A program made the position numbers and the translations under genes. A stretch of 64,000 nucleotides of DNA, from the NCBI RefSeq assembly GCF_008831155.1, contig NZ_WBKB01000005.1, positions 1 to 64,000 of the forward strand, written 5' to 3'. The notes under the pieces were generated by a model, which worked only from the letters and a program-made list of their open reading frames with translations, was not told the origin of the DNA and searched no databases. Positions within the stretch are counted from its first letter, which is position 1. The number at the start of each line of letters is the position of its first letter. Origin of the DNA: Gulosibacter chungangensis. Its GTDB lineage: Bacteria; Actinomycetota; Actinomycetes; Actinomycetales; Microbacteriaceae. Shown piece by piece: positions 1-64,000 of the stretch.

Positions 1-467
1 AGTGGGTTGTACTCACTGTGGTTGCGGACGGTGTGAACGCAGAAGACATAGATGTCTGCGTTATAGGTAATTTCGGCGGAATACTTCCCGGATGGCAGCA
101 GGATGCGTGATTTGAGTCCGCCGAACGAGATTCGGGAAGGTGCGCGCTGGTCCCATAGCTGCAAGTAGGCGCTGCTCTTGACCTCGATATTGAGGCCCTG
201 CCAGCGAACGTCGGCAACATCCCACTCAACGCGAGCCGCGTTGACGCCGAGTGCTTTATGGACAAGGAACTCAGCAAGGTAGCCCCGGGCATTGTTCATT
301 CGTAGGTCGGGCAGCGCGAATCGCCAGAAATCCAGCACTGTCGCGTCGACACCTTGGAATTCCTCGTTGCCCGTCAACGGATCAAGTTTGACCGGGCTCA
401 GCATCAGTTCTGGCACCGTCGTTGGATTCATACCGTCGTCTTCAACCGGCAAGTTTCGCCTCCTCAT
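1..467 (-). CDS. PD-(D/E)XK-like nuclease-fold protein, 3' end beyond window
   Basis: The minus strand reads open from an ATG at 467 to the window edge (155 codons), with an AAGGA-type ribosome site just upstream. The N-terminal half contains an acidic helix (ARGYLAEFLVHKALG), then WDVADVRW and IEVKSSAYLQ. Helix-Glu, Asp and E-x-K in this order match the core of PD-(D/E)XK endonuclease-like proteins; the fold assignment is inference from these motifs. A second in-frame ATG at 433 could also be the start. The gene is divergent from the Type ISP restriction enzyme, with about 140 bases between them, so it probably belongs to the same defence block. The C-terminus is not visible, so the full domain content is unknown. 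Confidence 0.6.
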   Translation of the reverse strand, partial: MRRRNLPVEDDGMNPTTVPELMLSPVKLDPLTGNEEFQGVDATVLDFWRFALPDLRMNNARGYLAEFLVHKALGVNAARVEWDVADVRWQGLNIEVKSSAYLQLWDQRAPSRISFGGLKSRILLPSGKYSAEITYNADIYVFCVHTVRNHSEYNP

Positions 468-559
468 CTCTGCTATTCCTTGGCCGCCACTAATGGTGCC
501 AACGCCATTCCTATATTCTCGTGCGTTACCTCGCCGGGTGCGTCTTGTTAGCGACAGAC

Positions 560-576
560 GTTTGGTTGAGCCAAAC
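560..576. promoter_or_regulatory. Inverted repeat in divergent promoter region of the restriction genes
   Basis: GTTTGG and CCAAAC form a perfect 6-bp dyad around a 5-base centre. It lies between the divergent nuclease-like and Type ISP genes, about 30 bases upstream of the latter's start. It could be an operator or a small mRNA hairpin. No controller protein gene is visible in the window next to it. Confidence 0.35.
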
Positions 577-604
577 TAGAGGGGTTGCCATAGAAGGAGT
601 CCCA

Positions 605-3600
605 ATGAGTACTGTGCAGTTCAGCCCCGTCGCTACCCAGCACACGGAGTTTGACCGCCTGCTTCAAAAGCTTCGGGATCTCGCCGATTCAACGCGAATG
701 CAGGGCAACTACTTTGAAGAGCTCGTCCGGCACTTCCTCATGCAGGACGCCACTTGGGGCACGCAACACGACGAGGTCTGGCTATGGAATGACTGGCCCG
801 ATAAGAACGGCACGGATACGGGAATCGATTTGGTTGCCCGGCGCAAAGACGGCGGGTTGACGGCCATTCAGTGCAAGTTCTTTCGCGAAGACCGCAAGGT
901 GCAGAAGGGCGACCTCGACTCCTTCCTCGAAGCGCTCGGCCGTGAACCGTTCACCGACGGAATCTGGGTAGACACCACAGCGGTGCCCTGGTCGGGTAAC
1001 GCGACTGAGGCGCTGAAGAACCGGAACAAGAAGGTTCGCACGGTCGGCCTCGAGCAGTTCCGGCACTCCAACATTGACTGGTCGACCTACGAAGTCCTCG
1101 ACCCGCGAACTGCACCGCAGACATTTGACCGTAAACAGCTGCGGCCGCACCAATTCAAAGCGGTTCAGTCAGTGATGTCGGCATTCGACGATGACGTCAC
1201 GCGCGGCAAGATGATCATGGCCTGCGGAACCGGTAAGACGTTCACCGCGCTGAAGCTGGCGGAAGAAGTCACCCGCAAACACGGGCGAGGTTATTCAACG
1301 ATTCTTTTCCTCGTCCCGTCGCTCGCGCTATTGCAACAAACCCTCGAAGAGTGGTCGGTCGAGCACGACCCAGAGCTTCCGATGACAGCGTTTGTCGTGG
1401 GCTCTGACCAAACCGTGGGCCGTACAAAGACTGGCGACATTACAAGCGTCGCCATCGAGGAACTGGCAGTGCCAGCGACGACCGATGGGAAATCGCTGGC
1501 ACGTGATTTTGATCACCGAGCTGATACCGCTGAGGGAATGACGGTGGTGTTCTCGACGTATCAGTCGCTGCAGGCTGTGCACGAAGCTCAGCAGATCAGC
1601 CTGCCCACTTTCGACCTTGTGATCTGTGACGAGGCGCACCGCACGACTGGCGTGACGCTCAGTGAAGAGGACGAGTCTTCGTTCGTGAAGATCCACGACG
1701 AGGATTACATCGACGCCGAGCGCCGCATCTACATGACGGCAACACCGCGTATTTACAACGACACAGTGAAGAACACGGCACGCGAAAAAGAGGCCGTGCT
1801 CGTGTCGATGGACAACGAGGAACTGTTCGGCAAGACGCTGTACCGACTCTCATTCGGTGAAGCGGTCGAGCAGAACCTGCTTACCGACTACAAGGTGCTC
1901 GTGCTCGGGGTGACCGAGGATCAGGTCACCGATTCCTTCCAGTCACAGCTTGCGGACTCGACCTACGAGTTGCCGCTCAAAGACGTTACGAAGCTTGTCG
2001 GATGCTGGAACGGCTTGGCGAAGCGACAGTCGGGTGATTTCTCGGATGGTTTCGGTACCGACCGGGCTCCGATGAGACGCGCGGTGGCGTTCTTGAAGGA
2101 CATCAAGACTTCAAAGCGCGCGGCGAGTGAGTTCCCGGCGCTGGTCGACGACCACCTGTCGAATATCACGAACGACGATCCGACGGATGACCTCGCGGTA
2201 CAGGTACGGCACGTCGATGGCACGATGCGGTCGGTGGAGCGGCAAGAGGCGCTGGACTGGCTCAAGGAAGACATCGGTGAGGACTCGCTGGGGCGACCGG
2301 TGACGCGGATCCTTACGAACGCGCGCTGCTTGAGTGAGGGTGTCGACGTACCGAGCCTGGACGCGGTCTTGTTCCTCAACCCGCGCAAGTCCCAGGTGGA
2401 TGTGGTGCAGGCGGTTGGCCGCGTAATGCGACGTTCTAAGGGTAAGCAGTTCGGGTACATCATCTTGCCGATCGCGATTCCGGTTGGGGTTTCAGCGGAA
2501 GCTGCGCTGGGTCAGAACGAGCCGTACGAAGTTGTGTGGCAGGTGCTGCAGGCGCTTCGCGCGCATGACGAGCGGCTGGATGCGCAGATCAACCAGATGG
2601 CGATCTCGGGCAAGGCTCCAGAGACGGTGGTGGTCAGCACGATAGATTTGAACCGGAAGTCCACTGGCGAGGGCGACTCGATGGGCCAGCCGGCCGCCGA
2701 GCCCGAACGAGAGCGGGACTCCGGGTCGCACTCGCAAGATTCGGCGCGGATGCTCACAGGCTTGAGCGCGGAGTTCGACGAAGCCTGGAAAGACGGCGTC
2801 TACGCGAAGCTCGTAAAGAACGTTGGCGACCGCATGTATTGGGACGACTGGGCTCGCGATATCAACGAGATCGCAAGCCGGTTCATCCGGTTGATCTCAG
2901 CGCACCTCGAAGCGCCGGCCACCGATCGTCGTCCATTTGATCGGTTTGTGCAGGCATTGACGAAAACGGTGAACCCAGAGGTCACGGACTCCGAGGCCAT
3001 CGAGATGCTCGCGCAGCACATGATTACGCGCCCGATTTTTGATGCGATGTTCCCAGAGCATGAGTTTTCGGAAGAGAACCCGATCTCGAGCGCAATGGGC
3101 AAGGTAGTTGCGGCATTCAGCGAGAACGCGGCGTTTGAGAAGGAGATGGAGCCGCTCGAAGGGTTCTACGCGAAGGTCACCGACCGAATTCGGGGCCTGG
3201 ATGATGTGACGTCAAAGCAGAAGATGCTCGTCATGCTCTACGACCGGTTCTTCTCGCAGGCCTTCCCGCGGCTGCGGGACAAGATGGGTATCGTGTTCAC
3301 CCCGATTGAAGTGGTGGATTACATTATTCACTCGGCGGATGTGCTGACTCAGAGCGCGTTTGGCAAGTCCTTGTCGGACGAAGGCGTGAAGATCCTCGAC
3401 CCGTTCATTGGCACAGGCACGTTCATGACACGTCTGTTGCAGTCTGGAATTATCCGACCCGAGGATTTGCAGCGGAAGTATCGTCACGAATTGTTCGCGA
3501 ATGAGATCGTGCTGCTGAGCTATTACATCGCGGCCGTCAACGTCGAGGCCGTGTATCGCGAGGTCTGCGAGGAACAGGGGCTGGATGCAGGGGACTCGAG

Positions 3601-5536
3601 CTTCCCGGGGATTTCGTTGGTGGATACCTTCGCGATGTATGACCGGGAACGTCGACTGGCCGGGGACGTATTCCCCGCGAACACGAAGCGGATCGAGAAG
3701 CAGCGCGACTCAAAAATCAGCGTGATTATGATGAACCCGCCGTATTCGGTGGGACAGTCGAGCGCGAACGACAACAACCAGAACGAGTCGTATCCGCTGG
3801 TCGATGATCGCATTCGCAATACGTACGCTGCCCGGTCGACGGCGCAGAATAAGAATGGTCTGTACGACTCGTATTATCGGGCGCTGCGGTGGGCTACCGA
3901 CCGCTTGAACGGGCGCGGGATCATCGCGTTCGTGTCGAACAGCGGCTTTGTGGACGGCAACACCGCTGACGGAGTGCGGCTTTCATGGCAGCAGGAATTT
4001 GACGAGATTTTCGTATTCAACCTGCGTGGAAATGCTCGGACACAAGGCGAGTCCCGTCGAAAAGAAGGCGGCAACGTCTTCGGTGAGGGGAGTCGGACGG
4101 GCGTCACGATCACGTTCCTGGTGAAGACTAGCGAGAACACCGAACCCGCGCAGATTCACTACTGCGATATCGGTGACTACCTCACGCGTGAAGAAAAGCT
4201 TGAGCGGCTTGCGCGCGACCGTGACGTCACGGGTACTGAGTACGTCGCGATCACGCCGAATAAGCACGGTGACTGGATCAACCAGCGTGATGAGCGCTTT
4301 ACGACCTACCAGCCGATCGGGGACTCAGATACCGCGCTGACGCGGGGCATATTTGACCTCTATTCGCGTGGCCTAGCAACCTCGCGCGACGCTTGGTGTT
4401 ACGGATTCTCTCGCAGAGCGGTTGAACACAATATGGAGCGGCTGGTCCTCAATTACAACGCGTTTGTCGACGGTGACGTTACACAGGATGATCCGTCGAA
4501 GATCAACTGGAATCGGGGCTTGCGGGCTGACGCAAAACGAGGTCGCCTTCATGAATATCGACCTGAAGCAATTCGGATCTCGACGTATCGACCGTTCACG
4601 AAGCAGTGGGCATATTTTGATCGACCGTTGAACGACATGGTTTATCAGCTGCACCGACTCTGGCCAACAAATCGCACTGAGAATCTTGGGATTTACCAGG
4701 TCGGCGCTGGCTCGGCAGTGAGATTTAGTGTGTTCATGACCTCACTGTTACCTGATCTGCACGTTACCGGTGCAGGCAGCGGTGGTCAGGTCTTCGCCCG
4801 CTGGCGGTGGGAACCTGTCGACGCTGACGATGGCGGCCTGAACCTCGACGCGCTCGACGCATCCGAAGACGACGTCGTTGTCGACGGGCACCGGCGACTC
4901 GATAACATCACCGACGAGACCTTCGACCTGTATCGAGCGACCTACGCGAACGAGCCAGGCGGTGATGAACTATCGAAGGACGACATCTTCTACTATGTCT
5001 ACGCGCTGCTGCACCACCCCGAGTATCGCGAGCGGTACGAAGCCGACCTCAAGAAGCTGCTCCCGCACATCCCTTGCTGCCGTGGATTCTTCGAGTACGT
5101 GCGCATCGGTCGCGAGCTTGCCGATCTGCACGTGAACTATGAACAGGTTCCTGTCTGGGAGGGGCTCGAGTACGAGTACAAGGTAGACACAGATCTTGAC
5201 CCGTACCGGCTCTACCGTATTGGCATGAAGCGCATGTCGTGGACTGCCCGCAACAAACGCACAGGGCTCAAGTACAACGAGAACCTCACGATCACCAACA
5301 TTCCGGCCGAGGCGGACGAATACAAGATCGGCGGTCGCAGCCCGCTCGAGTGGATCGTGGACCGCTACTACGTCAAGACAGATAAGGCATCGGGCATCGT
5401 CAACGACCCGAACGATTGGCTCCGTGAGCAAGACAACCCGTCATATGTCGTCGACCTAATCGGCTCGCTCGTGACGGTCTCGATGGAGACACAGCGACTT
5501 GTCGGCGAGCTGCCGGAATTTGAAGTAGTCAGTTAG
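605..5536 (+). CDS. Type ISP restriction-modification enzyme (nuclease-helicase-methyltransferase-TRD in one chain)
   Basis: This 1643-residue protein combines restriction and modification in one polypeptide, like LlaGI and LlaBIII (known Type ISP enzymes of about 1570 residues). Domains in order: an Mrr-like nuclease (about 1-150; TGIDLVAR followed by AIQCKFF); a superfamily 2 translocase with Walker A GTGKT near residue 208, DEAH near 342, and the MTATPR motif; a coupler; a gamma-type N6-adenine methyltransferase with SAM motif DPFIGTGTF near 932 and NPPY near 1044; and a C-terminal target-recognition region. The ATG at 605 is preferred because GAAGGAG precedes it; the longer frame from 521 lacks such a site. 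All catalytic motifs look intact. It probably methylates one strand of an asymmetric site and cleaves after translocation and collision, as known for the family. Its last bases overlap the convergent mcrC-like gene. Confidence 0.93.
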   Translation: MSTVQFSPVATQHTEFDRLLQKLRDLADSTRMQGNYFEELVRHFLMQDATWGTQHDEVWLWNDWPDKNGTDTGIDLVARRKDGGLTAIQCKFFREDRKVQKGDLDSFLEALGREPFTDGIWVDTTAVPWSGNATEALKNRNKKVRTVGLEQFRHSNIDWSTYEVLDPRTAPQTFDRKQLRPHQFKAVQSVMSAFDDDVTRGKMIMACGTGKTFTALKLAEEVTRKHGRGYSTILFLVPSLALLQQTLEEWSVEHDPELPMTAFVVGSDQTVGRTKTGDITSVAIEELAVPATTDGKSLARDFDHRADTAEGMTVVFSTYQSLQAVHEAQQISLPTFDLVICDEAHRTTGVTLSEEDESSFVKIHDEDYIDAERRIYMTATPRIYNDTVKNTAREKEAVLVSMDNEELFGKTLYRLSFGEAVEQNLLTDYKVLVLGVTEDQVTDSFQSQLADSTYELPLKDVTKLVGCWNGLAKRQSGDFSDGFGTDRAPMRRAVAFLKDIKTSKRAASEFPALVDDHLSNITNDDPTDDLAVQVRHVDGTMRSVERQEALDWLKEDIGEDSLGRPVTRILTNARCLSEGVDVPSLDAVLFLNPRKSQVDVVQAVGRVMRRSKGKQFGYIILPIAIPVGVSAEAALGQNEPYEVVWQVLQALRAHDERLDAQINQMAISGKAPETVVVSTIDLNRKSTGEGDSMGQPAAEPERERDSGSHSQDSARMLTGLSAEFDEAWKDGVYAKLVKNVGDRMYWDDWARDINEIASRFIRLISAHLEAPATDRRPFDRFVQALTKTVNPEVTDSEAIEMLAQHMITRPIFDAMFPEHEFSEENPISSAMGKVVAAFSENAAFEKEMEPLEGFYAKVTDRIRGLDDVTSKQKMLVMLYDRFFSQAFPRLRDKMGIVFTPIEVVDYIIHSADVLTQSAFGKSLSDEGVKILDPFIGTGTFMTRLLQSGIIRPEDLQRKYRHELFANEIVLLSYYIAAVNVEAVYREVCEEQGLDAGDSSFPGISLVDTFAMYDRERRLAGDVFPANTKRIEKQRDSKISVIMMNPPYSVGQSSANDNNQNESYPLVDDRIRNTYAARSTAQNKNGLYDSYYRALRWATDRLNGRGIIAFVSNSGFVDGNTADGVRLSWQQEFDEIFVFNLRGNARTQGESRRKEGGNVFGEGSRTGVTITFLVKTSENTEPAQIHYCDIGDYLTREEKLERLARDRDVTGTEYVAITPNKHGDWINQRDERFTTYQPIGDSDTALTRGIFDLYSRGLATSRDAWCYGFSRRAVEHNMERLVLNYNAFVDGDVTQDDPSKINWNRGLRADAKRGRLHEYRPEAIRISTYRPFTKQWAYFDRPLNDMVYQLHRLWPTNRTENLGIYQVGAGSAVRFSVFMTSLLPDLHVTGAGSGGQVFARWRWEPVDADDGGLNLDALDASEDDVVVDGHRRLDNITDETFDLYRATYANEPGGDELSKDDIFYYVYALLHHPEYRERYEADLKKLLPHIPCCRGFFEYVRIGRELADLHVNYEQVPVWEGLEYEYKVDTDLDPYRLYRIGMKRMSWTARNKRTGLKYNENLTITNIPAEADEYKIGGRSPLEWIVDRYYVKTDKASGIVNDPNDWLREQDNPSYVVDLIGSLVTVSMETQRLVGELPEFEVVS

Positions 5537-6725
5537 CGTGACCAAATTCGTCAGTCGGCTGGGGCGAACGACTAATCCAAGTTGCTGCGGCTTTCTTGAG
5601 GGAAGCTGCAGCACGTTCTTGAGAAAGATCAATTGATACGATCCGAATCCGTGGGCCTCCGTTCGCAACAACGTAGTTGCTTTCACCACTACTGATGTTC
5701 GCATGCAACAGGGTGCCTTCTGGGAGGCCTGTCGCAGTGAGGTAAGCTAAGAGCTGATAGACGTCGGCTTGATTGGGCCCGGTGCTATCAAGAAATTTGT
5801 ATTTCACATCACCAACAAACCGCCAGGTGCCAGAAGTCCGTACCGCGAGATCTGGATAGAGCGGAATCTGCTTGCCCTCATCAAGCCAAAGTTTGCCGCG
5901 CCAGCTGTCTGGCATCTCTCGCTCACTGAGAGCCCACGCTTGCCGTAACTGAACTCTTGCCCACTGCTCAACTACCGCTGGCATATTCACCACGAAACCG
6001 GGTACCGCGATCTCTTGTCCGTCCACGATGATGGAGCCCGCAGCGAGAACGAGCTTTGCGAGCATAATGGCCGGTTCATACCTGCGGTTGTGACGACTCC
6101 ATTGGATGCGCTCAGCGTCTTTCAACGGGTCTCGGAGCTCGGTGACGTGGCGCACCTCACGCCACTCGCGGTGAGCGGCCACGCGAACGGATTGTGAGAT
6201 CGTCGTATCCACACGTAGACGCTGGAGTGCTGCCGCTAGTACTTGGTTCTCGAGGACATCGTCATCGAAGACTTCGGCCTCCACCGCGACCGGTACTGGG
6301 CTCGGCCGGCGGATGGTCTGAGGGATCAATATCTTCCCTCGCACAAACCTCAAGTCCTGCCTTTCCCGTCGATAAGACCGGTGCAGACCCCTTGAAAACG
6401 TGTGGTGACAAGCTCGGATGAAAAGCACTGCCACAGCATCCTCTACGGACCAATCTGCTTGGACCTGAAGATCGAGATCGAGCCATCGATACGGGTCTAT
6501 CGACTCAGCTATGAGCGCAAGTACGCGATGAACGGGTAGCTTCGGTCGTACTGTGACGTTAAGGCCATCAACGTTGCTGCCGCCAACCCGACTCCCGGGA
6601 ATTACAACGACCTTTCCGTCTGGTGCGGGCTCAAGAGTTGCGTGAAACCAGTCCTTGAGTTTTCTCTGCTGACTTGGCGTTAACTCAACGGGATCACTCC
6701 TACGGTGCTCACTCAGTTTCAACAT
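5529..6725 (-). CDS. mcrC: McrC-like nuclease subunit of modification-dependent restriction system
   Basis: The protein (398 residues from the ATG at 6725) has the McrC layout: an N-terminal domain (VVIPGSRVGG, LNVTVRPKLPVHRVLALI) and a C-terminal PD-(D/E)XK nuclease with YPDLAVR and GDVKYKF, the latter giving the D/E-x-K pair. McrC joins the McrB AAA+ ring, stimulates NTP hydrolysis and cuts DNA. The ATG overlaps the last 17 bases of the mcrB-like gene, which suggests translational coupling. A TTG at 6779 would lengthen the frame by 18 residues and is less likely. The 3' end overlaps the convergent Type ISP gene by 8 bases. This gene and the next two look lower in GC than the flanks, which fits horizontal transfer. 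Confidence 0.88.
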   Translation of the reverse strand: MLKLSEHRRSDPVELTPSQQRKLKDWFHATLEPAPDGKVVVIPGSRVGGSNVDGLNVTVRPKLPVHRVLALIAESIDPYRWLDLDLQVQADWSVEDAVAVLFIRACHHTFSRGLHRSYRRERQDLRFVRGKILIPQTIRRPSPVPVAVEAEVFDDDVLENQVLAAALQRLRVDTTISQSVRVAAHREWREVRHVTELRDPLKDAERIQWSRHNRRYEPAIMLAKLVLAAGSIIVDGQEIAVPGFVVNMPAVVEQWARVQLRQAWALSEREMPDSWRGKLWLDEGKQIPLYPDLAVRTSGTWRFVGDVKYKFLDSTGPNQADVYQLLAYLTATGLPEGTLLHANISSGESNYVVANGGPRIRIVSIDLSQERAAASLKKAAATWISRSPQPTDEFGHAN

Positions 6726-9192
6726 CGTCAACTGCACCCATTGCACGAGCTCGGAGAGTGTCGAACTGGAGCTTCTCAACGACTTCAGGCTGCCCGTAGA
6801 AAAATTCGCGAAGCGTGGGCATCACCGTGAATTCCCACGCGCGCATTGCGTTTTCGTCCGTGAGCTTGTCGTCCGGCAGTAAGAAATGGCTTGGGCCGAT
6901 GTGCTGATCGGGATCACCAATGAGCTCATTGGCATGGGTTAGCAAGGTTGACAGCCAAGTGAGTTCGGGTGCCCGAGTGGAGAGCCATTGGTCTAGGACA
7001 CCGTCCATGGGGAGTTCCCCCGGTCGTAAATCTCGGATGACGAATCGACGACGGAGCGCTGCATCAATTGAAGCAACGGAACGATCAGCGGTGTTCATAG
7101 TTCCGATAAACAGCAAGTTTGGCGGTAACCGGAAAGTATCACCGTAGTTCAGCGTCACTTCTTCATTCCGATACTCAAGTAAGAAGTACAACTCACCAAA
7201 GACAGCGGGTAAGTTTGCGCGGTTGATCTCATCGATGATGATGACGTGTGTTTCAGAGGGTTCTTGGCGTGCTTGGTCCGCTGCCTTCAGTAACGGACCA
7301 TCCAAGAGGTCGAACCTGCCGCTTTGTTCGCGTGAAGGACGGAGCCCCTGCACGAAATCTTCATACGAAGTGGCGGGATGGAATTGAACGAGCGTTACGC
7401 GGCTGGGATCTTGGGCAAGGAAATTGGCGAGTTTGCGTGCGACAAAAGTCTTACCTGTGCCCGGCGGGCCCTGAAGAATCAGCTGACGTTTCTCAGTGAG
7501 GAGATCTCGCGTGAGCTCTAACCAGGTCTTGCTTCCTGGTGACACGAAGTTGAGTGAATGTGCCAGAGCATCAATTGTCTGGGGTACGGACGGCTGCGCG
7601 GTTTGGTTCGGTGCTACGCGTTGAGGTGTGTGATCTTCCGGTAATGACTCGACGTCATCAGGGGAGATACGTTTTCTTCCATCTCGCCAGTCGCGGAACG
7701 CCTGTTGGAGTTCCAGGCTCCAATCAGTGTCGGACGGGTTTAAACCCAAAGTTTCTTGCGCAAGGTTCGCGAGCGATGCAATCGTGAGGTCGAGACCTTC
7801 CCGGTCGAGGAGCCCTGCGCTGAGTGATTCCATTGCTTCGAGAAGGACTTGGAAGGCTTCACCAGGTGTGGCGTTTGAAGAGAGATGAATATTGCCGAGC
7901 TTTTCCACGATTGTTGGGACGTGGGTACGGAAGAAGACTGGAACGCTTGGATCGAGAGCGTTTAAGAGCACAGTTGCTGCCTCGACGAACTCCGCGGTAT
8001 CGCCCCTAAAGCGCACGTTGTCGCAAAATTGGTCGATATATCTCGCAGGCTCCGCAGTTTCCGCCTTTGCGAGGAAAGCTGCCGCGGCCTCATCTTCTTC
8101 GAGCCACGTCAGAATCGCGCTCGCTGCATCGGTGTGAAGTTCCACCAGCGGGCTGCGAAGACCATTGAGATCGTTCGGAGCAATCGGAAGGTGGACAGTA
8201 GCCTCGGTAGTCCCTTCAAGCACGAGTGTTGCCCACCCGGCCCAATCCCTGAGTGATTCGCCTACTTCTTTCCATAAGAATCGATGAGGCGCGGCGTATA
8301 AGTTCAGCTCATGCCTATCCCCGTAATGAAGGTTGGCGTCGAGAACCGCTACGAGAGAATTTGGATCACCATCAAAGTCGACTATCTCGGAGAACGCAGA
8401 CGCCATCTTATTGCGGTCTTCAGTGCTCGAGCTGGCCATGGCGTGGTCAGGGAAGAGCATGTGTTCAACGAGTTGTCGGATGGACTTTGAAGCGGGGACA
8501 TCAATTGATGACGAGATCGACCGGAACGAGTGCCAATCTGACAGTGCCTGTCGACGTGCTGCCATGTCTTGATTCGCGAGAGCTGCGGTTAGCCGAATAA
8601 GAAATTCGAGTCCGCGCCATCGATATGTGAGGTAAGCAGTGCCGACATTCACGATGCCGGAGTTAAGTGCGGCAATTCGTGCGTCGGGCACTGTCTGTAG
8701 GTCTGCACGCCATGTCAGTACGGTGTTCAGCTGCTTCATCTTCGTGTCGCCGCGCATGCTATCGGGCAACATTGGTAAGACATACAGATATAACAACTCC
8801 GCAGTCAGTTGGACAGCAACGCTCGACGCCGGTGTCAATTGACTCTCGAGCTTCTCGAAGAAAGACGCATTACTCAGATCCGGGGAATCAATGTAATGGG
8901 TAACCAGTTCTGCGGTTGCCGCACGATAGTCAAGCGGCTCGCCCGTAAAAAGCGACTGATCATTGATGAGCGCATCTCGCCAGGCATTAGCCGCCTCGTA
9001 AACCGGGTCGGCCGACGGCCGCGAAGCACGAAACGAAACAATGTCGGAGATCTGCCATTCCTTCTTTGCAGCATCCCGGTAGCGTGACCAGAAGTCAAAG
9101 GTCAAGAAAAGATCGATGTTTTGAGGTTCGTCTTCAAAAATGAATCGGAGTAGAGGCTGAACGTAGCGGTCTTTCGACGGGTTCGGACTCAC
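6709..9192 (-). CDS. mcrB: McrB-like AAA+ NTPase subunit
   Basis: This 827-residue protein has a C-terminal AAA+ domain with Walker A GPPGTGKT (near residue 575), Walker B IIIDEINRAN, and the McrB-family signature MNTADRS (near 698) followed by the arginine-rich DAALRRRFV. Together these mark the McrB GTPase clade. The first 540 or so residues are helical and show no recognisable DNA-binding (DUF3578- or EVE-like) domain. In classical McrB the specificity domain is fused to the N-terminus; here that role is probably taken by the separate upstream gene. The start is a GTG directly after that gene's TGA, so the two are coupled. The frame is intact. Confidence 0.9.
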   Translation of the reverse strand: MSPNPSKDRYVQPLLRFIFEDEPQNIDLFLTFDFWSRYRDAAKKEWQISDIVSFRASRPSADPVYEAANAWRDALINDQSLFTGEPLDYRAATAELVTHYIDSPDLSNASFFEKLESQLTPASSVAVQLTAELLYLYVLPMLPDSMRGDTKMKQLNTVLTWRADLQTVPDARIAALNSGIVNVGTAYLTYRWRGLEFLIRLTAALANQDMAARRQALSDWHSFRSISSSIDVPASKSIRQLVEHMLFPDHAMASSSTEDRNKMASAFSEIVDFDGDPNSLVAVLDANLHYGDRHELNLYAAPHRFLWKEVGESLRDWAGWATLVLEGTTEATVHLPIAPNDLNGLRSPLVELHTDAASAILTWLEEDEAAAAFLAKAETAEPARYIDQFCDNVRFRGDTAEFVEAATVLLNALDPSVPVFFRTHVPTIVEKLGNIHLSSNATPGEAFQVLLEAMESLSAGLLDREGLDLTIASLANLAQETLGLNPSDTDWSLELQQAFRDWRDGRKRISPDDVESLPEDHTPQRVAPNQTAQPSVPQTIDALAHSLNFVSPGSKTWLELTRDLLTEKRQLILQGPPGTGKTFVARKLANFLAQDPSRVTLVQFHPATSYEDFVQGLRPSREQSGRFDLLDGPLLKAADQARQEPSETHVIIIDEINRANLPAVFGELYFLLEYRNEEVTLNYGDTFRLPPNLLFIGTMNTADRSVASIDAALRRRFVIRDLRPGELPMDGVLDQWLSTRAPELTWLSTLLTHANELIGDPDQHIGPSHFLLPDDKLTDENAMRAWEFTVMPTLREFFYGQPEVVEKLQFDTLRARAMGAVDDVETE

Positions 9193-10035
9193 TCACCATA
9201 CGCTGACTCCAGATGTATAGAAGAACCATTCACGGGGTGTGAAGTCCTTGTCCCATTCGACGAGAACCCGGTCGTCGAGAATCGCAGTAACGGTGCCACG
9301 AGCCTTGATGAGCATTGACGAGACTCGCTGCCCGTAATTCTCAAACGGAACATCAGTTGTGCGGATACTTTGACGCTTGACGGCGATGCGATCACCGGGG
9401 CGTATCTGGAGGGCCTTGCCGGACAATCCGTCGGCTAAATTCCAATAGCCATCCACCACAAATTGCTTGGTGAGGTCTATGCTGCCGTGATTAGCATTGA
9501 CCAACCAAACACTCTGTACTGTGTCTTTGGTGTCACCATGTTCTTGGGCCATGAGGGTGCGTGCGACCTCGGGGTTAGCTGCGAGCGACTCGAAAAGTTC
9601 GGGCTGTTGGTGGATGCGCGACAGGGTGGAGATACTGGCCAAGCTCAGCGCGGCTTCGGGTGGGAGAGCAGAGCGCGGGAAATCTGTGAGCGCCCAAGTC
9701 ACTGGTAGCCGATGTCGGTGCGTTGGTTCGCCGTCTGCATGAAAATAGGGGCCCGATACGTGCCCAATCCTGAGTCGTGTTCCATCTGAATGAGGCGCGA
9801 CGACGACGTCACCTTCGTGTACTTCTTGATAAAAGCGACGGAGGGTGCCAGCCCACGCGCGTAGGGCGTTTACTGATTTGTCGCGACGTGTCTGCTCTAA
9901 GCGGTCAACGAGGGACTCTGTATCGAGCGACATCGAGGAGAGATCAGGAACGTCATCCCAGCCAATTGAAATGAAACTCTGTTCTTCGAGCTCTGCATCG
10001 AACACATCATTCCGAACGAGCCACACCGTCGTCAT
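9193..10035 (-). CDS. Stand-alone double reader (EVE/PUA-like) protein of the McrBC operon
   Basis: The 280-residue protein has two modules. Residues about 1-125 (TTVWLVRNDVFD, ISIGWDDVPDL, EGDVVVAPHSDG, RIGHVSGPYF) match the N-terminal domain often found in Mrr/McrBC-associated restriction proteins. Residues about 165-280 (VQSVWLVNANHG, GDRIAVKRQ, ARGTVTAI, EWFFYTSG) match the EVE-like module that many McrB-like AAA proteins carry as an N-terminal fusion. There is no nuclease or ATPase motif. I infer that it supplies DNA or modified-base recognition to the McrB/McrC complex encoded immediately downstream. Its TGA abuts the mcrB GTG. The family assignment rests on motif resemblance only. Confidence 0.72.
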   Translation of the reverse strand: MTTVWLVRNDVFDAELEEQSFISIGWDDVPDLSSMSLDTESLVDRLEQTRRDKSVNALRAWAGTLRRFYQEVHEGDVVVAPHSDGTRLRIGHVSGPYFHADGEPTHRHRLPVTWALTDFPRSALPPEAALSLASISTLSRIHQQPELFESLAANPEVARTLMAQEHGDTKDTVQSVWLVNANHGSIDLTKQFVVDGYWNLADGLSGKALQIRPGDRIAVKRQSIRTTDVPFENYGQRVSSMLIKARGTVTAILDDRVLVEWDKDFTPREWFFYTSGVSVW

Positions 10036-10143
10036 CTTGAACCCTCTCGCGTTGCTTCAACTGAGCTTATTCCTTCTTTCTTGGCCAACGACGCGGCTCA
10101 AGTCGGTTCCATTGCGTCAGACATTGCCGCAGCGTGTGGCGGC

Positions 10144-10470
10144 TTAAAGGTGTGTGATTCGTGTTGTTTGGCTTTGCGCAGAAGCGTTGGCTACATGCTC
10201 AAGCAGCGTTGTCTGACGCTTATTCAACTCATACTGCTGGTCGAAATGCGCGGCGACGCCGTAGAGAACGAGTGCGACGCTGACGATAAACAGCACAGTA
10301 GAAATGACACCGATCCCGATAAGGAGGATCCAGAGAAGGTCCATGCTTGCTGGGTCCACATTTGAAGGGATTCGGCTCGTGAGGACAGCAGCGACCGCCC
10401 ACAAAATAATATCGAGTACGAATAATGCCGCTGCGGTGCGGAGTTTCCCGGAAGCCCGATTCTCAATCAT
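10144..10470 (-). CDS. Small two-helix membrane protein of unknown function
   Basis: The 108-residue protein has two clear hydrophobic segments, about residues 12-31 (from AAALFVLD) and 43-70 (from LLWILLIGIG), with a polar, glutamine-rich C-terminal tail. It is on the same strand as the McrBC operon and 108 bases upstream of it, so it could be co-transcribed. Small membrane proteins are common near defence genes, but nothing here shows such a role. The ribosome site is weak. I do not recognise the family. Confidence 0.6.
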   Translation of the reverse strand: MIENRASGKLRTAAALFVLDIILWAVAAVLTSRIPSNVDPASMDLLWILLIGIGVISTVLFIVSVALVLYGVAAHFDQQYELNKRQTTLLEHVANASAQSQTTRITHL

Positions 10471-10524
10471 TGCTTCAGGCTAGCTCAGGGTTGTGAAGAG
10501 AGATTTGCTGCCTGTGGCGAGCAG

Positions 10525-11217
10525 TTACGTAGTCTCGCTCTCCTCAAGCCGCTCCTGCAGGATCTCCTTCAGTCGCGCGAAGTTTGCCATGATGTGTGCC
10601 GTCACGAGCTCTGACGCTTCCGCCCGCCGGCCGCGACGAATGGCTTCCACGATTTCCGTATGCCGGGCGAGGATCGGCTCGTCGGGGTTGGCGTATTCCT
10701 CGTCGGCGTACGACAGCACCGTGAAGTAGAAGATCATCTCTTTGCTGATCTGCTCGTAGAACGCGCTGAGACGTTCGCTCTCGAGTAGGCCGACGATGGC
10801 GTGGTGGAAGGCGAGGTCAGCGTTAACGATCGGCTCGACTTCCTTAGACTCGACGCTTTCCTTCAACTGCTCGAAGGTGCGCTCGACCTCCTCGAGTGCC
10901 TCGGGGGAGGGGATCTCCTGCACTGCCATGGTCTCGAGCATCAACCTCGTGCGGTAGAGATCGTCGAGGTCCTTCAGGGTGGGTGTGCTCACAACGGCGC
11001 CGCGGTGCACCTCATACTTCACGAGGCGGCTCTGTTCGAGCAGGCGAATGCCCTCGCGCAGCGAATTTCGGGAAATACCGAGTCGGGTGGCCAAGCTGCT
11101 CTCACGCAGTGGCGCTCCGGCCTTCAGTTCGCCCTCGACGATGAGACGCATCAACGTGTCGGAGACCACCTCTGCTGTGCTCCGGCGCTGGAGCGAAATG
11201 TCAGTGGGTGTGCTCAT
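10525..11217 (-). CDS. GntR-family (FadR/FCD subfamily) transcriptional regulator
   Basis: The 230-residue protein has an N-terminal winged helix-turn-helix (TAEVVSDTLMRLIVEGEL, LATRLGISRNSLREGIRLLE) and a C-terminal all-helical FCD ligand-binding domain that includes DLAFHHAIVGL and a late HTEIVEAI histidine typical of the metal/acid-binding site. FCD regulators sense small carboxylic acids. It is divergent from gabD-gabT, and two FadR-type operator sequences lie between them, so it most likely controls GABA or succinate-semialdehyde catabolism and perhaps itself. The ATG at 11217 has only a weak ribosome site. Confidence 0.9.
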   Translation of the reverse strand: MSTPTDISLQRRSTAEVVSDTLMRLIVEGELKAGAPLRESSLATRLGISRNSLREGIRLLEQSRLVKYEVHRGAVVSTPTLKDLDDLYRTRLMLETMAVQEIPSPEALEEVERTFEQLKESVESKEVEPIVNADLAFHHAIVGLLESERLSAFYEQISKEMIFYFTVLSYADEEYANPDEPILARHTEIVEAIRRGRRAEASELVTAHIMANFARLKEILQERLEESETT

Positions 11218-11253
11218 GGGCTCTAGTCTAACAATGTGGGTCTAAAAGTAGGA

Positions 11254-11306
11254 TCGTAGGACAACTCTTGTCAGAATTTAGTTTTGATTGTAGTTTTGTA
11301 GGACAG
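11254..11306 (+). promoter_or_regulatory. gabDT promoter with two FadR-type operators
   Basis: TCGTAGGACAA (11254-11264) fits the FadR-subfamily consensus TNGTNNNACNA exactly, and TTGTAGGACAG (11296-11306) fits except for the last base. The two copies are 42 bases apart, about four helical turns. Between and over them is a good promoter: TTGTCA (11268-11273), 17 bases, TAGTTT (11291-11296). One operator touches the -35 and the other covers the -10/start region, which suggests repression by the adjacent GntR regulator. Confidence 0.7.
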
Positions 11307-11402
11307 TAGGGCGGTTAGTGCAAAGCTGGCCGAATGTTACCCCTACGTGCGTACCCATCACCGTCGATCTCGACGCACCCACCAACGAATCGGAGCCCAT
11401 CT

Positions 11403-12884
11403 ATGAGCCTGACGAACGTCGCATCCGACCGCCTTCGTGCATCCGACGAAGCCCTCGCGAGCATTCCCGATTTCTCAAACCATGAGCCGGGCGCGAATGA
11501 GTTTGCGATTCTTGACCCCTCAACCGAGGAACGCATCGCGACCCTCCCGAGCTACTCGACCGAGTACGCCATCGAGCAGCTCGGGATCGCCGACGAGGCC
11601 GGCCGCGCCTGGGCGAAGACCACGCCGCGCCACCGTTCGGACACGCTCCACAACGCCTACTCGATCCTGATCGCCAACCGCGACCGGCTCGCGTATGTGA
11701 TCAGCCGCGAAATGGGGAAGACCCTCGCCGAAGCGCAGGGCGAAGTGCAGTACGCGGCCGACTATGTGCGCTGGTATGCCGACGAACTGCTGCGCCCGGC
11801 CGGTGGTTTCCGCGAGAACCCAGCGGGGAATTCCACGATCCTCACCCGTCGCGCACCGATCGGCACCGCGCTGCTCATTGCACCGTGGAACTTCCCGATG
11901 GCGATGATCACCCGCAAGATCGCGCCGGCCATCGCTGCCGGTTGCGGCGCGGTCATCAAGCCTGCCAAGCTCACGCCGCTGACCACTCTTGTGACGGTAG
12001 AACTGCTCGCTGAAGCCGGTATCCCGCGCGAACTCATGCGCGTGGTGACCACGACCGACTCGGGCGCGTTCAGCGAGGCGCTGTTGAGTGACCCGCGCGT
12101 GCGCAAGCTCTCGTTTACCGGCTCGACCGGCGTCGGCAGCACCCTCATGGAGCTTGCAGCGAAGAACATCGTCAAGAGCTCGATGGAGCTCGGCGGCAAT
12201 GCGCCGTTGATTGTTTTTGATGACGCCGACCTCGAGCGCGCGGTTGAGGGCGCGTACCTTGCGAAGCTGCGCAACGGTGGCCAGTCGTGCATCGCCGCGA
12301 ACCGCATCTTCGTGCAGGACGGCATCGCGGACGCCTTCGTCGAAGGCCTCGCTGAAAAGATGTCGCAGGTGCGCGTTGGTCGCTCGATTGATGACGGTGT
12401 TGACCTCGGTCCGCTAGTCGACGACCGCGCGGCTGTGAGCATGCAGCGTCTCGTCGCGGATGCGGTGGTCAAAGGCGCAGACCTCCGTGCCGGCGGCAGC
12501 GCGCCAGAAGGTGCGGGCTACTTCTTCGAGGCCACCGTCCTTGACAAGGTCCCGACGGACGCGGACATCGCGAACACGGAAATCTTCGGGCCGGTCGCAG
12601 CAGTGAGCCGCTTCTCTTCGCAAGAAGAAGTGCTCGCCGCGGCGAACGACACCCCGTTCGGGCTCGCCGGATACGTCTTCACCGAGAACCTCGACCGGGC
12701 GCTGAACGTTGCCGACGCGCTCGAAACCGGGCTTGTTGGCATCAACAACGGTGTTCCTTCGAGTGCCGCGGCACCGTTCGGGGGTATGAAGCAGTCCGGC
12801 CAGGGCCGAGAGGGCTCCGGCGAGGGGCTCGAGGAATACCAGGAGATCCGCTTCTACAACATCGCGCGGCGCGAAACCTTCTAA
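11403..12884 (+). CDS. gabD: Succinate-semialdehyde dehydrogenase-like aldehyde dehydrogenase
   Basis: The 493-residue protein belongs to the NAD(P)-dependent aldehyde dehydrogenase superfamily. It shows the general base in MELGGNAP (E262) and the nucleophile in NGGQSCIAANR (C296); the spacing and the APWNFP motif fit the succinate-semialdehyde dehydrogenase group. It would oxidise succinate semialdehyde to succinate in the cytoplasm. The ATG at 11403 is chosen because GGAG lies 8 bases upstream; the frame is open further up without a better start. It is followed by the GABA aminotransferase gene, so the pair makes the GABA shunt. Substrate choice within the superfamily is inferred mainly from this neighbour. 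Confidence 0.88.
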   Translation: MSLTNVASDRLRASDEALASIPDFSNHEPGANEFAILDPSTEERIATLPSYSTEYAIEQLGIADEAGRAWAKTTPRHRSDTLHNAYSILIANRDRLAYVISREMGKTLAEAQGEVQYAADYVRWYADELLRPAGGFRENPAGNSTILTRRAPIGTALLIAPWNFPMAMITRKIAPAIAAGCGAVIKPAKLTPLTTLVTVELLAEAGIPRELMRVVTTTDSGAFSEALLSDPRVRKLSFTGSTGVGSTLMELAAKNIVKSSMELGGNAPLIVFDDADLERAVEGAYLAKLRNGGQSCIAANRIFVQDGIADAFVEGLAEKMSQVRVGRSIDDGVDLGPLVDDRAAVSMQRLVADAVVKGADLRAGGSAPEGAGYFFEATVLDKVPTDADIANTEIFGPVAAVSRFSSQEEVLAAANDTPFGLAGYVFTENLDRALNVADALETGLVGINNGVPSSAAAPFGGMKQSGQGREGSGEGLEEYQEIRFYNIARRETF

Positions 12885-12981
12885 GCCGCATACGGGAGCC
12901 GACCTTTCGGCATCCCGAACTTCACAGCATCCAACCGTTCAACCCCAAACTTTTACACCCCAAACTTTCGAAGGAGAAAGC

Positions 12982-14301
12982 ATGACCACCACGACCACCA
13001 GCCGCCGAATCCGCACCGAAATCCCCGGACCGCGCTCGAAAGAACTCGCCGCCGCGAAGGAACAGTACGTGTCGAGCTCGGTGAACCCGGCGACACCGAT
13101 GTACATCGAGTCGGCCTCGGGCTCGATCCTCACCGACGTTGATGGCAACGAGTTCATCGATTTCGCCTCGGGCATCGGTGTGACCTCGCTCGGGCACGTG
13201 AACCCGGAAGCGATTGCGGCGGCGATCGAGCAGACGCAGAAGGTGACCCACACGCTGTTCTCGGTCTCGCCCTACGAGTCGTATGTTGAGGTTTCGCGCC
13301 GGCTCGCGGAGCTCACTCCCGGAGATTTCGCGAAGAAGTCGGCGCTCAGCTCGACCGGTGCCGAGGCGATCGAGAACGCGGTGAAGATTGCGCGCGCGTA
13401 CACGCGTCGCAACGGGATCGCGGTCGTCGACCACGGGTACCACGGTCGCACGAACCTCACGCTGGGGCTGAACTACAAGGCGCAGCCGTACTCGGCGGGC
13501 GTTGGTCCGCGGCCGGGGGAGATCTACCGTGCGGCGAACTCGTACCCGTTCATCGACGGGCTCGACGGGGTGACCGCAGCGCGCCGGGCCATTGCGCACC
13601 TCGAGAAAATTTCGGGTGCCGACAACCTCGCCTGCCTCGTGATCGAGCCAATTCAGGGTGAGGGCGGCGTGATCATTCCGGCGGAGGGGTACTTGACGAC
13701 CCTCCAGGAATGGGCCGCCGCGAACGGGATCGTCACGATTGCCGATGAGATTCAGACCGGCCTCGGCCGCACCGGCACCATGTTCGCGAGCGAGCACTTC
13801 GGGTTCGTTCCGGACCTCGTCGTCACCGCGAAGGCGATCGGTGCAGGCTTCCCGCTGTCGGCCGTGACCGGTCGTGCCGAGATTATGGATGCGATCCCGG
13901 CTGGGGGCCTGAGCGGCACCTTCTCGGGGAACCCGGTTGCGTGCGCCGCGGCGCTGAAGATCTTCGACCAGCTTGAAGCGCCCGGCACGCTCGAGCGCGC
14001 GGTTGCCGTGGGGGAGCGGATCCAGGCGGGGCTGCGCGCCCTCAAGGAACGCTTCGCGGTGATTGGGGATGTTCGCGGACTCGGCGGGCTGCACGGCATT
14101 GAGCTGGTGGATGCAGACGGTGCGCCGAATGCCGCGGCGTTCAAGCAGGCGAGCCGCGCGGCATACGAGCGAGGACTGCTCGTACTGCCAGGCGGTAGCG
14201 ATGGACACGTGCTGCGACTGCTGCCAGCGATCAACATCTCGGATGCGCTGATTGATGAGGCGCTGGAGATTCTGGAGGAGGCGTTTGCGACGGTGAAGTA
14301 A
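12982..14301 (+). CDS. gabT: 4-aminobutyrate aminotransferase
   Basis: The 439-residue protein is a class III PLP-dependent aminotransferase. Visible motifs are DFASGIGVTSLGHVNP at the N-terminus, STGAEAIENAVKIAR (cofactor phosphate binding), VIEPIQGEGG, ADEIQTGLGRTG and the PLP lysine in VTAKAIGAGFP (K284). GabT transfers the amino group of GABA to 2-oxoglutarate and gives succinate semialdehyde, the substrate of the gene before it. The start has a strong GAAGGAGAA site. The 97-base gap from gabD contains a short repeated CCCCAAACTTT. A strong terminator follows. Ornithine or other omega-amino acids are possible alternative substrates, but the pairing with a semialdehyde dehydrogenase favours GABA. 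Confidence 0.9.
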   Translation: MTTTTTSRRIRTEIPGPRSKELAAAKEQYVSSSVNPATPMYIESASGSILTDVDGNEFIDFASGIGVTSLGHVNPEAIAAAIEQTQKVTHTLFSVSPYESYVEVSRRLAELTPGDFAKKSALSSTGAEAIENAVKIARAYTRRNGIAVVDHGYHGRTNLTLGLNYKAQPYSAGVGPRPGEIYRAANSYPFIDGLDGVTAARRAIAHLEKISGADNLACLVIEPIQGEGGVIIPAEGYLTTLQEWAAANGIVTIADEIQTGLGRTGTMFASEHFGFVPDLVVTAKAIGAGFPLSAVTGRAEIMDAIPAGGLSGTFSGNPVACAAALKIFDQLEAPGTLERAVAVGERIQAGLRALKERFAVIGDVRGLGGLHGIELVDADGAPNAAAFKQASRAAYERGLLVLPGGSDGHVLRLLPAINISDALIDEALEILEEAFATVK

Positions 14302-14316
14302 CGCGTCGCTGCCGGT

Positions 14317-14353
14317 CTGTGGGGTGCTTCGCATTGAGCGAAGCACCCCACAG
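14317..14353 (+). terminator. Intrinsic terminator after gabT
   Basis: A perfect 16-bp stem (CTGTGGGGTGCTTCGC with its complement) closes on a 5-base loop and is followed by TTTGCGTT. It sits 15 bases after the gabT stop. Confidence 0.8.
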
Positions 14354-14498
14354 TTTGCGTTAAGCGGTGTTGTGTTTGACAGACGGAGTCTGTGCTACTT
14401 GGGGCGGAAATTGCTCGATCGTTGCTGCGCTTTTGATACCAAAACGGGGCATGTCGGTGGCTCAACTTAGTGTGTGGTTAAGCATCGAAAGGAAACAC

Positions 14499-15788
14499 AT
14501 GTCTGCCAATCAGCCGCCCTCGGGTTGGAACCCGAATCCGCATCCACAGCCTCCATACGGCCAGCAGCCGGGGTGCTCGCAGCCGCAGTCCGGGTACGGA
14601 CAACCGCAGCAGAATTATGCGCAGCCTGGTGGTTCGCAAGCCGAGTTCGACGCGCCAACGCAGGTATTTACGCAACCGCCGAGTCTGACGCCGCCCCAGT
14701 ATTACAGCGCGACTGCTCAGCACGACCCGTATGCACCTGGTGGCGGCAGCGGTTGGGAAGCCCAGCTGCCTCATTCGGATCGGGAATACAACACCACTTG
14801 GCTGTTAGCGCTGTTTCTCGGAGGTCTCGGCGTCGACCGTTTCTATCTCGGCAAGTTCGGCTCTGGCATCGCCAAACTCCTGACCTTGGGCGGCGTCGGA
14901 ATCTGGTGGCTCGTGGATGTCATTGTCTCGGTTAGCGGAAATGCCAAGGACGCGGCAGGACTGAAAGTTCGGCCTGCAAAGCCCGAACACCGTGTAGTCG
15001 GTTGGGTGACGGCCTCTGCGCTCATCGTCATCAGTCTCATCATGGGCGGCGTGAATTCTGACGACGAGGTAGAACACATTGCCGAAGAGCCGGCTGCGTT
15101 GATGTCTACGCAAGACGAGGAGGTCGCAGTGGAGGTTGAGCCTGAAACTGTTGACGCCGAACCAGTTGAGGAAGAACCTTCACCCGATCCTGTCGCGGCT
15201 GATAACTCTCCGTCGATCACCGTAAGTCAGAGCGAAGCTCTCGAAAGTGCGCAGAGCTATCTCTCTTTCATGGCGTTTTCAAGAGAAGGCCTCATCGACC
15301 AGCTGGAGTATGAAGGCTTTTCGAAGGAAGACGCAACCTTTGCTGCAGACAACGTTGGTGCCGACTGGATGGAACAGGCGGTGAAGTCAGCGGAGAGTTA
15401 TTTGCGCACGATGGCTTTTTCGAAAGAGGGACTCATCGACCAGCTGCTTTATGAAGGCTTTACGCAGGAACAAGCCGAGTACGGCGTGGAGCAGGCTTAC
15501 GGCGACCCCACCACCCAGGCGATCGAGTCGGCGGAGAGTTATCTACGCACCATGCCGTTCTCCCGAAGCGGGCTAATCGACCAGCTCGTATATGAGGGGT
15601 TCACCGTGGATGAAGCGACCACTGCCGTCGACTCGCTCACCGTCGACTGGAATGAGCAGGCTGCGGAGCAAGCCGAAAGCTATTTGCGATTCACGTCATT
15701 CTCGCGCTCCGGGCTAATCGATCAGTTGCTCTACGAAGGGTTCACTCAATCGCAGGCGGAGTATGGGGCGAACGCGGTCGGGCTGTAA
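14499..15788 (+). CDS. TM2-domain membrane protein with four Ltp-type surface repeats
   Basis: The 429-residue protein starts with a Gln/Pro/Gly-rich cytoplasmic segment (about 1-90). A TM2 domain follows with two membrane helices and a DRFYLG motif (about 100-155), then a third membrane helix (about 165-188), an acidic linker, and four repeats of about 45 residues. Each repeat carries a SAESYLR..FS..GLIDQL.YEGF signature. These are Ltp-family (host cell surface-exposed lipoprotein) repeats; the founding member, from a Streptococcus thermophilus phage, blocks phage DNA injection. In actinobacteria the same repeats are common in cellular proteins of unknown role. The ATG at 14499 follows AAAGGAAA. 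A superinfection-exclusion-like role is possible but unproven. Confidence 0.85.
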   Translation: MSANQPPSGWNPNPHPQPPYGQQPGCSQPQSGYGQPQQNYAQPGGSQAEFDAPTQVFTQPPSLTPPQYYSATAQHDPYAPGGGSGWEAQLPHSDREYNTTWLLALFLGGLGVDRFYLGKFGSGIAKLLTLGGVGIWWLVDVIVSVSGNAKDAAGLKVRPAKPEHRVVGWVTASALIVISLIMGGVNSDDEVEHIAEEPAALMSTQDEEVAVEVEPETVDAEPVEEEPSPDPVAADNSPSITVSQSEALESAQSYLSFMAFSREGLIDQLEYEGFSKEDATFAADNVGADWMEQAVKSAESYLRTMAFSKEGLIDQLLYEGFTQEQAEYGVEQAYGDPTTQAIESAESYLRTMPFSRSGLIDQLVYEGFTVDEATTAVDSLTVDWNEQAAEQAESYLRFTSFSRSGLIDQLLYEGFTQSQAEYGANAVGL

Positions 15789-15802
15789 AGGCTGTGATCG
15801 AA

Positions 15803-15830
15803 CGTGGTGAACGGTGACCGTGTCACCACG
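15803..15830 (+). terminator. Hairpin after the TM2-Ltp gene
   Basis: CGTGGTGA and TCACCACG form an 8-bp stem 14 bases after the stop. An inner GGTGAC/GTCACC dyad is an alternative pairing. There is no T-run, so termination strength is uncertain. Confidence 0.35.
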
Positions 15831-15929
15831 CTACTTTCGATCGATCTGCCCCGTGCGAGGTCGACTTCGCAGGCTGCTCGCGGGAGCGCAAAGTACATCG
15901 ATCAAGGAAATAACGGCGCAGTCGACAGC

Positions 15930-15944
15930 TTGGGATTTTCCCAA
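15930..15944. promoter_or_regulatory. Candidate autoregulatory operator of the ImmA/IrrE-PIN pair
   Basis: TTGGGA and TCCCAA form a perfect dyad with a 3-base centre, 22 bases before the ATG of the HTH-ImmA/IrrE gene. This is where its promoter would lie. Such a site is expected for an HTH antitoxin that represses its own operon; binding is inference. Confidence 0.45.
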
Positions 15945-15966
15945 TTTATCGCGTTATGGTAGGAGC

Positions 15967-17040
15967 ATGAACACGATTGGAGAGCGTGTTCGAGCCGCGC
16001 TAGAGCGAGACGGCCGCACGCAAAATGAAGTTGCATCTGAGGTGGGCATCGCCCCGGATGCTTTTTCGCGCGCCATAAACGGCAAGCGCGGATTTGGGGC
16101 ATTGGAATTGGCCGATATAGCGCGTGCCCTGGGAGTCTCCGTGCACTGGTTGATTACTGGTGAACGGGATCCATTCGAACTCGTGCTGTCTGCTCGACAC
16201 GAAACGAAACCGGGGACTTTCGACCGACGGGTGTCTGGGGCGGTCGCTGATGAATCGGTTCTTACGAATATTGCGCTTGCATATCATCAGTGCGGTGACC
16301 AGATTGAGTCGACGTCATTGCCTGAGTCTCTTGCTGAGCTAACGGAGGATCTCGACGGTGACTTCGTGCCTCGATTTATCGAGCAGATCGAAACACTAGG
16401 CATCGACGTGATACGGGTAGAGCAGCTATCCACTGCGTATTCGTTTCAGATCGATGGGCGTGCTGTAATTGCATTGAACTCTTCGGGGAACTGGTTTCAT
16501 CAAAACTGGAGTGTCGCTCACGAACTCGGGCATCTCATCATGAAGCACGAGAACGTGATGCCGGGTAATGGTGATGTCGGTCGTCTGGAGGCGGAAGCGA
16601 ATCGTTTTGCTGCCGAACTACTGCTACCAGGCAGCGAGATGAAACTGATTGATTGGGCCACCATCTCGAAAGCGGAAGTAGCAGATTTCCTCTGGGATCG
16701 TGGAGTCTCGGCCGCGGCGCTCTCTCTGAGGCTGCAAAAACTCGATCTGTGCATTTCTGACGAAATCGTGGAATTACTTTCACAGAAGACACAGGGAGTG
16801 ATTCGTCGGCACAGCACCGAAGCTAGTAGTGCGGATATTAATGCTCGGATGGTTGGTTCGACCGAGCGCAAATTTCCATCTTGGTTGATCGGCGCACACG
16901 TATCGGCGATTGCAGCAGGGAAAGTGGGAAAAGCCACACTGGCTTGGATGCTGGATGTTGACGTTGCTGGCCTAGATGTCGAAGAGCCAGAAAGCCCGGA
17001 CCTTCTCAGCGCCAACGACCTAATCGAGCTGTTTGGATGA
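15967..17040 (+). CDS. XRE-HTH and ImmA/IrrE-type zinc peptidase protein, probable antitoxin
   Basis: The 357-residue protein has an N-terminal XRE helix-turn-helix (about residues 1-60: TQNEVASEVGIAPDAFSRAINGK is split here as TQNEVASEVGI and APDAFSRAINGK). A central ImmA/IrrE (COG2856) domain carries the zinc-peptidase motif HELGH (H185-H189) and the downstream EAEANRFAAELLLP. Proteins with this architecture are known as phage or toxin regulators and as antitoxins in XRE-COG2856 pairs. GGAG lies 3-6 bases before the ATG. The next gene overlaps by four bases (ATGA), so the two are translationally coupled. I infer a toxin-antitoxin or stress-response module with self-repression. Base composition looks less GC-rich than the gab genes. 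Confidence 0.85.
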   Translation: MNTIGERVRAALERDGRTQNEVASEVGIAPDAFSRAINGKRGFGALELADIARALGVSVHWLITGERDPFELVLSARHETKPGTFDRRVSGAVADESVLTNIALAYHQCGDQIESTSLPESLAELTEDLDGDFVPRFIEQIETLGIDVIRVEQLSTAYSFQIDGRAVIALNSSGNWFHQNWSVAHELGHLIMKHENVMPGNGDVGRLEAEANRFAAELLLPGSEMKLIDWATISKAEVADFLWDRGVSAAALSLRLQKLDLCISDEIVELLSQKTQGVIRRHSTEASSADINARMVGSTERKFPSWLIGAHVSAIAAGKVGKATLAWMLDVDVAGLDVEEPESPDLLSANDLIELFG

Positions 17041-17600
17041 GCAGTCCACTTCTCCTTTTCCCTGACACGACGGTCCTCATCAATTTCCGCATCTGCGAGG
17101 AACTTCATACCTTTGAGCGACTCGTTGGAAGGAACGGGAGATGGACGAACACGATTGCGCGAGAATGCGGTCGGAAGGAAGTAGATTTGAATCTGCCTGG
17201 GCTGCGGGCAGAGGCCGAGAGCGTTCTTGGCGACCCGATAGTTCCTCACGGCAGCGAGCATCGCTCAATACGCGGATTGCGGATATTGATGGCAGAACCC
17301 GACGATCACGCCGACCAACACCTTGGGGAAGCTGAAGCAATTACGATTCTCGAACACCGACGAATACATGCTGTATTTATTACGGACGACAGTAAGGTGA
17401 GTAAGCATACGAATGTTCCTTGCGTTATGACCTGGGATTTGCTTGGTATTGGTTTGGTGCGCGGAATCATTGAGCCGGAACGTGTGCGTCAGATCAGGAC
17501 GAAACTATTACAAGTGAGACGCGTTCATTTGGCACATATACGCGATGAAACGCAATTTGAACGTTGGATTGAGGAAAAACTACTCAGTCGGCGCGGCTGA
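17037..17600 (+). CDS. PIN-like domain protein, probable toxin partner
   Basis: The 187-residue protein has the acidic-residue pattern of PIN-like nucleases: FPDTTVLINF at the N-terminus (D10), LGEAEAITIL in the middle, and VFITDDSKV toward the end. These fit the D-E-D metal site of PIN toxins, which cleave RNA. It overlaps the ImmA/IrrE-type gene by 4 bases. Pairs of this kind have been predicted as toxin-antitoxin systems by gene neighbourhood analyses; cleavage activity and toxicity are inference here. The last 40 residues are basic and helical with no motif I recognise. Confidence 0.72.
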   Translation: MSSPLLLFPDTTVLINFRICEELHTFERLVGRNGRWTNTIARECGRKEVDLNLPGLRAEAESVLGDPIVPHGSEHRSIRGLRILMAEPDDHADQHLGEAEAITILEHRRIHAVFITDDSKVSKHTNVPCVMTWDLLGIGLVRGIIEPERVRQIRTKLLQVRRVHLAHIRDETQFERWIEEKLLSRRG

Positions 17601-17635
17601 AGTTATGTCAGCGATGCGCTGGCTATCTTTCCTAG

Positions 17636-17977
17636 TCACAAGGCAATTGCGTCAGCGAGTGCGGACTCTGAAATAGATTCTTTGAGAAGCTGCACGGGAA
17701 AAATGTCAATGTTGTCATTGCCGAAGAGAGCCCGGGTTTCTTCCATTAGGCCTGATGCACGCATGAGTACATTGCCGTCCACCGGATTCATCTCGACGAT
17801 GATGTCGATGTCGATGTCGATGTCGCTGTCGCGATGGGCTGTACCGCGGGCAACTGAACCGAATAAGCGTGGCTTCGTGGCAGCATATTTTGACAAGAGA
17901 GCGTAAAACTCGTCCCGGTGCGCGTCAAGCAGCTCACGCAGGGCGAACGACTCAGGCGTTGCGGCGGGCACGGACAT
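17636..17977 (-). CDS. MNT-type nucleotidyltransferase domain protein with expanded DI repeat
   Basis: The 113-residue protein has the minimal nucleotidyltransferase motif: LFGSVARG (G40-S41) and then a DSDIDI stretch (first acidic pair D52, D54). Normally this reads SDIDLLVE; here DI occurs four times in a row before IVEM, so the metal-binding strand is about four residues longer. The ATG at 17977 has a GGGGG element in front. MNT proteins such as MntA usually pair with a HepT/DUF86 toxin and act by AMPylation, but no HepT gene is next to it. It is convergent with the PIN-like gene, 35 bases away. It could be an orphan antitoxin; whether the lengthened motif is active is unknown. Confidence 0.78.
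   Translation of the reverse strand: MSVPAATPESFALRELLDAHRDEFYALLSKYAATKPRLFGSVARGTAHRDSDIDIDIDIIVEMNPVDGNVLMRASGLMEETRALFGNDNIDIFPVQLLKESISESALADAIAL
17801..17830. repeat. Hexanucleotide tandem repeat in the nucleotidyltransferase active-site codons
   Basis: Four exact GATGTC copies (17801-17824) are followed by one variant GCTGTC. On the coding (minus) strand each copy encodes Asp-Ile in the catalytic SDIDI motif. The unit is a multiple of three, so copy-number change would lengthen the motif without shifting the frame. Confidence 0.9.
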
Positions 17978-18156
17978 GCCCCCAGGGTACCTGGCAACCC
18001 AAAGATCTTGATGAGTTCGATTCAAAGCGACCTGCCAAGGACACGGTTGATTGAGATCAATCATTCCGCCTACGGTGGCGAACCCCGACCCATCGCGGCA
18101 CGCGCGCCGCATAATCGCGATACTCGGTGCAAAACTTGCGCCGCGAGGCGCAGCGC
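17978..18156. other. Gene-free interval
   Basis: This stretch of about 180 bases lies between the nucleotidyltransferase start and the 3' end of the glycosylase gene. The only structure seen is a small dyad, TGATTG/CAATCA around AGAT (18048-18063), which may belong to the nucleotidyltransferase promoter. Confidence 0.4.
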
Positions 18157-19086
18157 TCAAAACGCTCGGTAGTCGATCTTTTCGAGGCGGGGTCCGCGAC
18201 GATCTCGTCGCGGACCAGTTGCCAGGATGAGTCGGAGCGCGCGGAACCGGTGACCGCGCCAAGGTTCGAGGGCGACGAGCATTTCTTCGTCGGTGAAATC
18301 GCGCCCTTCGAGCGCGTGCCCGACGTGCTTTCGTAAGTGGAAGTCGCCAACCGATACCGCATCCGCATCGCCCAGTGCACGCTGGGCGACTTCAGCGCTC
18401 GTCCACGCACCCACGCCGGGGAGCGACTCGAGCCTTGCCCGAGCATCCGCCGCATCGAAGCGCGTGAGTCGATCGATTGCTGCTGCGCGCTCAGCCAGCT
18501 GCACCACGGTGCGGCTTCTCGAAGGGTCGACTCCGGCTCGGTGCCAGGCCCAGCTTGGGATGCGCCGCCACGTTGCAGCATCCGGTGCCACGCGCATCCG
18601 CGCCGCGAGGTCTGCAGGAAGTGGACCCGGTGCTTGCTCGCCGAAGCGCATGACCAATCGCCGGTAGGAAGCAACAGCCTGCACGACGAGAACCTTTTGT
18701 TCAAGCACTACCGGCACGAGCTCGGCGAAGACCTCACCCGTGCGGGGAATGCGCATACCGCGGCGATGGCGATGCTCTGACTCGAGTTCCGGAAGAAGCG
18801 GCTCGAACCTTGAATCGTCGTCGGTTGCACCGCAGATATCGGGTGCGCGATCCAACGCTATCTCGGCACCGGGGCCCCACGCATGGGCACGGATGGAATC
18901 GCCCGATAGCTGTGTGAGCTGCAGTGTCGCCGGTCGACCGTTGAAACGTCGGGTAATGAGCGCATCCTGCCCAGGCGTAAGCCACTGAAACGTCGGATCG
19001 TACGCGCCATGCTGCAGCGACGACACTGTCGCACCCAAATCAGTGGGGTGCGGCGGCGTCCAGACGCGTTCGAGGTGTTCACTCAT
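18157..19086 (-). CDS. AlkA-like HhH-GPD DNA glycosylase
   Basis: The 309-residue protein has an AlkA-type N-terminal domain, then the helix-hairpin-helix LESLPGVGAWTSAEVAQ and the catalytic aspartate in AVSVGDFHLRKH (D248). It matches bacterial DNA-3-methyladenine glycosylase II proteins, which remove alkylated bases. There is no Ada-type methyl-accepting or AraC domain, so this is the short actinobacterial form. The ATG at 19086 (MSEHLERVW) is chosen by fit to the family length; an ATG at 19149 would add 21 residues. Neither has a strong ribosome site. It stands alone between unrelated genes. Confidence 0.82.
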   Translation of the reverse strand: MSEHLERVWTPPHPTDLGATVSSLQHGAYDPTFQWLTPGQDALITRRFNGRPATLQLTQLSGDSIRAHAWGPGAEIALDRAPDICGATDDDSRFEPLLPELESEHRHRRGMRIPRTGEVFAELVPVVLEQKVLVVQAVASYRRLVMRFGEQAPGPLPADLAARMRVAPDAATWRRIPSWAWHRAGVDPSRSRTVVQLAERAAAIDRLTRFDAADARARLESLPGVGAWTSAEVAQRALGDADAVSVGDFHLRKHVGHALEGRDFTDEEMLVALEPWRGHRFRALRLILATGPRRDRRGPRLEKIDYRAF

Positions 19087-19256
19087 GCGCCAATCATCAT
19101 GCCACCATCCGACGTTACGTTCGTTCGGTCTTGGTACGTGCGTTTTCATGAATGTCGGTGGCTTGTGATCAGATGTTCTTGGAACAAGGGAACGTTCCAA
19201 ATTATTCACTGTGGCCGTCATAGCTCGGCCAATGCACGGAAGAGGACGAATCGAAA

Positions 19257-19940
19257 TTGAACGCGAGCGGCAATAATGCTCAACCAGGTTGGTATCCAGA
19301 CCCGAGCGGGCAGCTTCGCTATTGGGACGGGAGTACTTGGCTGAATATCCCGGCACCGGCGCAAAACTCGGCTGCGCCTGGCACGGTTCCGGGGACTCCC
19401 ATGCCTGGTGTTGTCCCGAATCTGGGAGCTGGGCCTACGAGCAATAAGCCGCGCCGCAGAATGAGCAAGAACGCTCGTCGTTGGCTCATTATTGGGATCA
19501 TCGCAGCCGTGGTTCTTGTTGGTGGAAGCGCAATCGGGGTCGCGATTGGGCAGGCCAACAAGGAAGCAGCAATCGCCGAAGAAGAACAGCGCCAGCAGGA
19601 AGAACAAGACCGCGAGGAAGCCGATGCAATTGCCGCGCAAGAAGCCGAAGATGAAGACGAGCGGGAATTCCGTCGAGAACAAGTGGCGTTTATCGAGTCA
19701 AGAATCCAAAGCATGGCTGAGGAGCACGCGGCCGAAGGCTACATCGACGGTCCGATCATTGACGTTTCGTGCGCGCCCACGAATGGCGGTTCAACTGATG
19801 ACCTCACCGCGAAAACCACTGTCTTTGAGTGTTTCGTAGCAAATGAAGATAACGGTGACGGCACGATGCGCGGGCACTACTACAACGCAACGATGAATTG
19901 GACTGACGGCACGTTCACCTATGGGATGGGGCGCGCTTAG
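19257..19940 (+). CDS. DUF2510 membrane-anchored protein with coiled-coil region
   Basis: The 227-residue protein opens with a DUF2510 motif (PGWYPDPSG, LRYWDGSTW), followed by a Pro-rich linker, one membrane helix (about residues 73-96, WLIIGIIAAVVLVGG) and a strongly charged Glu/Gln segment likely to form a coiled coil (about 100-145). The C-terminal domain has two cysteines (SCAP, ECFV) that could form a disulfide outside the cell. The start is a TTG with AGAGGA upstream; it is needed because the DUF2510 motif begins only 10 residues later. The function is unknown; the family is typical of actinobacterial envelope proteins. Confidence 0.75.
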   Translation: MNASGNNAQPGWYPDPSGQLRYWDGSTWLNIPAPAQNSAAPGTVPGTPMPGVVPNLGAGPTSNKPRRRMSKNARRWLIIGIIAAVVLVGGSAIGVAIGQANKEAAIAEEEQRQQEEQDREEADAIAAQEAEDEDEREFRREQVAFIESRIQSMAEEHAAEGYIDGPIIDVSCAPTNGGSTDDLTAKTTVFECFVANEDNGDGTMRGHYYNATMNWTDGTFTYGMGRA

Positions 19941-20012
19941 CGGAGGCCTGAACCCGCTGAAGAACAACCGGCTTTAGCCAGGTTCGGGCAGTTTGCTAGA
20001 GTGTCGACGAAC

Positions 20013-20050
20013 GCCCCGGTGTTGCCTCTGCTTTAGCATGCACCCGGGGC
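20013..20050. terminator. GC-rich hairpin between convergent genes
   Basis: GCCCCGGTG pairs with CACCCGGGGC (one bulged base) across a 19-base loop and is followed by TCTTACGTT. It lies between the DUF2510 gene and the convergent yihY-like gene and probably terminates one or both. Confidence 0.5.
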
Positions 20051-20159
20051 TCTTACGTTACTTCTGGTAAAACTGGCCCGGCTTGGTCAAGGTAGTGGGC
20101 GGCCTGGGAGTGGTTGCACTGAAGTGGTCACCCTGATGTATAAACGCGCTTTCGACCAC

Positions 20160-21197
20160 TCAAATATCAGGTGCATCGCTCGTAGCCGACTCGCGAATCT
20201 GCCGCGCCTGTTCGATGTCCTTCGCGTGACGCGCTGCACGCTTATCGCTCGCCCTCGTATCGCGCGGTGGCAGCTGGATTTCGTACTCGGCGTGAATTCC
20301 AGCCTGCAGCTGGCGGCGACGCTCGAGTTCGCTATCGAGCTGGGCACCGAACAGCAGAATCGCGTTGATGATGTAGAGCCACATCAGCAGGATGATCACA
20401 CCGGCAAGCGCACCATAGGTCGCGTTGTAGTTCGCAAAGTTCGCGACATAAATCACGAACCCTATCGTGGCCAACACCGAGACTGCGATCGCGAGGAGCG
20501 CACCGATGCTCAGCCAACGGAACTTCGGCTGCTTCACGTTTGGCGTGACGTAATAAAGGAGCGCCACCACAAACACCACAATCCCCGCGAGGATGAACCA
20601 CTTCACCACATTCCAAATCGCGAGCGTCAGCGGAGCTAACCCGAACGCATCCCCAAACGCCTCGGCGACCGGACCCGACAGCACCAGGATCGAGACCGAG
20701 ATCGTACCGAGCACAAGCAGCAGCACAGTCCACAAATACATCTGTGCGTAGTACTTGATGAAGCTGCGGCCCTCGGTGGTGTCGTAGATTCGATTCATCG
20801 CTCGACCAAACGCGCGCACGTAGCCCGAAGATGACCACATCGCGACCACGAGACCGGCAATCAGACCCGTGCCGGGAGCGGGCGCCGTGAGGATTGCGGC
20901 GACCGTGGGATACACGGCCGTCCACGTCGTTTCGGTCACAAGACCGCTGGCGTGCTCGAGCGCGGAGGACAGCGCATCCGGGCTCTGCCCAAACAAGCTC
21001 AGGATCGCGACGATCGCGATCAGCGCGGGGAAGAGCGAAAGTAGCGAGCGGAAGCTCAGCCCTGCAGCTAGGTCGAGGCAACCATCCGCGAGAAACTCGC
21101 GATAGGCATATCGGCCCACGATCAACCAGCTGGATTTCGGGGTGGCTGCGGTGTCGCTCGGGGTGGCTGCAGGGGGCTGCTCATCCTGGGAACTCAT
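20160..21197 (-). CDS. YihY/BrkB-family inner membrane protein
   Basis: The 345-residue protein matches the YihY (formerly ribonuclease BN) family: AAGLSFRSLLSLFPALIAI near the N-terminus, MWSSSGYVRAFGRAMNRIYDT in the middle (split MWSSSGYVRAF, GRAMNRIYDT), and about six membrane helices. It has an N-terminal cytoplasmic tail rich in Pro and Thr and a charged C-terminal tail. The family's transport or lipid-related role is not established, and the old RNase BN label is known to be wrong. The frame is complete with an ATG at 21197. It is divergent from an SDR gene. Confidence 0.85.
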   Translation of the reverse strand: MSSQDEQPPAATPSDTAATPKSSWLIVGRYAYREFLADGCLDLAAGLSFRSLLSLFPALIAIVAILSLFGQSPDALSSALEHASGLVTETTWTAVYPTVAAILTAPAPGTGLIAGLVVAMWSSSGYVRAFGRAMNRIYDTTEGRSFIKYYAQMYLWTVLLLVLGTISVSILVLSGPVAEAFGDAFGLAPLTLAIWNVVKWFILAGIVVFVVALLYYVTPNVKQPKFRWLSIGALLAIAVSVLATIGFVIYVANFANYNATYGALAGVIILLMWLYIINAILLFGAQLDSELERRRQLQAGIHAEYEIQLPPRDTRASDKRAARHAKDIEQARQIRESATSDAPDI

Positions 21198-21417
21198 GGC
21201 GGGATCTCACTAACCGGGTCGACGCTGCTCGTTGCTGTCTATCGTCCCAGGCCGCAGGCGATTCGGTTGTCGAGACACGACTTCGGGCTTGAGCGGTGGA
21301 CGCCGGATGTGGTTTCCGAACGCGGTAACGTATTCCGCCGATTTTGCAATCACCTGGTCCGCAGTATTCCGAGAAATTCTTGAGTTCACCCCAATCTTTA
21401 CCAATGAAGGACTACGA

Positions 21418-22242
21418 ATGACTCGCACATATATTGTCACCGGCGCCGGCTCTGGAATCGGTAAGAAAACAGCTGAGCTTCTTCGCGAACAAGGCCACCG
21501 CGTGATCGGTGTCGACCTGCGCGGCACCGACGTTGACGGTGACCTTGGCACTCCCGACGGTCGGCAGGCCGCAGTCAAGGCCGCGCTCGAGGCGGCCGAT
21601 AACAAAGTGGATGCGGTGATCGCCTGTGCGGGAATCTCCCACCCGATCCCGGCGACTGCGGCCGTCAATTACTTCGGTATGACCGAGTTCCTTGAAGGAG
21701 TTCGCCCAGTTCTTGCGCAGTCGGATGCGCCGCGCGCTGCCCTGATCTCTTCGATGTCGTCGCTGCAGCCACACTTCCCACAATTAACCGATGCACTGCT
21801 TGAGAATGACGAACCAAAGTCGCTTGAAATCGCGGCCAAGCTCGCCGAGGACCCGCAGCTCGGGAACCTCATCTATGCATCCTCGAAGCGTGCAATCTCA
21901 CGCTGGGTACGCGCACAGTCAGTGACGGCTGACTGGGCCGGGGCAGGTATCCCGCTCAACGCCGTCGGGCCGGGCGTCGTCAATACGCCGATGACGGCCG
22001 AGCTGCTGAGCAACGAGGAATCGGTCAAATTCCTCGACGCTGTTGTGCCGATGCCGCTCAACTCGCACCAGCCGCCAGAATCGATCGCCAACCTGTTGAT
22101 CTGGCTCACCTCAGTTGCGAACACGCTCTGCGCAGGCCAGACCATCTACTGCGACGGCGGCGCGGACGTGGTCCTGCGCGGTGAGGACGCCTGGAGCTGG
22201 GCCGACGAACGGGTCGCGGAGTACTTCTCGAAGCTTGGCTAA
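21418..22242 (+). CDS. SDR-family oxidoreductase
   Basis: The 274-residue protein has the short-chain dehydrogenase cofactor motif TGAGSGIG at residues 8-15, the VDL strand end that favours NAD(H), and the catalytic Y153-x-x-x-K157 (YASSK). The serine is in ISSMSS. GAAGGA lies 7 bases before the ATG. The substrate cannot be told from sequence; homologues are annotated as 3-alpha-hydroxysteroid dehydrogenase-like because of the insert between strand 5 and the YxxxK motif (LLENDEPKSLEIAAKL). It overlaps the convergent osmoprotectant-binding gene by 4 bases at the stops. Confidence 0.85.
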   Translation: MTRTYIVTGAGSGIGKKTAELLREQGHRVIGVDLRGTDVDGDLGTPDGRQAAVKAALEAADNKVDAVIACAGISHPIPATAAVNYFGMTEFLEGVRPVLAQSDAPRAALISSMSSLQPHFPQLTDALLENDEPKSLEIAAKLAEDPQLGNLIYASSKRAISRWVRAQSVTADWAGAGIPLNAVGPGVVNTPMTAELLSNEESVKFLDAVVPMPLNSHQPPESIANLLIWLTSVANTLCAGQTIYCDGGADVVLRGEDAWSWADERVAEYFSKLG

Positions 22243-23165
22243 ATGAGACCCTTCTCAGTCAGCCACTGGCTGGCGATGTCGGCCGGTGACATTTGCTCCT
22301 CGGTGCTCTGCACACCCATTGCGACGAGGCCGTCTTCGGTGAGCTGCGCGCTAACCGCATTAATCACATCGGCGATTTCTGGGGCAACATCGGTCGAGGC
22401 GATCGGGACCACGTTGGATGCGAGGATCAGGTTCTCGGGGTCTTCCAACGCCACGATGTCCTCGGTCTGGAAGGCGGGTGAGGCGGTGTAAATATCCGCG
22501 ACCTGCACCTCACCGGCGAGCAAGGCCTCAAGCGTCGTGTCGCCGGTCGCAGAGAATGCCAGGTCCACGCCGTACACGTCCTTCGCACCGGCGGGACCGT
22601 ACGGGCGCTGCTCGAATTCGGGTGCTGCCCCGATCGTCACCTGCTCCGGCACGTTGGTGAGATCCGCAATTGTCGTGAGATTGTGCTCAGCGGCGAATTC
22701 CTGTGTGACGGTATAGGTGTCTTGATCGCTCGCCTCCGAGTAATTAAGCGCGGTCAACTGTTCGGGCAGCGCATCCTGCAACGCAGCATAGACATTCTCC
22801 GGGCTCGTGGCCTCGACCGCATCGTCATAGAACTCCAGCAGGTTCCCGGTGTACTCCGGGAACAGATCAATCGCGCCCGACTCGAGTTCGGGCATATACG
22901 CATCCCGCTGGCCGACATTGAACTGCCGCTCGACCGTGAAGCCGGCATTCTCGAGTGCCTGCGCGTAAATCTCGGCCACGATCTCATTCGAATAGTAGGC
23001 CTGCGAACCGACCACAATGGTCGAAGCGTCGCCGTCGGCCGCATCGGTCGGCTCGTCGAGTGGGTTGCCACTCGCGCAACCTGAGAGCACTAATGCGAGG
23101 GCCAACGCGCCACCGGTCGCCATCGCGAGGCGCGAACCTGATCGTGAATTTCGTCGCTTGAACAT
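22239..23165 (-). CDS. OpuC/OsmF-type osmoprotectant-binding lipoprotein
   Basis: The 308-residue protein begins with a lipoprotein signal peptide ending in the lipobox LSGC. The mature part shows the glycine betaine/choline-binding (OpuAC) family pattern: VGSQAYYSNEIVAEIYAQ, FNVGQRDAYMPELESGAIDL (split FNVGQRDAYMP, ELESGAIDL), FPEYTGNLLEF and PVIAS-like hinge PIASTDVAPE. It captures betaine, choline or a similar solute outside the membrane for the permeases encoded just upstream on the same strand. It is the last gene of a four-gene operon (ATPase, permease, permease, binding protein). Exact ligand unknown. Confidence 0.88.
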   Translation of the reverse strand: MFKRRNSRSGSRLAMATGGALALALVLSGCASGNPLDEPTDAADGDASTIVVGSQAYYSNEIVAEIYAQALENAGFTVERQFNVGQRDAYMPELESGAIDLFPEYTGNLLEFYDDAVEATSPENVYAALQDALPEQLTALNYSEASDQDTYTVTQEFAAEHNLTTIADLTNVPEQVTIGAAPEFEQRPYGPAGAKDVYGVDLAFSATGDTTLEALLAGEVQVADIYTASPAFQTEDIVALEDPENLILASNVVPIASTDVAPEIADVINAVSAQLTEDGLVAMGVQSTEEQMSPADIASQWLTEKGLI

Positions 23166-23186
23166 GAGCTTCCTCTCGATTGTGAT

Positions 23187-23879
23187 TTAGGTCGTAGCTT
23201 CGGCGGGAATTTTGGCCCGGATGCCTTTGGGCACGACGGCGCGTTGCACGAGGGCGAGGATGAGATCGACGATGAGTGCGAGCACCGCGACGAGGATCGC
23301 CCCGCCGAGCACCTGGTCGAAGCGACGCAGCGGGATGCCCTGAATAATCGGCCAGCCGAGCCCGCCGAGATTCACGTACGCGGCGATCGTCACGGTCGCG
23401 ATCACCTGCAGCGTCGCCGATCGCAGGCCACCGATCAAAAGCGGCAACCCGAGCGGCACCTCCACCTTCCACAGCACCTGCCACTGCGTCATACCAGATG
23501 CGCGGGCCGCGTCGACGACTTTGCGATCCACCGCCTCGAACCCGGTATAGGCACCCGCAAGCAGCGACGGAATGGCGAGCAACACGAAGGTGATCGTCGC
23601 GGCTTCCGGAACCCGCAGCACACCCAGCAGCAGCACGAGCAGGACCATCAACCCGAAGGAAGGCACCGCGCGGGCAGCACCCGAAAATGTGACCGCCACC
23701 TCCCGGCCGCGACCGGTGTGGCCGATCCACCAGCCGACGGGGACGGCGATAACAGCCGCGAGCAGCACGGCAATCGCGGTGTAGAACAGGTGCTGTCCGA
23801 GTAGCACTGGCAGGGCATACGCGCCCTCGAATCGTTCGGGGGAGAAGAGCCAAGCGAACGCTTCTGCGAAGAGATTCAT
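23187..23879 (-). CDS. OpuC-type ABC permease (second permease)
   Basis: The 230-residue protein has about six membrane helices and the EAA loop (VVDAARASGMTQWQVLWKVEVPLG is split VVDAARASGM, QWQVLWKVEVPLG) that docks to the ATPase. This fits the OpuCB/OpuCD permeases, which are around 210-240 residues. The ATG at 23879 overlaps the end of the previous permease gene by 4 bases (ATGA type), so the two are coupled. The pair forms the membrane channel of the importer. Confidence 0.87.
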   Translation of the reverse strand: MNLFAEAFAWLFSPERFEGAYALPVLLGQHLFYTAIAVLLAAVIAVPVGWWIGHTGRGREVAVTFSGAARAVPSFGLMVLLVLLLGVLRVPEAATITFVLLAIPSLLAGAYTGFEAVDRKVVDAARASGMTQWQVLWKVEVPLGLPLLIGGLRSATLQVIATVTIAAYVNLGGLGWPIIQGIPLRRFDQVLGGAILVAVLALIVDLILALVQRAVVPKGIRAKIPAEATT

Positions 23880-24574
23880 GCTGTGTGCTCCGCGATTGTG
23901 GAGCGTTCTGCGCTCGCAGTGTTGCCCTCGGTCTGCGGGGCCGCTGCCCGCAACCACGGCATCAGGATGCGGCCGGCGACTACCAGCAGCAGGTCAATCA
24001 CGAGCGCCACGATGACCACGGCGACGACACCGGCGAAGACCTCTGCGATCAGTCTTCGCTGCAGTCCATTTGTAAACAGGTAGCCGAGGTTTGTGACGCC
24101 GATGAGGATGCCCACGGTGGCAAGTGAAATCGTGCTCACGGCGGCAACGCGCAGGCCCGCCAGGATCACCGGTCCCGCAAGCGGTAGATCGACCGCCCAA
24201 AACCGGCGACCACCCGCGTAACCCATCGCGGTCGCCGATTGCCGCACATCCGCATCCACCGAATCGAGACCATCGGCGACCGAACGCACCAAAATCGCCA
24301 CCGCATAAATCGTCAGCGCGATCACAAGATTTATCTCGCTGATCGCAGAATAACCAAGCACCGCGGGCAGCAGCACGAGCAGCGCGAGCGACGGGATCGT
24401 GTACAGCAGGCCCGTGAGCACAATGATCGGGCCGCGCACGAGCCGGAAGCGCCACGCGAGCCAGCCGAGGGGCACCGAGAGCACAAGGCCGAGCAGGATT
24501 GGGATGACGCTCTGCCGCAAGTGGATGAGCGTGAGTTCGAGAATGAGCCCGAGATTGTCGGCGACCCAGGTCAC
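23876..24574 (-). CDS. OpuC-type ABC permease (first permease)
   Basis: The protein (232 residues from a GTG at 24574) has six predicted membrane helices, an IPSLALLVLLPAVLG stretch typical of OpuCB, and an EAA loop (DVRQSATAMGYAGGRRFWAV). The GTG is one base after the ATPase gene's TGA and is preceded by GAAGGCGGCGA; an ATG at 24604 inside the ATPase gene would add 10 residues but has no ribosome site. It is the membrane partner of the next permease. Confidence 0.85.
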   Translation of the reverse strand: MTWVADNLGLILELTLIHLRQSVIPILLGLVLSVPLGWLAWRFRLVRGPIIVLTGLLYTIPSLALLVLLPAVLGYSAISEINLVIALTIYAVAILVRSVADGLDSVDADVRQSATAMGYAGGRRFWAVDLPLAGPVILAGLRVAAVSTISLATVGILIGVTNLGYLFTNGLQRRLIAEVFAGVVAVVIVALVIDLLLVVAGRILMPWLRAAAPQTEGNTASAERSTIAEHTA

Positions 24575-24575
24575 G

Positions 24576-25427
24576 TCACTCGCCGCCTTCGGGTGTGGAT
24601 GCATGGTCGTCGGGACTCTCGCGCAAGACGCCCTGCGTGCGCCCCTGCTCGTCAACGAGCACCCGACCGTTCGGGGTCTGCTTGATGTGCAGCGCGCGGC
24701 GGCCGCGTTCGGCGCCGATGAATGATGCGACGAACTCGTTGGCGGGAGCCTCTAGGATCTCGCTGGGGCTTCCGACCTGGATGATTTGCGCACCCTTGCC
24801 GAGGATTACCACCTGATCGCCCAGCAGGAACGCCTCGTCGATATCGTGGGTTACGAACACCACGGTCTTGTCGAGTTCGCGCTGCAGCCGGATGAGTTCC
24901 TGCTGCAGATCGGCGCGGACGATCGGGTCAACCGCACCGAAGGGCTCATCCATGAGCAGGATGTTCGGGTCGGCAGCAAGCCCCCGTGCGACGCCCACAC
25001 GCTGTTGCTGCCCGCCGGAAAGCTGGCTCGGATAACGCTTCGCGAGATTCTGGTCGAGACCCACCGTGTCGAGCAGCTCGCGGGCGCGTTCATGTGCTTC
25101 CCGCTTTTTCGTGCCGCCCAGCCTCAGCACCGTGGCGATATTGTCGAGCACCGTGAAGTGGGGGAGTAACCCCGAGTTCTGCATCACGTAACCGATGCTC
25201 CGGCGCAGCGCCACCGGGTCCTTGCTGAGCACGCTCTCGCCGTCGATCGCGACATCGCCTGACGTGGGTTCAACCATCCGGTTGATCATCCGCAGCAGCG
25301 TGGTCTTGCCGCATCCCGAAGAGCCAACGAACACCGTGGTCTTGCGGCATGGGATCACGAGACTGAATTCCCGGACAGCCTCGGTGCCATCGGGAAAACG
25401 CTTCGTCACCGCGCGGAACTTGATCAT
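24576..25427 (-). CDS. OpuC-type ABC transporter ATPase
   Basis: The 283-residue ATPase has Walker A GSSGCGKTT, signature LSGGQQQR, Walker B ILLMDEPFGAVDP and the H-loop VTHDIDEA. This is the proline/betaine group (ProV/OpuCA). The C-terminal tail is short, without the paired CBS domains that sense ionic strength in OpuA/OpuCA proteins, so regulation of transport may differ. It is the first gene of the operon. Its start is about 140 bases from a MarR-type palindrome in the divergent promoter region. Confidence 0.9.
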   Translation of the reverse strand: MIKFRAVTKRFPDGTEAVREFSLVIPCRKTTVFVGSSGCGKTTLLRMINRMVEPTSGDVAIDGESVLSKDPVALRRSIGYVMQNSGLLPHFTVLDNIATVLRLGGTKKREAHERARELLDTVGLDQNLAKRYPSQLSGGQQQRVGVARGLAADPNILLMDEPFGAVDPIVRADLQQELIRLQRELDKTVVFVTHDIDEAFLLGDQVVILGKGAQIIQVGSPSEILEAPANEFVASFIGAERGRRALHIKQTPNGRVLVDEQGRTQGVLRESPDDHASTPEGGE

Positions 25428-25565
25428 GAGGCAGGCACACTTCGGGTTCGGAACTGCAAAAACCCTGATGTAGCGATCAACGGCTCGCCTCCTCGCATGC
25501 TCTTCGAGCGTATCGCAGAAGCCCCAAGAACCCTGCGAAACCGGTAAGCACAGCCATCACCCAGC

Positions 25566-25593
25566 AAATTTATCTTGACATCAAGATAAATTT
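25566..25593. promoter_or_regulatory. Long MarR-type palindrome over the -35 box
   Basis: AAATTTATCTTGA and its exact complement are separated by two bases (28 bp in total). ATCTTGA-N2-TCAAGAT is the kind of operator bound by MarR-family repressors. The centre of the dyad contains TTGACA (25575-25580), which is a perfect -35 for the downstream operon with TGTACT 17 bases further. No MarR gene is in the window. Confidence 0.75.
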
Positions 25594-25597
25594 GGCC

Positions 25598-25630
25598 TGT
25601 ACTGGAATCACTTAGGTAAGGCTTACCTAA
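25598..25630 (+). promoter_or_regulatory. -10 element and exact DtxR/IdeR iron box
   Basis: TGTACT (25598-25603) is the -10 partner of TTGACA at 25575. Right behind it, 25612-25630 matches the DtxR/IdeR consensus TWAGGTWAGSCTWACCTWA at all 19 positions, within a dyad with 11-bp arms (25610-25632). The box would cover the transcription start, so iron-loaded repressor should block the MmgE/PrpD-ComA-YrdC operon. Confidence 0.85.
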
Positions 25631-25655
25631 GTTTGCAATCAGTAGGAGGGCAACC

Positions 25656-26533
25656 GTGAAAACAGAAGTCACCCAGCTCGCCGAATTCGTGGCCAAGGCC
25701 TCGTTCGACGACCTCAGCGCAGAAGCGCTCGAGCAGCTCAAGATCCGCGTTCTCGACACCCTTGGCGTCGCCATCGGCGCAATCGACGCCGAACCGATCG
25801 TCGCAATTCGTGGCCTCGTCGAAGACCTTGGCGGAGCACCCGCAGCCACCCTCATTGGCGGTGGCAAGACCGCGCCCGACCGCGCGGCGTTCTACAACAG
25901 CGCACTGAGTCGCTACCTCGACTTCATGGACTCGTACCTCGCTAAGGGCGAAACGAACCACCCGTCAGACAACTTCGGGGCCGTGCTCGCGGCCGCCGAA
26001 TCGGTCGGCGCATCCGGCAAGGAATTGCTTACCGCATTCGGCGTCGCCTACCAGGTCCACGCACGTCTCTCAGATGTCGCGCCGGTGCGCGCCAAGGGCT
26101 TTGACCACACCACCCAAGGTGCCTATGCTGCAGCCGCCTCGGCGGCGAATTGAACCCCGCGCAGTATGCGCCCGAGCGCATCGTGGCCGATGACGTGCAG
26201 ACGCTGATGAAGAAGATCACCATCGTGCCGTCTGATGAATATTCGGCACGCTTCCCCGACGAGATGCCAGCCTTCCTCGAAGTGGAACTCGCAGACGGCA
26301 AGGTGCTCAGCTCCGAACGCAACTCCTACGAGGGCTTCCACGACGACCCGCTCAGCTGGGAAGGTGCGCGCCGCAAGTTCGACGCGCTCACCACGCCGTT
26401 CGCGGATCTCGACCTGCGCGAGCAGATCGCCGCAATCGTGAACGATCTCGAAAACCGCGACGTCGCCGAACTCACCGAGGTACTCGCCCGCGTGAGTCTC
26501 ACCCGCTGCGAAGTCCAGCCCGCCCTCGCCTAA
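25656..26533 (+). pseudogene. MmgE/PrpD-family gene with internal deletion and frame change
   Basis: The first 165 codons (GTG at 25656, with AGGAGGG before it) match the N-terminal part of MmgE/PrpD proteins (LDTLGVAIGA, ALSRYLDFMDSYLAKG, HPSDNF), then stop at 26153. From about 26150 a second frame resumes with the family's C-terminal part (DVQTLMKKITIV, EVELADGKVL, KFDALTTPFADLDL) to 26533. The family is normally about 450 residues. The middle, about 160-170 residues including part of the active site, is missing, and the two pieces are out of frame. It therefore looks like a deletion pseudogene. Intact members act as 2-methylcitrate or cis-aconitate dehydratase/decarboxylase-like enzymes. 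It is the first gene of the iron-box operon. Confidence 0.82.
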
Positions 26534-26559
26534 TCGACTCCAGACCTAAGGAAACACCT

Positions 26560-27396
26560 ATGAGTAACGCAATTCCCTTTGACGTCTCCTGCAACTTCGT
26601 GCCGCGCGCACACCGCCCGGAGAAGCCGCGCACTTTCGGCCTCACCGAAATCCGTGCCCCCTACTACGCCACCTTCGGCACTCGCCACCTGCAGGACGTC
26701 TTCGACGTCGCCGCTCCCTGGGTTGACGGCATTAAGTGGGCCGGTGGCTCCTTCTCACTCGTCCCACCCGAGCAGGTCAAGGCCATGAGCGAGATCGCTC
26801 ACGCAAACGACGCCTATGTCTCCTCGGGCGGCTGGATCGAAACCGTGCTCCGCTACGGTCCGGATGCCGTTGACCACTACCTCAAAGAGGCCAAGGAACT
26901 CGGCTTCGACGTGATCGAAATCTCCACCGGCTTCATTATGCTGCCGACCTCGGGCCTACAGCGACTGGTCGAGCGCGTCGTGAAGGCTGGCCTCAAGGCC
27001 AAGCCGGAGCTGGGCATCCAGATCGGTTCGGGTGGCGACTCGGGTGAGGCCGAACTCGCCGCCGAGACCAAGAAGGACGTTGGCGATCTCATCGACCGCG
27101 GCAAGGCGGCACTCGATGCCGGCGCCTCGATCATCATGATCGAATCCGAAGGCATCACCGAGAACGTGACCGAGTGGAACACCGGCGCCGCCGCATCCAT
27201 CATCAACGGGCTGGGCCTCGAGAACGTCATGTTCGAAGCTGCCGACGGGCCGGTCTTCGAGTGGTACATCAAGAACTACGGCAACGAGGTCAACCTCTTC
27301 GTCGACCACTCGCAAATCCTGCAGCTCGAAGGCTTGCGCCAGAACATCTGGGGCAACAAGTCGACGTGGGGCCGCGTCATCAACCCGGCGTGGTAG
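26560..27396 (+). CDS. ComA-like (phosphosulfolactate synthase family) protein
   Basis: The 278-residue protein matches the ComA/PF02679 TIM-barrel family: a DGIKWAGGSFSLVP strand, VSSGGWIE, GFDVIEISTGFI, and IIMIESEGI with a late NLFVDHSQI. Archaeal ComA adds sulfite to phosphoenolpyruvate in coenzyme M synthesis; bacterial and plant (HSA32) homologues have no settled function. It is intact, has a good AAGGAAA site, and is 26 bases after the broken MmgE/PrpD gene and 11 bases before a YrdC-like gene. The product in this operon is unknown; PEP-dependent C-S or C-C chemistry is an inference from the family. Confidence 0.8.
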   Translation: MSNAIPFDVSCNFVPRAHRPEKPRTFGLTEIRAPYYATFGTRHLQDVFDVAAPWVDGIKWAGGSFSLVPPEQVKAMSEIAHANDAYVSSGGWIETVLRYGPDAVDHYLKEAKELGFDVIEISTGFIMLPTSGLQRLVERVVKAGLKAKPELGIQIGSGGDSGEAELAAETKKDVGDLIDRGKAALDAGASIIMIESEGITENVTEWNTGAAASIINGLGLENVMFEAADGPVFEWYIKNYGNEVNLFVDHSQILQLEGLRQNIWGNKSTWGRVINPAW

Positions 27397-27407
27397 AGGG
27401 CAGTTCA

Positions 27408-28208
27408 TTGACCATCACAGAAGTGACCAACATCAGCTGGAACGGCGGGCTGCAGTATCAAGCACTCGATATTCTGCGCCAGGAAGGTGGGGTCGTCGTC
27501 AGCCCGACCAAGGTTGGCTACATCATCGTCACCACCGACGAGCAGGGGCTGCAGCGAAAATTTGAGCTGAAGAACCGCCCGCTGCGCAAGCCCGGCGTCG
27601 TCCTGTGTGGATCCCTCGAGCAGCTCTTTGAGCTCGCCGAGGTGAACGACGAGATTCGCGAGTTCTACGAGACGCACTGGCGACAGGATGTGCTGATGGG
27701 ATGCATCCTGCCCTGGAAATCGAGCGGGCTGGACTTCATCCCCGAAGGTGCTGAGCCCTATGTTCGGGATGCTCGCGGCACCAGCTGCTTCGTCGTCCGC
27801 TTCGGCACTCCGGCCGAGAAACTCGCGTCTGAGCTCTGGGAAAAGGATCGCTCGCTGCTGTTCGCCAGCTCGGCGAACCCTTCCGGTAAGGGCAACCGCG
27901 GTGTCGTCTCGGGCATCGGCGAACGCATCGCCGGGGGTGTCGACCTTGTCGTTGAGGGGGACGAGTATGTCCGCTCGATTCAACCGGACACGGCCGGTCG
28001 ATACGAGCAAGGCGTGATGGTCTCGTTCGTGGATGCTGAGGGTCGACTCGTGCCTGAACAGCGCGGCGAGGCGCGTCGCGGTGAAGTGGTGGATGCGGGG
28101 GAGGAGTTGCCGACGCTGATTCGTGCTGGCCTCTCGCTGCCGCAGATCCTGCTCAACCTCGCTGAACAGTTCCCCCGCTGGAACTACCGCCACGGTCAGT
28201 ACTACTAG
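27408..28208 (+). CDS. YrdC/Sua5-like domain protein
   Basis: The 266-residue protein shows the YrdC fold signature: a lysine-rich element FELKNRPLRKP and the SSANPSGKGNRG nucleotide-binding loop, preceded by VVVSPTKVGYIIVTT. Canonical Sua5/TsaC makes threonylcarbamoyl-adenylate for tRNA t6A. This paralogue is in a metabolic operon and has an unusual C-terminal part, so a carbamoyl- or acyl-adenylate reaction on another substrate is more likely than the tRNA role. The TTG start at 27408 has GAGGGCAG before it. The operon probably ends at the large hairpin 140 bases downstream. Confidence 0.75.
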   Translation: MTITEVTNISWNGGLQYQALDILRQEGGVVVSPTKVGYIIVTTDEQGLQRKFELKNRPLRKPGVVLCGSLEQLFELAEVNDEIREFYETHWRQDVLMGCILPWKSSGLDFIPEGAEPYVRDARGTSCFVVRFGTPAEKLASELWEKDRSLLFASSANPSGKGNRGVVSGIGERIAGGVDLVVEGDEYVRSIQPDTAGRYEQGVMVSFVDAEGRLVPEQRGEARRGEVVDAGEELPTLIRAGLSLPQILLNLAEQFPRWNYRHGQYY

Positions 28209-28270
28209 CTACTGCCAAACGAAAGCTCCTTTCGGTGCGGGTCGTCGCATACCGGCTTGCGCCGGAGGGC

Positions 28271-28337
28271 GGTCCCCGAGTAGCGCGTAGCGCGTATCGA
28301 AGGGTGGTCCCTGAGTGCGCTTCGCGCGTATCGAAGG
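28271..28337. repeat. Dispersed repeat, two tandem units
   Basis: Two units of about 33 bases share GGTCCCYGAGT and GCGCGTATCGAAGG (28271-28303 and 28306-28337). The same core occurs at 63514-63583 near the other end of the window. It is an intergenic repeat family, not coding as far as I can see. Confidence 0.7.
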
Positions 28338-28349
28338 GGGCGACACCCG

Positions 28350-28417
28350 GTCGCGCAGGTGCGGAAGGGTGCTCGTGCGCTCGCTCACGCACGGGTGCCT
28401 TTCTGCACCTGCGCGAC
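28350..28417 (+). terminator. Long hairpin with T-run after the YrdC-like gene
   Basis: A 13-bp perfect outer stem (GTCGCGCAGGTGC with its complement) encloses an inner imperfect stem with GTGC/GCAC pairs and is followed directly by TTTTCTT. It probably ends the ComA-YrdC operon. The following 200 bases up to the Lrp gene show no gene. Confidence 0.7.
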
Positions 28418-28620
28418 TTTTCTTGAGCTGAGGGGTTGCGTACAAGTAGACGAGACCTTGTTCTGGCTTGCGAAATAGTTTTCGGACGGGAGAAGCTCGG
28501 TATGGATTAGCGACGAAGCTGGCAAGCTCCTTCAATCTCGCGATGCACAACTTGCCGCGACGGGATCGACATCAGTCTCGCTTGGAGACCCTGCCAAACG
28601 GTTAGCCATAGCCTTGTCAC

Positions 28621-28647
28621 GCGTCACACGCGTCACACGCGTCACAC
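28621..28647. repeat. 9-bp tandem repeat spanning the stop codon of the Lrp-like gene
   Basis: Three exact copies of GCGTCACAC, with partial copies on both sides. On the minus strand each unit contains TGA in the reading frame of the regulator gene, so its stop codon is repeated. Confidence 0.85.
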
Positions 28648-29559
28648 GCGTCGCGAATAGTCCTCTTTGTGGGTGTGGATGTGCGTCCAGGTCTCGAACT
28701 TGTCGATGCTTGGCAACGAAAGGATCGACTCAATTCGCTCGTGGATGGTCTGGAAATCCTTGCTGACGAGTGTGCCAATCACGTCAAACCGACCGACGCA
28801 TTCCGCGACAAATTCCACGTCGGAATGTTCTTTCAAGTGGCCAATAAGGGGCTCGAGACTATCGGAGGAATTAATGCCGAAGCCGACCGAGACCTGGCGC
28901 CCAGTCACGCCTCGGCTCTCGACTACCCCGAACTGAATTACCTGCGCCTCCTCGAGGCGCTGGATTCGGGAGCGCACGGTAGTCGCGGTGAGTGACACAC
29001 GGGGCGAAATCGACGTATAAGAAGCGCGACCGTCACGCTGCAAAATTTCCATAATTTCCCGGTCAGCATCATCAATGCGCACCTCGCTGACGTCTCTCGA
29101 GGAGTGATACCCCTTCCGCACGTTCGAGTAGATGAGGGTGTCAATGCGGGCAACGTTTGAATGCAGTCGTATTTCTGATAGCAGTGAATGAAGGTCGGCA
29201 TGCGTGCCTGTGCGAAGTTCTGCCACGACTGAATGGCTTCCGGTGATCGACGTGACGAGCACGGATTCATGGAGCGACGCGATGAATTCGGCGATGGGAG
29301 TCACCGGGCCACGCGGTTCGATTGACACATGCGCGATGACGTGGATCCCGAGGAAGCTCGGATTCACCGCTGCAACGATGCGGATCGTGTCGCTCGACAA
29401 GAGGGAATCCACGGTCTGAGCGACGACTGCACGAGGTGCCTGGAGATTCTGAGCGATCGCAGTCACGCTCATTCTCGGATCGTCTCGAAGCGCCGAAATT
29501 ACCTGGTGAGTCAGCTCGTGGCGCGGTCTTGTCGAGGTATTCTCAGGAATTTTCTCCAT
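28642..29559 (-). CDS. Double-length Lrp/AsnC-family regulator
   Basis: The 305-residue protein contains two Lrp modules in tandem. Module one (about 1-150) has a helix-turn-helix MSVTAIAQNLQAPRAVVAQT and an ACT-like RAM domain. Module two (about 155-305) has DREIMEILQRDGR and the helix-turn-helix YTSISPRVSLTATTVRSRI, followed by a second RAM domain. Such two-module Lrp proteins are known in actinobacteria. It is divergent from the catabolic operon at 29806 and most likely senses an amino acid or related ligand to control it. The stop lies in a 9-bp tandem repeat. Confidence 0.85.
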   Translation of the reverse strand: MEKIPENTSTRPRHELTHQVISALRDDPRMSVTAIAQNLQAPRAVVAQTVDSLLSSDTIRIVAAVNPSFLGIHVIAHVSIEPRGPVTPIAEFIASLHESVLVTSITGSHSVVAELRTGTHADLHSLLSEIRLHSNVARIDTLIYSNVRKGYHSSRDVSEVRIDDADREIMEILQRDGRASYTSISPRVSLTATTVRSRIQRLEEAQVIQFGVVESRGVTGRQVSVGFGINSSDSLEPLIGHLKEHSDVEFVAECVGRFDVIGTLVSKDFQTIHERIESILSLPSIDKFETWTHIHTHKEDYSRRV

Positions 29560-29594
29560 GCGAAGAACCTATTGGGGTGCCAATCAAATATCAA

Positions 29595-29626
29595 GAAATT
29601 ACGGTAGCTGAGTGTAGGTAAATTTC
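29595..29626. promoter_or_regulatory. Candidate Lrp-type site in the divergent promoter region
   Basis: GAAATTAC and GTAAATTTC form an imperfect AT-rich dyad between the Lrp-like gene and the MHS operon. The 246-base interval is clearly AT-rich compared with the flanks, as expected for a divergent control region. I could not fix a convincing -35/-10 pair. Confidence 0.35.
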
Positions 29627-29805
29627 GAAAAGGTGTCTGAGTCTAAGAAAAACACAAATATGCAGCGTTTGAGGCAAATGTATTGCTCTTGAATCAGGCG
29701 AAGATTCGGCCTACGCTCTGGGCAATTGCTCGACTCAGGTACCGCAATGACGCTTCTGTCCGCGCCACACGTGTCGCAGCTACCAGTCACGATCAAAGGT
29801 GTTCC

Positions 29806-31182
29806 ATGACGACCCATTTGCCTCCCGCCCAAGAATTCAGTCACAAGCGTGCGCTGCGTGCTGGATTTGCTTCGTTCGTCGGTACGGCGATCGAGTTCTA
29901 CGACTTCTATGTGTATGCGACGGCTGCTGCTCTCGTATTCCCGGCGCTGTTCTTTCCTGAAGGTGATCCATTCCTCGCGGTGCTCTCTTCCTTCGGGATT
30001 TACGCGGTTGGATTCTTCGCGCGGCCGTTCGGCGCCATCGTGTTCGGTCACATCGGTGACCGGCTCGGTCGTCGTCTTTCGCTGATGCTCACGTTGGTGC
30101 TGATGGGGGTTGGCACCGCACTCGTCGGTGTTCTCCCGACATACGCACTCGTTGGTATCTGGGCACCGATCCTGCTCGTGATCCTCCGCATCGCGCAGGG
30201 CCTCGCGATTGGTGGTGAGTGGGGCGGTGCTGTCCTCATGTCCGTCGAAAACGCGCCCGACAAGTACAAAGGCTTCTACGGGTCTTTCCCGCAGCTCGGT
30301 AACCCGATGGGAGCGCTCCTCGCCGCCGGAATTTTCTCGCTCCTGACAATTGGTGGCGACGACTTTCTCATGAATGGTGGCTGGCGCATCCCGTTCTTGC
30401 TCTCCATCGTCCTCATCGGCGTTGGGTTCTGGGTTCGATATGCGGTCGAGGAGACTCCGGTCTTCCAGGAGGAAGCGAAGCGGTGGAAGGAAGAAGGTGT
30501 CAAGCCCGAGCTTCCGCTCAAAATCGCCATCAAGAACAACTGGCGCCAAATGCTCCTCGCAATGGGCCTCATCCCAATCTCAACGGGTGGGTATTACATC
30601 GTCACCACCTTCGCGACCTCGTACGCGACCGATCCCGGCATTAGCGATATCAACATGCCGGAAAACACGTTCCTTAACGTGCTCTCGATTGCAGCGCTGT
30701 GCGAGCTAATCTCGACGCTCTTTATCGGTGCGTTGTCTGACCGGATCGGTCGAAAGCGCACCTTCGCGATCGCACTCGTCGGTACATCCTTGCTGGCGAT
30801 TCCGATGTTCCTCTCGCTCGAAGGCGATCAACTCTGGCTTGTGTTCCTGCTGTTCGCAGCCGTTCGAGTCGTGATGAACGGCACCTGGGCACCGATGGCT
30901 TCGGTCCTGTCGCAGATGTTTGCGCCCGACTCGCGACAGACAAGCCTCTCGTTCTCCTACAGCCTGGGCAACGCGATTTGGGCGGGGCTTTCGCCGCTCG
31001 TCGCCACGGCGCTGTACGGCCTCACCGGTTCAATCTGGTCGGTTATCGGGATGCTCGCAGCGATGGCAGCGCTGAGCCTGGTCTGCCTCGCATTCGCGCC
31101 ACAGCGGAAGGACTACATCTTCGATCCGAAGACCGTCGCGGTGCCCACACCAGACGAGCAGACCCCCGACGTACAGAAATAG
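29806..31182 (+). CDS. MHS-family (ProP/ShiA-like) proton symporter
   Basis: The 458-residue protein has 12 predicted membrane helices and the metabolite:H+ symporter signatures: GTAIEFYDFYVYATAAALVF (20 residues, helix 1), GHIGDRLGRR between helices 2 and 3, and RIAQGLAIGGEWGGAVLM (helix 4 region). Members import organic acids, betaines or dicarboxylates. AAAGG precedes the ATG at 29806. As first gene of the operon it probably brings in the substrate that the following hydrolases and decarboxylase break down. Confidence 0.88.
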   Translation: MTTHLPPAQEFSHKRALRAGFASFVGTAIEFYDFYVYATAAALVFPALFFPEGDPFLAVLSSFGIYAVGFFARPFGAIVFGHIGDRLGRRLSLMLTLVLMGVGTALVGVLPTYALVGIWAPILLVILRIAQGLAIGGEWGGAVLMSVENAPDKYKGFYGSFPQLGNPMGALLAAGIFSLLTIGGDDFLMNGGWRIPFLLSIVLIGVGFWVRYAVEETPVFQEEAKRWKEEGVKPELPLKIAIKNNWRQMLLAMGLIPISTGGYYIVTTFATSYATDPGISDINMPENTFLNVLSIAALCELISTLFIGALSDRIGRKRTFAIALVGTSLLAIPMFLSLEGDQLWLVFLLFAAVRVVMNGTWAPMASVLSQMFAPDSRQTSLSFSYSLGNAIWAGLSPLVATALYGLTGSIWSVIGMLAAMAALSLVCLAFAPQRKDYIFDPKTVAVPTPDEQTPDVQK

Positions 31183-31192
31183 GAAAAACGAC

Positions 31193-32863
31193 ATGCGTAA
31201 ACTCCACACCTTTGACTCGGTTCCGGACTCGTACCGTCCCCGCATCCTGCGTGCCCGTCGCATTCGCACGATGGATGCGCAGACTCCTGAAACCGAAGCG
31301 ATTCTTATCGCGGGTGGCCGAATCGTGGCAACCGGGACCGTCGACGCGCTCGGCAGCGCCGCATCCTCTCTGGGCCTCACTAAGCCAGAAGTTGAAGACC
31401 TCGGGGACGCAACCATTCTCCCTGGATTCGTCGACCCACACACGCATCCCCTCATGCACGGACAAATGATGATGTGGGTTGATTGTGGCCCATCCAAGGC
31501 ACGGAGCATCCCAGAGATTGTCGCGCTGCTGAAAGCCCGTGCCGCAGCGACCCCGGGTAATACACCGGTGCGGGGATACGGGTATGAGCAGTCGAATCTC
31601 GTGGAGCGTCGCCACCCGACTCGACAAGAACTTGATGAGGTCGCAACCGACCGCGAGGTTTATCTCATGAACGGGTCCGGACACGGTGGAGTCGTTAACT
31701 CGTACACGTTCGCGAAGTATGGCGTTACGCGTGATACCCCGAACCCTCCTGGCGGCACGTACTTCCGTGATGATCACGGTGAACTCACGGGTGAGCTATC
31801 AGACGCGGCCTGCAACATTCTGACTGGCATCGATGGGGTCAAGATCGGTAATCACGGGCCGAACTTGCATCTTGGCGACAGCGTCGCTGATCACATCCAT
31901 CAGCTCGAACTCGCACAGGCTTCGTTCGTCGCCGGGGGAGTGACCACGGTCGGTGACTGCCAGGTCACCCGCCGCGAGTTTGATATGTACCTGCGCCTCG
32001 CAGAGGCGGGTGGGCTTGGCATTCGCTACTCAATGTATTTCCTCTCGCACCTGCTCGATGAAGGTCTCGAGATCGGGATGCGTGGGGCGTTCGGCAACGC
32101 TTTCCTCAGTTTTGCAGGGTTCAAGTTCTATGCCGACGGCACACTCGGCGGCTGGACTGCTTACTTCCCAGACGGCTATAACGGCGACCCCTGCCGCACC
32201 GGCATGCTTTACCACGAGCCTGCCGAGTACCGGGAGCTTATTCGCCGTGCTCATGCCGTCGGGTTGCAAACAGCGACGCACGCGCAGTCACCGACCGCCA
32301 TCGACATGGTGCTAGACGCCGTAGCGGCTGCTCAAGCTGAAACCCCGACCAGGGACAACCGTCACCGCATCGAGCATTGCGGGCTGCCGACCCTGGAACA
32401 GATCGTGCGGATGCGTGATCTGGGTGTAATGCCGGTCAACCAAACCCAGCACTATTACCAGTGGGGCGAAGGGGTCGTACGTGCGCTCGGCGACGTGGGT
32501 GAACGATTCAATCCACTCGGTGAGTTTGCCGCGGCGGATGTTCCGGTCACGCTGTCGTCGGATGCTCCGGTTGCTGACCCGAGGCCGATGCAAGCGATTG
32601 AGACCGCGGTGACGCGTCGTACGAGCCAGGGAAACGTGTTCGGCGCCGAAAACCTGCGCATCTCGCTGCAAGAAGCACTTCTCGCGCACACGCTCGGTGG
32701 TGCGATGGCACTAGGGCGCGAGGACGAGATCGGCTCAATCACGCCCGGAAAGCGAGCGGACTTTGCGGTGCTCGACGCCGACCCCTTCGACATTGCCGAA
32801 ACTGAACTCGGCGATATGCGGGTGCGCGAAACATGGGTGGATGGCCGACGGGTCAATGCGTAA
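31193..32863 (+). CDS. Amidohydrolase (YtcJ-like, COG1574)
   Basis: The 556-residue protein has the amidohydrolase superfamily layout: a composite beta-sandwich at both ends (ILIAGGRIVATG; ITPGKRADFAVLDADPF), the metal site HTH in VDPHTHPLMHG, a later histidine in ATHAQSPTAID, RIEHCGLP, and an aspartate in LSSDAPVADP. YtcJ-type enzymes hydrolyse N-substituted amides or formamides with one or two metals. It is 10 bases after the symporter and has an AGGAAAAA site. The exact substrate is unknown; an N-acyl or N-formyl guanidino compound would suit the operon. Confidence 0.83.
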   Translation: MRKLHTFDSVPDSYRPRILRARRIRTMDAQTPETEAILIAGGRIVATGTVDALGSAASSLGLTKPEVEDLGDATILPGFVDPHTHPLMHGQMMMWVDCGPSKARSIPEIVALLKARAAATPGNTPVRGYGYEQSNLVERRHPTRQELDEVATDREVYLMNGSGHGGVVNSYTFAKYGVTRDTPNPPGGTYFRDDHGELTGELSDAACNILTGIDGVKIGNHGPNLHLGDSVADHIHQLELAQASFVAGGVTTVGDCQVTRREFDMYLRLAEAGGLGIRYSMYFLSHLLDEGLEIGMRGAFGNAFLSFAGFKFYADGTLGGWTAYFPDGYNGDPCRTGMLYHEPAEYRELIRRAHAVGLQTATHAQSPTAIDMVLDAVAAAQAETPTRDNRHRIEHCGLPTLEQIVRMRDLGVMPVNQTQHYYQWGEGVVRALGDVGERFNPLGEFAAADVPVTLSSDAPVADPRPMQAIETAVTRRTSQGNVFGAENLRISLQEALLAHTLGGAMALGREDEIGSITPGKRADFAVLDADPFDIAETELGDMRVRETWVDGRRVNA

Positions 32864-32890
32864 GCGCATAAGAACGAATTGGAGAATTTC

Positions 32891-34534
32891 ATGACTGAGA
32901 CAGTGAACCTGCCGGACGGTGTCGTGACCGATAACGTCGGCCTCGCGGTGCTCACCACGCTGAAGAACTACGGAATCGACACCATCTTTGGGATTCCGGG
33001 GACGCACAATCTTGAGTTCTATCGACACCTCGAACCGCTCGGCATCCGTGCGGTCACTGCCCGCCATGAACAGGGTGCCGGGTACGCCGCGGACGGCTGG
33101 TCGCACCAAAGCGGCAAACCTGGCGTCGTAATCACTACCTCCGGCCCGGGGCTGCTCAACGCGCTGTCCTCGGCCGCAACGGCGTTCTGTGAATCCAGAC
33201 CGATGATCGTGCTCGCGCCAGGCGTTCCGCTTGGTTCGGAGTTCGCTGACGTGGGACTGCTGCACGAAACGAAGGACACGCTCGGTGCTGCGGCCGCAGT
33301 CGTTGAGTGGGCTCGAAGGGTGTCGACTCCCGAGGAGGCTATTGCTGCGGTACATGACGCATTCGAGTTGTTCGCGACGGGACGCCCGCGTCCCGTGTAT
33401 ATCGAGATTCCACTCAACGTTCTTGAAGGACCGGGTCCTGTCGGCGAAGGGCTGCTTGCGGCACGCGAGTTTTCGGCGCCAACTGCTGCCGGACGCGAAT
33501 CGATCCAGGCTGCAGTGAATGTGCTTGCCGAGGCAAAATCGCCGGTAATTCTTGCTGGTGGTGGATCAATTCCTGCTGGCGACCACCTGCGTGAACTTGC
33601 CGAATTCCTTGACGCACCGGTCATCACCACGCTGAACGGCAAAGGCGCTATTCCCGAGTCGCATCCGCTGGCTCTCGGCTCAGCGTTGCGGTTCCAATCC
33701 GCTCACGAGGTAGTGAACAATGCGGATGTTGTGCTCGCGATCGGAACCAAAATCGCTGAGGTCGAGATGTGGTGGGGCCAACTCGAACCAAAGGGCAAGC
33801 TCATCCGCGTTGACCTACTCGAAAGCCAAATCAACAAAAACCTCGAAGCAGATCTTGGCATCGTGGGGTCCTCGGCCTCGGTCGTTCCTGCACTCGTTCA
33901 ATCACTCACAGAGACTGGGGCGGACGAGCAGCGTAACACTCCTGGCGAAGAGCGAGTGAAGAAGGCTCTGGCGGAATTCGCAACCGAAGGAGAGACGTTC
34001 GCACCAGACCTTACTGCCGTCGCGAAAGCGGTGGCCGCTGGTGTACCCGACAACGTCGTGATCTCAGGTGACTCCTCACAAATCTGCTATTTCGGAACTT
34101 CGACGAACATCCCGGTCGAGTCCGCGAAATCGTTCCTCTATATGGCGACGTACGCGACTCTCGGTTATGGGCTGCCTGCCGCCATCGGTGCCAAGATTGC
34201 GAGCCCAGAGCGGCCCGTAGTTTCGGTGCTTGGCGATGGCGCGCTGATGTTTTCCGTGCAAGAGTTTGCGACCGCAGTCGAGCAGGGCGTCGATATCGTC
34301 GTCGTAGTCGTCGACAATGGCGGCTATCGCGAGATCGAGCAAAATGAAGCTGACCGCGGTATTCCACCTATTGGCGTGCGACTGACACAGCCGAACTGGC
34401 CTGCGCTCGCGGAAGCTTTCGGTGGGACCGGCCACGCACTGGCTGACGCCGCCGAACTTCCGACGCTCGTTGCTCGTGCCGTCGCCGACGGCGGCGTGCA
34501 ACTCATCCATGTGCCCCTGGCGCTATTTCAGTAG
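32891..34534 (+). CDS. TPP-dependent decarboxylase, 2-ketoarginine decarboxylase (AruI)-like
   Basis: The 547-residue enzyme has the three domains of the acetolactate synthase/decarboxylase family. The activating glutamate is in RHEQGAGYAADG (E60), and the TPP/Mg site is GDGALMFSVQEF followed by VDNGGYREI. The segment IFGIPGTHNLEFYRHL resembles 5-guanidino-2-oxopentanoate decarboxylase (AruI: FGIPGVHTVELYR-type). AruI converts 2-ketoarginine to 4-guanidinobutanal. A ureohydrolase two genes downstream supports that reading, but other 2-keto acids are possible. GGAG lies 8 bases before the ATG. Confidence 0.75.
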   Translation: MTETVNLPDGVVTDNVGLAVLTTLKNYGIDTIFGIPGTHNLEFYRHLEPLGIRAVTARHEQGAGYAADGWSHQSGKPGVVITTSGPGLLNALSSAATAFCESRPMIVLAPGVPLGSEFADVGLLHETKDTLGAAAAVVEWARRVSTPEEAIAAVHDAFELFATGRPRPVYIEIPLNVLEGPGPVGEGLLAAREFSAPTAAGRESIQAAVNVLAEAKSPVILAGGGSIPAGDHLRELAEFLDAPVITTLNGKGAIPESHPLALGSALRFQSAHEVVNNADVVLAIGTKIAEVEMWWGQLEPKGKLIRVDLLESQINKNLEADLGIVGSSASVVPALVQSLTETGADEQRNTPGEERVKKALAEFATEGETFAPDLTAVAKAVAAGVPDNVVISGDSSQICYFGTSTNIPVESAKSFLYMATYATLGYGLPAAIGAKIASPERPVVSVLGDGALMFSVQEFATAVEQGVDIVVVVVDNGGYREIEQNEADRGIPPIGVRLTQPNWPALAEAFGGTGHALADAAELPTLVARAVADGGVQLIHVPLALFQ

Positions 34535-34604
34535 CCAAACCGCTACCACAGCCGTCACACCGCGACGGAAAACTTCAATCACTCAATTAGAGAAAGGGAT
34601 GTCG

Positions 34605-36200
34605 ATGTCACTCACCCTTGACGCAAAAGCCACTGCCAAAGCTTGGATCGATGACCACCAGCAAGAACTCTCCGACTGGCATCAACATATTTGGAACCTC
34701 GCCGAACCCGCTTGGCGCGAGTATGAGTCGAGCCGCTGGTATGTAGAGCTGCTGCGTCAGTACGGATTTGAGGTCGAAGCCGGTTCGGCGGGGATGCCGA
34801 CGGCGTTCGCGGCACAGTGGACCAACGGACCAGCACAAGGCGAGGAAGGTGCTGGTCCGGTCATCGCGAGCTACGCAGAGTACGACGCGGTGCCCGGTAA
34901 CAACCAAGCGGCAACGACGAGCGAGTCACCTCGCGAAGGCCTCGGGAGCCACGCGCCCGGCCACACCGACCCACACTCGGTGCTTGGAATTTCTACCCTG
35001 GCGGGACTCCTCGCGACGCAGCACGCGATGCGCGAGCACAACATCCACGGCACCTTGAAATATACGGGCGAGCCCGCCGAAAAAATGCACGGATCGAAGG
35101 TCGTGCACGGCCTGCGAGGCTACTACGACGGCATCGATGCCATGGTGAGCTTCCACCCGTTCTATATGCTGCCGCTGTGCAATACCGCGCGCTGGGACAC
35201 GCAGTGCGGCGCTTATTACTCGAAGGTCTACACCTTTGTGTGTGATGAGCCGGAGACATGGCAACTTAGCAATAACCCGAACTCGCCGATTCCGGCATCG
35301 CACTCGGCGGCCCGCGCACCTGGCGCGAACGTTGCGCTGATGCAGATGTACACCGCGTCGCGCGTTATGCAAGACGCCATGCTGCCGAGCTTCGGCGGCT
35401 GGAGCCTTTCGGACGCGATTCTCTCATCAGGGCAAGCGACAGCCGATAACCTGCCCGCTCGCGTCGCTCAGATTCAGTACTCCTGGCGCACGCCAGATAT
35501 CGAGATGGCTGAACACGTACTGAAGGTGCTCGACCGCAACGCTGAACACGCTGCCGCGATGTCGCACTGCCGCCTCGAAGTGACTTGGGTCGCGCGCTCG
35601 CGACCGGGAATCACCAACCACGTGCTCGCACAAACGCTATATGACAACCTTGCCGAGATCGGTGCACCGCAGTATGGTGACGCGGCGATCGAAGCCGCTC
35701 AGCGCATCCAGCGCGAGCTCGGTATCGAGCCAATGTCGAAGCCGTATCTCGATGAGTGCGAAGCACTAATTACGCCGCAGGATGCGGAGGCCGCCTTGCG
35801 GGAGCATCTTGCGCCCTGGCAACGCAACTGGACGAGTGACGACTATGTTGAGATGACGCATTACGCCCCGACAGTCCGGTTCTATATTTCGCGTCCCGCG
35901 CTGAAACCGGCGGCGGAGCGAGGTGCCTATCCCGCATGGGTGATGAATGCGCTCGGGGGTATCCCAGCTGCGATCGACCCCACCATTGACGTTGCGGGCA
36001 AGACGGTAGCGACGACGTTCATTGACCTGCTGACAAAGCCCGAGATCGTCGCCGAAGCGAAACGCGAATTCGCCGAGCGGCGGAGCACTTTTGACGTTGA
36101 GCCGCTCTTACCAAGCGACTTCGAAGCGCCGATCGATCTCGCCTGGCCGGAATACATCAACAATTCCGCCCGCTCACCAGAACGACAGTGGCTGCCGTAA
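34605..36200 (+). CDS. M20-family amidohydrolase (AbgB-like)
   Basis: The 531-residue protein matches M20 metallopeptidase-like amidohydrolases, closest in layout to p-aminobenzoyl-glutamate hydrolase subunit B. It has SDWHQHIWNLAEPAWREYE near the N-terminus, a metal-site region ASYAEYDAVPGN, GHTDPHSVLG, TGEPAEKMHG and VSFHPFYML. It probably removes an acyl or aryl group from an amino-acid conjugate. Of two nearby ATGs, the one at 34605 fits the AAAGGG site better than 34599. It follows the TPP enzyme by 70 bases. Confidence 0.8.
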   Translation: MSLTLDAKATAKAWIDDHQQELSDWHQHIWNLAEPAWREYESSRWYVELLRQYGFEVEAGSAGMPTAFAAQWTNGPAQGEEGAGPVIASYAEYDAVPGNNQAATTSESPREGLGSHAPGHTDPHSVLGISTLAGLLATQHAMREHNIHGTLKYTGEPAEKMHGSKVVHGLRGYYDGIDAMVSFHPFYMLPLCNTARWDTQCGAYYSKVYTFVCDEPETWQLSNNPNSPIPASHSAARAPGANVALMQMYTASRVMQDAMLPSFGGWSLSDAILSSGQATADNLPARVAQIQYSWRTPDIEMAEHVLKVLDRNAEHAAAMSHCRLEVTWVARSRPGITNHVLAQTLYDNLAEIGAPQYGDAAIEAAQRIQRELGIEPMSKPYLDECEALITPQDAEAALREHLAPWQRNWTSDDYVEMTHYAPTVRFYISRPALKPAAERGAYPAWVMNALGGIPAAIDPTIDVAGKTVATTFIDLLTKPEIVAEAKREFAERRSTFDVEPLLPSDFEAPIDLAWPEYINNSARSPERQWLP

Positions 36201-36249
36201 GCAGCTCTGATTTCAAGACAATTCGCACTAGAGCTGAGGAAACAACACA

Positions 36250-37227
36250 ATGCGTGAAGATTACGTACAGTACGAAACCGGCAATGTCGGCCCTGCCGAC
36301 GCGAGTAAAGCGCCTCGATATTCGGGCTTCGCAACCTTCGCTCGTCTCCCACAGCAAGAATTCGTTGACCGCGCCGACATTGCGGTGGTCGGTGCTCCCT
36401 TCGACTCGGGAGTGAGTTATCGTCCGGGAACTCGATTTGGTCCAGCCCACATCCGGCAGTCATCGCGGCTCCTACGTCCGTACAACCCAGCGGCGGACGT
36501 GTCACCGTTTGCCGAGGCACAGGTGGTCGACGCCGGTGACATCGCGATTAATCCGTTTGACATTTCGGATGCTGTCAAGAGTGTCGAGGAAACCGCGGAC
36601 GCGCTGCGGAAAGACGGTACGCGCCTCGTAATGATTGGTGGCGACCACACCATCGCGCTGCCAAACCTCCGGAGTCTTCACAAAGACCACGGTGAAATCA
36701 CTGTCATCCACTTCGATGCTCACCTCGACACTTGGGACACGTACTTCGATGCACCGATCACGCATGGGACGCCGTTCCGCCGTGCCTCCGAAGAAGGGCT
36801 CATCGATAAGGAACACAGCCTGCACGTCGGTATCCGTGGCCCGCTCTATGACCGCAGCGACCTCCGCGACGACGAGCGCCTCGGCTTTGCGATCATCTCG
36901 ACCGTTGAGATCGAAAACGAAGGCGTTGAGCGCGCGATTGAACGGATGCTCCAGCGAGTGGGCGACGGACCCATCTACCTCTCGATCGACATCGACGTGC
37001 TCGACCCAGCCCACGCGCCGGGCACGGGAACGCCGGAGGCCGGCGGCATGACGAGCCGTGAGCTCCTGCGCATGATCCGGGCGCTTTCGATAAAGAACCT
37101 GGTCGGAGCAGAAGTCGTCGAAGTATCGCCTGCATACGACCACGCGGAGATCACCGGCATCGCGGCTGCGCACGTTGCCTACGAATGCATTTCGGCGATG
37201 GCAATTGGTCTTCGGGACCGCAAGTAA
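36250..37227 (+). CDS. Ureohydrolase (agmatinase/guanidinobutyrase family)
   Basis: The 325-residue protein carries all metal-binding motifs of the arginase superfamily: [19 protein letters not shown], and [19 protein letters not shown]. It uses two Mn ions to split urea from a guanidino compound. Length and the [16 protein letters not shown] segment fit agmatinase, guanidinobutyrase and guanidinopropionase rather than arginase. In this operon 4-guanidinobutyrate is the most likely substrate; its product GABA is the substrate of gabT at 12982. GAGGAAAC precedes the ATG. Confidence 0.87.
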
Positions 37228-37251
37228 TCACTTCCCGACGAGAGGCATACC

Positions 37252-38217
37252 GTGACTGACACACCACTCGTGCTCTTTGCTGAGTTCACCGATCTTGATC
37301 CGGAACCGGCTCGCGAGCTTCTGGCTGAGCGGGGCATTCGCACTGAGGAGATGCGCTTTACTGCGGCTGGCGAAGTCGAGCTGGAGCAGCGCCGCGCGAT
37401 TGGCATTATTGCTGGCTATTCGACCATCAACGCCGAGTTGATTGACCAGTTTTCGGATCTCGGGATCATCGCAGCATCAAGCAACGGCACCAACATGATT
37501 GACGTTGAGCACGCAGTCTCCCGAGGAGTGTGGGTCACCAACGTCGGCCATGCGGCGACAGACGAAGTGGCAGTGCACACACTCGCCCTTGCGCTCGCAC
37601 TGCTGCGTGAATTGCCAGAGATGACCCGGACGGCGGCAGCCGGTGGATGGACCGATGACTTGCCGGTGACCCCGCGGCGGGTGAGCTCGCTGACATTGGG
37701 ACTCATCGGCTACGGCAGAATCGGTGCACTCGTGGCTCGATTTGCTCGGCCAATCTTTGGCCGAGTTATTGCTTATGATCCGTTCCGACCACCCGCAGAT
37801 GAGTACGCAGAAGCGGTATCGCTTGCGGAAGTGCTCGAAACATCCGATGTCGTATCGCTTCACTTGCCGTTGACATCGGAAACCGAAGGCATGATCGGCG
37901 CGACGGAAATAGACCGGATGCGGGATCAAGCGATTCTGCTCAATGTGTCGCGTGGTGAGTTAGTTGATTTGGAGGCCTGTCGGAAGGCTCTGGATGACAG
38001 AAAGCTCGCGGGTGTCGGGTTCGACGTGCTCGTCGGCGAGCCTCCCGCAGCAGACGATCCGTTGCGCACGCATCCGCGCGCAATCGTGACTCCACACGCT
38101 GCTTTCCTCTCGGACGCTGCGCTTCGCAGCTATGAAATTGATCCCGCAAGTTACATTGCAGACTGGTTCACGACTGGGGAACCGAGGGCATGCGTGGTGG
38201 GGCGACCCGCTCGCTGA
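37252..38217 (+). CDS. D-2-hydroxyacid dehydrogenase family protein
   Basis: The 321-residue protein has the NAD-binding motif LGLIGYGRIG and the catalytic set of the family: Arg in NVSRGELVD, Glu in VLVGEPP, and His in TPHAAFLSD. It would interconvert a 2-keto acid and a D-2-hydroxy acid. The start is a GTG at 37252 with GAGAGG upstream. As last gene of the operon it may handle a 2-keto intermediate such as 2-ketoarginine; the substrate is inference. A bidirectional terminator follows directly. Confidence 0.85.
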   Translation: MTDTPLVLFAEFTDLDPEPARELLAERGIRTEEMRFTAAGEVELEQRRAIGIIAGYSTINAELIDQFSDLGIIAASSNGTNMIDVEHAVSRGVWVTNVGHAATDEVAVHTLALALALLRELPEMTRTAAAGGWTDDLPVTPRRVSSLTLGLIGYGRIGALVARFARPIFGRVIAYDPFRPPADEYAEAVSLAEVLETSDVVSLHLPLTSETEGMIGATEIDRMRDQAILLNVSRGELVDLEACRKALDDRKLAGVGFDVLVGEPPAADDPLRTHPRAIVTPHAAFLSDAALRSYEIDPASYIADWFTTGEPRACVVGRPAR

Positions 38218-38228
38218 TGAGTGAGCAA

Positions 38229-38262
38229 GAAGGGCCGGTGAACACAAGGTCACCGGCCCTTC
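38229..38262. terminator. Bidirectional terminator between convergent genes
   Basis: A perfect stem, GAAGGGCCGGTGA with its complement, closes on an 8-base loop. It lies between the dehydrogenase stop and the stop of the convergent monooxygenase gene. Confidence 0.85.
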
Positions 38263-38278
38263 ATCGCTCAGCGGTTAC

Positions 38279-40177
38279 CTACTTCGCAACCGGCAGCAGG
38301 TGCTGCGCGAAGTACTCCGAGATCTCGTCGAAGGCATCCAGCGGGAAGATGCCCGAGACATACATGTCGGGGCGAACCACCACAATGGCACCATCGCGGC
38401 TGATCTCGCGCTCGGCGTGGATGTCCCGGCCGTGGCCAGCGGCAAAGATCTGGTTCTGGTCAACCAAGCCAAATGGCACCTTGACCGGCTTGTATGCCGC
38501 GGGTACCGCGTAGGGTTCCACCTCGGTGTAGTCCTGCTGGTAGATCACCTTGGTGTCAAAGAGTGCGTCCTCATCGCCACCCGCCGGGGTGTACTTCACG
38601 CGAGGCGAGTCTTCGCTCGTCGCCCACCAGTTCGCGAAGTCCGCAGTCGGGCTGCCCTCGAGTGCGGGGGCTGCCGCGTCGGCGAAGACGTAGACGCGCC
38701 AGCGACCGTCGGCTTCGTGCAGGTGACCGAGGTGACGCCAGCGGTTGTCTGAGCGGCGGATAACCTCAGCCGACTTGAAGCGCTTGCCGACCGGGAAGCC
38801 CTTCGCGAGATCCTGGTGCTCGAGACCGGTGGTGATCATCGATTCCTTGTACTCGGTCATGAACCCGGCCGGGAACTCGAAGGTCGACACGTAGTAGCGC
38901 TGCAGCTCTTCCGGATCTTCCCACTCGTCGGCAGGCTTGGCCATCAGCGAAGACCATTCCTTATCGAAGTCGATGAGGTTCTTCGCGACGACGCGACGCT
39001 CTTCCGAGTAGGTCGACAGCAGTGACTCGGGGGAGCGACCCTCCAGTACCGAGGCGAGCTTCCAGCCGAGGTTGAAGCCGTCCTGGATCGACACGTTCAT
39101 GCCCTGGCCAGCCTTCGCCGAGTGCGTGTGGCAGGCGTCGCCCATGATGAATGCGCGCGGGCTCAGCTCGCCACGCTGCTCATCCTCAAGGTCATCGAAA
39201 CCGTCGGTAACGCGGTGCGCGACCTCGTAGACCGAATGCCAGGCGACCTCGCGCACATCCACCGAGTAGGGCGCGATGATCTTGTTGACCGTGTCGATCA
39301 TGGTCTTGACTGAGGTCGAACGAATCTTGCCCGCATCCCCCTCATCGAGGTTGCCGAGGTCAACGTACATCCGCACGAGGTAGCCACCCTCGCGCGGAAT
39401 CAGCAGAATCTGCCCGTGCTCGTGCGACTGAATCGCGCACTTGAGGTAGTAGTCGGGGAAGTCCGTGTTCGCCATGATGTCGAGTACGCCCCAGGCGTGC
39501 ATCGACGCGTCACCGTGCAGCTTGTGGCCGAGAGACTTGCGCACCTGGCTGCGCGCACCGTCGCCACCGACGAGGTATTTCGCGCGTACGGTGCGCTCTT
39601 CGCCCTCACGTTCACCCGCGGTGTAGCGGATGCGTGCCTCAACCGGGTACTCGTGCTCGCGATCGATCTTCAGATCGACAAACTCGACGCCGTAGTCGGG
39701 GACGATGCGGCCCGGTGCGCGGACCGCTTCGCGCAGGAAGTAGTCGAGCACGCGCGCCTGGTTCACGTAAATGTGGGGGAACTCGCTAATGCCGGTGGCG
39801 TCGTCGGGGGCGCGGGAGGTGCGGATGATCTGTGAGGGATCCTCGGGGTCCGGTGCCCAGAACGCCATCTCGACATTGCGGTAGGACTCGTCGATGATCT
39901 CGTTCGCGAAGCCGAAGGCCTGGAAGGTTTCGACCGAGCGGGCCTGGATGCCGTCGGCCTGGCCAACCTCGAGGCGACCGTTTCGCTGCTCGATCGCGCG
40001 CACGTTGAGGTTGGGGAACTTCGCGAGCTGGGCGGTCACGGCCACTGCGGCGGGGCCGGTGCCCACGATGAGCACGTCCATCTCATCCGGGATCTCGTTC
40101 GGGCGATCAATACCGTAGCCCGCAGCGGGTTGGATGCGGGGGTCGTTCGAGACATATCCGCGGTGGTGCATCTGCAT
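38279..40177 (-). CDS. FAD-dependent aromatic hydroxylase (3-hydroxybenzoate 4-monooxygenase/phenol 2-monooxygenase type)
   Basis: The 632-residue flavoprotein has the dinucleotide motif VLIVGTGPAAVAV near residue 36, the DG-type motif YLVGGDGARSQVRKSLG, and GDACHTHSAKAGQGMNVSIQ (20 residues), which binds FAD and NAD(P)H. A C-terminal thioredoxin-like domain of about 170 residues (RWRVYVFADA to the end) marks the phenol 2-monooxygenase/MobA group. It probably adds a hydroxyl ortho to an existing phenolic OH, for example 3-hydroxybenzoate to protocatechuate. GAGGAG precedes the ATG at 40177. The gene stands alone, with operator-like dyads upstream; ring-cleavage genes are not in the window. 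Confidence 0.85.
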   Translation of the reverse strand: MQMHHRGYVSNDPRIQPAAGYGIDRPNEIPDEMDVLIVGTGPAAVAVTAQLAKFPNLNVRAIEQRNGRLEVGQADGIQARSVETFQAFGFANEIIDESYRNVEMAFWAPDPEDPSQIIRTSRAPDDATGISEFPHIYVNQARVLDYFLREAVRAPGRIVPDYGVEFVDLKIDREHEYPVEARIRYTAGEREGEERTVRAKYLVGGDGARSQVRKSLGHKLHGDASMHAWGVLDIMANTDFPDYYLKCAIQSHEHGQILLIPREGGYLVRMYVDLGNLDEGDAGKIRSTSVKTMIDTVNKIIAPYSVDVREVAWHSVYEVAHRVTDGFDDLEDEQRGELSPRAFIMGDACHTHSAKAGQGMNVSIQDGFNLGWKLASVLEGRSPESLLSTYSEERRVVAKNLIDFDKEWSSLMAKPADEWEDPEELQRYYVSTFEFPAGFMTEYKESMITTGLEHQDLAKGFPVGKRFKSAEVIRRSDNRWRHLGHLHEADGRWRVYVFADAAAPALEGSPTADFANWWATSEDSPRVKYTPAGGDEDALFDTKVIYQQDYTEVEPYAVPAAYKPVKVPFGLVDQNQIFAAGHGRDIHAEREISRDGAIVVVRPDMYVSGIFPLDAFDEISEYFAQHLLPVAK

Positions 40178-40227
40178 GTGAGTGACTCCTCAAAACTTCA
40201 CGGGTGTACATCGTTGTATCAATTATG

Positions 40228-40273
40228 GTTTCGATATTTGAAACAGCGTCGTAACTATAGATACGATCGTATC
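40228..40273. promoter_or_regulatory. Two operator-like dyads upstream of the aromatic hydroxylase
   Basis: GTTTC-N7-GAAAC (40228-40244) and the exact 14-bp palindrome GATACGATCGTATC (40260-40273) lie 50-95 bases upstream of the hydroxylase ATG, between it and panD. A GTATC half site also occurs near 40216. They probably bind a regulator encoded elsewhere. Confidence 0.55.
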
Positions 40274-40433
40274 GGTAAGTGGAGAGTGCTGCAAGACAAG
40301 AGTGCGCATCAAAGGTGACAATCCCTGGGGTTTGTTGCGTCCGAGCGGTATTCTTGAACGATGTCTTCGGAGGGTTGGTGCCGTCGGTACCTCGAAGACA
40401 GGGCATTCAATGCCGCGAAGGGAAGCAGTACAC

Positions 40434-40859
40434 ATGGGTTCACTGACCCGCACGATGTTTAAGTCCAAGATTCACCGCGCCACGGTGACGCACGCCGACC
40501 TGCACTATGTGGGTTCGGTCACGGTGGACCAGGACCTGCTCGATGCTGCCGATATTCTTCCCGGCGAACTCGTCTCGATTGTTGACATCACCAATGGTGC
40601 GCGCCTGGAGACCTACACGATCGCAGGGGAGCGCGGCTCCGGAGTGATCGGGATTAACGGTGCGGCAGCGCACCTCGTGAACATCGGCGACCTCGTGATT
40701 CTCATCACCTACGCGCAGATGGACGACGCGCTCGCCCGCGAGTTCCAGCCCAGCGTGGTGCACGTGGATGCGGACAATAAGATCGTGCAGCTCGGCAACG
40801 ACCCGGCCGAAGCGCCCGTCGAAGGGCTCGAGCGCCCGCCACTCGCGGCCCGCGCCTAA
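40434..40859 (+). CDS. panD: Aspartate 1-decarboxylase (pyruvoyl enzyme precursor)
   Basis: The 141-residue protein matches PanD throughout: [20 protein letters not shown], then the self-cleavage site VGS (G27-S28), which yields the pyruvoyl cofactor on Ser28, and [17 protein letters not shown] in the beta-barrel. It converts aspartate to beta-alanine for pantothenate and CoA. A GGAAG site lies 8 bases before the ATG at 40434. Length is typical of actinobacteria. No other pan gene is nearby. Confidence 0.95.
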
Positions 40860-40914
40860 TCGGCACCCAGGCACCGAGACTCACCGACCCCTCCACCGGG
40901 GTACCCTCATCAGA

Positions 40915-40977
40915 ATGAATACAATCGGTTGCTTTTGGGGGCGGCGCGCGGCAGTAGCAGCGCTGAACTATCGATGA
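40915..40977 (+). CDS. Possible 20-codon leader ORF overlapping the MFS start
   Basis: ATG at 40915 opens a 20-residue frame (MNTIGCFWGRRAAVAALNYR) whose TGA overlaps the ATG of the MFS gene (ATGA). A -10-like TACCCT 8 bases upstream of the ATG would make this a leaderless transcript. It has no homology I recognise, and could instead be chance sequence in front of a longer MFS frame. Confidence 0.3.
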   Translation: MNTIGCFWGRRAAVAALNYR

Positions 40978-42122
40978 ACGGCGCTCGACAACTCGCTGCC
41001 TCGGTGCCGATCCGCACCGCCTCAGGCGGAGTGCAGGTTGCGATCCCGATTCTTGCGGTCGAGGTAATGGGCGACGTCGGCCTCGGCGCAATGCTCGTTG
41101 CCCTCGCGTTGCTGCCGAGCATCGTGGCGGCCCCCGCGGTCGGTGCGATCCTCGACAGCGTGAAAACGCCCCGCGTGCCGATGATCGCATCCGCGGTGGC
41201 CACCGGAGCGATCTTCGCCATTGCGGGTGGCCTGGGCATCCTCCCCACCTGGCTGATTGCCGTACTACTGGCCCTCAGCGGCCTGTTGAGTCCCTTTGGT
41301 TTCGGCGGGCTCTCGAGCTTCGTCGGCCATTCGGGGCGGGATGCGCACCGCGCCTATGCGCTCGACTCGCTCAGCTACAACATCAGTGGGGTCGCGGGGC
41401 CGGCGCTCGTGGCCGTACTCGCACCCACGGTTGGCTCGCGGGTAGCGATGTTTGTGATGGCCGCGATCGTGCTGGTTTCAGCGGTGACCTATCCGCTGAT
41501 GCCGATGGCCTCGCGGAAATCTGCCACAAATGTGGGGCTGCTGAAATCCATGGCCGGCGGGGTCGTCGCGATCATGACCCAGCGCAAGCTCACCACCAAC
41601 GCGTGGTCGGGTGCGCTCGCCGAACTCGGGCGCGGCATGATGCCGATCGCGGCGGTTGGGATCGCGATTGCGGCCACGGGGGATGCGGCGATGAGCGCCG
41701 TGATCGTCGCCGGCTTTGCGGTCGGCGCCCTCGTCGGGGCCCTCGTGGAGACCGCGCGAAGCTCGCCCAAATATCCCGAACGGGCAATGCTCGTTGGGTT
41801 CGGGCTCAGCGGAATTTCGATGATCCTCGCGGCGATCGATTTCGGGTTTGTTTGGACGATTGTCTTCGTGGCACTTTCCGGTGCCTTTAACGCGCCCGCA
41901 GCCGCGGCCATGTTGTTGATGCGCCGTAAAGACAGCCCACCGGAGGTGGTTGGCCAGGTCTTCACCCTGGGAGCCGCGATGCGCACCGCCGCCAGCGCAA
42001 TCGGTACTGCGATTGCCGGCATGCTCGCGGGGCTCGACCCTCTCTGGGTACTCGCCCTCGGTGGGCTGGTCTGGGTGGTCGGCGCCTCGCTGATGTTCTT
42101 CTATCCTCGCGCGCCCAAGTAG
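40974..42122 (+). CDS. MFS-type transporter
   Basis: The protein (382 residues from the ATG at 40974) has about 12 hydrophobic segments and the conserved Gly/Pro-rich loops of a major facilitator protein (GAILDSVKTPRVPMIAS between helices 2 and 3). The frame is open further upstream to a TTG at 40929, which would add 15 residues; no start has a good ribosome site. It is closer to the drug/sugar efflux type than to the MHS family. The substrate is unknown. A 20-base tandem duplication begins at its stop codon. Confidence 0.75.
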   Translation: MNGARQLAASVPIRTASGGVQVAIPILAVEVMGDVGLGAMLVALALLPSIVAAPAVGAILDSVKTPRVPMIASAVATGAIFAIAGGLGILPTWLIAVLLALSGLLSPFGFGGLSSFVGHSGRDAHRAYALDSLSYNISGVAGPALVAVLAPTVGSRVAMFVMAAIVLVSAVTYPLMPMASRKSATNVGLLKSMAGGVVAIMTQRKLTTNAWSGALAELGRGMMPIAAVGIAIAATGDAAMSAVIVAGFAVGALVGALVETARSSPKYPERAMLVGFGLSGISMILAAIDFGFVWTIVFVALSGAFNAPAAAAMLLMRRKDSPPEVVGQVFTLGAAMRTAASAIGTAIAGMLAGLDPLWVLALGGLVWVVGASLMFFYPRAPK

Positions 42123-42170
42123 CGCCCTACGCATCCAAGTAACGTCCTGCGCATCCCAGTAACGAGCGCG
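42117..42170. repeat. 20-bp tandem repeat at the 3' end of the MFS gene
   Basis: Two near-identical 20-base units (42117-42136 and 42137-42156, differing at three positions) and the start of a third follow each other. The first unit holds the MFS stop codon. It lies between two convergent genes. Confidence 0.75.
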
Positions 42171-42210
42171 TGGGCAAGCGAGTGTCCGGCGCGTCCAGCC
42201 GAGCGCTCGG

Positions 42211-43878
42211 TCAATCGACCGGCCCACGCATCTCGATGGCGATTTGGGAAGCATCGAGATTCGCGAGGGCGCTTTCGAGCACGTCGGCCTCGAACGTGCC
42301 GTGATCGCGAGCCTTCAGCAGCGCCTTGCGTTCGGCATCGAGCTTCGCGAGGTGGTGACGCGTCATCGCATCCAATCGCTGCTCTTTCGAAGCCGTCTCG
42401 GGAAGATCCGGCTCGGGTACCGCATCCGCACTCGCTCGCATGAGCTCAAGCAAGCGCGCGCGTTCGGCCTTCGCCTCTTGCTGTGCCGCCCGATAGTCCA
42501 CGTGTGGGCTGATCGCGCGCACCAGCGGGCCGATCGTGCCGCCCTGCACCAGCAGCGAGAGGAACGCGACCGCGAAAGCAATCAGAATGAGCGTGGAACG
42601 CAGCGGAGTATCGGCGGGCAGCGTCTGGGCCGCCGCGACCGTCACCGCCCCGCGCATCCCCGCCCACACCACCGTGGTCGCTTCGCGCCAACCAAGCGGT
42701 GCCTTGAGGAAGTATTCAATATCGGCGAGGCTGCGCGTGGTTTGCCGGGCATAGCGATTGAGCTGCCGATCCGAGACGACATGCCCGTTTCGCGAGAGCC
42801 GTTGCTTGGCGGCCTCACGTCCCTCGGGCGTGGTGAGGCGATCTTTCAGTCCTTCAAGCAGCGGTTGCGCGCGCATGAGCCGTCGCCGGCGGAGCGCGAG
42901 CAGGCCCAGTAGCGGCACCAAGAACAGCGCTCGCACAAGCAGCATCAGGATCAGCGCGCCAATCGCAATCAGCACGGCGATGTGCGCCCCGCCGTGATCC
43001 TCCTCCACGTGCTCAACGATCGCGGTCACCTGCAGTCCCATGGTGAGAAACACGACACCCTCGAGCACCATCTCCACGGTGTGCCAATTATGCGTATCCG
43101 AAATACGGTTCTGCGGCGCGAACACCCGTGCCGCCCGCACCCCGGTAATCAGTCCAGCGGCCACTGCCGAGACGAGGCCAGAGCCGCCCAATAGCTCGGT
43201 GGGCACCGAGGCAGCGAAAGGCACCGTGAATGAGATCACGGTATTCGCGGTCGGGTCGGTGATGCGCTTGCGGATCCAGAGGTTCAGAAGCCCCACCGCG
43301 AGGCCAATGAGCACGGCGACCAGCACCGAATAACTGAAGGTGCCGATCGTGCCCCAGAACGAGAAGGATGCGGCGGTCGCCACGATCGCGGTCCGCAAAA
43401 GTACCAGCGCGGTCGCGTCATTGAGCAGGCTCTCACCGTCGAGGATTGAGACCACGCGCTTGGAGACCGAGGTGCGCTTCACGATCGAGGTGGCCACCGC
43501 ATCCGTCGGGCTCACGATCGCACCGAGGGCGACGCCCCAGGCGAAACCGAGTCCCGGCAAGACGAGCATGAAAAATATCCCGAGGATCAGAGCGCTCGCG
43601 ACGACGAGGAAGACTGACAGACCGCTAATGGCCATGAATTCGCGGCGGAAATTCATGGTCGGTATCGACACCGCCGAGGAATACAGAAGCGGTGGCAGTA
43701 GCCCCTGCAACACCAGGTCGGCATCCATTTCAAAACCGTTGAAGAGTGGCAGGAAACTCGCGGCCACGCCAGCCACGACGAGTACGAGCGGGGACGCAAC
43801 CCCGAATTTCGGTCCGATTAGCGTTGATCCGGCAATGACCAGCAGGCCGACCACGAAGACGACGAGCGCCTCATCCAT
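42211..43878 (-). CDS. CPA1-family Na+/H+ antiporter
   Basis: The 555-residue protein has about 12 membrane helices and the CPA1 ion-site motifs GAIVSPTDAVATSIV and DGESLLNDATALVL, followed later by WAGMRGAVTVAAAQTLP, which includes the conserved arginine/glycine helix. The C-terminal 100 or so residues form a charged cytoplasmic tail. It exchanges Na+ or K+ for H+ and supports pH and salt balance. AGGGG lies before the ATG at 43878. Confidence 0.9.
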   Translation of the reverse strand: MDEALVVFVVGLLVIAGSTLIGPKFGVASPLVLVVAGVAASFLPLFNGFEMDADLVLQGLLPPLLYSSAVSIPTMNFRREFMAISGLSVFLVVASALILGIFFMLVLPGLGFAWGVALGAIVSPTDAVATSIVKRTSVSKRVVSILDGESLLNDATALVLLRTAIVATAASFSFWGTIGTFSYSVLVAVLIGLAVGLLNLWIRKRITDPTANTVISFTVPFAASVPTELLGGSGLVSAVAAGLITGVRAARVFAPQNRISDTHNWHTVEMVLEGVVFLTMGLQVTAIVEHVEEDHGGAHIAVLIAIGALILMLLVRALFLVPLLGLLALRRRRLMRAQPLLEGLKDRLTTPEGREAAKQRLSRNGHVVSDRQLNRYARQTTRSLADIEYFLKAPLGWREATTVVWAGMRGAVTVAAAQTLPADTPLRSTLILIAFAVAFLSLLVQGGTIGPLVRAISPHVDYRAAQQEAKAERARLLELMRASADAVPEPDLPETASKEQRLDAMTRHHLAKLDAERKALLKARDHGTFEADVLESALANLDASQIAIEMRGPVD

Positions 43879-43979
43879 GTTTCGTCCCCTCGTTTGAAGG
43901 AATTATTGACGGTTCCGGCGGGGAAACTCTGGATGCATCAGGCTAAGCCCGGTACTGGTCCCGGATGTCGCTGCGCCGG

Positions 43980-44873
43980 CTAGATGCTGATTTCGAAGTC
44001 GTCGCTATCGGAGAATTCTTTGCCCGTGGCGAGCGCGTTCTCGGTGGCCTGCAGGCGCGCAATGTCGAGGCGGGTGTTGGAGACACCCTGCTTCCAATAC
44101 CCAAAGACCTGCACACGTTCGGCGGGGAGGAAGAGCACCGAGCGGCAGTGGCGACGCAGCGAGCGCATGTCTTCGCGCTCGCCGGATGCCCACACACTCG
44201 TGTGCAGCGGCACACGCTCGCGCCGGAACGCGGTCGATAGTGGCAGTGGATCATCGCTCGGAATGGCGCGAATGTGCAGTGGTTCGGTCGCGAAGGGTTC
44301 CGCCTCGGCACGGAAAAGCTCGACCTCATCGGTCGGCGCGGCAATAAATACGGTGGTTTCGGTGGCGAAGGGGGTTCGGCGCAGGATACTCAGGGCCGCG
44401 GGCAGTGCCGAAGAATCGGCGAGCAGGATGCGCGGGGCGCCGGGTGCGGGTACACGGTGTGGGCGCGGCCCGAGGATTGGGATCGAGTCGCCGGGCTGGA
44501 CTGTCTCGAGCCATCGCATGGCGGGGGATTCTGCGTTGTGGCGCACGATGTCAATGGCGACCGTGCGGGTTGTCACGTCGATTTCGGCAATCGTATAGGC
44601 GCGGGATGCATTGGCTGGTGCGTTCGCCACACCCTCGAACTCGAGCGGTTGCTCGGGGTAGAAGAGCCGCACGGCAACATTCGGCACTCGCCACGCCTCA
44701 AGCGGATCGCTACCCGAGAGCTTCCCGGTGACTCGCACGAGTGCGTTCGCGCGGTTGATCACGGATTCAATAACAATGTGGCGTTCCTCAAGATCCCGCT
44801 GGTGGTCGGGATGGTTGAGGACCGCGAGTAACCGACGCACAGCGGTCGGCGTGAGGTTGAGTTCCTCGGTCAT
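43980..44873 (-). CDS. Siderophore-interacting protein (ViuB/FAD-binding ferric reductase type)
   Basis: The 297-residue protein shows the family order: a FAD-binding barrel with DIVRHNAESPAMRWLETV and GDSIPILGPRP, then a NAD(P)H-binding part with ILLADSSALPAAL, SVWASGERED, RRHCR and FGYWKQGVSNTR. Such proteins reduce the ferric siderophore inside the cell to release iron. The ATG at 44873 has GGAG before it, and a DtxR/IdeR iron box lies 28-46 bases upstream. It is part of the iron locus with the TetR and ABC exporter genes. There is also a short N-terminal extension with a possible winged-helix look (LTPTAVRRLLAVL). Confidence 0.88.
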   Translation of the reverse strand: MTEELNLTPTAVRRLLAVLNHPDHQRDLEERHIVIESVINRANALVRVTGKLSGSDPLEAWRVPNVAVRLFYPEQPLEFEGVANAPANASRAYTIAEIDVTTRTVAIDIVRHNAESPAMRWLETVQPGDSIPILGPRPHRVPAPGAPRILLADSSALPAALSILRRTPFATETTVFIAAPTDEVELFRAEAEPFATEPLHIRAIPSDDPLPLSTAFRRERVPLHTSVWASGEREDMRSLRRHCRSVLFLPAERVQVFGYWKQGVSNTRLDIARLQATENALATGKEFSDSDDFEISI

Positions 44874-44900
44874 GCGGAGCTCCAGGATGAACGATCAGGC

Positions 44901-44919
44901 TCAGGTAAGGCTAGCCTAA
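44901..44919 (-). promoter_or_regulatory. DtxR/IdeR iron box of the siderophore-interacting gene
   Basis: TCAGGTAAGGCTAGCCTAA matches TWAGGTWAGSCTWACCTWA at 17 of 19 positions, just upstream of the siderophore-interacting protein start. Repression by iron-loaded DtxR/IdeR is expected. Confidence 0.8.
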
Positions 44920-45047
44920 ATGTGGAATTCTGGTGCGACCGGCACGCACTTTTGGATGCGCCGGGCTCACGTCGGTGCGCGCGTATGAGTGTCGGGTATG
45001 GGGTGTGGTGCGCTGGATGCGGGTCTGCGGGTCTGGGGGCTCCGAGT

Positions 45048-45761
45048 CTATGACGTCAGCAGCGCGGAGATCGCGGCGATGCGCATGTCCACCAGGCGCT
45101 CGAACATCGTGTCACTGTCGGGGGTCGGGAGTGTGGCCGCCTCGCGAGAGTGCGGAGCCGCCACGTCAGGGAGTGCCTCGAGCCAGATCCTTGGCACCGG
45201 CTGGGTGATTGCCTCGCGAACCGGCGCCGGGCTCGAGTCATAGCGGTAGTCGATCATCAACGTGAAGCTAAAGAGGTCGAGCAGGAAGCTGTTTCTTGCG
45301 GTGATGGCCTGCTCGAGGGTGAGCCCGAGGTCGACGAAAAACTGCAGCGTGTGCTCGGCTAGCAGGATGCGGCTCGGGTCGATTTCACCTGGCGTCACGG
45401 TCTCGTCGAGGGAGATGAGCGTGGCGCGCGGAAAGCGTCGGTAGGCTTCGCGGCCCTCGCGGTACGCGGTGCGGAGTGAGTCTTTCCAGTTGGTGGCATC
45501 GAGCTGCGGCGCCGGGATGGACTGCATGATCAGTGCGGCCACCCCGTCGACCACATCCTGCCTGCTGTCCACGTGGTTGTAGAGCGCTTTCGGGCTGACC
45601 TCGAAGTCTCGCGCGAGGCGGTTCATGGTCAGTGCCGGAAATCCTTCGGCGCCCGCGATCTCGAGGCCACGCTGCAAAATTGCCTCGAGGGTGAGGACGG
45701 CACCCTCGCTTCGCCGCGGTCGCCCGCGGCCCCTCGGCGCAGAGTTTGCGTTCTCGCTCAT
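45048..45761 (-). CDS. TetR-family regulator
   Basis: The 237-residue protein has an N-terminal TetR helix-turn-helix (LARDFEVSPKALYNHVDSR) after a basic tail (RGRGRPRR), and a C-terminal all-helical domain of the TetR_C type. It is divergent from the siderophore ABC exporter, with a near-palindrome between the two starts, so it probably represses that exporter. The ATG at 45761 is preceded by a weak CCTAGG element. Its ligand is unknown. Confidence 0.87.
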   Translation of the reverse strand: MSENANSAPRGRGRPRRSEGAVLTLEAILQRGLEIAGAEGFPALTMNRLARDFEVSPKALYNHVDSRQDVVDGVAALIMQSIPAPQLDATNWKDSLRTAYREGREAYRRFPRATLISLDETVTPGEIDPSRILLAEHTLQFFVDLGLTLEQAITARNSFLLDLFSFTLMIDYRYDSSPAPVREAITQPVPRIWLEALPDVAAPHSREAATLPTPDSDTMFERLVDMRIAAISALLTS

Positions 45762-45790
45762 GCCTAGGAGTGTACGGCCCCTTCACTATA

Positions 45791-45808
45791 AATCCATAGC
45801 TATTGATT
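45791..45808. promoter_or_regulatory. TetR-type operator in the divergent exporter promoter
   Basis: AATC-N-ATAGCTAT-N-GATT is an 18-bp dyad with only one mismatched pair, centred between the TetR gene and the ABC exporter. It fits a TetR-type operator. Confidence 0.6.
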
Positions 45809-45820
45809 AAGTGACAGTCC

Positions 45821-48269
45821 GTGGCTAGATTCACTCAGGTGAGCCTTACTTCGCAGCAAACCCGCTCGATTTCCCTCGGAGCCGCGGTGCGCAACCACCG
45901 TCCGGCGCTGATCCTTTCCGCGGTCTTTTCGGCAATCGCGGCCGCCTGCTCCCTTGCGCCCTTCTTCGCGGTCTACGCGGTGACGGTGGCGCTGTTTATT
46001 GCGGAAGATGCATCCACCATCGCGATGATCGTGGGGCTGGCAGCCGCCGCACTCGTGCTGCGCGCCGTCGCGAGCGCGATATCTAGCCATGTCGGGCACG
46101 TTGCCGCCTATCGCATCCTGGAAGAGCTGCGACTCGGTATCGGCCAGAATCTGCAACACCTGCCGCTCGGGGCTGTGCAGGCCCGTTCGAGTGGGGAGAT
46201 GAAGAAAATCCTGCACGATGACATCGAGCAGCTCGAAGAGGTGCTCGCCCACGGCATCCCGGACGGTGCTGCCGCGGTGTCCATGCCGATCGTGACGATA
46301 TTGGCAATGTTCATTGTCGACTGGCGACTCGCGCTCTTGGCGCTCGGGGCGCTCGTACTGCTTGTCGTGGTCTCGGGGATTGGCATGACGCTCGCACAGA
46401 AGAACAATCGGGCGCTTGCCGAGCATTCGCTCGTGCTGAACCGAGCGGTGATGGGGTATCTGCACGGCATTCGGGTGATTCGTGCGTACCTGCGCGCCGA
46501 TGCTGGCTTCGACCGGGCGAAGGATGCGGTGGTCACCGGCGCCGAGCTGCAAGACGCTGCGACCTCGGGCCCGCTGCGCTGGCTGGTTGCGGGGATGGGC
46601 GCGGCGATGGGGCTCGCGGTGCTCGTCGTTGTGCTCGCGGCCATCGGTGAGCTCCCCGGTCTGGCGCTGGATTCGGGCACAGTCTGGGGCATCACGGCAC
46701 TCCTCGGCGCCGCACTGCTCGCGCGCGTGCTCGCGACGGCGTGGTCGAACCAACTCGTGTGGCACCTCGCCGCGCAATCGAAAGCTGACCTGCAGCTATC
46801 GATCCTCGATCGGCTCCGTCGCGTACCGCTCGGATTCTTCCAACGCTTTGATGCGGGCCGCGCGGGTGCGACGGTGACCAGTGACATCCCCATGCTCGAT
46901 TTTTAGAAACATCCCACAGCAGATCGTCGGTTCCCTCATCCAACCCTTCTACGCGAGCATCATCCTGTTCATCATCGACTGGCGGCTCGCACTCGCGGCC
47001 ATAATCGGGGTCCCGTTGTTTTGGGCCATCACGATCTGGACCGACCGGATCTACCAGCGCGTCTTTGCCGATCTTCACCGCGCTCGCAGCGAAGCCACGG
47101 CCGTGATGCTGCAACAGGCACGCGGCGCTGCCGTACTACGCGGAAACCCAGACTCCAAGGTCGCGCGCCGATACGACACCGCCATGCGCGGTCTTGCCGC
47201 AGCCAGTATCGCGATGTCTGTGAAGGGGACCCCAGCATCCGCCATCGGCGCGATCGTGGTGGAATCCGGGCAGGTGCTGCTGATTGCCGTTGGCGCAGCC
47301 CTCTATCTGGGCGGCAGCGTCAGCGCCGCGACACTGCTGATCTTCCTCTTCCTGTCCCTGACCTTCTACCAGCCAATCCAGGAGCTGAGCGGGCTCGCGG
47401 GCTACCGCCTGAATCAGCAGCAGATCGCCGCGAAAATTGGCGAAGTGTGGGACGCGCAGACGCTCAGCGAACCCGCACAGCCAGCCTCGCCGAGCGGCAC
47501 CACAATCGAATTCGATCAGGTCCGCTTCGGCTGCGGCGAAGAAACGACCCTGCACGAGGTGTCGTTCCGTGCACAGGCCGGCGAACTCACGGCGCTCGTG
47601 GGGAAATCGGGTGCCGGAAAGACCATCATCGCGAGCCTCGTTGCGCGACTGTGGGATGTGGACTCCGGGGCGATCCGGATTGACGGCGCCGACGTGCGCG
47701 ACCTCGGCAGCGCATCCGTCACCTCCCTCGTAACCGCCGTCTTTCAGGACGTGTACCTCTTCGACGACACGGTCCGTGCGAACCTCGCGCTCGGTCGCCC
47801 CGATGCCACCGATGCGGAAATTTGGGATGCGCTTGTCGCGGCGCAGTGCGATGACGTGGTGGCAGCGCTCCCGGAGGGGCTCGACACAGTGCTCACCGAG
47901 GGCGGCAGCGACCTCTCCGGCGGACAGCGGCAGCGACTATCGATCGCCCGAGCGCTCCTGAAGAACTCACCGATTCTGATTCTGGACGAAGCGGTTGCCG
48001 CCGTTGACCCGGGAACTGAGGATCGCATCCAAGCCGCCCTCTCGACCCTCCTTGCGGGGCGCACCGTGATCGTGATCGCGCACCGCCTGAGCGCCATCGC
48101 GAATGCCGATCGCATTGTCGTCGTCGACCGCGGCACCGTCGTCGGCTCCGGCGGGCACGACTCTCTGCTGCTGACCTGTGACGAATATCGCGTGCTTGCG
48201 GCCGTGCAGGGGCTCGAGCCCAATCAAAACCGCAGCAACAACGCCTTTGAGAAAGTAGACCAGCGATGA
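45821..48269 (+). pseudogene. Siderophore-type ABC exporter: fused half-transporters, first ATPase domain lost, frameshifted
   Basis: Two half-transporters of the heterodimeric IrtAB-like type appear joined. Residues about 1-275 are the membrane domain of the first (DWRLALLALGAL, YLHGIRVIRAYLR). Instead of its ATPase domain, the sequence goes straight into helix 2 of a second membrane domain (ALLARVLATAWSNQL, LRRVPLGFFQRFDAGRAGA). That is followed by a full ATPase domain (GKSGAGKTI, LSGGQRQRLSIARALL, ILILDEAVAAVDP). In addition, five T at 46900-46904 create TAG at 46904-46906; with four T the frame would read on as LDFRNIPQQ. The deletion removes roughly one ATPase domain and one helix. Start is a GTG near 45821 or 45839 without a ribosome site. 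It probably no longer works. Confidence 0.82.
45835..45853 (+). promoter_or_regulatory. Weaker iron-box-like sequence at the exporter start
   Basis: TCAGGTGAGCCTTACTTCG agrees with the DtxR/IdeR consensus at 14 of 19 positions and overlaps the first codons of the ABC exporter frame. It is weaker than the boxes at 25612 and 44901. Confidence 0.45.
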
Positions 48270-49312
48270 CCGAATCCACTGCCGCAGCCACGCCCGTGGA
48301 CCTCCCTGCCACGGCACACACTCCCGAACCCGGGCGAGCCCGTCGACTCGCGCTCGTTGCGGCGCTCTATTGCACGCAGAACCTCAGCCTCGGCTTCTAC
48401 ACCTATGCCTTCCTGACGATTGCGCAGGCCCGCGGGGTCGCGCTCGCGAGTATCGGTGCGGCTGCTGGTGTCGCGATGATCCTGACCCTGAAATTTCTGT
48501 GGGCGCCGCTGATTGACCGCTTCGGTTCCCGCAAACTCGGCCACTATCGGGGAGGGTTGATCGTGACGCAGAGGTTGCTCGGGCTCGGCATCGCCGCGCT
48601 TGCGCTCCTCGACCCAGCCGCAGACTTCGGGGTGATGCTCAGGATGTTCGCGGTGCTGTTCTTCCTCGCCGGCACGCAGGACATCGCCGCGGATGCGGCC
48701 GCCACTCGACTCCTCCGCCCCGAGGAGCGAGGTCTTGGCAACGGCTTCCAATCGGCAGGATCCTGCGTGGCCCAGGTAGTGGGCGGTGGTCTCGTGCTGG
48801 TCGTGTATGGCTTCGCGGGGTGGCAGGCCGCCGCGCTGATGCTCGCCGTGTTTAGCCTCTTGCCACTGCCGCTCATCCTCGCTTGGCGAGAGTCGGCAAC
48901 CACACAGTCGCAACCTGTGCCGCACATTACCCTGCGCTCGACTCTGGCCTTCTTCGCGCGCCCGGCGGTGCGGTTGTGGTGCTTCGTGCTGCTGCCCGCG
49001 TACACGGTGGGATTCACGATCGCCTACACGGTCGGCTTCACGATCGTGTTCACCATTTCGATGGACCTCACCCGTCCCGAAAGTGCGGGCACGGACTTCA
49101 CCTTCTTCACTACGGTCACTTCGATTCTGATGGTGATCGCGGCCGGGCTTGGCCTCGTCACGGCGGATGCATTCGGTTTCGTTGCCGTGGTCTTGGTCGC
49201 AGGAGTGCTTGCTCTCGTGGGTCTTGTGATCACCGTGCTACGGATCGGCCGGGTGCTGGCCGCTCCCGCGCGAGCACAGAACCTCCAGAATTCAGCCCAA
49301 GTAACCGAGTAG
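48266..49312 (+). CDS. MFS protein, siderophore-transporter-like (RhtX/FptX/AmpG type), possibly internally deleted
   Basis: The 348-residue protein overlaps the exporter pseudogene by 4 bases (ATGA). N-terminal helices and motifs (ALYCTQNLSLGFYTYAFL, TLKFLWAPLIDRFG, GTQDIAADAAATRLL) resemble the AmpG-like/RhtX group of MFS proteins, some of which import siderophores. The family is usually near 400-430 residues. Here AYTVGFTIAYTVGFTI repeats itself in the second half, and the membrane helices around it are fewer than expected, which suggests loss of about two helices. The frame itself is open. Its stop overlaps the convergent exporter gene by 21 bases. Confidence 0.68.
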   Translation: MTESTAAATPVDLPATAHTPEPGRARRLALVAALYCTQNLSLGFYTYAFLTIAQARGVALASIGAAAGVAMILTLKFLWAPLIDRFGSRKLGHYRGGLIVTQRLLGLGIAALALLDPAADFGVMLRMFAVLFFLAGTQDIAADAAATRLLRPEERGLGNGFQSAGSCVAQVVGGGLVLVVYGFAGWQAAALMLAVFSLLPLPLILAWRESATTQSQPVPHITLRSTLAFFARPAVRLWCFVLLPAYTVGFTIAYTVGFTIVFTISMDLTRPESAGTDFTFFTTVTSILMVIAAGLGLVTADAFGFVAVVLVAGVLALVGLVITVLRIGRVLAAPARAQNLQNSAQVTE

Positions 49313-50419
49313 CGCCATCATCCCGAGCGTCGACCCCATCACGAGCATGGACAGAATTGCGCCGAGTAATAGCGGCCGAAAACCGGTGCTGCGGATTGCC
49401 TTGAGATCGGTGGAAAGCCCGATACCGGCGAGCGCCATCGCAACCAGGAAGACACTGACATGGCCCAGCGCATCCTGCACGACCGGCGAGATGACGCCGG
49501 TTGAGGTGACGGCCGCGACGAGCAAGAAACCGACGAGGAACCAGGGGATGAGTTTGATAGCTCGGCCGAAGGTGAGTCGCTCGGAACCTGCGGTACGACG
49601 AGCTTCCACGACCGCGAGGGTGAGGCTCACCGGCACGATCATCAGCGTGCGCACGAGCTTCACCGTCACAGCGAACCCGAGCGCGGCGGTGCTGAACACG
49701 CTCGTGGATGCGACCACGGAGCTCGTGTCATTCACCGCTGTGCCCGCAAAAAGGCCGAAGGCGTGTGGTGACATTCCGAGGGCATGGCCGATGAATGGGA
49801 AGGCCAGCACCGCGAGGATATTAAAGAGGAACACCGTCGAGATCGCGTAGGACACGTCGGAATTGCGCGCGTGAATGACGGGTGAGACTGCCGCGATCGC
49901 GGAGGCCCCGCAGATACCGGTACCCACGCCGATCAGCGTGCGAATATCGCGCTCAATTTTTAGTGCTCGCCCGATGAAATACGCGGCGGTAAGGCACACC
50001 GCGAGTGAAGTCAGCATGACCGGCAGCGATTCTGTGCCGACCGTGAGGATGCTCGCGAGCGAGAGCTGCGACCCCAGAAGCACGACCGCGAGCTGCAGCA
50101 CGGTCTTGCTCGAAAAGCGGATGCCCGGAGTGGCCCAGCGGGGTAGCGACCTGGTGAGGCTGATCAGGATACCGATCAACACCGCAGGAATCGCAGAACC
50201 GAGTACCGGCACAAGTGTGCCGATCACCGTGGCGGCTGCCGCAATAGTTGCGCAGATTAGCAGGCCCGGAACCCAGCGCGCCGCGCGGACGAAGCCTCGG
50301 TTATAGGGCTTCCGTGATATGCGGACGAAGGCGCGGTCAATGGACTTCTGCGGTGCGCGGACAACGCAGAGATCATGGGGTTTGCGTGTTGCGCGGGTTG
50401 TGGCGGTCCTGTCTTGCAT
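49292..50419 (-). CDS. YeiH-family putative exporter with repetitive N-terminus
   Basis: The 375-residue protein has about ten membrane helices and the YeiH/PF03601 pattern: IPAVLIGILISL, SSKTVLQLAVVLLGSQLSL, GVGTGICGASAIAA and GTAVNDTSSVVA. Family members are called putative sulfate or organic-anion exporters; function is poorly known. The first 49 residues are not membrane and consist of a 12-residue repeat (TRATRKPHDLCV, VRAPQKSIDRAF, VRISRKPYNRGF, VRAARW). The usual start for the family is right after this, so the extension may be a translated DNA repeat or the true start may lie downstream; the ATG at 50419 is the only one before the first helix. Confidence 0.82.
   Translation of the reverse strand: MQDRTATTRATRKPHDLCVVRAPQKSIDRAFVRISRKPYNRGFVRAARWVPGLLICATIAAAATVIGTLVPVLGSAIPAVLIGILISLTRSLPRWATPGIRFSSKTVLQLAVVLLGSQLSLASILTVGTESLPVMLTSLAVCLTAAYFIGRALKIERDIRTLIGVGTGICGASAIAAVSPVIHARNSDVSYAISTVFLFNILAVLAFPFIGHALGMSPHAFGLFAGTAVNDTSSVVASTSVFSTAALGFAVTVKLVRTLMIVPVSLTLAVVEARRTAGSERLTFGRAIKLIPWFLVGFLLVAAVTSTGVISPVVQDALGHVSVFLVAMALAGIGLSTDLKAIRSTGFRPLLLGAILSMLVMGSTLGMMALLGYLG
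50273..50398 (-). repeat. 36-bp tandem repeat, 3.5 copies, encoding the YeiH N-terminus
   Basis: GCGGAC recurs at 50285, 50321 and 50357, exactly 36 bases apart, with the rest of each unit well conserved. The reading frame is kept, giving a 12-residue peptide repeat rich in Arg and Lys. Confidence 0.85.
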
Positions 50420-50708
50420 GTTGGCAAGTCTGCGCCGGTCCGAAACTGGCCGGTAGAGAGCAATTTATTGCATGGCTACAAACACAGGTTGTAGCCTCTG
50501 CCACGGTTTTGGCTGACACCGCCCGAGTGGAGGCCGGAGCGTATGTCAGAAAAGTGCACGCTACGCGCGACACGCCTACGACACGCCGCGGGAAGTCTCC
50601 GCCCGTGCACTTTTCCGACGCGGTCCGATGGCACTGGTTCGCGTCCACCTTTTCTTGACAGGGGTCGGTGGGCAGGGTTTCCCGTGCACATTGCTGGCGG
50701 GTGGTGGG
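50420..50708. repeat. Interval with 11-bp inverted repeat
   Basis: The 289-base gap between the YeiH-like and pdxR genes holds no clear gene. AAAAGTGCACG (50550-50560) and its complement (50604-50614) form a perfect inverted repeat 43 bases apart. It could be an old mobile-element end or a pair of binding sites. Confidence 0.5.
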
Positions 50709-52565
50709 TCAGGCGCCGAGGGCTTGTCGGAGTCGGGTGAGTCCTTCGTGGAGCGCACTTTCGCTGAGGTGCGCGTAGCCGATCACAATGCTGCTGGCGC
50801 TGGGTGTGGGTGTGGATGTCCCGGTGCCGGTAGCTGTGGCGATGGGGGCGCCGGTGGCAGCAGCTGGGGCAGCTGTGTCGGCGGCAGCGGTAGCGCCGGA
50901 GGCCGATTCGGATGCGGGGCCCGCCGCATCCGGGCTGCGCCAGTAGTCGGCGCCGGGCGAGACCAATACTCCCGCAGCCTCACAAGCCGCAAGCAGTTCA
51001 GCCTCGGGTCGATCGCTGCGCACAACGGCATGCAGGCCCCCGTCCATCGGCGCCACGGTGACCCCTTCGAGATCTCCGATTGCTTCAAGAACGAGACCGC
51101 GGCGTTGCCGATAGGTCCGACGCATCCTGGCTGTGTGCCGACGCAGCTCACCCGACTCGAGGTACTCCGCAAATGCGTGCTGCACGACGGCGGACACTGG
51201 TGTTCCCAAGTCACGCCGCGTCGCCAGGAGTCGTTCGCGAATACGATCCGGAACGCACAGCATCCCGATGCCCAAGGCTGGCGCCACGGTTGTCGAGAAG
51301 GTGCCGAGCAATGCGACATGCCCCTCGGTCGGCTCATCGAGCGCGGTGAGTGTAGGCAGTGGCTGCCCCACGTAGCGCAGCTCGGAGTCGTAGTCATCCT
51401 CGACGATAAAGGCTTCCTCTCGCCTCGCCCACTCGAGGAACTCGAGCCTTCGGTCAATCGGCAGGGAACCACCAAGCGGATACTGGTGACTCGGGGTCAC
51501 AATCGCCAGGTCCGGTCGATTGGCGCCAGTGGGCAGGAGGTCGGTGCGCAGCCCTTCGCGGTCGACTTCGAGCGGCACGAGCGTGCATCCGAGGCGCGTG
51601 GCCGTGCGACGCAGGGACGGGTATCCCGGCGACTCGACTCCCACACGAATCTTCCTTGATCCACCAAGTTCCGAGGCCAGCGTCTCGATGATGAGCGCCA
51701 GGCCCTCGCGGCCACCGGCGGTAACGAGAAAGTGCGCCGGATCACGGGCCAGCCCGCGCATCCGCCGAAAATGGTCCGCGACATTCGCGAGGAATTTGGG
51801 GTCCCCCTCGGGTGGCAGCGACGTGAGTTCCGCATCCGCGGCGTTGCGCCACGCGCGCCGCCAAGCGGGGGTGTGCAGCCAGTCGGTTGCTGGGCGCCCC
51901 GGCAACATGTCGACCGGCGAGGGTGGATGCTGGTCTCGCCGCGGATCCGTATCTCGCGCCCGCGGGCGGAGTGTGTCGGGGCGCTGATGAGCGGAAAGTT
52001 TCGGTGCGGATGTGTCGCGGATCGCAGGTGCATCGGGACCGTGCCGTCGGGTGCTGGCGTTGGTGGATGCAGGGGAGGGCTGCGCACTCGTCGTCGAGGT
52101 AGAAATTGGCAGGGATTCACCCGCGGGATCGAAACGGATGACTCCTCGGCTTGGTTCTGAGCCGAAGTTCGAGCCAGCGGAAGAGCCGGGGCTAGCGCCT
52201 GAGCCTGTGCTGGGGCCAGAACCGGCCCGACCGCCTGGCCCGCCGGTGCCAGCCTGATCACCCCGCCCCGACGCATCCGGCCGCAGCGGGTGCGTCTGCC
52301 GTAGCCGCGAGTTGATCCGCGTTGCCGAGCCGCGCTCGCCAGACAGATATCCCTCCGCAGTGAGCTGTTCGTACGCAGAAACCACGGTGCCGCGGGACAC
52401 CCCGAGCCGAGCGGCCCACGCTCGAGTCGAGGGAAGTTCATCCCCCGGCAGCAGCGCGCCGTCGTCGATGAGCTGTCGAACCGCGCGCGCAAGCTGCAAT
52501 GGAAGCGAAAGGTGACTTGCCCGATCGAGTTCGATCGGGACCTCGGGAATGGAAGTGGACCGCAC
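50709..52565 (-). CDS. pdxR: MocR-family PLP-binding regulator (PdxR)
   Basis: The 618-residue protein joins an N-terminal GntR-type winged helix (LPSTRAWAARLGVSRGTVVSA) to a class I aminotransferase-like domain (TAGGREGLALI, SHQYPLGGSLPIDRR, VEDDYDSELRY). The usual SxxK/PLP lysine region appears as GTFSTTVAPALGIGM, where threonine-valine stands where a lysine is usual, so covalent PLP binding here is doubtful. Two low-complexity inserts stand out: a Gly/Ser/Pro linker (about residues 95-220) and an Ala/Thr-rich stretch near the C-terminus (about 545-590). PdxR proteins activate pdxST when PLP is low. The start is a GTG at 52565. The gene is divergent from pdxS, with PdxR-type boxes between. 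Confidence 0.88.
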   Translation of the reverse strand: MRSTSIPEVPIELDRASHLSLPLQLARAVRQLIDDGALLPGDELPSTRAWAARLGVSRGTVVSAYEQLTAEGYLSGERGSATRINSRLRQTHPLRPDASGRGDQAGTGGPGGRAGSGPSTGSGASPGSSAGSNFGSEPSRGVIRFDPAGESLPISTSTTSAQPSPASTNASTRRHGPDAPAIRDTSAPKLSAHQRPDTLRPRARDTDPRRDQHPPSPVDMLPGRPATDWLHTPAWRRAWRNAADAELTSLPPEGDPKFLANVADHFRRMRGLARDPAHFLVTAGGREGLALIIETLASELGGSRKIRVGVESPGYPSLRRTATRLGCTLVPLEVDREGLRTDLLPTGANRPDLAIVTPSHQYPLGGSLPIDRRLEFLEWARREEAFIVEDDYDSELRYVGQPLPTLTALDEPTEGHVALLGTFSTTVAPALGIGMLCVPDRIRERLLATRRDLGTPVSAVVQHAFAEYLESGELRRHTARMRRTYRQRRGLVLEAIGDLEGVTVAPMDGGLHAVVRSDRPEAELLAACEAAGVLVSPGADYWRSPDAAGPASESASGATAAADTAAPAAATGAPIATATGTGTSTPTPSASSIVIGYAHLSESALHEGLTRLRQALGA

Positions 52566-52581
52566 GCATCCAGTCTGGCAC

Positions 52582-52611
52582 AAGTGGTCTATCAAAGTGG
52601 TTCAAAAGTGG
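52582..52611. promoter_or_regulatory. PdxR binding boxes (three AAGTGG copies)
   Basis: AAGTGG occurs at 52582-52587, 52595-52600 and 52606-52611 between pdxR and pdxS. AAGTGGTCTA at the first copy fits the motif reported for Corynebacterium PdxR (AAAGTGGW-CTA). The copies are 13 and 11 bases apart. Confidence 0.75.
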
Positions 52612-52650
52612 CACTAGGAATAGTCCAATTTGCGGTCCAGGATGGTCGGC

Positions 52651-53580
52651 ATGACCAATAACGAATCTTCAGCTCAGTCCGCCGCAACCTCGCAGACGGG
52701 CACCCCTCTCGTCAAGACTGGCCTCGCCGACATGCTCAAGGGCGGCGTAATCATGGACGTCGTCACCCCCGAACAGGCGCGCATCGCCGAAGATGCTGGC
52801 GCAGTGGCGGTGATGGCGCTTGAGCGCGTCCCCGCGGATATTCGTGCGCAGGGCGGCGTGGCTCGCATGAGCGACCCGGACCTGATCGATGGCATCATTG
52901 AGACCGTCTCGATTCCGGTAATGGCGAAGGCGCGCATTGGTCACTTCGTCGAGGCACAGATTTTGCAGGAACTCGGCGTGGACTACATCGACGAGTCCGA
53001 GGTGCTCAGCCCAGCTGACTACGTGAACCACATCGACAAGCACAGCTTCAAGGTGCCGTTTGTCTGCGGCGCAACGAACCTCGGTGAGGCGCTGCGTCGC
53101 ATCACCGAAGGTGCCGCGATGATCCGCTCGAAGGGTGAAGCCGGTACCGGTGATGTCTCGGAGGCGATGAAGCACATCCGCACCATTCGCGGCGAAATCG
53201 CCCGTCTGCAGGCGCTCTACGCCGTCGAGCCGGACGCACTGTACGTTGCTGCAAAGGACCTCCAGGCGCCCTACGGCCTCGTCAAGCAGGTTGCCGAAAC
53301 CGGTGAACTGCCGGTCGTGATGTTCGTTGCCGGTGGTGTCGCGACCCCCGCCGATGCAGCAATGATGATGCAGCTCGGCGCCGACGGTGTTTTCGTGGGC
53401 TCCGGCATCTTCAAGTCTGGTGACCCCGCCAAGCGCGCCGCCGCGATCGTCCGCGCCACCGCGCAGTACAACGACCCCGCCGCCATCGCCGACGCCTCGC
53501 GCGGCCTCGGTGAGGCAATGGTCGGCATCAACGTGGCTGACCTGCCTGCCCCGCACCGCCTCGCCGAGCGCGGATGGTAA
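52651..53580 (+). CDS. pdxS: Pyridoxal 5'-phosphate synthase subunit PdxS
   Basis: The 309-residue TIM-barrel protein matches PdxS over its length: [55 protein letters not shown] (carries a catalytic lysine), [12 protein letters not shown] (second lysine and phosphate loop) and [10 protein letters not shown]. It condenses ribose 5-phosphate, glyceraldehyde 3-phosphate and ammonia to PLP. The ATG at 52651 has AGGA 8 bases upstream; an ATG at 52642 is also in frame. Its stop overlaps the pdxT start. Confidence 0.96.
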
Positions 53581-54227
53581 TCGCCGACCACAGCACTGGC
53601 GTGACGATGAACGAGAAAGGGGCGCCCGGCCTCCTCACCGGCGCGCCCCGAATCGGGATTCTCGGGCTGCAGGGTGGCGTGCGCGAGCACGCCACCCTGG
53701 TCGAGTCGCTCGACGCGCAGCCGGTGCAGATCCGTAAGCCCGCCGACCTGCTTGGCCCGGACGGGGCCCGGGTGGATGCGCTGATTCTGCCCGGTGGGGA
53801 ATCCTCGGTGATCGACCGGCTGGCTCGCATGTTCGGGTTGGATGTGCCGCTCAAGGAACTCATTGGCCAAGGGCTTCCGACTCTCGGAACCTGCGCCGGA
53901 CTCATCCTGCTCGCGAAAAACATTGAGAATCCCGCGCCTGGGCAGCAGTCGCTCGGAGTGCTTGATATCACCGTGAACCGAAATGCCTTCGGTCCGCAGG
54001 TCGAATCGGCCGAGGCTGACCTCGCGACCGAATGGGGTGCGATTCGCGCGGCGTTCATTCGTGCCCCGCAGATCGTCTCGGTCGACGGTGTGGATGCGCG
54101 GGTCATGGCTCGTTTCGGCGACGCGATCGTCGGGGTCGAACAGGGCAATGTCCTCGGCGTCTCATTCCATCCGGAACTCACAGGTGACACCGTGCTGCAC
54201 CGGCGGCTCCTCGAATTGGTGGGGTAG
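53574..54227 (+). CDS. pdxT: Pyridoxal 5'-phosphate synthase glutaminase subunit PdxT
   Basis: The 217-residue class I glutaminase has [12 protein letters not shown], the [11 protein letters not shown] oxyanion loop, the nucleophile in [11 protein letters not shown] (C107), and the catalytic pair in FHPEL (H199, E201). It supplies ammonia to PdxS. The ATG at 53574 overlaps the pdxS stop (ATGGTAA), so translation is coupled; an in-frame ATG at 53607 would give a shorter N-terminus closer to homologues. Confidence 0.94.
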
Positions 54228-54229
54228 GA

Positions 54230-54251
54230 GCGACTACGCGGCGGTAGTCGC
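54230..54251. terminator. Hairpin between convergent pdxT and DUF2812 genes
   Basis: GCGACTAC and GTAGTCGC form a perfect 8-bp stem with a 6-base loop, right after the pdxT stop and over the last codons of the convergent gene. Confidence 0.5.
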
Positions 54252-54863
54252 CTCGCCGCGGGAGCACATCCAGAGGCGATATTGCTGCAGCATCTGCCAG
54301 GCGAGTATCAAGCTCAAAGCCGCGATAAGCCGCGGCGCGATATTGCGGAAGAAGACGAAGATGGATTCGAAGGCGAACGCGCCGACGAACTCCAAACCGC
54401 TCATTTCCCACAAGCCTGGCGTGCGATACCAATCTTCCGGTGGGACGCCCATCGCACCGGAGTAGATAAAGACGAACGTCGCGATGGCGAACACCAACAG
54501 TGCGGATGCCCGACCCGTGAGAGTTCGTCGGTAGCGCTGTGCTTTCGAGGCTTCGTCGGAAAATATCTCGAGGCTGGCGGACGGTTCAACCGCGGCGAAA
54601 TACTGGGCGCCACTGTTCCGGCTGCCCGCCAAATGGCGCCAGCCGGAATCGGCAAAGAGGGTTACATAGTCGGTGAAGTCTTCGGCTCGCATTTCGGGTT
54701 GGTAGTCCACACGGATGCGGGCAGCGGCTTCCAGGGAAGCCGGGTTGATCTTCTCGAAGTGGTAGAAGATGCCAACCCGCGTGAGTAGGTTGCCCTCGCA
54801 CGCCATCCGGTTTAGCCAGGCTTCCTCGCGGTCGAAATTGATGAATGAGCGGAACTTTTTCAT
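54234..54863 (-). CDS. DUF2812-type membrane protein
   Basis: The 209-residue protein begins with the DUF2812 pattern (MKKFRSFINFDREEAWLNRM, a 20-residue start) followed by a soluble domain of about 110 residues with YFAAVEPSASLEIFSDEAS. It ends with three hydrophobic segments (about 120-140, 158-172, 180-195). DUF2812 proteins are regularly encoded next to PadR regulators; the function is unknown, and an export or stress role has been suggested from context only. It overlaps the PadR gene by 4 bases. Confidence 0.85.
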   Translation of the reverse strand: MKKFRSFINFDREEAWLNRMACEGNLLTRVGIFYHFEKINPASLEAAARIRVDYQPEMRAEDFTDYVTLFADSGWRHLAGSRNSGAQYFAAVEPSASLEIFSDEASKAQRYRRTLTGRASALLVFAIATFVFIYSGAMGVPPEDWYRTPGLWEMSGLEFVGAFAFESIFVFFRNIAPRLIAALSLILAWQMLQQYRLWMCSRGEATTAA

Positions 54864-55186
54864 GATGCGTCTCCCGTCTGGGTTGCGTTCGTGAAGGCAT
54901 TGATGAGGTGCGCCATCCGTTGGGTGTCTGCCGAGAGCGCCTCGAATCCGCTCTTGGTAATTCGGTAGACCTTGCGTCGGGCATCCTCGCTCGGTGCTCG
55001 CTCAATGAGTCCCTGCTTGAGGAGATTGTCGAGCGCACCGTAGAGCGTGCCCGGTGCCATGCGCACCTGGCCGAGGCTTGCCTCTTCGACGCGGGACATG
55101 ATCAGGTACCCGTGTGCCGGTTGCAGCAGTGCGAGCAGCACGTAGTAGGTCGTTTCGGTAAGGGGAAGGAGTGGGTGTCGCTTCAT
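54860..55186 (-). CDS. PadR-family regulator
   Basis: The 108-residue protein is a short PadR winged-helix protein: LTETTYYVLLALLQPAHGY, MSRVEEASLGQVRMAPGTLY (20 residues) and the YRITKSGFEAL wing. It lacks the long C-terminal dimerisation arm and matches the short subgroup. It is the first gene of a two-gene operon with DUF2812 and probably represses it, with the direct repeats at 55210-55235 as likely target. Confidence 0.9.
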   Translation of the reverse strand: MKRHPLLPLTETTYYVLLALLQPAHGYLIMSRVEEASLGQVRMAPGTLYGALDNLLKQGLIERAPSEDARRKVYRITKSGFEALSADTQRMAHLINAFTNATQTGDAS

Positions 55187-55209
55187 GGGGCACCTCCTTT
55201 TGTATCGGC

Positions 55210-55235
55210 CAACTGAATATGTAGTTCAACTGAAT
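55210..55235. promoter_or_regulatory. Direct repeats in the PadR promoter
   Basis: CAACTGAAT occurs at 55210-55218 and 55227-55235, 17 bases apart, with a related CAACTGGATAG near 55255. They lie between 24 and 75 bases upstream of the PadR ATG and may be its operator. Confidence 0.4.
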
Positions 55236-55338
55236 AGCCTGACGATAGTCAGTGCAACTGGATAGACCACGTTATTGGCTTAAACTCAGAATCTCTGAGA
55301 CTGCAACACCCTCCATTGCCGATCCGAAGGACTTCGCA

Positions 55339-55785
55339 GTGCTGCTAATCCGCCCCGCCCGGGCATCCGATGCCGAGGTTGTGCTTAAGATCTTGACTGA
55401 CTCGTTCACCCCGTACCTCGAGCGAATGGACCGCAAGCCCGCCCCGATGCTCGCGGACTATGCGTCCCATATCGCCGCGGGCGAGGTATGGGTCGCTGAG
55501 GCTGAAAGTCAGGTACTCGGGATGCTGGGGCTGATTCCCGAGGCGGATCACCTGCTGCTTGATGTGGTGGCAGTATCGCCGACTGTCCAGGGCCAGGGAA
55601 ACGGCAAGCTGCTCCTCAAGTTCACTGATGAACATGCCCGGGCACTTGGGCTCGACGAAGTGCGGCTGTTCACCAACGAAGTGATGACTGAGAACCTCAC
55701 GTACTATCCACGACACGGATTCGTCGAGACACATCGCGCGGTTGATGGTGAACACCGTCGGGACTTTTTCAGCAAGCGTTTGTGA
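55339..55785 (+). CDS. GNAT-family N-acetyltransferase
   Basis: The 148-residue protein has the GNAT fold order: LLIRPARASDAEVVLKIL, EVWVAEAESQVLGMLGL, VVAVSPTVQGQGNGKLLL (the Q/R-x-x-G-x-G/A acetyl-CoA loop) and LFTNEVMTENLTYYPRHGF. The start is a GTG with GAAGGA 8 bases upstream. The acceptor substrate is unknown. It is divergent from the PadR gene. Confidence 0.87.
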   Translation: MLLIRPARASDAEVVLKILTDSFTPYLERMDRKPAPMLADYASHIAAGEVWVAEAESQVLGMLGLIPEADHLLLDVVAVSPTVQGQGNGKLLLKFTDEHARALGLDEVRLFTNEVMTENLTYYPRHGFVETHRAVDGEHRRDFFSKRL

Positions 55786-55954
55786 TGCCTCGGCTACGTT
55801 GCCTCGGGCGGATGCGAAGCTGGCAGTTTCGCAGTTGCAGAACTGCTGCGGGCAACGCGGTATTTCGCGCTTTGATCGGGTATAATTTCGAAGCAGCCGA
55901 TGAATTGAGTCGGTTTTCCGCGCAACATATAAGCGCTTCGATGAAGGGGCCGAA

Positions 55955-56503
55955 ATGTCCGTCGAATCCTCGACTGTAACCACCAAGAGCATCCGCACCG
56001 CGCTGGGAATCGGCGGCTTGCTGGCACTCATCCTCGGTATTCTGATCCTCGTTTGGCCGGGCAAAACCGCGATGGTGGTCGCCGCGATGATCGCGGTCTA
56101 CGCAATCATCACCGGTATCGCCTATGTGGTCATCTCTTTCCGGGCGAAATCCAAGGGCGGCTTCGCGCGGGTTGGACATTTCCTCCTCGGACTCCTATTT
56201 CTCGTCGCGGGTATCTTCGCCTTCGTGAACCTCGGCGCCACCACGGTGTGGCTCGCGGCGATGCTCGGGATCATGGTCGGCATTATGTGGATCGTTGAAG
56301 GGGTAGTGGCGCTATCCACCCTCTCCGACGCGCCTTCCAAAGTGGTGACCGCCATATTCGCGGTGTTGAGCATCATCGCCGGTCTCATGCTGGTGTTCTC
56401 GCCGTACTACATCGTCGCCCTGTGGTGGATGCTCGGGATCTCGTTCGTGGTCCTCGGCATTCTGCAGATCTTCCGAGCCCTAAGATTCGGCCGCAGTCGC
56501 TAG
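55955..56503 (+). CDS. HdeD/DUF308-family membrane protein
   Basis: The 182-residue protein has six hydrophobic segments in three pairs, each with the DUF308 spacing (GILILVWPGKTAMVVAAMIA; GIFAFVNLGATTVWLAAMLG; GLMLVFSPYYIVALWWMLG). HdeD proteins in enterobacteria relate to acid stress; in actinobacteria the role is unknown. AAGGGG lies before the ATG. The gene stands alone. Confidence 0.85.
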   Translation: MSVESSTVTTKSIRTALGIGGLLALILGILILVWPGKTAMVVAAMIAVYAIITGIAYVVISFRAKSKGGFARVGHFLLGLLFLVAGIFAFVNLGATTVWLAAMLGIMVGIMWIVEGVVALSTLSDAPSKVVTAIFAVLSIIAGLMLVFSPYYIVALWWMLGISFVVLGILQIFRALRFGRSR

Positions 56504-56656
56504 TCGCTGCTAGTGGCTGCTAGTTCCGCAACCGCCCCCTCAACTCGCTCGTCACTGGATGCTGTGCCGACGGTGTTTTTCAGCATCCATCGACGAGTTA
56601 AGCGGGTGGTGTGGGGTGGATGCGGTGCGCGGGGCTCCGCTGCCCGGCGGCTTAAC

Positions 56657-56696
56657 GCAAATCGGTCACTCGTTGTAGAACGAGTGACCGATTTGC
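56657..56696. terminator. Strong bidirectional hairpin
   Basis: A perfect 18-bp stem (GCAAATCGGTCACTCGTT with its complement) closes on GTAG. It lies between the HdeD-like gene and the convergent dehydrogenase. A second, weaker hairpin (GGATGCTG/CAGCATCC) lies about 80 bases before it. Confidence 0.75.
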
Positions 56697-56737
56697 TGAG
56701 TGCGTCGCCGTCGGTGTTGAAGCGACAGCGCTAGCGG

Positions 56738-57928
56738 TTACTTGCCGATCTTCACCGCGGCGCCGTTCTGGGCAGCCGACTGCGCGACCGCGTCGAGGAG
56801 CTGCATGTTCCGCAGACCGTAAGCGAGGCTCGGCACGCGGGGGAGCGACTCCGACTCGGGGATACCGGCGACCTCTTCGAGGAACGCGCGTGCCTGGTAG
56901 ACAAAACCGTCGTTCTGGCCGATGCCGACACCCGGTGCATCCATCGCGAGGCCGTCCTTCCAGTACGGGTGGCTCGGGCCGAGGATCACGGTGCGGAAAC
57001 CGGCGTTCGCGAGATCGTCGTCGGCGAGGAAGACCGAGATTTCGCTGGGACGCTCGAAGTCATACTTCAGCGAGCCCTTCTCACCGTAGACCTCGAAGGA
57101 CAGACCGTTCGGGTGACCAAGCGCGACGCGCGAGGCCTCGAAGGTGCCCGCGGTGCCGTTGGCGAACTGAACGCTGAAGGCGGCATAGTCGTCGTTCTCA
57201 ACCGGCTCGCGCTCCTCCGACACCGCGCCGCGCTCGTGGCCGACGACGTTGCCGATGGGCTTCGGGCGGCTCTTAATGACGGTCGTCAGGGTGCCTCCGG
57301 AGACGCTTTCGACCTCGCCACCGAGCGCCTCGATGATGTAGGAGAGGTGGCTGGCGACGTCAGCGAGGGCGCCCGAGCCTGCCGGCCCCTTGTAGCGCCA
57401 CACCATCGGTGCCTGCGGGTCTGCGGCGTACTCGGTGTGATAGCGACCGGATACGTGATAGATCTGGCCGAGACGCCCCGACTCAATGAGCTGCTTGGCG
57501 TAGGCGATACCGGGCTGGCGGAGGTAGGTCAGACCGACGCGTGCAATGGTGTCGGCGTTGTTAGCCGCGGCAACCATGGCCTCGGCGTCCTCGAGGGTGT
57601 CCGAGAGTGGCTTTTCGCACAGCACGTGCTTGCCAGCGGCGAGCAGACCCTCAACGATTTCGCGGTGCAAGCGGTTCGCGACGACGACACTCACGACGTC
57701 GATGTCCTCGGCCTCGGCGAGTGCCTGCCAGGTGGTGTCGTGGCGCTCAAAGCCGTAGCGCTTTGCGGTGGCTTCGGCGAGCGGTTCGTAGACATCAGCA
57801 ATCGACACGAGACGAATCTCGGGAAGGGTGCTGTCGAAAACGGCGGATGCGGAGCGGTACGCGGCAGCGTGGGCCTTACCGGCCATGCCGGCGCCGATGA
57901 CTGCGACTCCGATGCTCTTCGTGCTCAT
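56738..57928 (-). CDS. Gfo/Idh/MocA-family oxidoreductase
   Basis: The 396-residue protein has the NAD-binding motif VAVIGAGMAGKAHAAAY, the GKHVLCEKPLSDT strand with the conserved EKP lysine, and a downstream catalytic region with ADVASHLSYIIEALGG (the D-x-x-x-H pair). The family oxidises or reduces sugars and polyols such as inositol. AGGAGG lies 6 bases before the ATG at 57928. No sugar transporter is adjacent, so the substrate is open. Confidence 0.88.
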   Translation of the reverse strand: MSTKSIGVAVIGAGMAGKAHAAAYRSASAVFDSTLPEIRLVSIADVYEPLAEATAKRYGFERHDTTWQALAEAEDIDVVSVVVANRLHREIVEGLLAAGKHVLCEKPLSDTLEDAEAMVAAANNADTIARVGLTYLRQPGIAYAKQLIESGRLGQIYHVSGRYHTEYAADPQAPMVWRYKGPAGSGALADVASHLSYIIEALGGEVESVSGGTLTTVIKSRPKPIGNVVGHERGAVSEEREPVENDDYAAFSVQFANGTAGTFEASRVALGHPNGLSFEVYGEKGSLKYDFERPSEISVFLADDDLANAGFRTVILGPSHPYWKDGLAMDAPGVGIGQNDGFVYQARAFLEEVAGIPESESLPRVPSLAYGLRNMQLLDAVAQSAAQNGAAVKIGK

Positions 57929-58263
57929 TGTGTCCTCCTAGACAGGTATTACCGGGGCCTAAACACGGCTCCGTTGCGGTGATGAGGTCGGATGGAATCG
58001 CGCCCCAATGCAGTCTAGCGTAGAGATGTAAATATGTCATGTCAAATGAAAGTTTTGGGCCCTTCCCCCGCATATTTACGGGGAAGGAGGCGATATGACA
58101 AATGTCGAAAAATGGGGTTTGGCTCAGGTGTGCGGATTGGAACGGTCCACCCTCAGTCACTCGTAAGGGATGCTTTTCGCATTACTCAGAGATGTACGAA
58201 GAAAGCTCTCGTACGCTGGCCGGGCGTCACAAATTTGCCGGGACCACATCTGGAGGTGCGAGC
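57929..58263 (+). promoter_or_regulatory. Long leader of the GH13 gene with inverted repeat and small ORF
   Basis: This 335-base interval holds GTAAATATG (58028-58036) and its exact complement (58071-58079), with a GC-rich middle. After it come a near-consensus ribosome site GGAAGGAGG (58082-58090) and a 23-codon ORF (58095-58166). TGTCAAATG and TGACAAATG are near-repeats around it. The layout suggests control of the GH13 gene at the leader, but it may also be divergent-promoter operators. Confidence 0.45.
58095..58166 (+). CDS. 23-residue leader ORF or regulator remnant
   Basis: An ATG follows a near-consensus GGAAGGAGG at ideal spacing and gives a 23-residue peptide that ends in [15 protein letters not shown]. 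This piece looks like a LacI-type helix-turn-helix fragment, so the ORF may be a remnant of a regulator gene rather than a leader peptide. It stops about 100 bases before the GH13 start. Confidence 0.4.
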
Positions 58264-60516
58264 GTGGAATCTGATGCCAAAAACCCGACCGAAGGTAATG
58301 GGCGTGAAAAGCCACGGCGACGCAAGTGGTCAAGGCCGCGCGAAGGCCTCGGTGTCAGCCGCATCCAACACCACTTCGCCGACCCACTGAAGGCAGACGG
58401 CGGCAACCCCTCCTACGTCGAATGGCTGCGCAAACAATCGATGCTCGGCGATGCGAGCGTCATCGGCCGGGGTCTCGCCGGCCGCTCGAGCATGTGGCGG
58501 AACACCTACGCGATGCCCGACCCGCGTCGGGCGCTCGCGGCCGCATCCGTGTGGTTCACGACCTACCCCGCGGCCTTCATTACCCGCGAGAATGAATCTT
58601 TCCTCGCATCCATCGCCGACGAAGCCCTCTGGCAGGCCTTCGAGAAAATCGGGATTGGAGCGATTCACACCGGTCCCACCAAGCGTGCCGGCGGCATCGT
58701 CGGCTGGCAGTTCTCCCCGAGCGTGGACGGGCAATTCGACCGCATTAGTACGCGCATCGACGGCCAGTTCGGGAACGAAGCCGAATTTCAGCAGCTCGCC
58801 GATGTGGCCGAGCAATTCGGTGGCATCATCATCGACGATATCGTGCCCGGTCACACCGGAAAAGGCGCGGACTTCCGCCTCGCCGAAATCGCGTATAAGG
58901 ACTATCCGGGGATCTACCACATGGTCGAGATTCCCGAAGAAGACTGGGATCTACTGCCGGAAGTTCCAGAAGGCGGCGACTCGGTGAACCTCAGCCCCGA
59001 AGCCGAGGTGCTGCTCACACAAAAGGGGCACATCATTGGCTCGCTGCAGCGGGTGATCTTCTATGAGCCGGGCGTGAAGGAGACCAACTGGAGCGCCACC
59101 CGCCCGGTCCTCGGTGTTGATGGCAAGGTCCGCCGCTGGGTCTACCTGCACTATTTCAAGGAGGGCCAGCCCACGCTGAACTGGCTCGACCCGACCTACT
59201 CGGCAATGCGGCTCGTCACCGGGGACGCGCTGCACTCGCTCGGCGATCTCGGGGCGAGTGCGCTGCGGCTCGACGCGAACGGGTTCCTCGCTGCCGAGCG
59301 CGGGCCGGATGGGCAACCTGCCTGGTCGGAAGGCCACCCGCTTTCGCACGCGGCGAACCAGTTCATCGCCAGCATGATCCGCAAGGTCGGTGGCTTCTCC
59401 TTCCAAGAGCTCAACCTCACGGTGGAAGATATTCGGGATGCGGGAATGGCCGGGGCAGACCTGTCTTACGACTTCATTACCCGGCCCGGCTACCAACACG
59501 CACTCCTCACCGGCGACACCGAATTCCTGCGCCTAACCCTGCGCACCTCACTCGAGTCGGGCATCCAACCCGTGAGCCTCATCCACGGCCTGCAAAACCA
59601 CGACGAACTCACCTACGAACTCGTGCACTGGGAATCGCGGCACATGCATGACGAATACGAGTTCCGCGGCGAGGTTGTCACCGGGGCGCACCTGGCGAAA
59701 ACCATTCGCAGGGAACTTCAAGAGGCGCTGCTCGGTCGCGATATCGACTTCAACCTCGTGTTCACCACCAACGGCATTGCCTGCACGATGGCCACCGTGG
59801 CCGCGGCCTCGCTCGGCGTGACTCGCCTCGAGCAGATTCAGGGTGAGGTGACGGATGCGGTCCGTCGCGCGCACCTGCTGCTCGCGGCCTATAACGCCTG
59901 GCAACCGGGCGCATTCGCGCTGTCGGCCTGGGATATGGTCGGCGCGCTGACCGTCCCGCAGGATGCCGTGGCCGAGTTAATCGCGGACGGTGACACTCGC
60001 TGGATCGAACGCGGGGGAGTGGACCTCATGGGCGTCAACTCGGAAGCGACCCACTCGCCGGCGGGGCTCCCGAAGGCGCCGTCGCTGTACGGGGCACTTC
60101 CCGAGCAACTCGATGATGAGGAATCCTTCGCTAGGAAGCTCAGTGAGCTGATCCGACTTCGGGATCGCTATCGCATCCCGTTTGCGACGCAGCTTGATGT
60201 GCCGAATGTGTCCGACCCGGCCCTGCTGGTGCTCGTGCACCGCCTCGATGACGGCGACCCGACGGCCACCGAAGCGCCCCTGCAGATCACGGTGTTGAAC
60301 TTCGCGAACAGGCCCGTGGTCGGCACGATTCGCTCGGAACATTTGCCGCCCCGTCGGCTCGTGTCGAGCGCGGTCACCAAGGAGACCATCGGGCGAGTGG
60401 ATGACCTGCAGAGCTTCCCCGTGAGCCTCGCGCCCCACGAATATCAGTTCTTCCTGGTCGGCAATGAGGACGTCCCCACCCAGGCGATTCCGATCGTGCC
60501 CTTGGACGCCGCCTGA
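58264..60516 (+). CDS. GH13-family alpha-glucan enzyme (trehalose synthase/maltose glucosyltransferase-like)
   Basis: The 750-residue protein has the GH13 catalytic triad: nucleophile in [11 protein letters not shown] (D337), acid/base in [10 protein letters not shown] (E382) and the transition-state aspartate in [11 protein letters not shown] (D447). An early region with [15 protein letters not shown] corresponds to the conserved region I (usually DxVxNH), here with VPGH. The C-terminal beta domain (about 640-750) is present. Actinobacterial proteins of this kind are annotated as trehalose synthase or maltose glucosyltransferase; isomerisation of maltose to trehalose is therefore the best guess. 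The GTG at 58264 has GGAGGTG before it. The first 60 residues are basic and probably disordered. Confidence 0.72.
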
Positions 60517-60523
60517 GCCTCGC

Positions 60524-60640
60524 ATCTCGCCCGCCTGGGCCATGTATCCCGCCCGCTTAAGCCGTGCATCCCACCCGCCTGAGCCACACATCCCGTCGCC
60601 TGAGCCACACATCCCGTCGCCTGAGCCTGTCGAAGGCAGC
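60524..60640. repeat. Degenerate 21-bp tandem repeat
   Basis: Two identical 21-base units (60577-60597 and 60598-60618) contain CTGAGCCACACATCCCGTC. Three or four diverged copies precede them from about 60524 and a partial copy follows, ending in CCTGTCGAAGG. It is intergenic, after the GH13 gene. Confidence 0.75.
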
Positions 60641-60779
60641 GTAATTATTACGTCCGATTGTGGTTTATGACGTTATGAGGCGCCCGGTCTTACGTTCCGA
60701 GCGGATGCACGCCAGACTTGCCGGGTACTGATCGAGGTCCGACGTCCGCCGGGCCGGGAACGGACGGAGCTAAACCCCC
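60641..60779 (+). promoter_or_regulatory. Leader of the first LLM monooxygenase gene
   Basis: The sequence before the ATG at 60780 is AT-rich near 60645-60680, as for a promoter, and then GC-rich, with a CGTCCG/CGGACG hairpin at 60743-60766 close to the ribosome site GGAG. I recognise no riboswitch family. Confidence 0.35.
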
Positions 60780-62219
60780 ATGGCAAAACGCATCATCCTG
60801 AACGCCTTCGACATGACCTGTGTCTCGCACCAGTCTTCAGGAACGTGGCGTCACCCGGAAAGCCAGGCGCACCGCTACAAGGACCTCGAATACTGGACCG
60901 AGCTCGCGAAGACTCTCGAGCGCGGCAAATTCGACTCCATCTTCATTGCGGATGTGCTCGGTACCTACGATGTCTACCGCGGCACGGTTGCCTCGGCGCT
61001 GCGCGATGCTGACCAGACCCCGGTGAACGATCCGTTCTTCCAGGTTCCCGCGATGGCGGCCGTCACCAAGCACCTTGGCTTCGGTGTCACCTCGGCGACT
61101 ACCTACGATCAGCCCTTCTATCTCGCACGCAAGTTCGCGACCCTTGACCACCTCACGAAGGGCCGAGTGGCCTGGAACGTGGTGTCCTCGTACCTCAACA
61201 GTGCCGCTGTGAACATGGGGTACGACAAGCAGCTCGCACACGGTGACCGTTACGAGATCGCGGATGAGTTCATCGATGTGACCTACAAGCTCTGGGAAGG
61301 TTCGTGGGAGGACGACGCGGTCGTCTTCGACAAGGAGCGGGGTGTCTACACCGACCCCACGAAAGTGCACCCGATTAACCACGAGGGCAAGTACTACAAG
61401 GTTCCCGGTATCGCGATCACCGAACCCTCGCCGCAGCGCACCCCGGTAATTTTCCAGGCCGGTGCTTCACCCCGCGGTCAGCAGTTTGCGGCCAAGCACG
61501 GTGAGGGCATCTTCATCTCGCCCGCGTCGGCTAAGGGTGCCCGCGTGGTGTCGGATGCGATCCGCGACCAGGCAGAGGCCGTCGGCCGCGCTCGCGAGGA
61601 TGTGAAGATCTTCGCGCTCGTGACCGTGATCGTCGACGAAACCGACGAGAAGGCCCAGGCGAAGTTCCAGGACTACCTGAGCTATGCATCCCCCGAGGGT
61701 GTGCTCGCACTCTACGGCGGCTGGACGGGCCTCGACTTCTCGCAGTTCGCACCCGACCAGGAACTCGAAGCGGTGGACAACGACAGTCTCCGCTCGGTAC
61801 TCGCTTCGCTCACGACCCTCGACCCGGACCGCAAGTGGACCGTGGATGACGTGGTCAAGCAGCGCGCAATCGGCGGCATGGGCCCGGTCATCGTCGGTAG
61901 CCCGACCACGGTTGCGGATGAACTCGAGCGCTGGGTCGACGAGGGTGGCATTGACGGCTTCAACTTCGCCTATGCAGTAACCCCGGGCAGCTTCGAAGAC
62001 CTCGTCGAGTACGTGGTTCCGGAACTGCAGCGCCGCGGTCGCGCGCAGACCGAGTACACCGGTTCGACCCTGCGCGAGGCGCTCTACGGCGAGGGTCAGA
62101 CCCGAGTGAAGGACACGCACCCGGCCGCACAGTACCGGGATGCGTACAAGAACGCGCCTTCCGCATTCGACGGCACCCTGCCCTCGCGCTTCGACCAAAG
62201 CGAACAGCTCGCGCACTAA
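60780..62219 (+). CDS. LLM-class flavin monooxygenase (NtaA/SnaA/DszA-type)
   Basis: The 479-residue protein matches the long group of bacterial-luciferase-like monooxygenases: FDMTCVSHQSSGTWRHPES, IADVLGTYDVYRGT, TTYDQPFYLARKFATLDHLT (20), GRVAWNVVSSY and VIFQAGASPRGQQFAAKHGE (20). These FMNH2-dependent enzymes attack xenobiotic or organosulfur compounds (nitrilotriacetate, dibenzothiophene sulfone, pristinamycin precursors). It needs a separate flavin reductase, not found here. A second LLM gene lies 1.4 kb downstream, with an ATP-grasp gene between. Substrate unknown; sulfur scavenging is one possibility. Confidence 0.87.
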   Translation: MAKRIILNAFDMTCVSHQSSGTWRHPESQAHRYKDLEYWTELAKTLERGKFDSIFIADVLGTYDVYRGTVASALRDADQTPVNDPFFQVPAMAAVTKHLGFGVTSATTYDQPFYLARKFATLDHLTKGRVAWNVVSSYLNSAAVNMGYDKQLAHGDRYEIADEFIDVTYKLWEGSWEDDAVVFDKERGVYTDPTKVHPINHEGKYYKVPGIAITEPSPQRTPVIFQAGASPRGQQFAAKHGEGIFISPASAKGARVVSDAIRDQAEAVGRAREDVKIFALVTVIVDETDEKAQAKFQDYLSYASPEGVLALYGGWTGLDFSQFAPDQELEAVDNDSLRSVLASLTTLDPDRKWTVDDVVKQRAIGGMGPVIVGSPTTVADELERWVDEGGIDGFNFAYAVTPGSFEDLVEYVVPELQRRGRAQTEYTGSTLREALYGEGQTRVKDTHPAAQYRDAYKNAPSAFDGTLPSRFDQSEQLAH

Positions 62220-62303
62220 GCGCACAAGGCGGCTTCGGACTGCTGCTGCCGGTTACTCGCTGGCGTTGCCGTTGCTCGCTGTTCGCGAGCCACTTTTTCC
62301 CGG

Positions 62304-62365
62304 ATACCACCGAGGATGCAGTTGACTGCTTTCAGGAAAGTAGTCAACTAGATCCTCGGTGGTAT
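62304..62365 (+). terminator. Very long perfect hairpin after the LLM gene
   Basis: The outer stem ATACCACCGAGGAT pairs perfectly with 62352-62365; an inner stem AGTTGACT/AGTCAACT closes on a 14-base loop. Together that is 22 bp in two stacks. It lies 85 bases after the LLM stop and is probably a terminator, though it has no long T-run. Confidence 0.65.
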
Positions 62366-62381
62366 TTCCGTATGCGGCGGT

Positions 62382-62409
62382 CGTCACAGTGTGACGTCAC
62401 ACTGTGACG
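62382..62409. promoter_or_regulatory. 28-bp perfect palindrome upstream of the ATP-grasp gene
   Basis: CGTCACAGTGTGAC is followed at once by its exact complement, without a spacer. It lies 42 bases before the ATP-grasp ATG and shortly after the long hairpin. It is likely the operator of a dimeric or tetrameric regulator; the family is unknown. Confidence 0.7.
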
Positions 62410-62450
62410 CTCGCGTTGCCGCATTTGAATTCCTCGGCAAAACTAAGGGC

Positions 62451-63506
62451 ATGACAAACGACCAGAACGCCCCCGCGGTCTACATCCTGCACGAGAACCC
62501 CGAGTGGCTGCCCGCGTTGCGCACCGGCTTCGAAGCCGAAAACGTGCCCTACCGTGAACTTGAACTCACCACCGGTGCCATCGACGTTGGCGCAGAACCG
62601 CCGCAGGGTGTTTTCTGGTCGCGACTGAGCGCATCCTCGCACACCCGTGGCAATGACCACGCGAAGGAATATGCCCGCGCAATTCTTCGCTGGCTCGAAG
62701 CGCACGGTCGCCGCGTCGTCAACGGTTCGCGGGTCCTTGAGCTCGAGGTCTCGAAGGTTGCCCAGTACACGGCACTTGCCGCGGTAGGGTTCGATGCCCC
62801 GAAGACCACCGCGGTGTTCGGGAAGGATGCGCTGAGCGAGCAGGCTCGCAACTTCGAGCTCCCGTTCATCACCAAGCACAACCAGGGTGGCAAGGGCCTC
62901 GGCGTGCGCCGCTTCGACAGCTACGAAGAATTCGACGCCTACGTCGCCTCGGATGAGTTCGAAGAGCCGATCGACGGCATTACCCTGCTGCAGGAATACA
63001 TCGCCACCGCGGAGCCGTTCATTACCCGCGCCGAGTTCATCGGCGGCAAGCTCCACTACGCGGTTCGCGTGGACACCTCCGCCGGCAGCTTTGAGCTTTG
63101 CCCGGCCGAAGCCTGCGCGGTCCCAGCTGATGGCGAAGCCGAGGCGGATGCACTGCCCGCAATTGACGTCGCCGGCCTCACGGTCGCCGCGAGCGACCTC
63201 GGTGGCTTTGTTGCCGCATCCGCAGCCTGCGAGGTGCCTGCCGACAGTGGGCTGTTCCGCATCCGCCCAGAAATCACCGCCGAGACCCCGCTGATCGCGA
63301 AGCTCGAGAAGTTCCTCGCTGAGCAGGGAATCGAGGTCGCCGGCATCGAATTCTTCGAAACCGCGGACGGCCGCACGGTGGTCTACGACATCAACACGAA
63401 CACGAACTACAACCCGGACGTGGAGGCCACTGTCGAGTTGGCTGGCGCACGTAAGATCGCTCGTGTGCTCGGCGAAGAACTCGCCACCCTGCACCAGCCC
63501 GCTTAA
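62451..63506 (+). CDS. ATP-grasp (RimK-like) ligase
   Basis: The 351-residue protein has the ATP-grasp layout. The N-terminal preATP-grasp part contains PQGVFWSRLSASSHTRG; the ATP-binding part has LPFITKHNQGGKGLGVRRF (phosphate-binding Lys and glycine loop) and LLQEYIAT; the metal-binding end is GIEFFETADGRTVVYDINTNTN, given here as GIEFFETADG and VYDINTNTN. Such enzymes join a carboxylate to an amine or thiol via acyl-phosphate. AAGGG lies before the ATG. It sits between two LLM monooxygenase genes on the same strand, so it may act in the same pathway. The natural substrate is unknown. Confidence 0.8.
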   Translation: MTNDQNAPAVYILHENPEWLPALRTGFEAENVPYRELELTTGAIDVGAEPPQGVFWSRLSASSHTRGNDHAKEYARAILRWLEAHGRRVVNGSRVLELEVSKVAQYTALAAVGFDAPKTTAVFGKDALSEQARNFELPFITKHNQGGKGLGVRRFDSYEEFDAYVASDEFEEPIDGITLLQEYIATAEPFITRAEFIGGKLHYAVRVDTSAGSFELCPAEACAVPADGEAEADALPAIDVAGLTVAASDLGGFVAASAACEVPADSGLFRIRPEITAETPLIAKLEKFLAEQGIEVAGIEFFETADGRTVVYDINTNTNYNPDVEATVELAGARKIARVLGEELATLHQPA

Positions 63507-63513
63507 TCCTTGG

Positions 63514-63609
63514 TTCCTGAGTAGGGCCGTAGGCGCGTATCAACCGTCGATTCCTGAGTAGCGCCGTAGGCGCGTATCGAAGGACAGCAACGCGAACCTT
63601 TCGATACGT
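63514..63609. repeat. Dispersed repeat, two direct units and an inverted piece
   Basis: TTCCTGAGTAG followed by GCCGTAGGCGCGTATC occurs at 63514-63541 and 63551-63578 with one mismatch. CCTTTCGATACG (63598-63609) is close to the reverse complement of the unit's end. It belongs to the same family as 28271-28337. Confidence 0.75.
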
Positions 63610-63672
63610 CGCTTCGCTCCAACTCAAGGATCGCCCCCCGAACATCCAAAGACAAGAGAAGAGAACATTTCA

Positions 63673-64000
63673 ATGCGTTTTGGCTATTGGACCGCCATTA
63701 CTGACAGCTGGTTGCGTAACGTCGACGACACGTTCGCATTCGACCTCCCCGCGCAGCGTCAGATCGCGCAGGATGCCGAGCGGGTCGGCTTCGACATCAC
63801 GCTGGTTCCGGAACTGAACCTCAGTGACATCAAAGGCAATGAAGGTCCGGTGCTGGATGCATGGACGCTCGCCTCGGCGCTCGTCGCCTCCACCGACAAG
63901 CTCGAGATTCTTGCGGCCATCCGCCCGATCTATCACCGTCCGGTGCAGCTTGCGGCCAAGCAGGCGGCTACCCAGCAGTACCTGTCGAACGGTCGTTTCA
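63673..64000 (+). CDS. LLM-class flavin monooxygenase, 5' part only
   Basis: The 109 codons seen begin MRFGYWTAITDSWLRN and continue with DAERVGFDITLVPELN, LVASTDKLEILAAIRP and HRPVQLAAKQAATQQ. This is the SsuD/SfnG-like branch of the luciferase-like family, in which members release sulfite from alkanesulfonates or dimethyl sulfone. The gene runs off the right end. The ATG at 63673 has an AAGAGA element 9 bases upstream. Together with the LLM gene at 60780 and the ATP-grasp gene it suggests a small catabolic cluster. Confidence 0.83.
   Translation, partial: MRFGYWTAITDSWLRNVDDTFAFDLPAQRQIAQDAERVGFDITLVPELNLSDIKGNEGPVLDAWTLASALVASTDKLEILAAIRPIYHRPVQLAAKQAATQQYLSNGRF

Follow-up and report, generated by a model that had tools for sequence, protein, structure and literature searches.

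A probable aconitase-repressor operator and a DtxR-type box upstream of a PrpD-ComA operon: a possible low-iron substitute for aconitase

What would be controlled by a promoter that carries both a MarR-type palindrome and an exact iron box, if the operon behind it encodes a relative of ComA? Such a promoter is found in Gulosibacter chungangensis, in the 64,000-nucleotide stretch of contig NZ_WBKB01000005.1 that was analysed as a whole and is here called the window; unless stated otherwise, the features described lie on its plus strand.

The promoter and the genes behind it

The upstream part of the promoter is a 28-bp dyad, AAATTTATCTTGACATCAAGATAAATTT (25566..25593), symmetric at 26 of its 28 positions, whose 18-bp core TATCTTGACATCAAGATA (25571-25588) would be a TamR-type operator lying over the -35 region. 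The -35-like hexamer TTGACA (25575..25580) is inside the palindrome and is separated by a 17-bp spacer from the -10-like hexamer TGTACT (25598..25603), a weak match to TATAAT. The DtxR/IdeR box TTAGGTAAGGCTTACCTAA (25612..25630), a perfect dyad, starts 9 bp past the latter and is followed by a Shine-Dalgarno-like GGAGG (25645..25649). A sequence-only reading had pointed to this combination of dyad, hexamers and exact iron box, and the letters of the window confirm it, far above chance. In fact, TTAGGTAAGGCTTACCTAA is the sole match without mismatches to the iron pattern TTAGGTNAGNCTNACCTAA in the window, where two matches with up to three mismatches are found against 0.02 expected; at the same threshold the 3.24-Mb genome has 13 places, compared with five for the backwards control, and the window box is the only exact one among them. 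The pattern TATCTTGANNTCAAGATA, describing the palindrome, occurs once in the genome in exact form, and with up to three mismatches its four places hardly exceed the three of the backwards control, so that only exact or near-exact palindrome matches carry weight. That count is what could be held in favour of mere look-alikes arising by chance, an explanation that we regard as extremely improbable: the matches at the promoter are exact, even though only 0.02-0.04 would be expected per window at three mismatches, and the conservation of the boxes upstream of the operon greatly exceeds what controls and shuffles give (see below).

A second box, outside the operon, supports a presumed local use of DtxR: the reference iron box recurs with two mismatches at 44901..44919 (plus strand), before a minus-strand gene for a siderophore-interacting protein (about 43980-44873). 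In the genome, three of the 12 iron-box places other than the promoter (three mismatches at most) are near iron-uptake genes. One (L005) is by the gene for a siderophore-interacting protein; at another (L004) a Peripla_BP_2 binding protein of the siderophore type is encoded together with an enterochelin esterase, and at the third (L007) a further member of Peripla_BP_2. No tie to iron uptake was found for the other nine, one of which (L010) is inside a called gene, and some of these non-uptake places look like chance matches. Proteins of the DtxR family are represented in the genome by four PF02742 matches, one of them with internal stops. As separate observations, two overlapping iron-box matches are found at about position 1501 of L002 (G000:C1:439218), between a gene for a luciferase-like monooxygenase and a divergent gene of the HpcH/HpaI aldolase/citrate-lyase type, and another match (L008, G000:C1:254036) precedes a gene for a fumarate-reductase-type flavoprotein, whose divergent neighbour reads, from its translation, like a LysR regulator.

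As for the genes, the operon had been described as ComA-like. The gene in question is present (26560..27396) and encodes a protein of 278 aa (PF02679), a TIM-barrel related to phosphosulfolactate (PSL) synthase; what that description had missed is that the core of the operon is a PrpD-ComA pair and that its first gene, prpD, is broken. An MmgE/PrpD N-terminal fragment of 165 aa (25656..26153, PF03972) is followed in another frame by the C-terminal fragment (26150..26533, PF19305), and the middle of the protein is missing with respect to the intact relatives, whose gene encodes about 457 aa. The window prpD (25656-26533) has lost about 0.5 kb from its interior and changes frame there; at the junction the two aligned parts share an overlap of 12 bases, as happens when the DNA between short repeats is lost. 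Downstream of the pair, a gene for a YrdC/Sua5-like protein of uncertain start (27399..28208, PF01300) is a recurrent, not a constant, neighbour, homologues of which are found near prpD-comA in a minority of loci from several genera (L049, L050, L052, L054 and L073).

The module may therefore be decaying in this genome, though its promoter and comA-like gene look intact. It is quite conceivable, if somewhat short of an even chance, that the promoter is here a relic of a module that no longer works, whatever the copies of relatives do. Two prpD fragments in different frames, without the central part of the protein, are what such a loss would leave. The intactness of the promoter boxes and of the comA-like gene speaks against it, as does the identity of the 19-bp iron box with that of a relative, the [Zimmermannella] faecalis locus (L043/L031), and a contig error is a possible source of the break in prpD. 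Since the gene is broken here, the intact module has to be studied in relatives.

The palindrome and its probable targets

The palindrome was searched for in 25 genomes with up to two mismatches, using the backwards pattern as control. A total of 64 sites were found in 24 of the 25 genomes, from one to five each, while the control gave one match in each of four genomes. The prpD-comA promoters account for 24 of the 64 sites. Behind 21 of the other 40 is the aconitase gene acnA (two of these sites being a tandem before one gene), behind six an isocitrate dehydrogenase gene (four dimeric, two monomeric) and behind five, all in Brevibacterium, a canonical prpD; the rest precede tam, encoding trans-aconitate methyltransferase (two sites), sdh (one) and a MarR gene (one), or have no assignment (four). 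The acnA gene of the window genome itself carries a copy of the palindrome with two mismatches. In an order-wide sample 223 of 396 genomes had the operator, and the rows listed contain no match to the backwards pattern. The 30 order-wide loci listed, which are not a random draw from the 223 genomes, comprise acnA (22), tam (3), prpD-comA (3) and two without assignment, one of which (L256) has a weak SdhA match. An operator of the generic MarR kind, answering to drugs or stress, was considered and rejected: 36 of the 40 other sites, counting the one marR gene, are at citrate or aconitate genes, and 28 of the 30 loci listed order-wide are at acnA, tam or prpD-comA.

The tam gene is a TamR target, as its protein name and the literature indicate. 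Because the same core precedes aconitase and trans-aconitate methyltransferase genes, the palindrome can be named, with fair confidence, a TamR-type operator; the assignment is made through its targets, and the MarR side of the promoter thereby becomes nameable. According to the account given of Streptomyces coelicolor TamR, this MarR protein has aconitase and other cycle genes as targets and is released from DNA on binding citrate or trans-aconitate, whose rise may follow damage to the aconitase cluster (PMC5487221). The MarR gene that carries the operator upstream belongs to Nocardiopsis (L221), and the homologue of its product in the window genome (region G000:C16:274935) shares 47% identity over 173 aa. 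A literature search for the letters of the palindrome gave no match, and one joining aconitase, MarR, actinobacteria, isocitrate dehydrogenase and operator found nothing.

The membership of this predicted TamR-type regulon varies among genera. In the five Brevibacterium loci (L178, L180, L182, L184, L186) the palindrome is located before a gene like that of canonical 2-methylcitrate dehydratase, and a divergent gene of about 200 aa, without assignment, is called in four of the five. Elsewhere (L195, L197, L203, L205, L207, L209, L279) palindromes precede both types of isocitrate dehydrogenase gene and the sdh operon, and in Nocardiopsis (L223, 2060) a copy with two mismatches is beside a gene whose translation resembles 2-isopropylmalate synthase.

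Distribution of the operon and its wiring in other lineages

The ComA-like protein was found in 13 of 398 genomes of the family, twelve of the proteins being 77-100% identical (that of the window included) and one 46%, which makes the operon a sporadic one. Among 84,980 species genomes 134 relatives were found, of which the best 80 were taken further; these include actinobacterial relatives from Brevibacterium, Leucobacter, Corynebacterium, Brachybacterium and Gulosibacter-like organisms and proteobacterial ones from Rhodanobacter, Castellaniella, Bradyrhizobium and Methylosinus. The gene for an MmgE/PrpD protein of divergent sequence is directly upstream of the comA-like gene in 72 of these best 80 of 134. 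A wider conserved neighbourhood was rejected, the genes outside the PrpD-ComA pair differing by clade; in the eight of 80 loci that lack PrpD, a scan of ten neighbours (L109, L106, L094, L107) showed no common alternative partner.

Upstream of prpD, 34 of 73 rows have the palindrome with up to three mismatches, compared with 3 of 1755 control windows, and 23 of 73 have the iron box at the same threshold, compared with 4 of 1755; the control windows are mostly coding DNA, and composition-matched shuffles were used separately. The 73 rows include L115, which is unusable, since the contig ends within its prpD and the row is no promoter. The iron box is downstream of the palindrome in 19 of 35 cases, compared with a mean of 0.003 and a maximum of 1 in the composition-matched shuffles. 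The survey by lineage (54 actinobacterial promoters and 18 proteobacterial rows) used only L043-L122; in the wider set several strains occur under two handles (L031 = L043, L036 = L054, and others; L272 is the Ruania site of L123). An aconitase-repressor operator was found in 38 of the 54 actinobacterial promoters, 33 TamR-type and five AcnR, and a DtxR box (three mismatches at most) in 23. Both together are present in 19 of the 54, belonging to eight genera: Brachybacterium, Brevibacterium, Gulosibacter, Janibacter, Leucobacter, Microbacterium, Nocardia and Nocardiopsis. Four of the 54 have neither element, even if five iron mismatches are allowed, and the 18 proteobacterial rows, unusable L115 included, have neither operator nor DtxR box.

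The recurrence of the promoter before orthologous operons, which had been named as a check, is thus observed: operator and iron box return together, at the strict iron threshold, in these eight genera. The earlier proposal that a MarR-type protein and DtxR/IdeR both repress this promoter is supported by the conservation, with the amendments that the MarR side would be TamR-type and that the operator in Nocardia is that of AcnR. The DNA elements, their conservation and the genes in their company are plain to see; a point against the main reading set out below is that no more than 19 of the 54 promoters have both boxes at the strict threshold. At the 40 palindrome sites not belonging to prpD-comA, no iron box with up to four mismatches was found within about 150 bp. 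A combined pattern did find, in the acnA promoter of L245, a degenerate DtxR-like TTAGGTGAACCTCA after the palindrome, with five mismatches to the 19-mer, and the pairing of palindrome and iron box is accordingly a tendency and not exclusive. As a whole, the regulatory part of an iron-sparing reading is well supported.

In other lineages the operon seems to be connected to other regulators. The motif CAGNACNNNCGTACTG, reported for AcnR as its consensus at the aconitase promoter of corynebacteria (PMC2723105), is found exactly in four Corynebacterium promoters, all of close relatives (L061, L063, L066, L102), and with one mismatch in Nocardia puris (L103), compared with none of 1232 control windows with up to one mismatch. 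It was not found in the other Corynebacterium copies (L052, L059, L073, L108). Among 11 gamma- and betaproteobacterial promoters, two of which (L096, L107) were taken upstream of comA and not of prpD, five reach 15 or more of the 19 positions of a Fur consensus that was widened post hoc, as do 10 of 242 control windows; on the strict consensus, 23 proteobacterial promoters, taken without a control set, scored 9-14 of 19. In the genome of Rhodanobacter thiooxydans, the stricter Fur-like pattern AATGAGAATNATTNTC with up to one mismatch is found at six places (none for the control), namely at three TonB-receptor genes, at one prpD-comA, at one place without assignment and at a sixth whose 16-mer adjoins a gene for a ferritin-domain protein in a related genome. 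Among six proteobacterial genomes, AATGAGAATNATTNTC is on prpD-comA in one and off it in the other five, and in the alphaproteobacterial promoters Fur boxes are not above control. The case for Fur control of proteobacterial copies beyond Rhodanobacter is a weak one.

A possible iron-free route past aconitase

Aconitase is a well-known vulnerable step in cells that lack iron or are oxidised. The reading that we favour, by a narrow measure, is that of a low-iron module behind an AND gate, in which the MmgE/PrpD dehydratase and the ComA-like protein would most likely replace aconitase without iron. The operon had been taken to have no known iron function; as a putative stand-in for aconitase it would have a likely connection with iron after all. 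From the arrangement of the two boxes we infer the binding of two repressors and an AND logic, and the chemistry is likewise inferred. TamR would cover the -35 region and leave the DNA once citrate or aconitate builds up, while DtxR/IdeR would cover the start region and leave at low iron, so that transcription would be admitted when iron is short and the Fe-S enzyme aconitase fails. The PrpD-like enzyme would then convert citrate to cis-aconitate, and the ComA-like enzyme would add water to cis-aconitate to give isocitrate, in a Michael-type addition resembling the addition of sulfite by ComA. The broader proposal of a two-enzyme iron-free aconitase that travels as a mobile module and is wired to the local TamR or AcnR and/or DtxR or Fur in several lineages is advanced more tentatively, as slightly less probable than its opposite.

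An intact PrpD-like homologue (L034) is below the equivalog cut-offs of both NF042438 (136.8 vs 950 bits) and TIGR02330 (102.7 vs 458 bits). The three best PDB matches of the PrpD-like protein are 2-methylcitrate dehydratases, and its KHNAEIHSQ stretch aligns with FPAEFHSQ of PrpD and not with FPAHLATHW of the decarboxylase. Escherichia coli PrpD is described as an enzyme that dehydrates in a single step and does not add the water back; citrate and cis-aconitate are among its substrates, though it is much poorer on citrate than the aconitases (Km 66 mM; PMC9468356).

This evidence also bears on an explanation that keeps the regulators and changes the chemistry: the pair might drain or detoxify the citrate or aconitate piled up on aconitase failure, with no return to isocitrate, for example by decarboxylation, by isomer clean-up or through a secreted citrate-derived chelator. 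The palindrome does also precede the gene for trans-aconitate methyltransferase, a clean-up enzyme, and the MmgE/PrpD superfamily includes cis-aconitate decarboxylase and IDS epimerase, both among the PDB matches. Such a drain is nevertheless judged unlikely, if not negligible, as the dehydratases fill the top three places among the PDB matches, the KHNAEIHSQ stretch pairs with PrpD, the neighbours past the pair depend on the clade, and none of the 20 neighbours scanned is a siderophore gene.

The ComA-like protein is also below the cut-off for its equivalog (TIGR03849, 71.4 vs 280 bits). The best fold match of its model, obtained from 36 sequences (pLDDT 74) after a first model from 13 sequences had been poor (pLDDT 63), is the PSL synthase 1QWG, with an E value of 1.8e-15 and about 20% identity. 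Lys137 of 1QWG, which we take to be the proposed general acid of ComA, aligns with Gln154 of the ComA-like protein, invariant in 36 of 36 homologues. In ComA the acceptor is PEP and the nucleophile sulfite. To our knowledge, there is no precedent for the hydration of aconitate by a ComA homologue, which counts against the main reading, and a literature search on phosphosulfolactate synthase together with MmgE found nothing. In nine Brevibacterium loci a gene is placed divergently from prpD-comA which in L044 (5224-6345), the only one of the nine that was scanned, is a Sulf_transp (YeeE-like) gene; this neighbour, too, weighs against the main reading.

Were the ComA-like protein a true phosphosulfolactate synthase, the operon would belong to sulfonate metabolism and be iron-regulated by coincidence. 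Its PF02679 membership, PSL synthase as the closest fold and the Sulf_transp-type neighbour of the Brevibacterium loci can be cited for this. With a score of 71 bits against a cut-off of 280, an invariant Gln154 in place of Lys137, and a TamR or AcnR control that sulfonate metabolism would leave unexplained, we consider it very improbable.

Returning to the aconitase substitute, the presence of aconitase genes in the genomes where they were met, as in the window genome, stands against it, since the module would then be one aconitase among others. Two reports are consistent with the reading. The expression of aconitase itself is reported to be iron-induced in Corynebacterium diphtheriae (PMC13001254). 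In Brevibacterium aurantiacum, aconitase was down by 1.52 log2 in a co-culture that was taken by its authors to hint at no iron limitation (PMC13198182). We know of no dedicated iron-free replacement of aconitase, and a literature search for such a substitute found nothing relevant. If the reading is correct, the operon would open a way into the citric acid cycle that spares iron, would assign a function to a branch of the ComA fold that lacks one, and would account for a promoter whose AND gate responds to the metal as well as to the failure of the reaction.

Several known systems are comparable. The PrpD of the module is of the same family as that of E. coli and Salmonella, and represents a divergent subfamily whose gene has a comA-like neighbour in 72 of the best 80 of 134 relatives. 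ComA itself (1QWG, 1U83) shares the TIM-barrel fold and PF02679, with about 20% identity and an invariant Gln in the place of Lys137. From the regulatory perspective, the TamR regulon of S. coelicolor is described with the same kind of MarR-type palindrome, with acnA and tam as targets and with citrate and trans-aconitate as plausible ligands (PMC5487221); here one target would be the PrpD-ComA operon, whose promoter has a DtxR box in addition, and the two systems are likened by their targets. The control of aconitase by AcnR, RipA and DtxR in Corynebacterium likewise brings the motif of an aconitase repressor and an iron repressor to bear on one pathway. Corynebacterial acn is reported to be higher in high iron and lower in low iron (PMC13001254, PMC2723105). 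In that system it is aconitase itself that is turned off; the promoter described here would turn on a putative substitute. The same logic of exchanging an iron enzyme is described for the iron-sparing isozyme switches, such as Mn-SOD for Fe-SOD and Mn-RNR for Fe-RNR (PMC12096840), from which the proposed module would differ in using two unrelated enzymes for one Fe-S enzyme and in being gated by the build-up of substrate as well.
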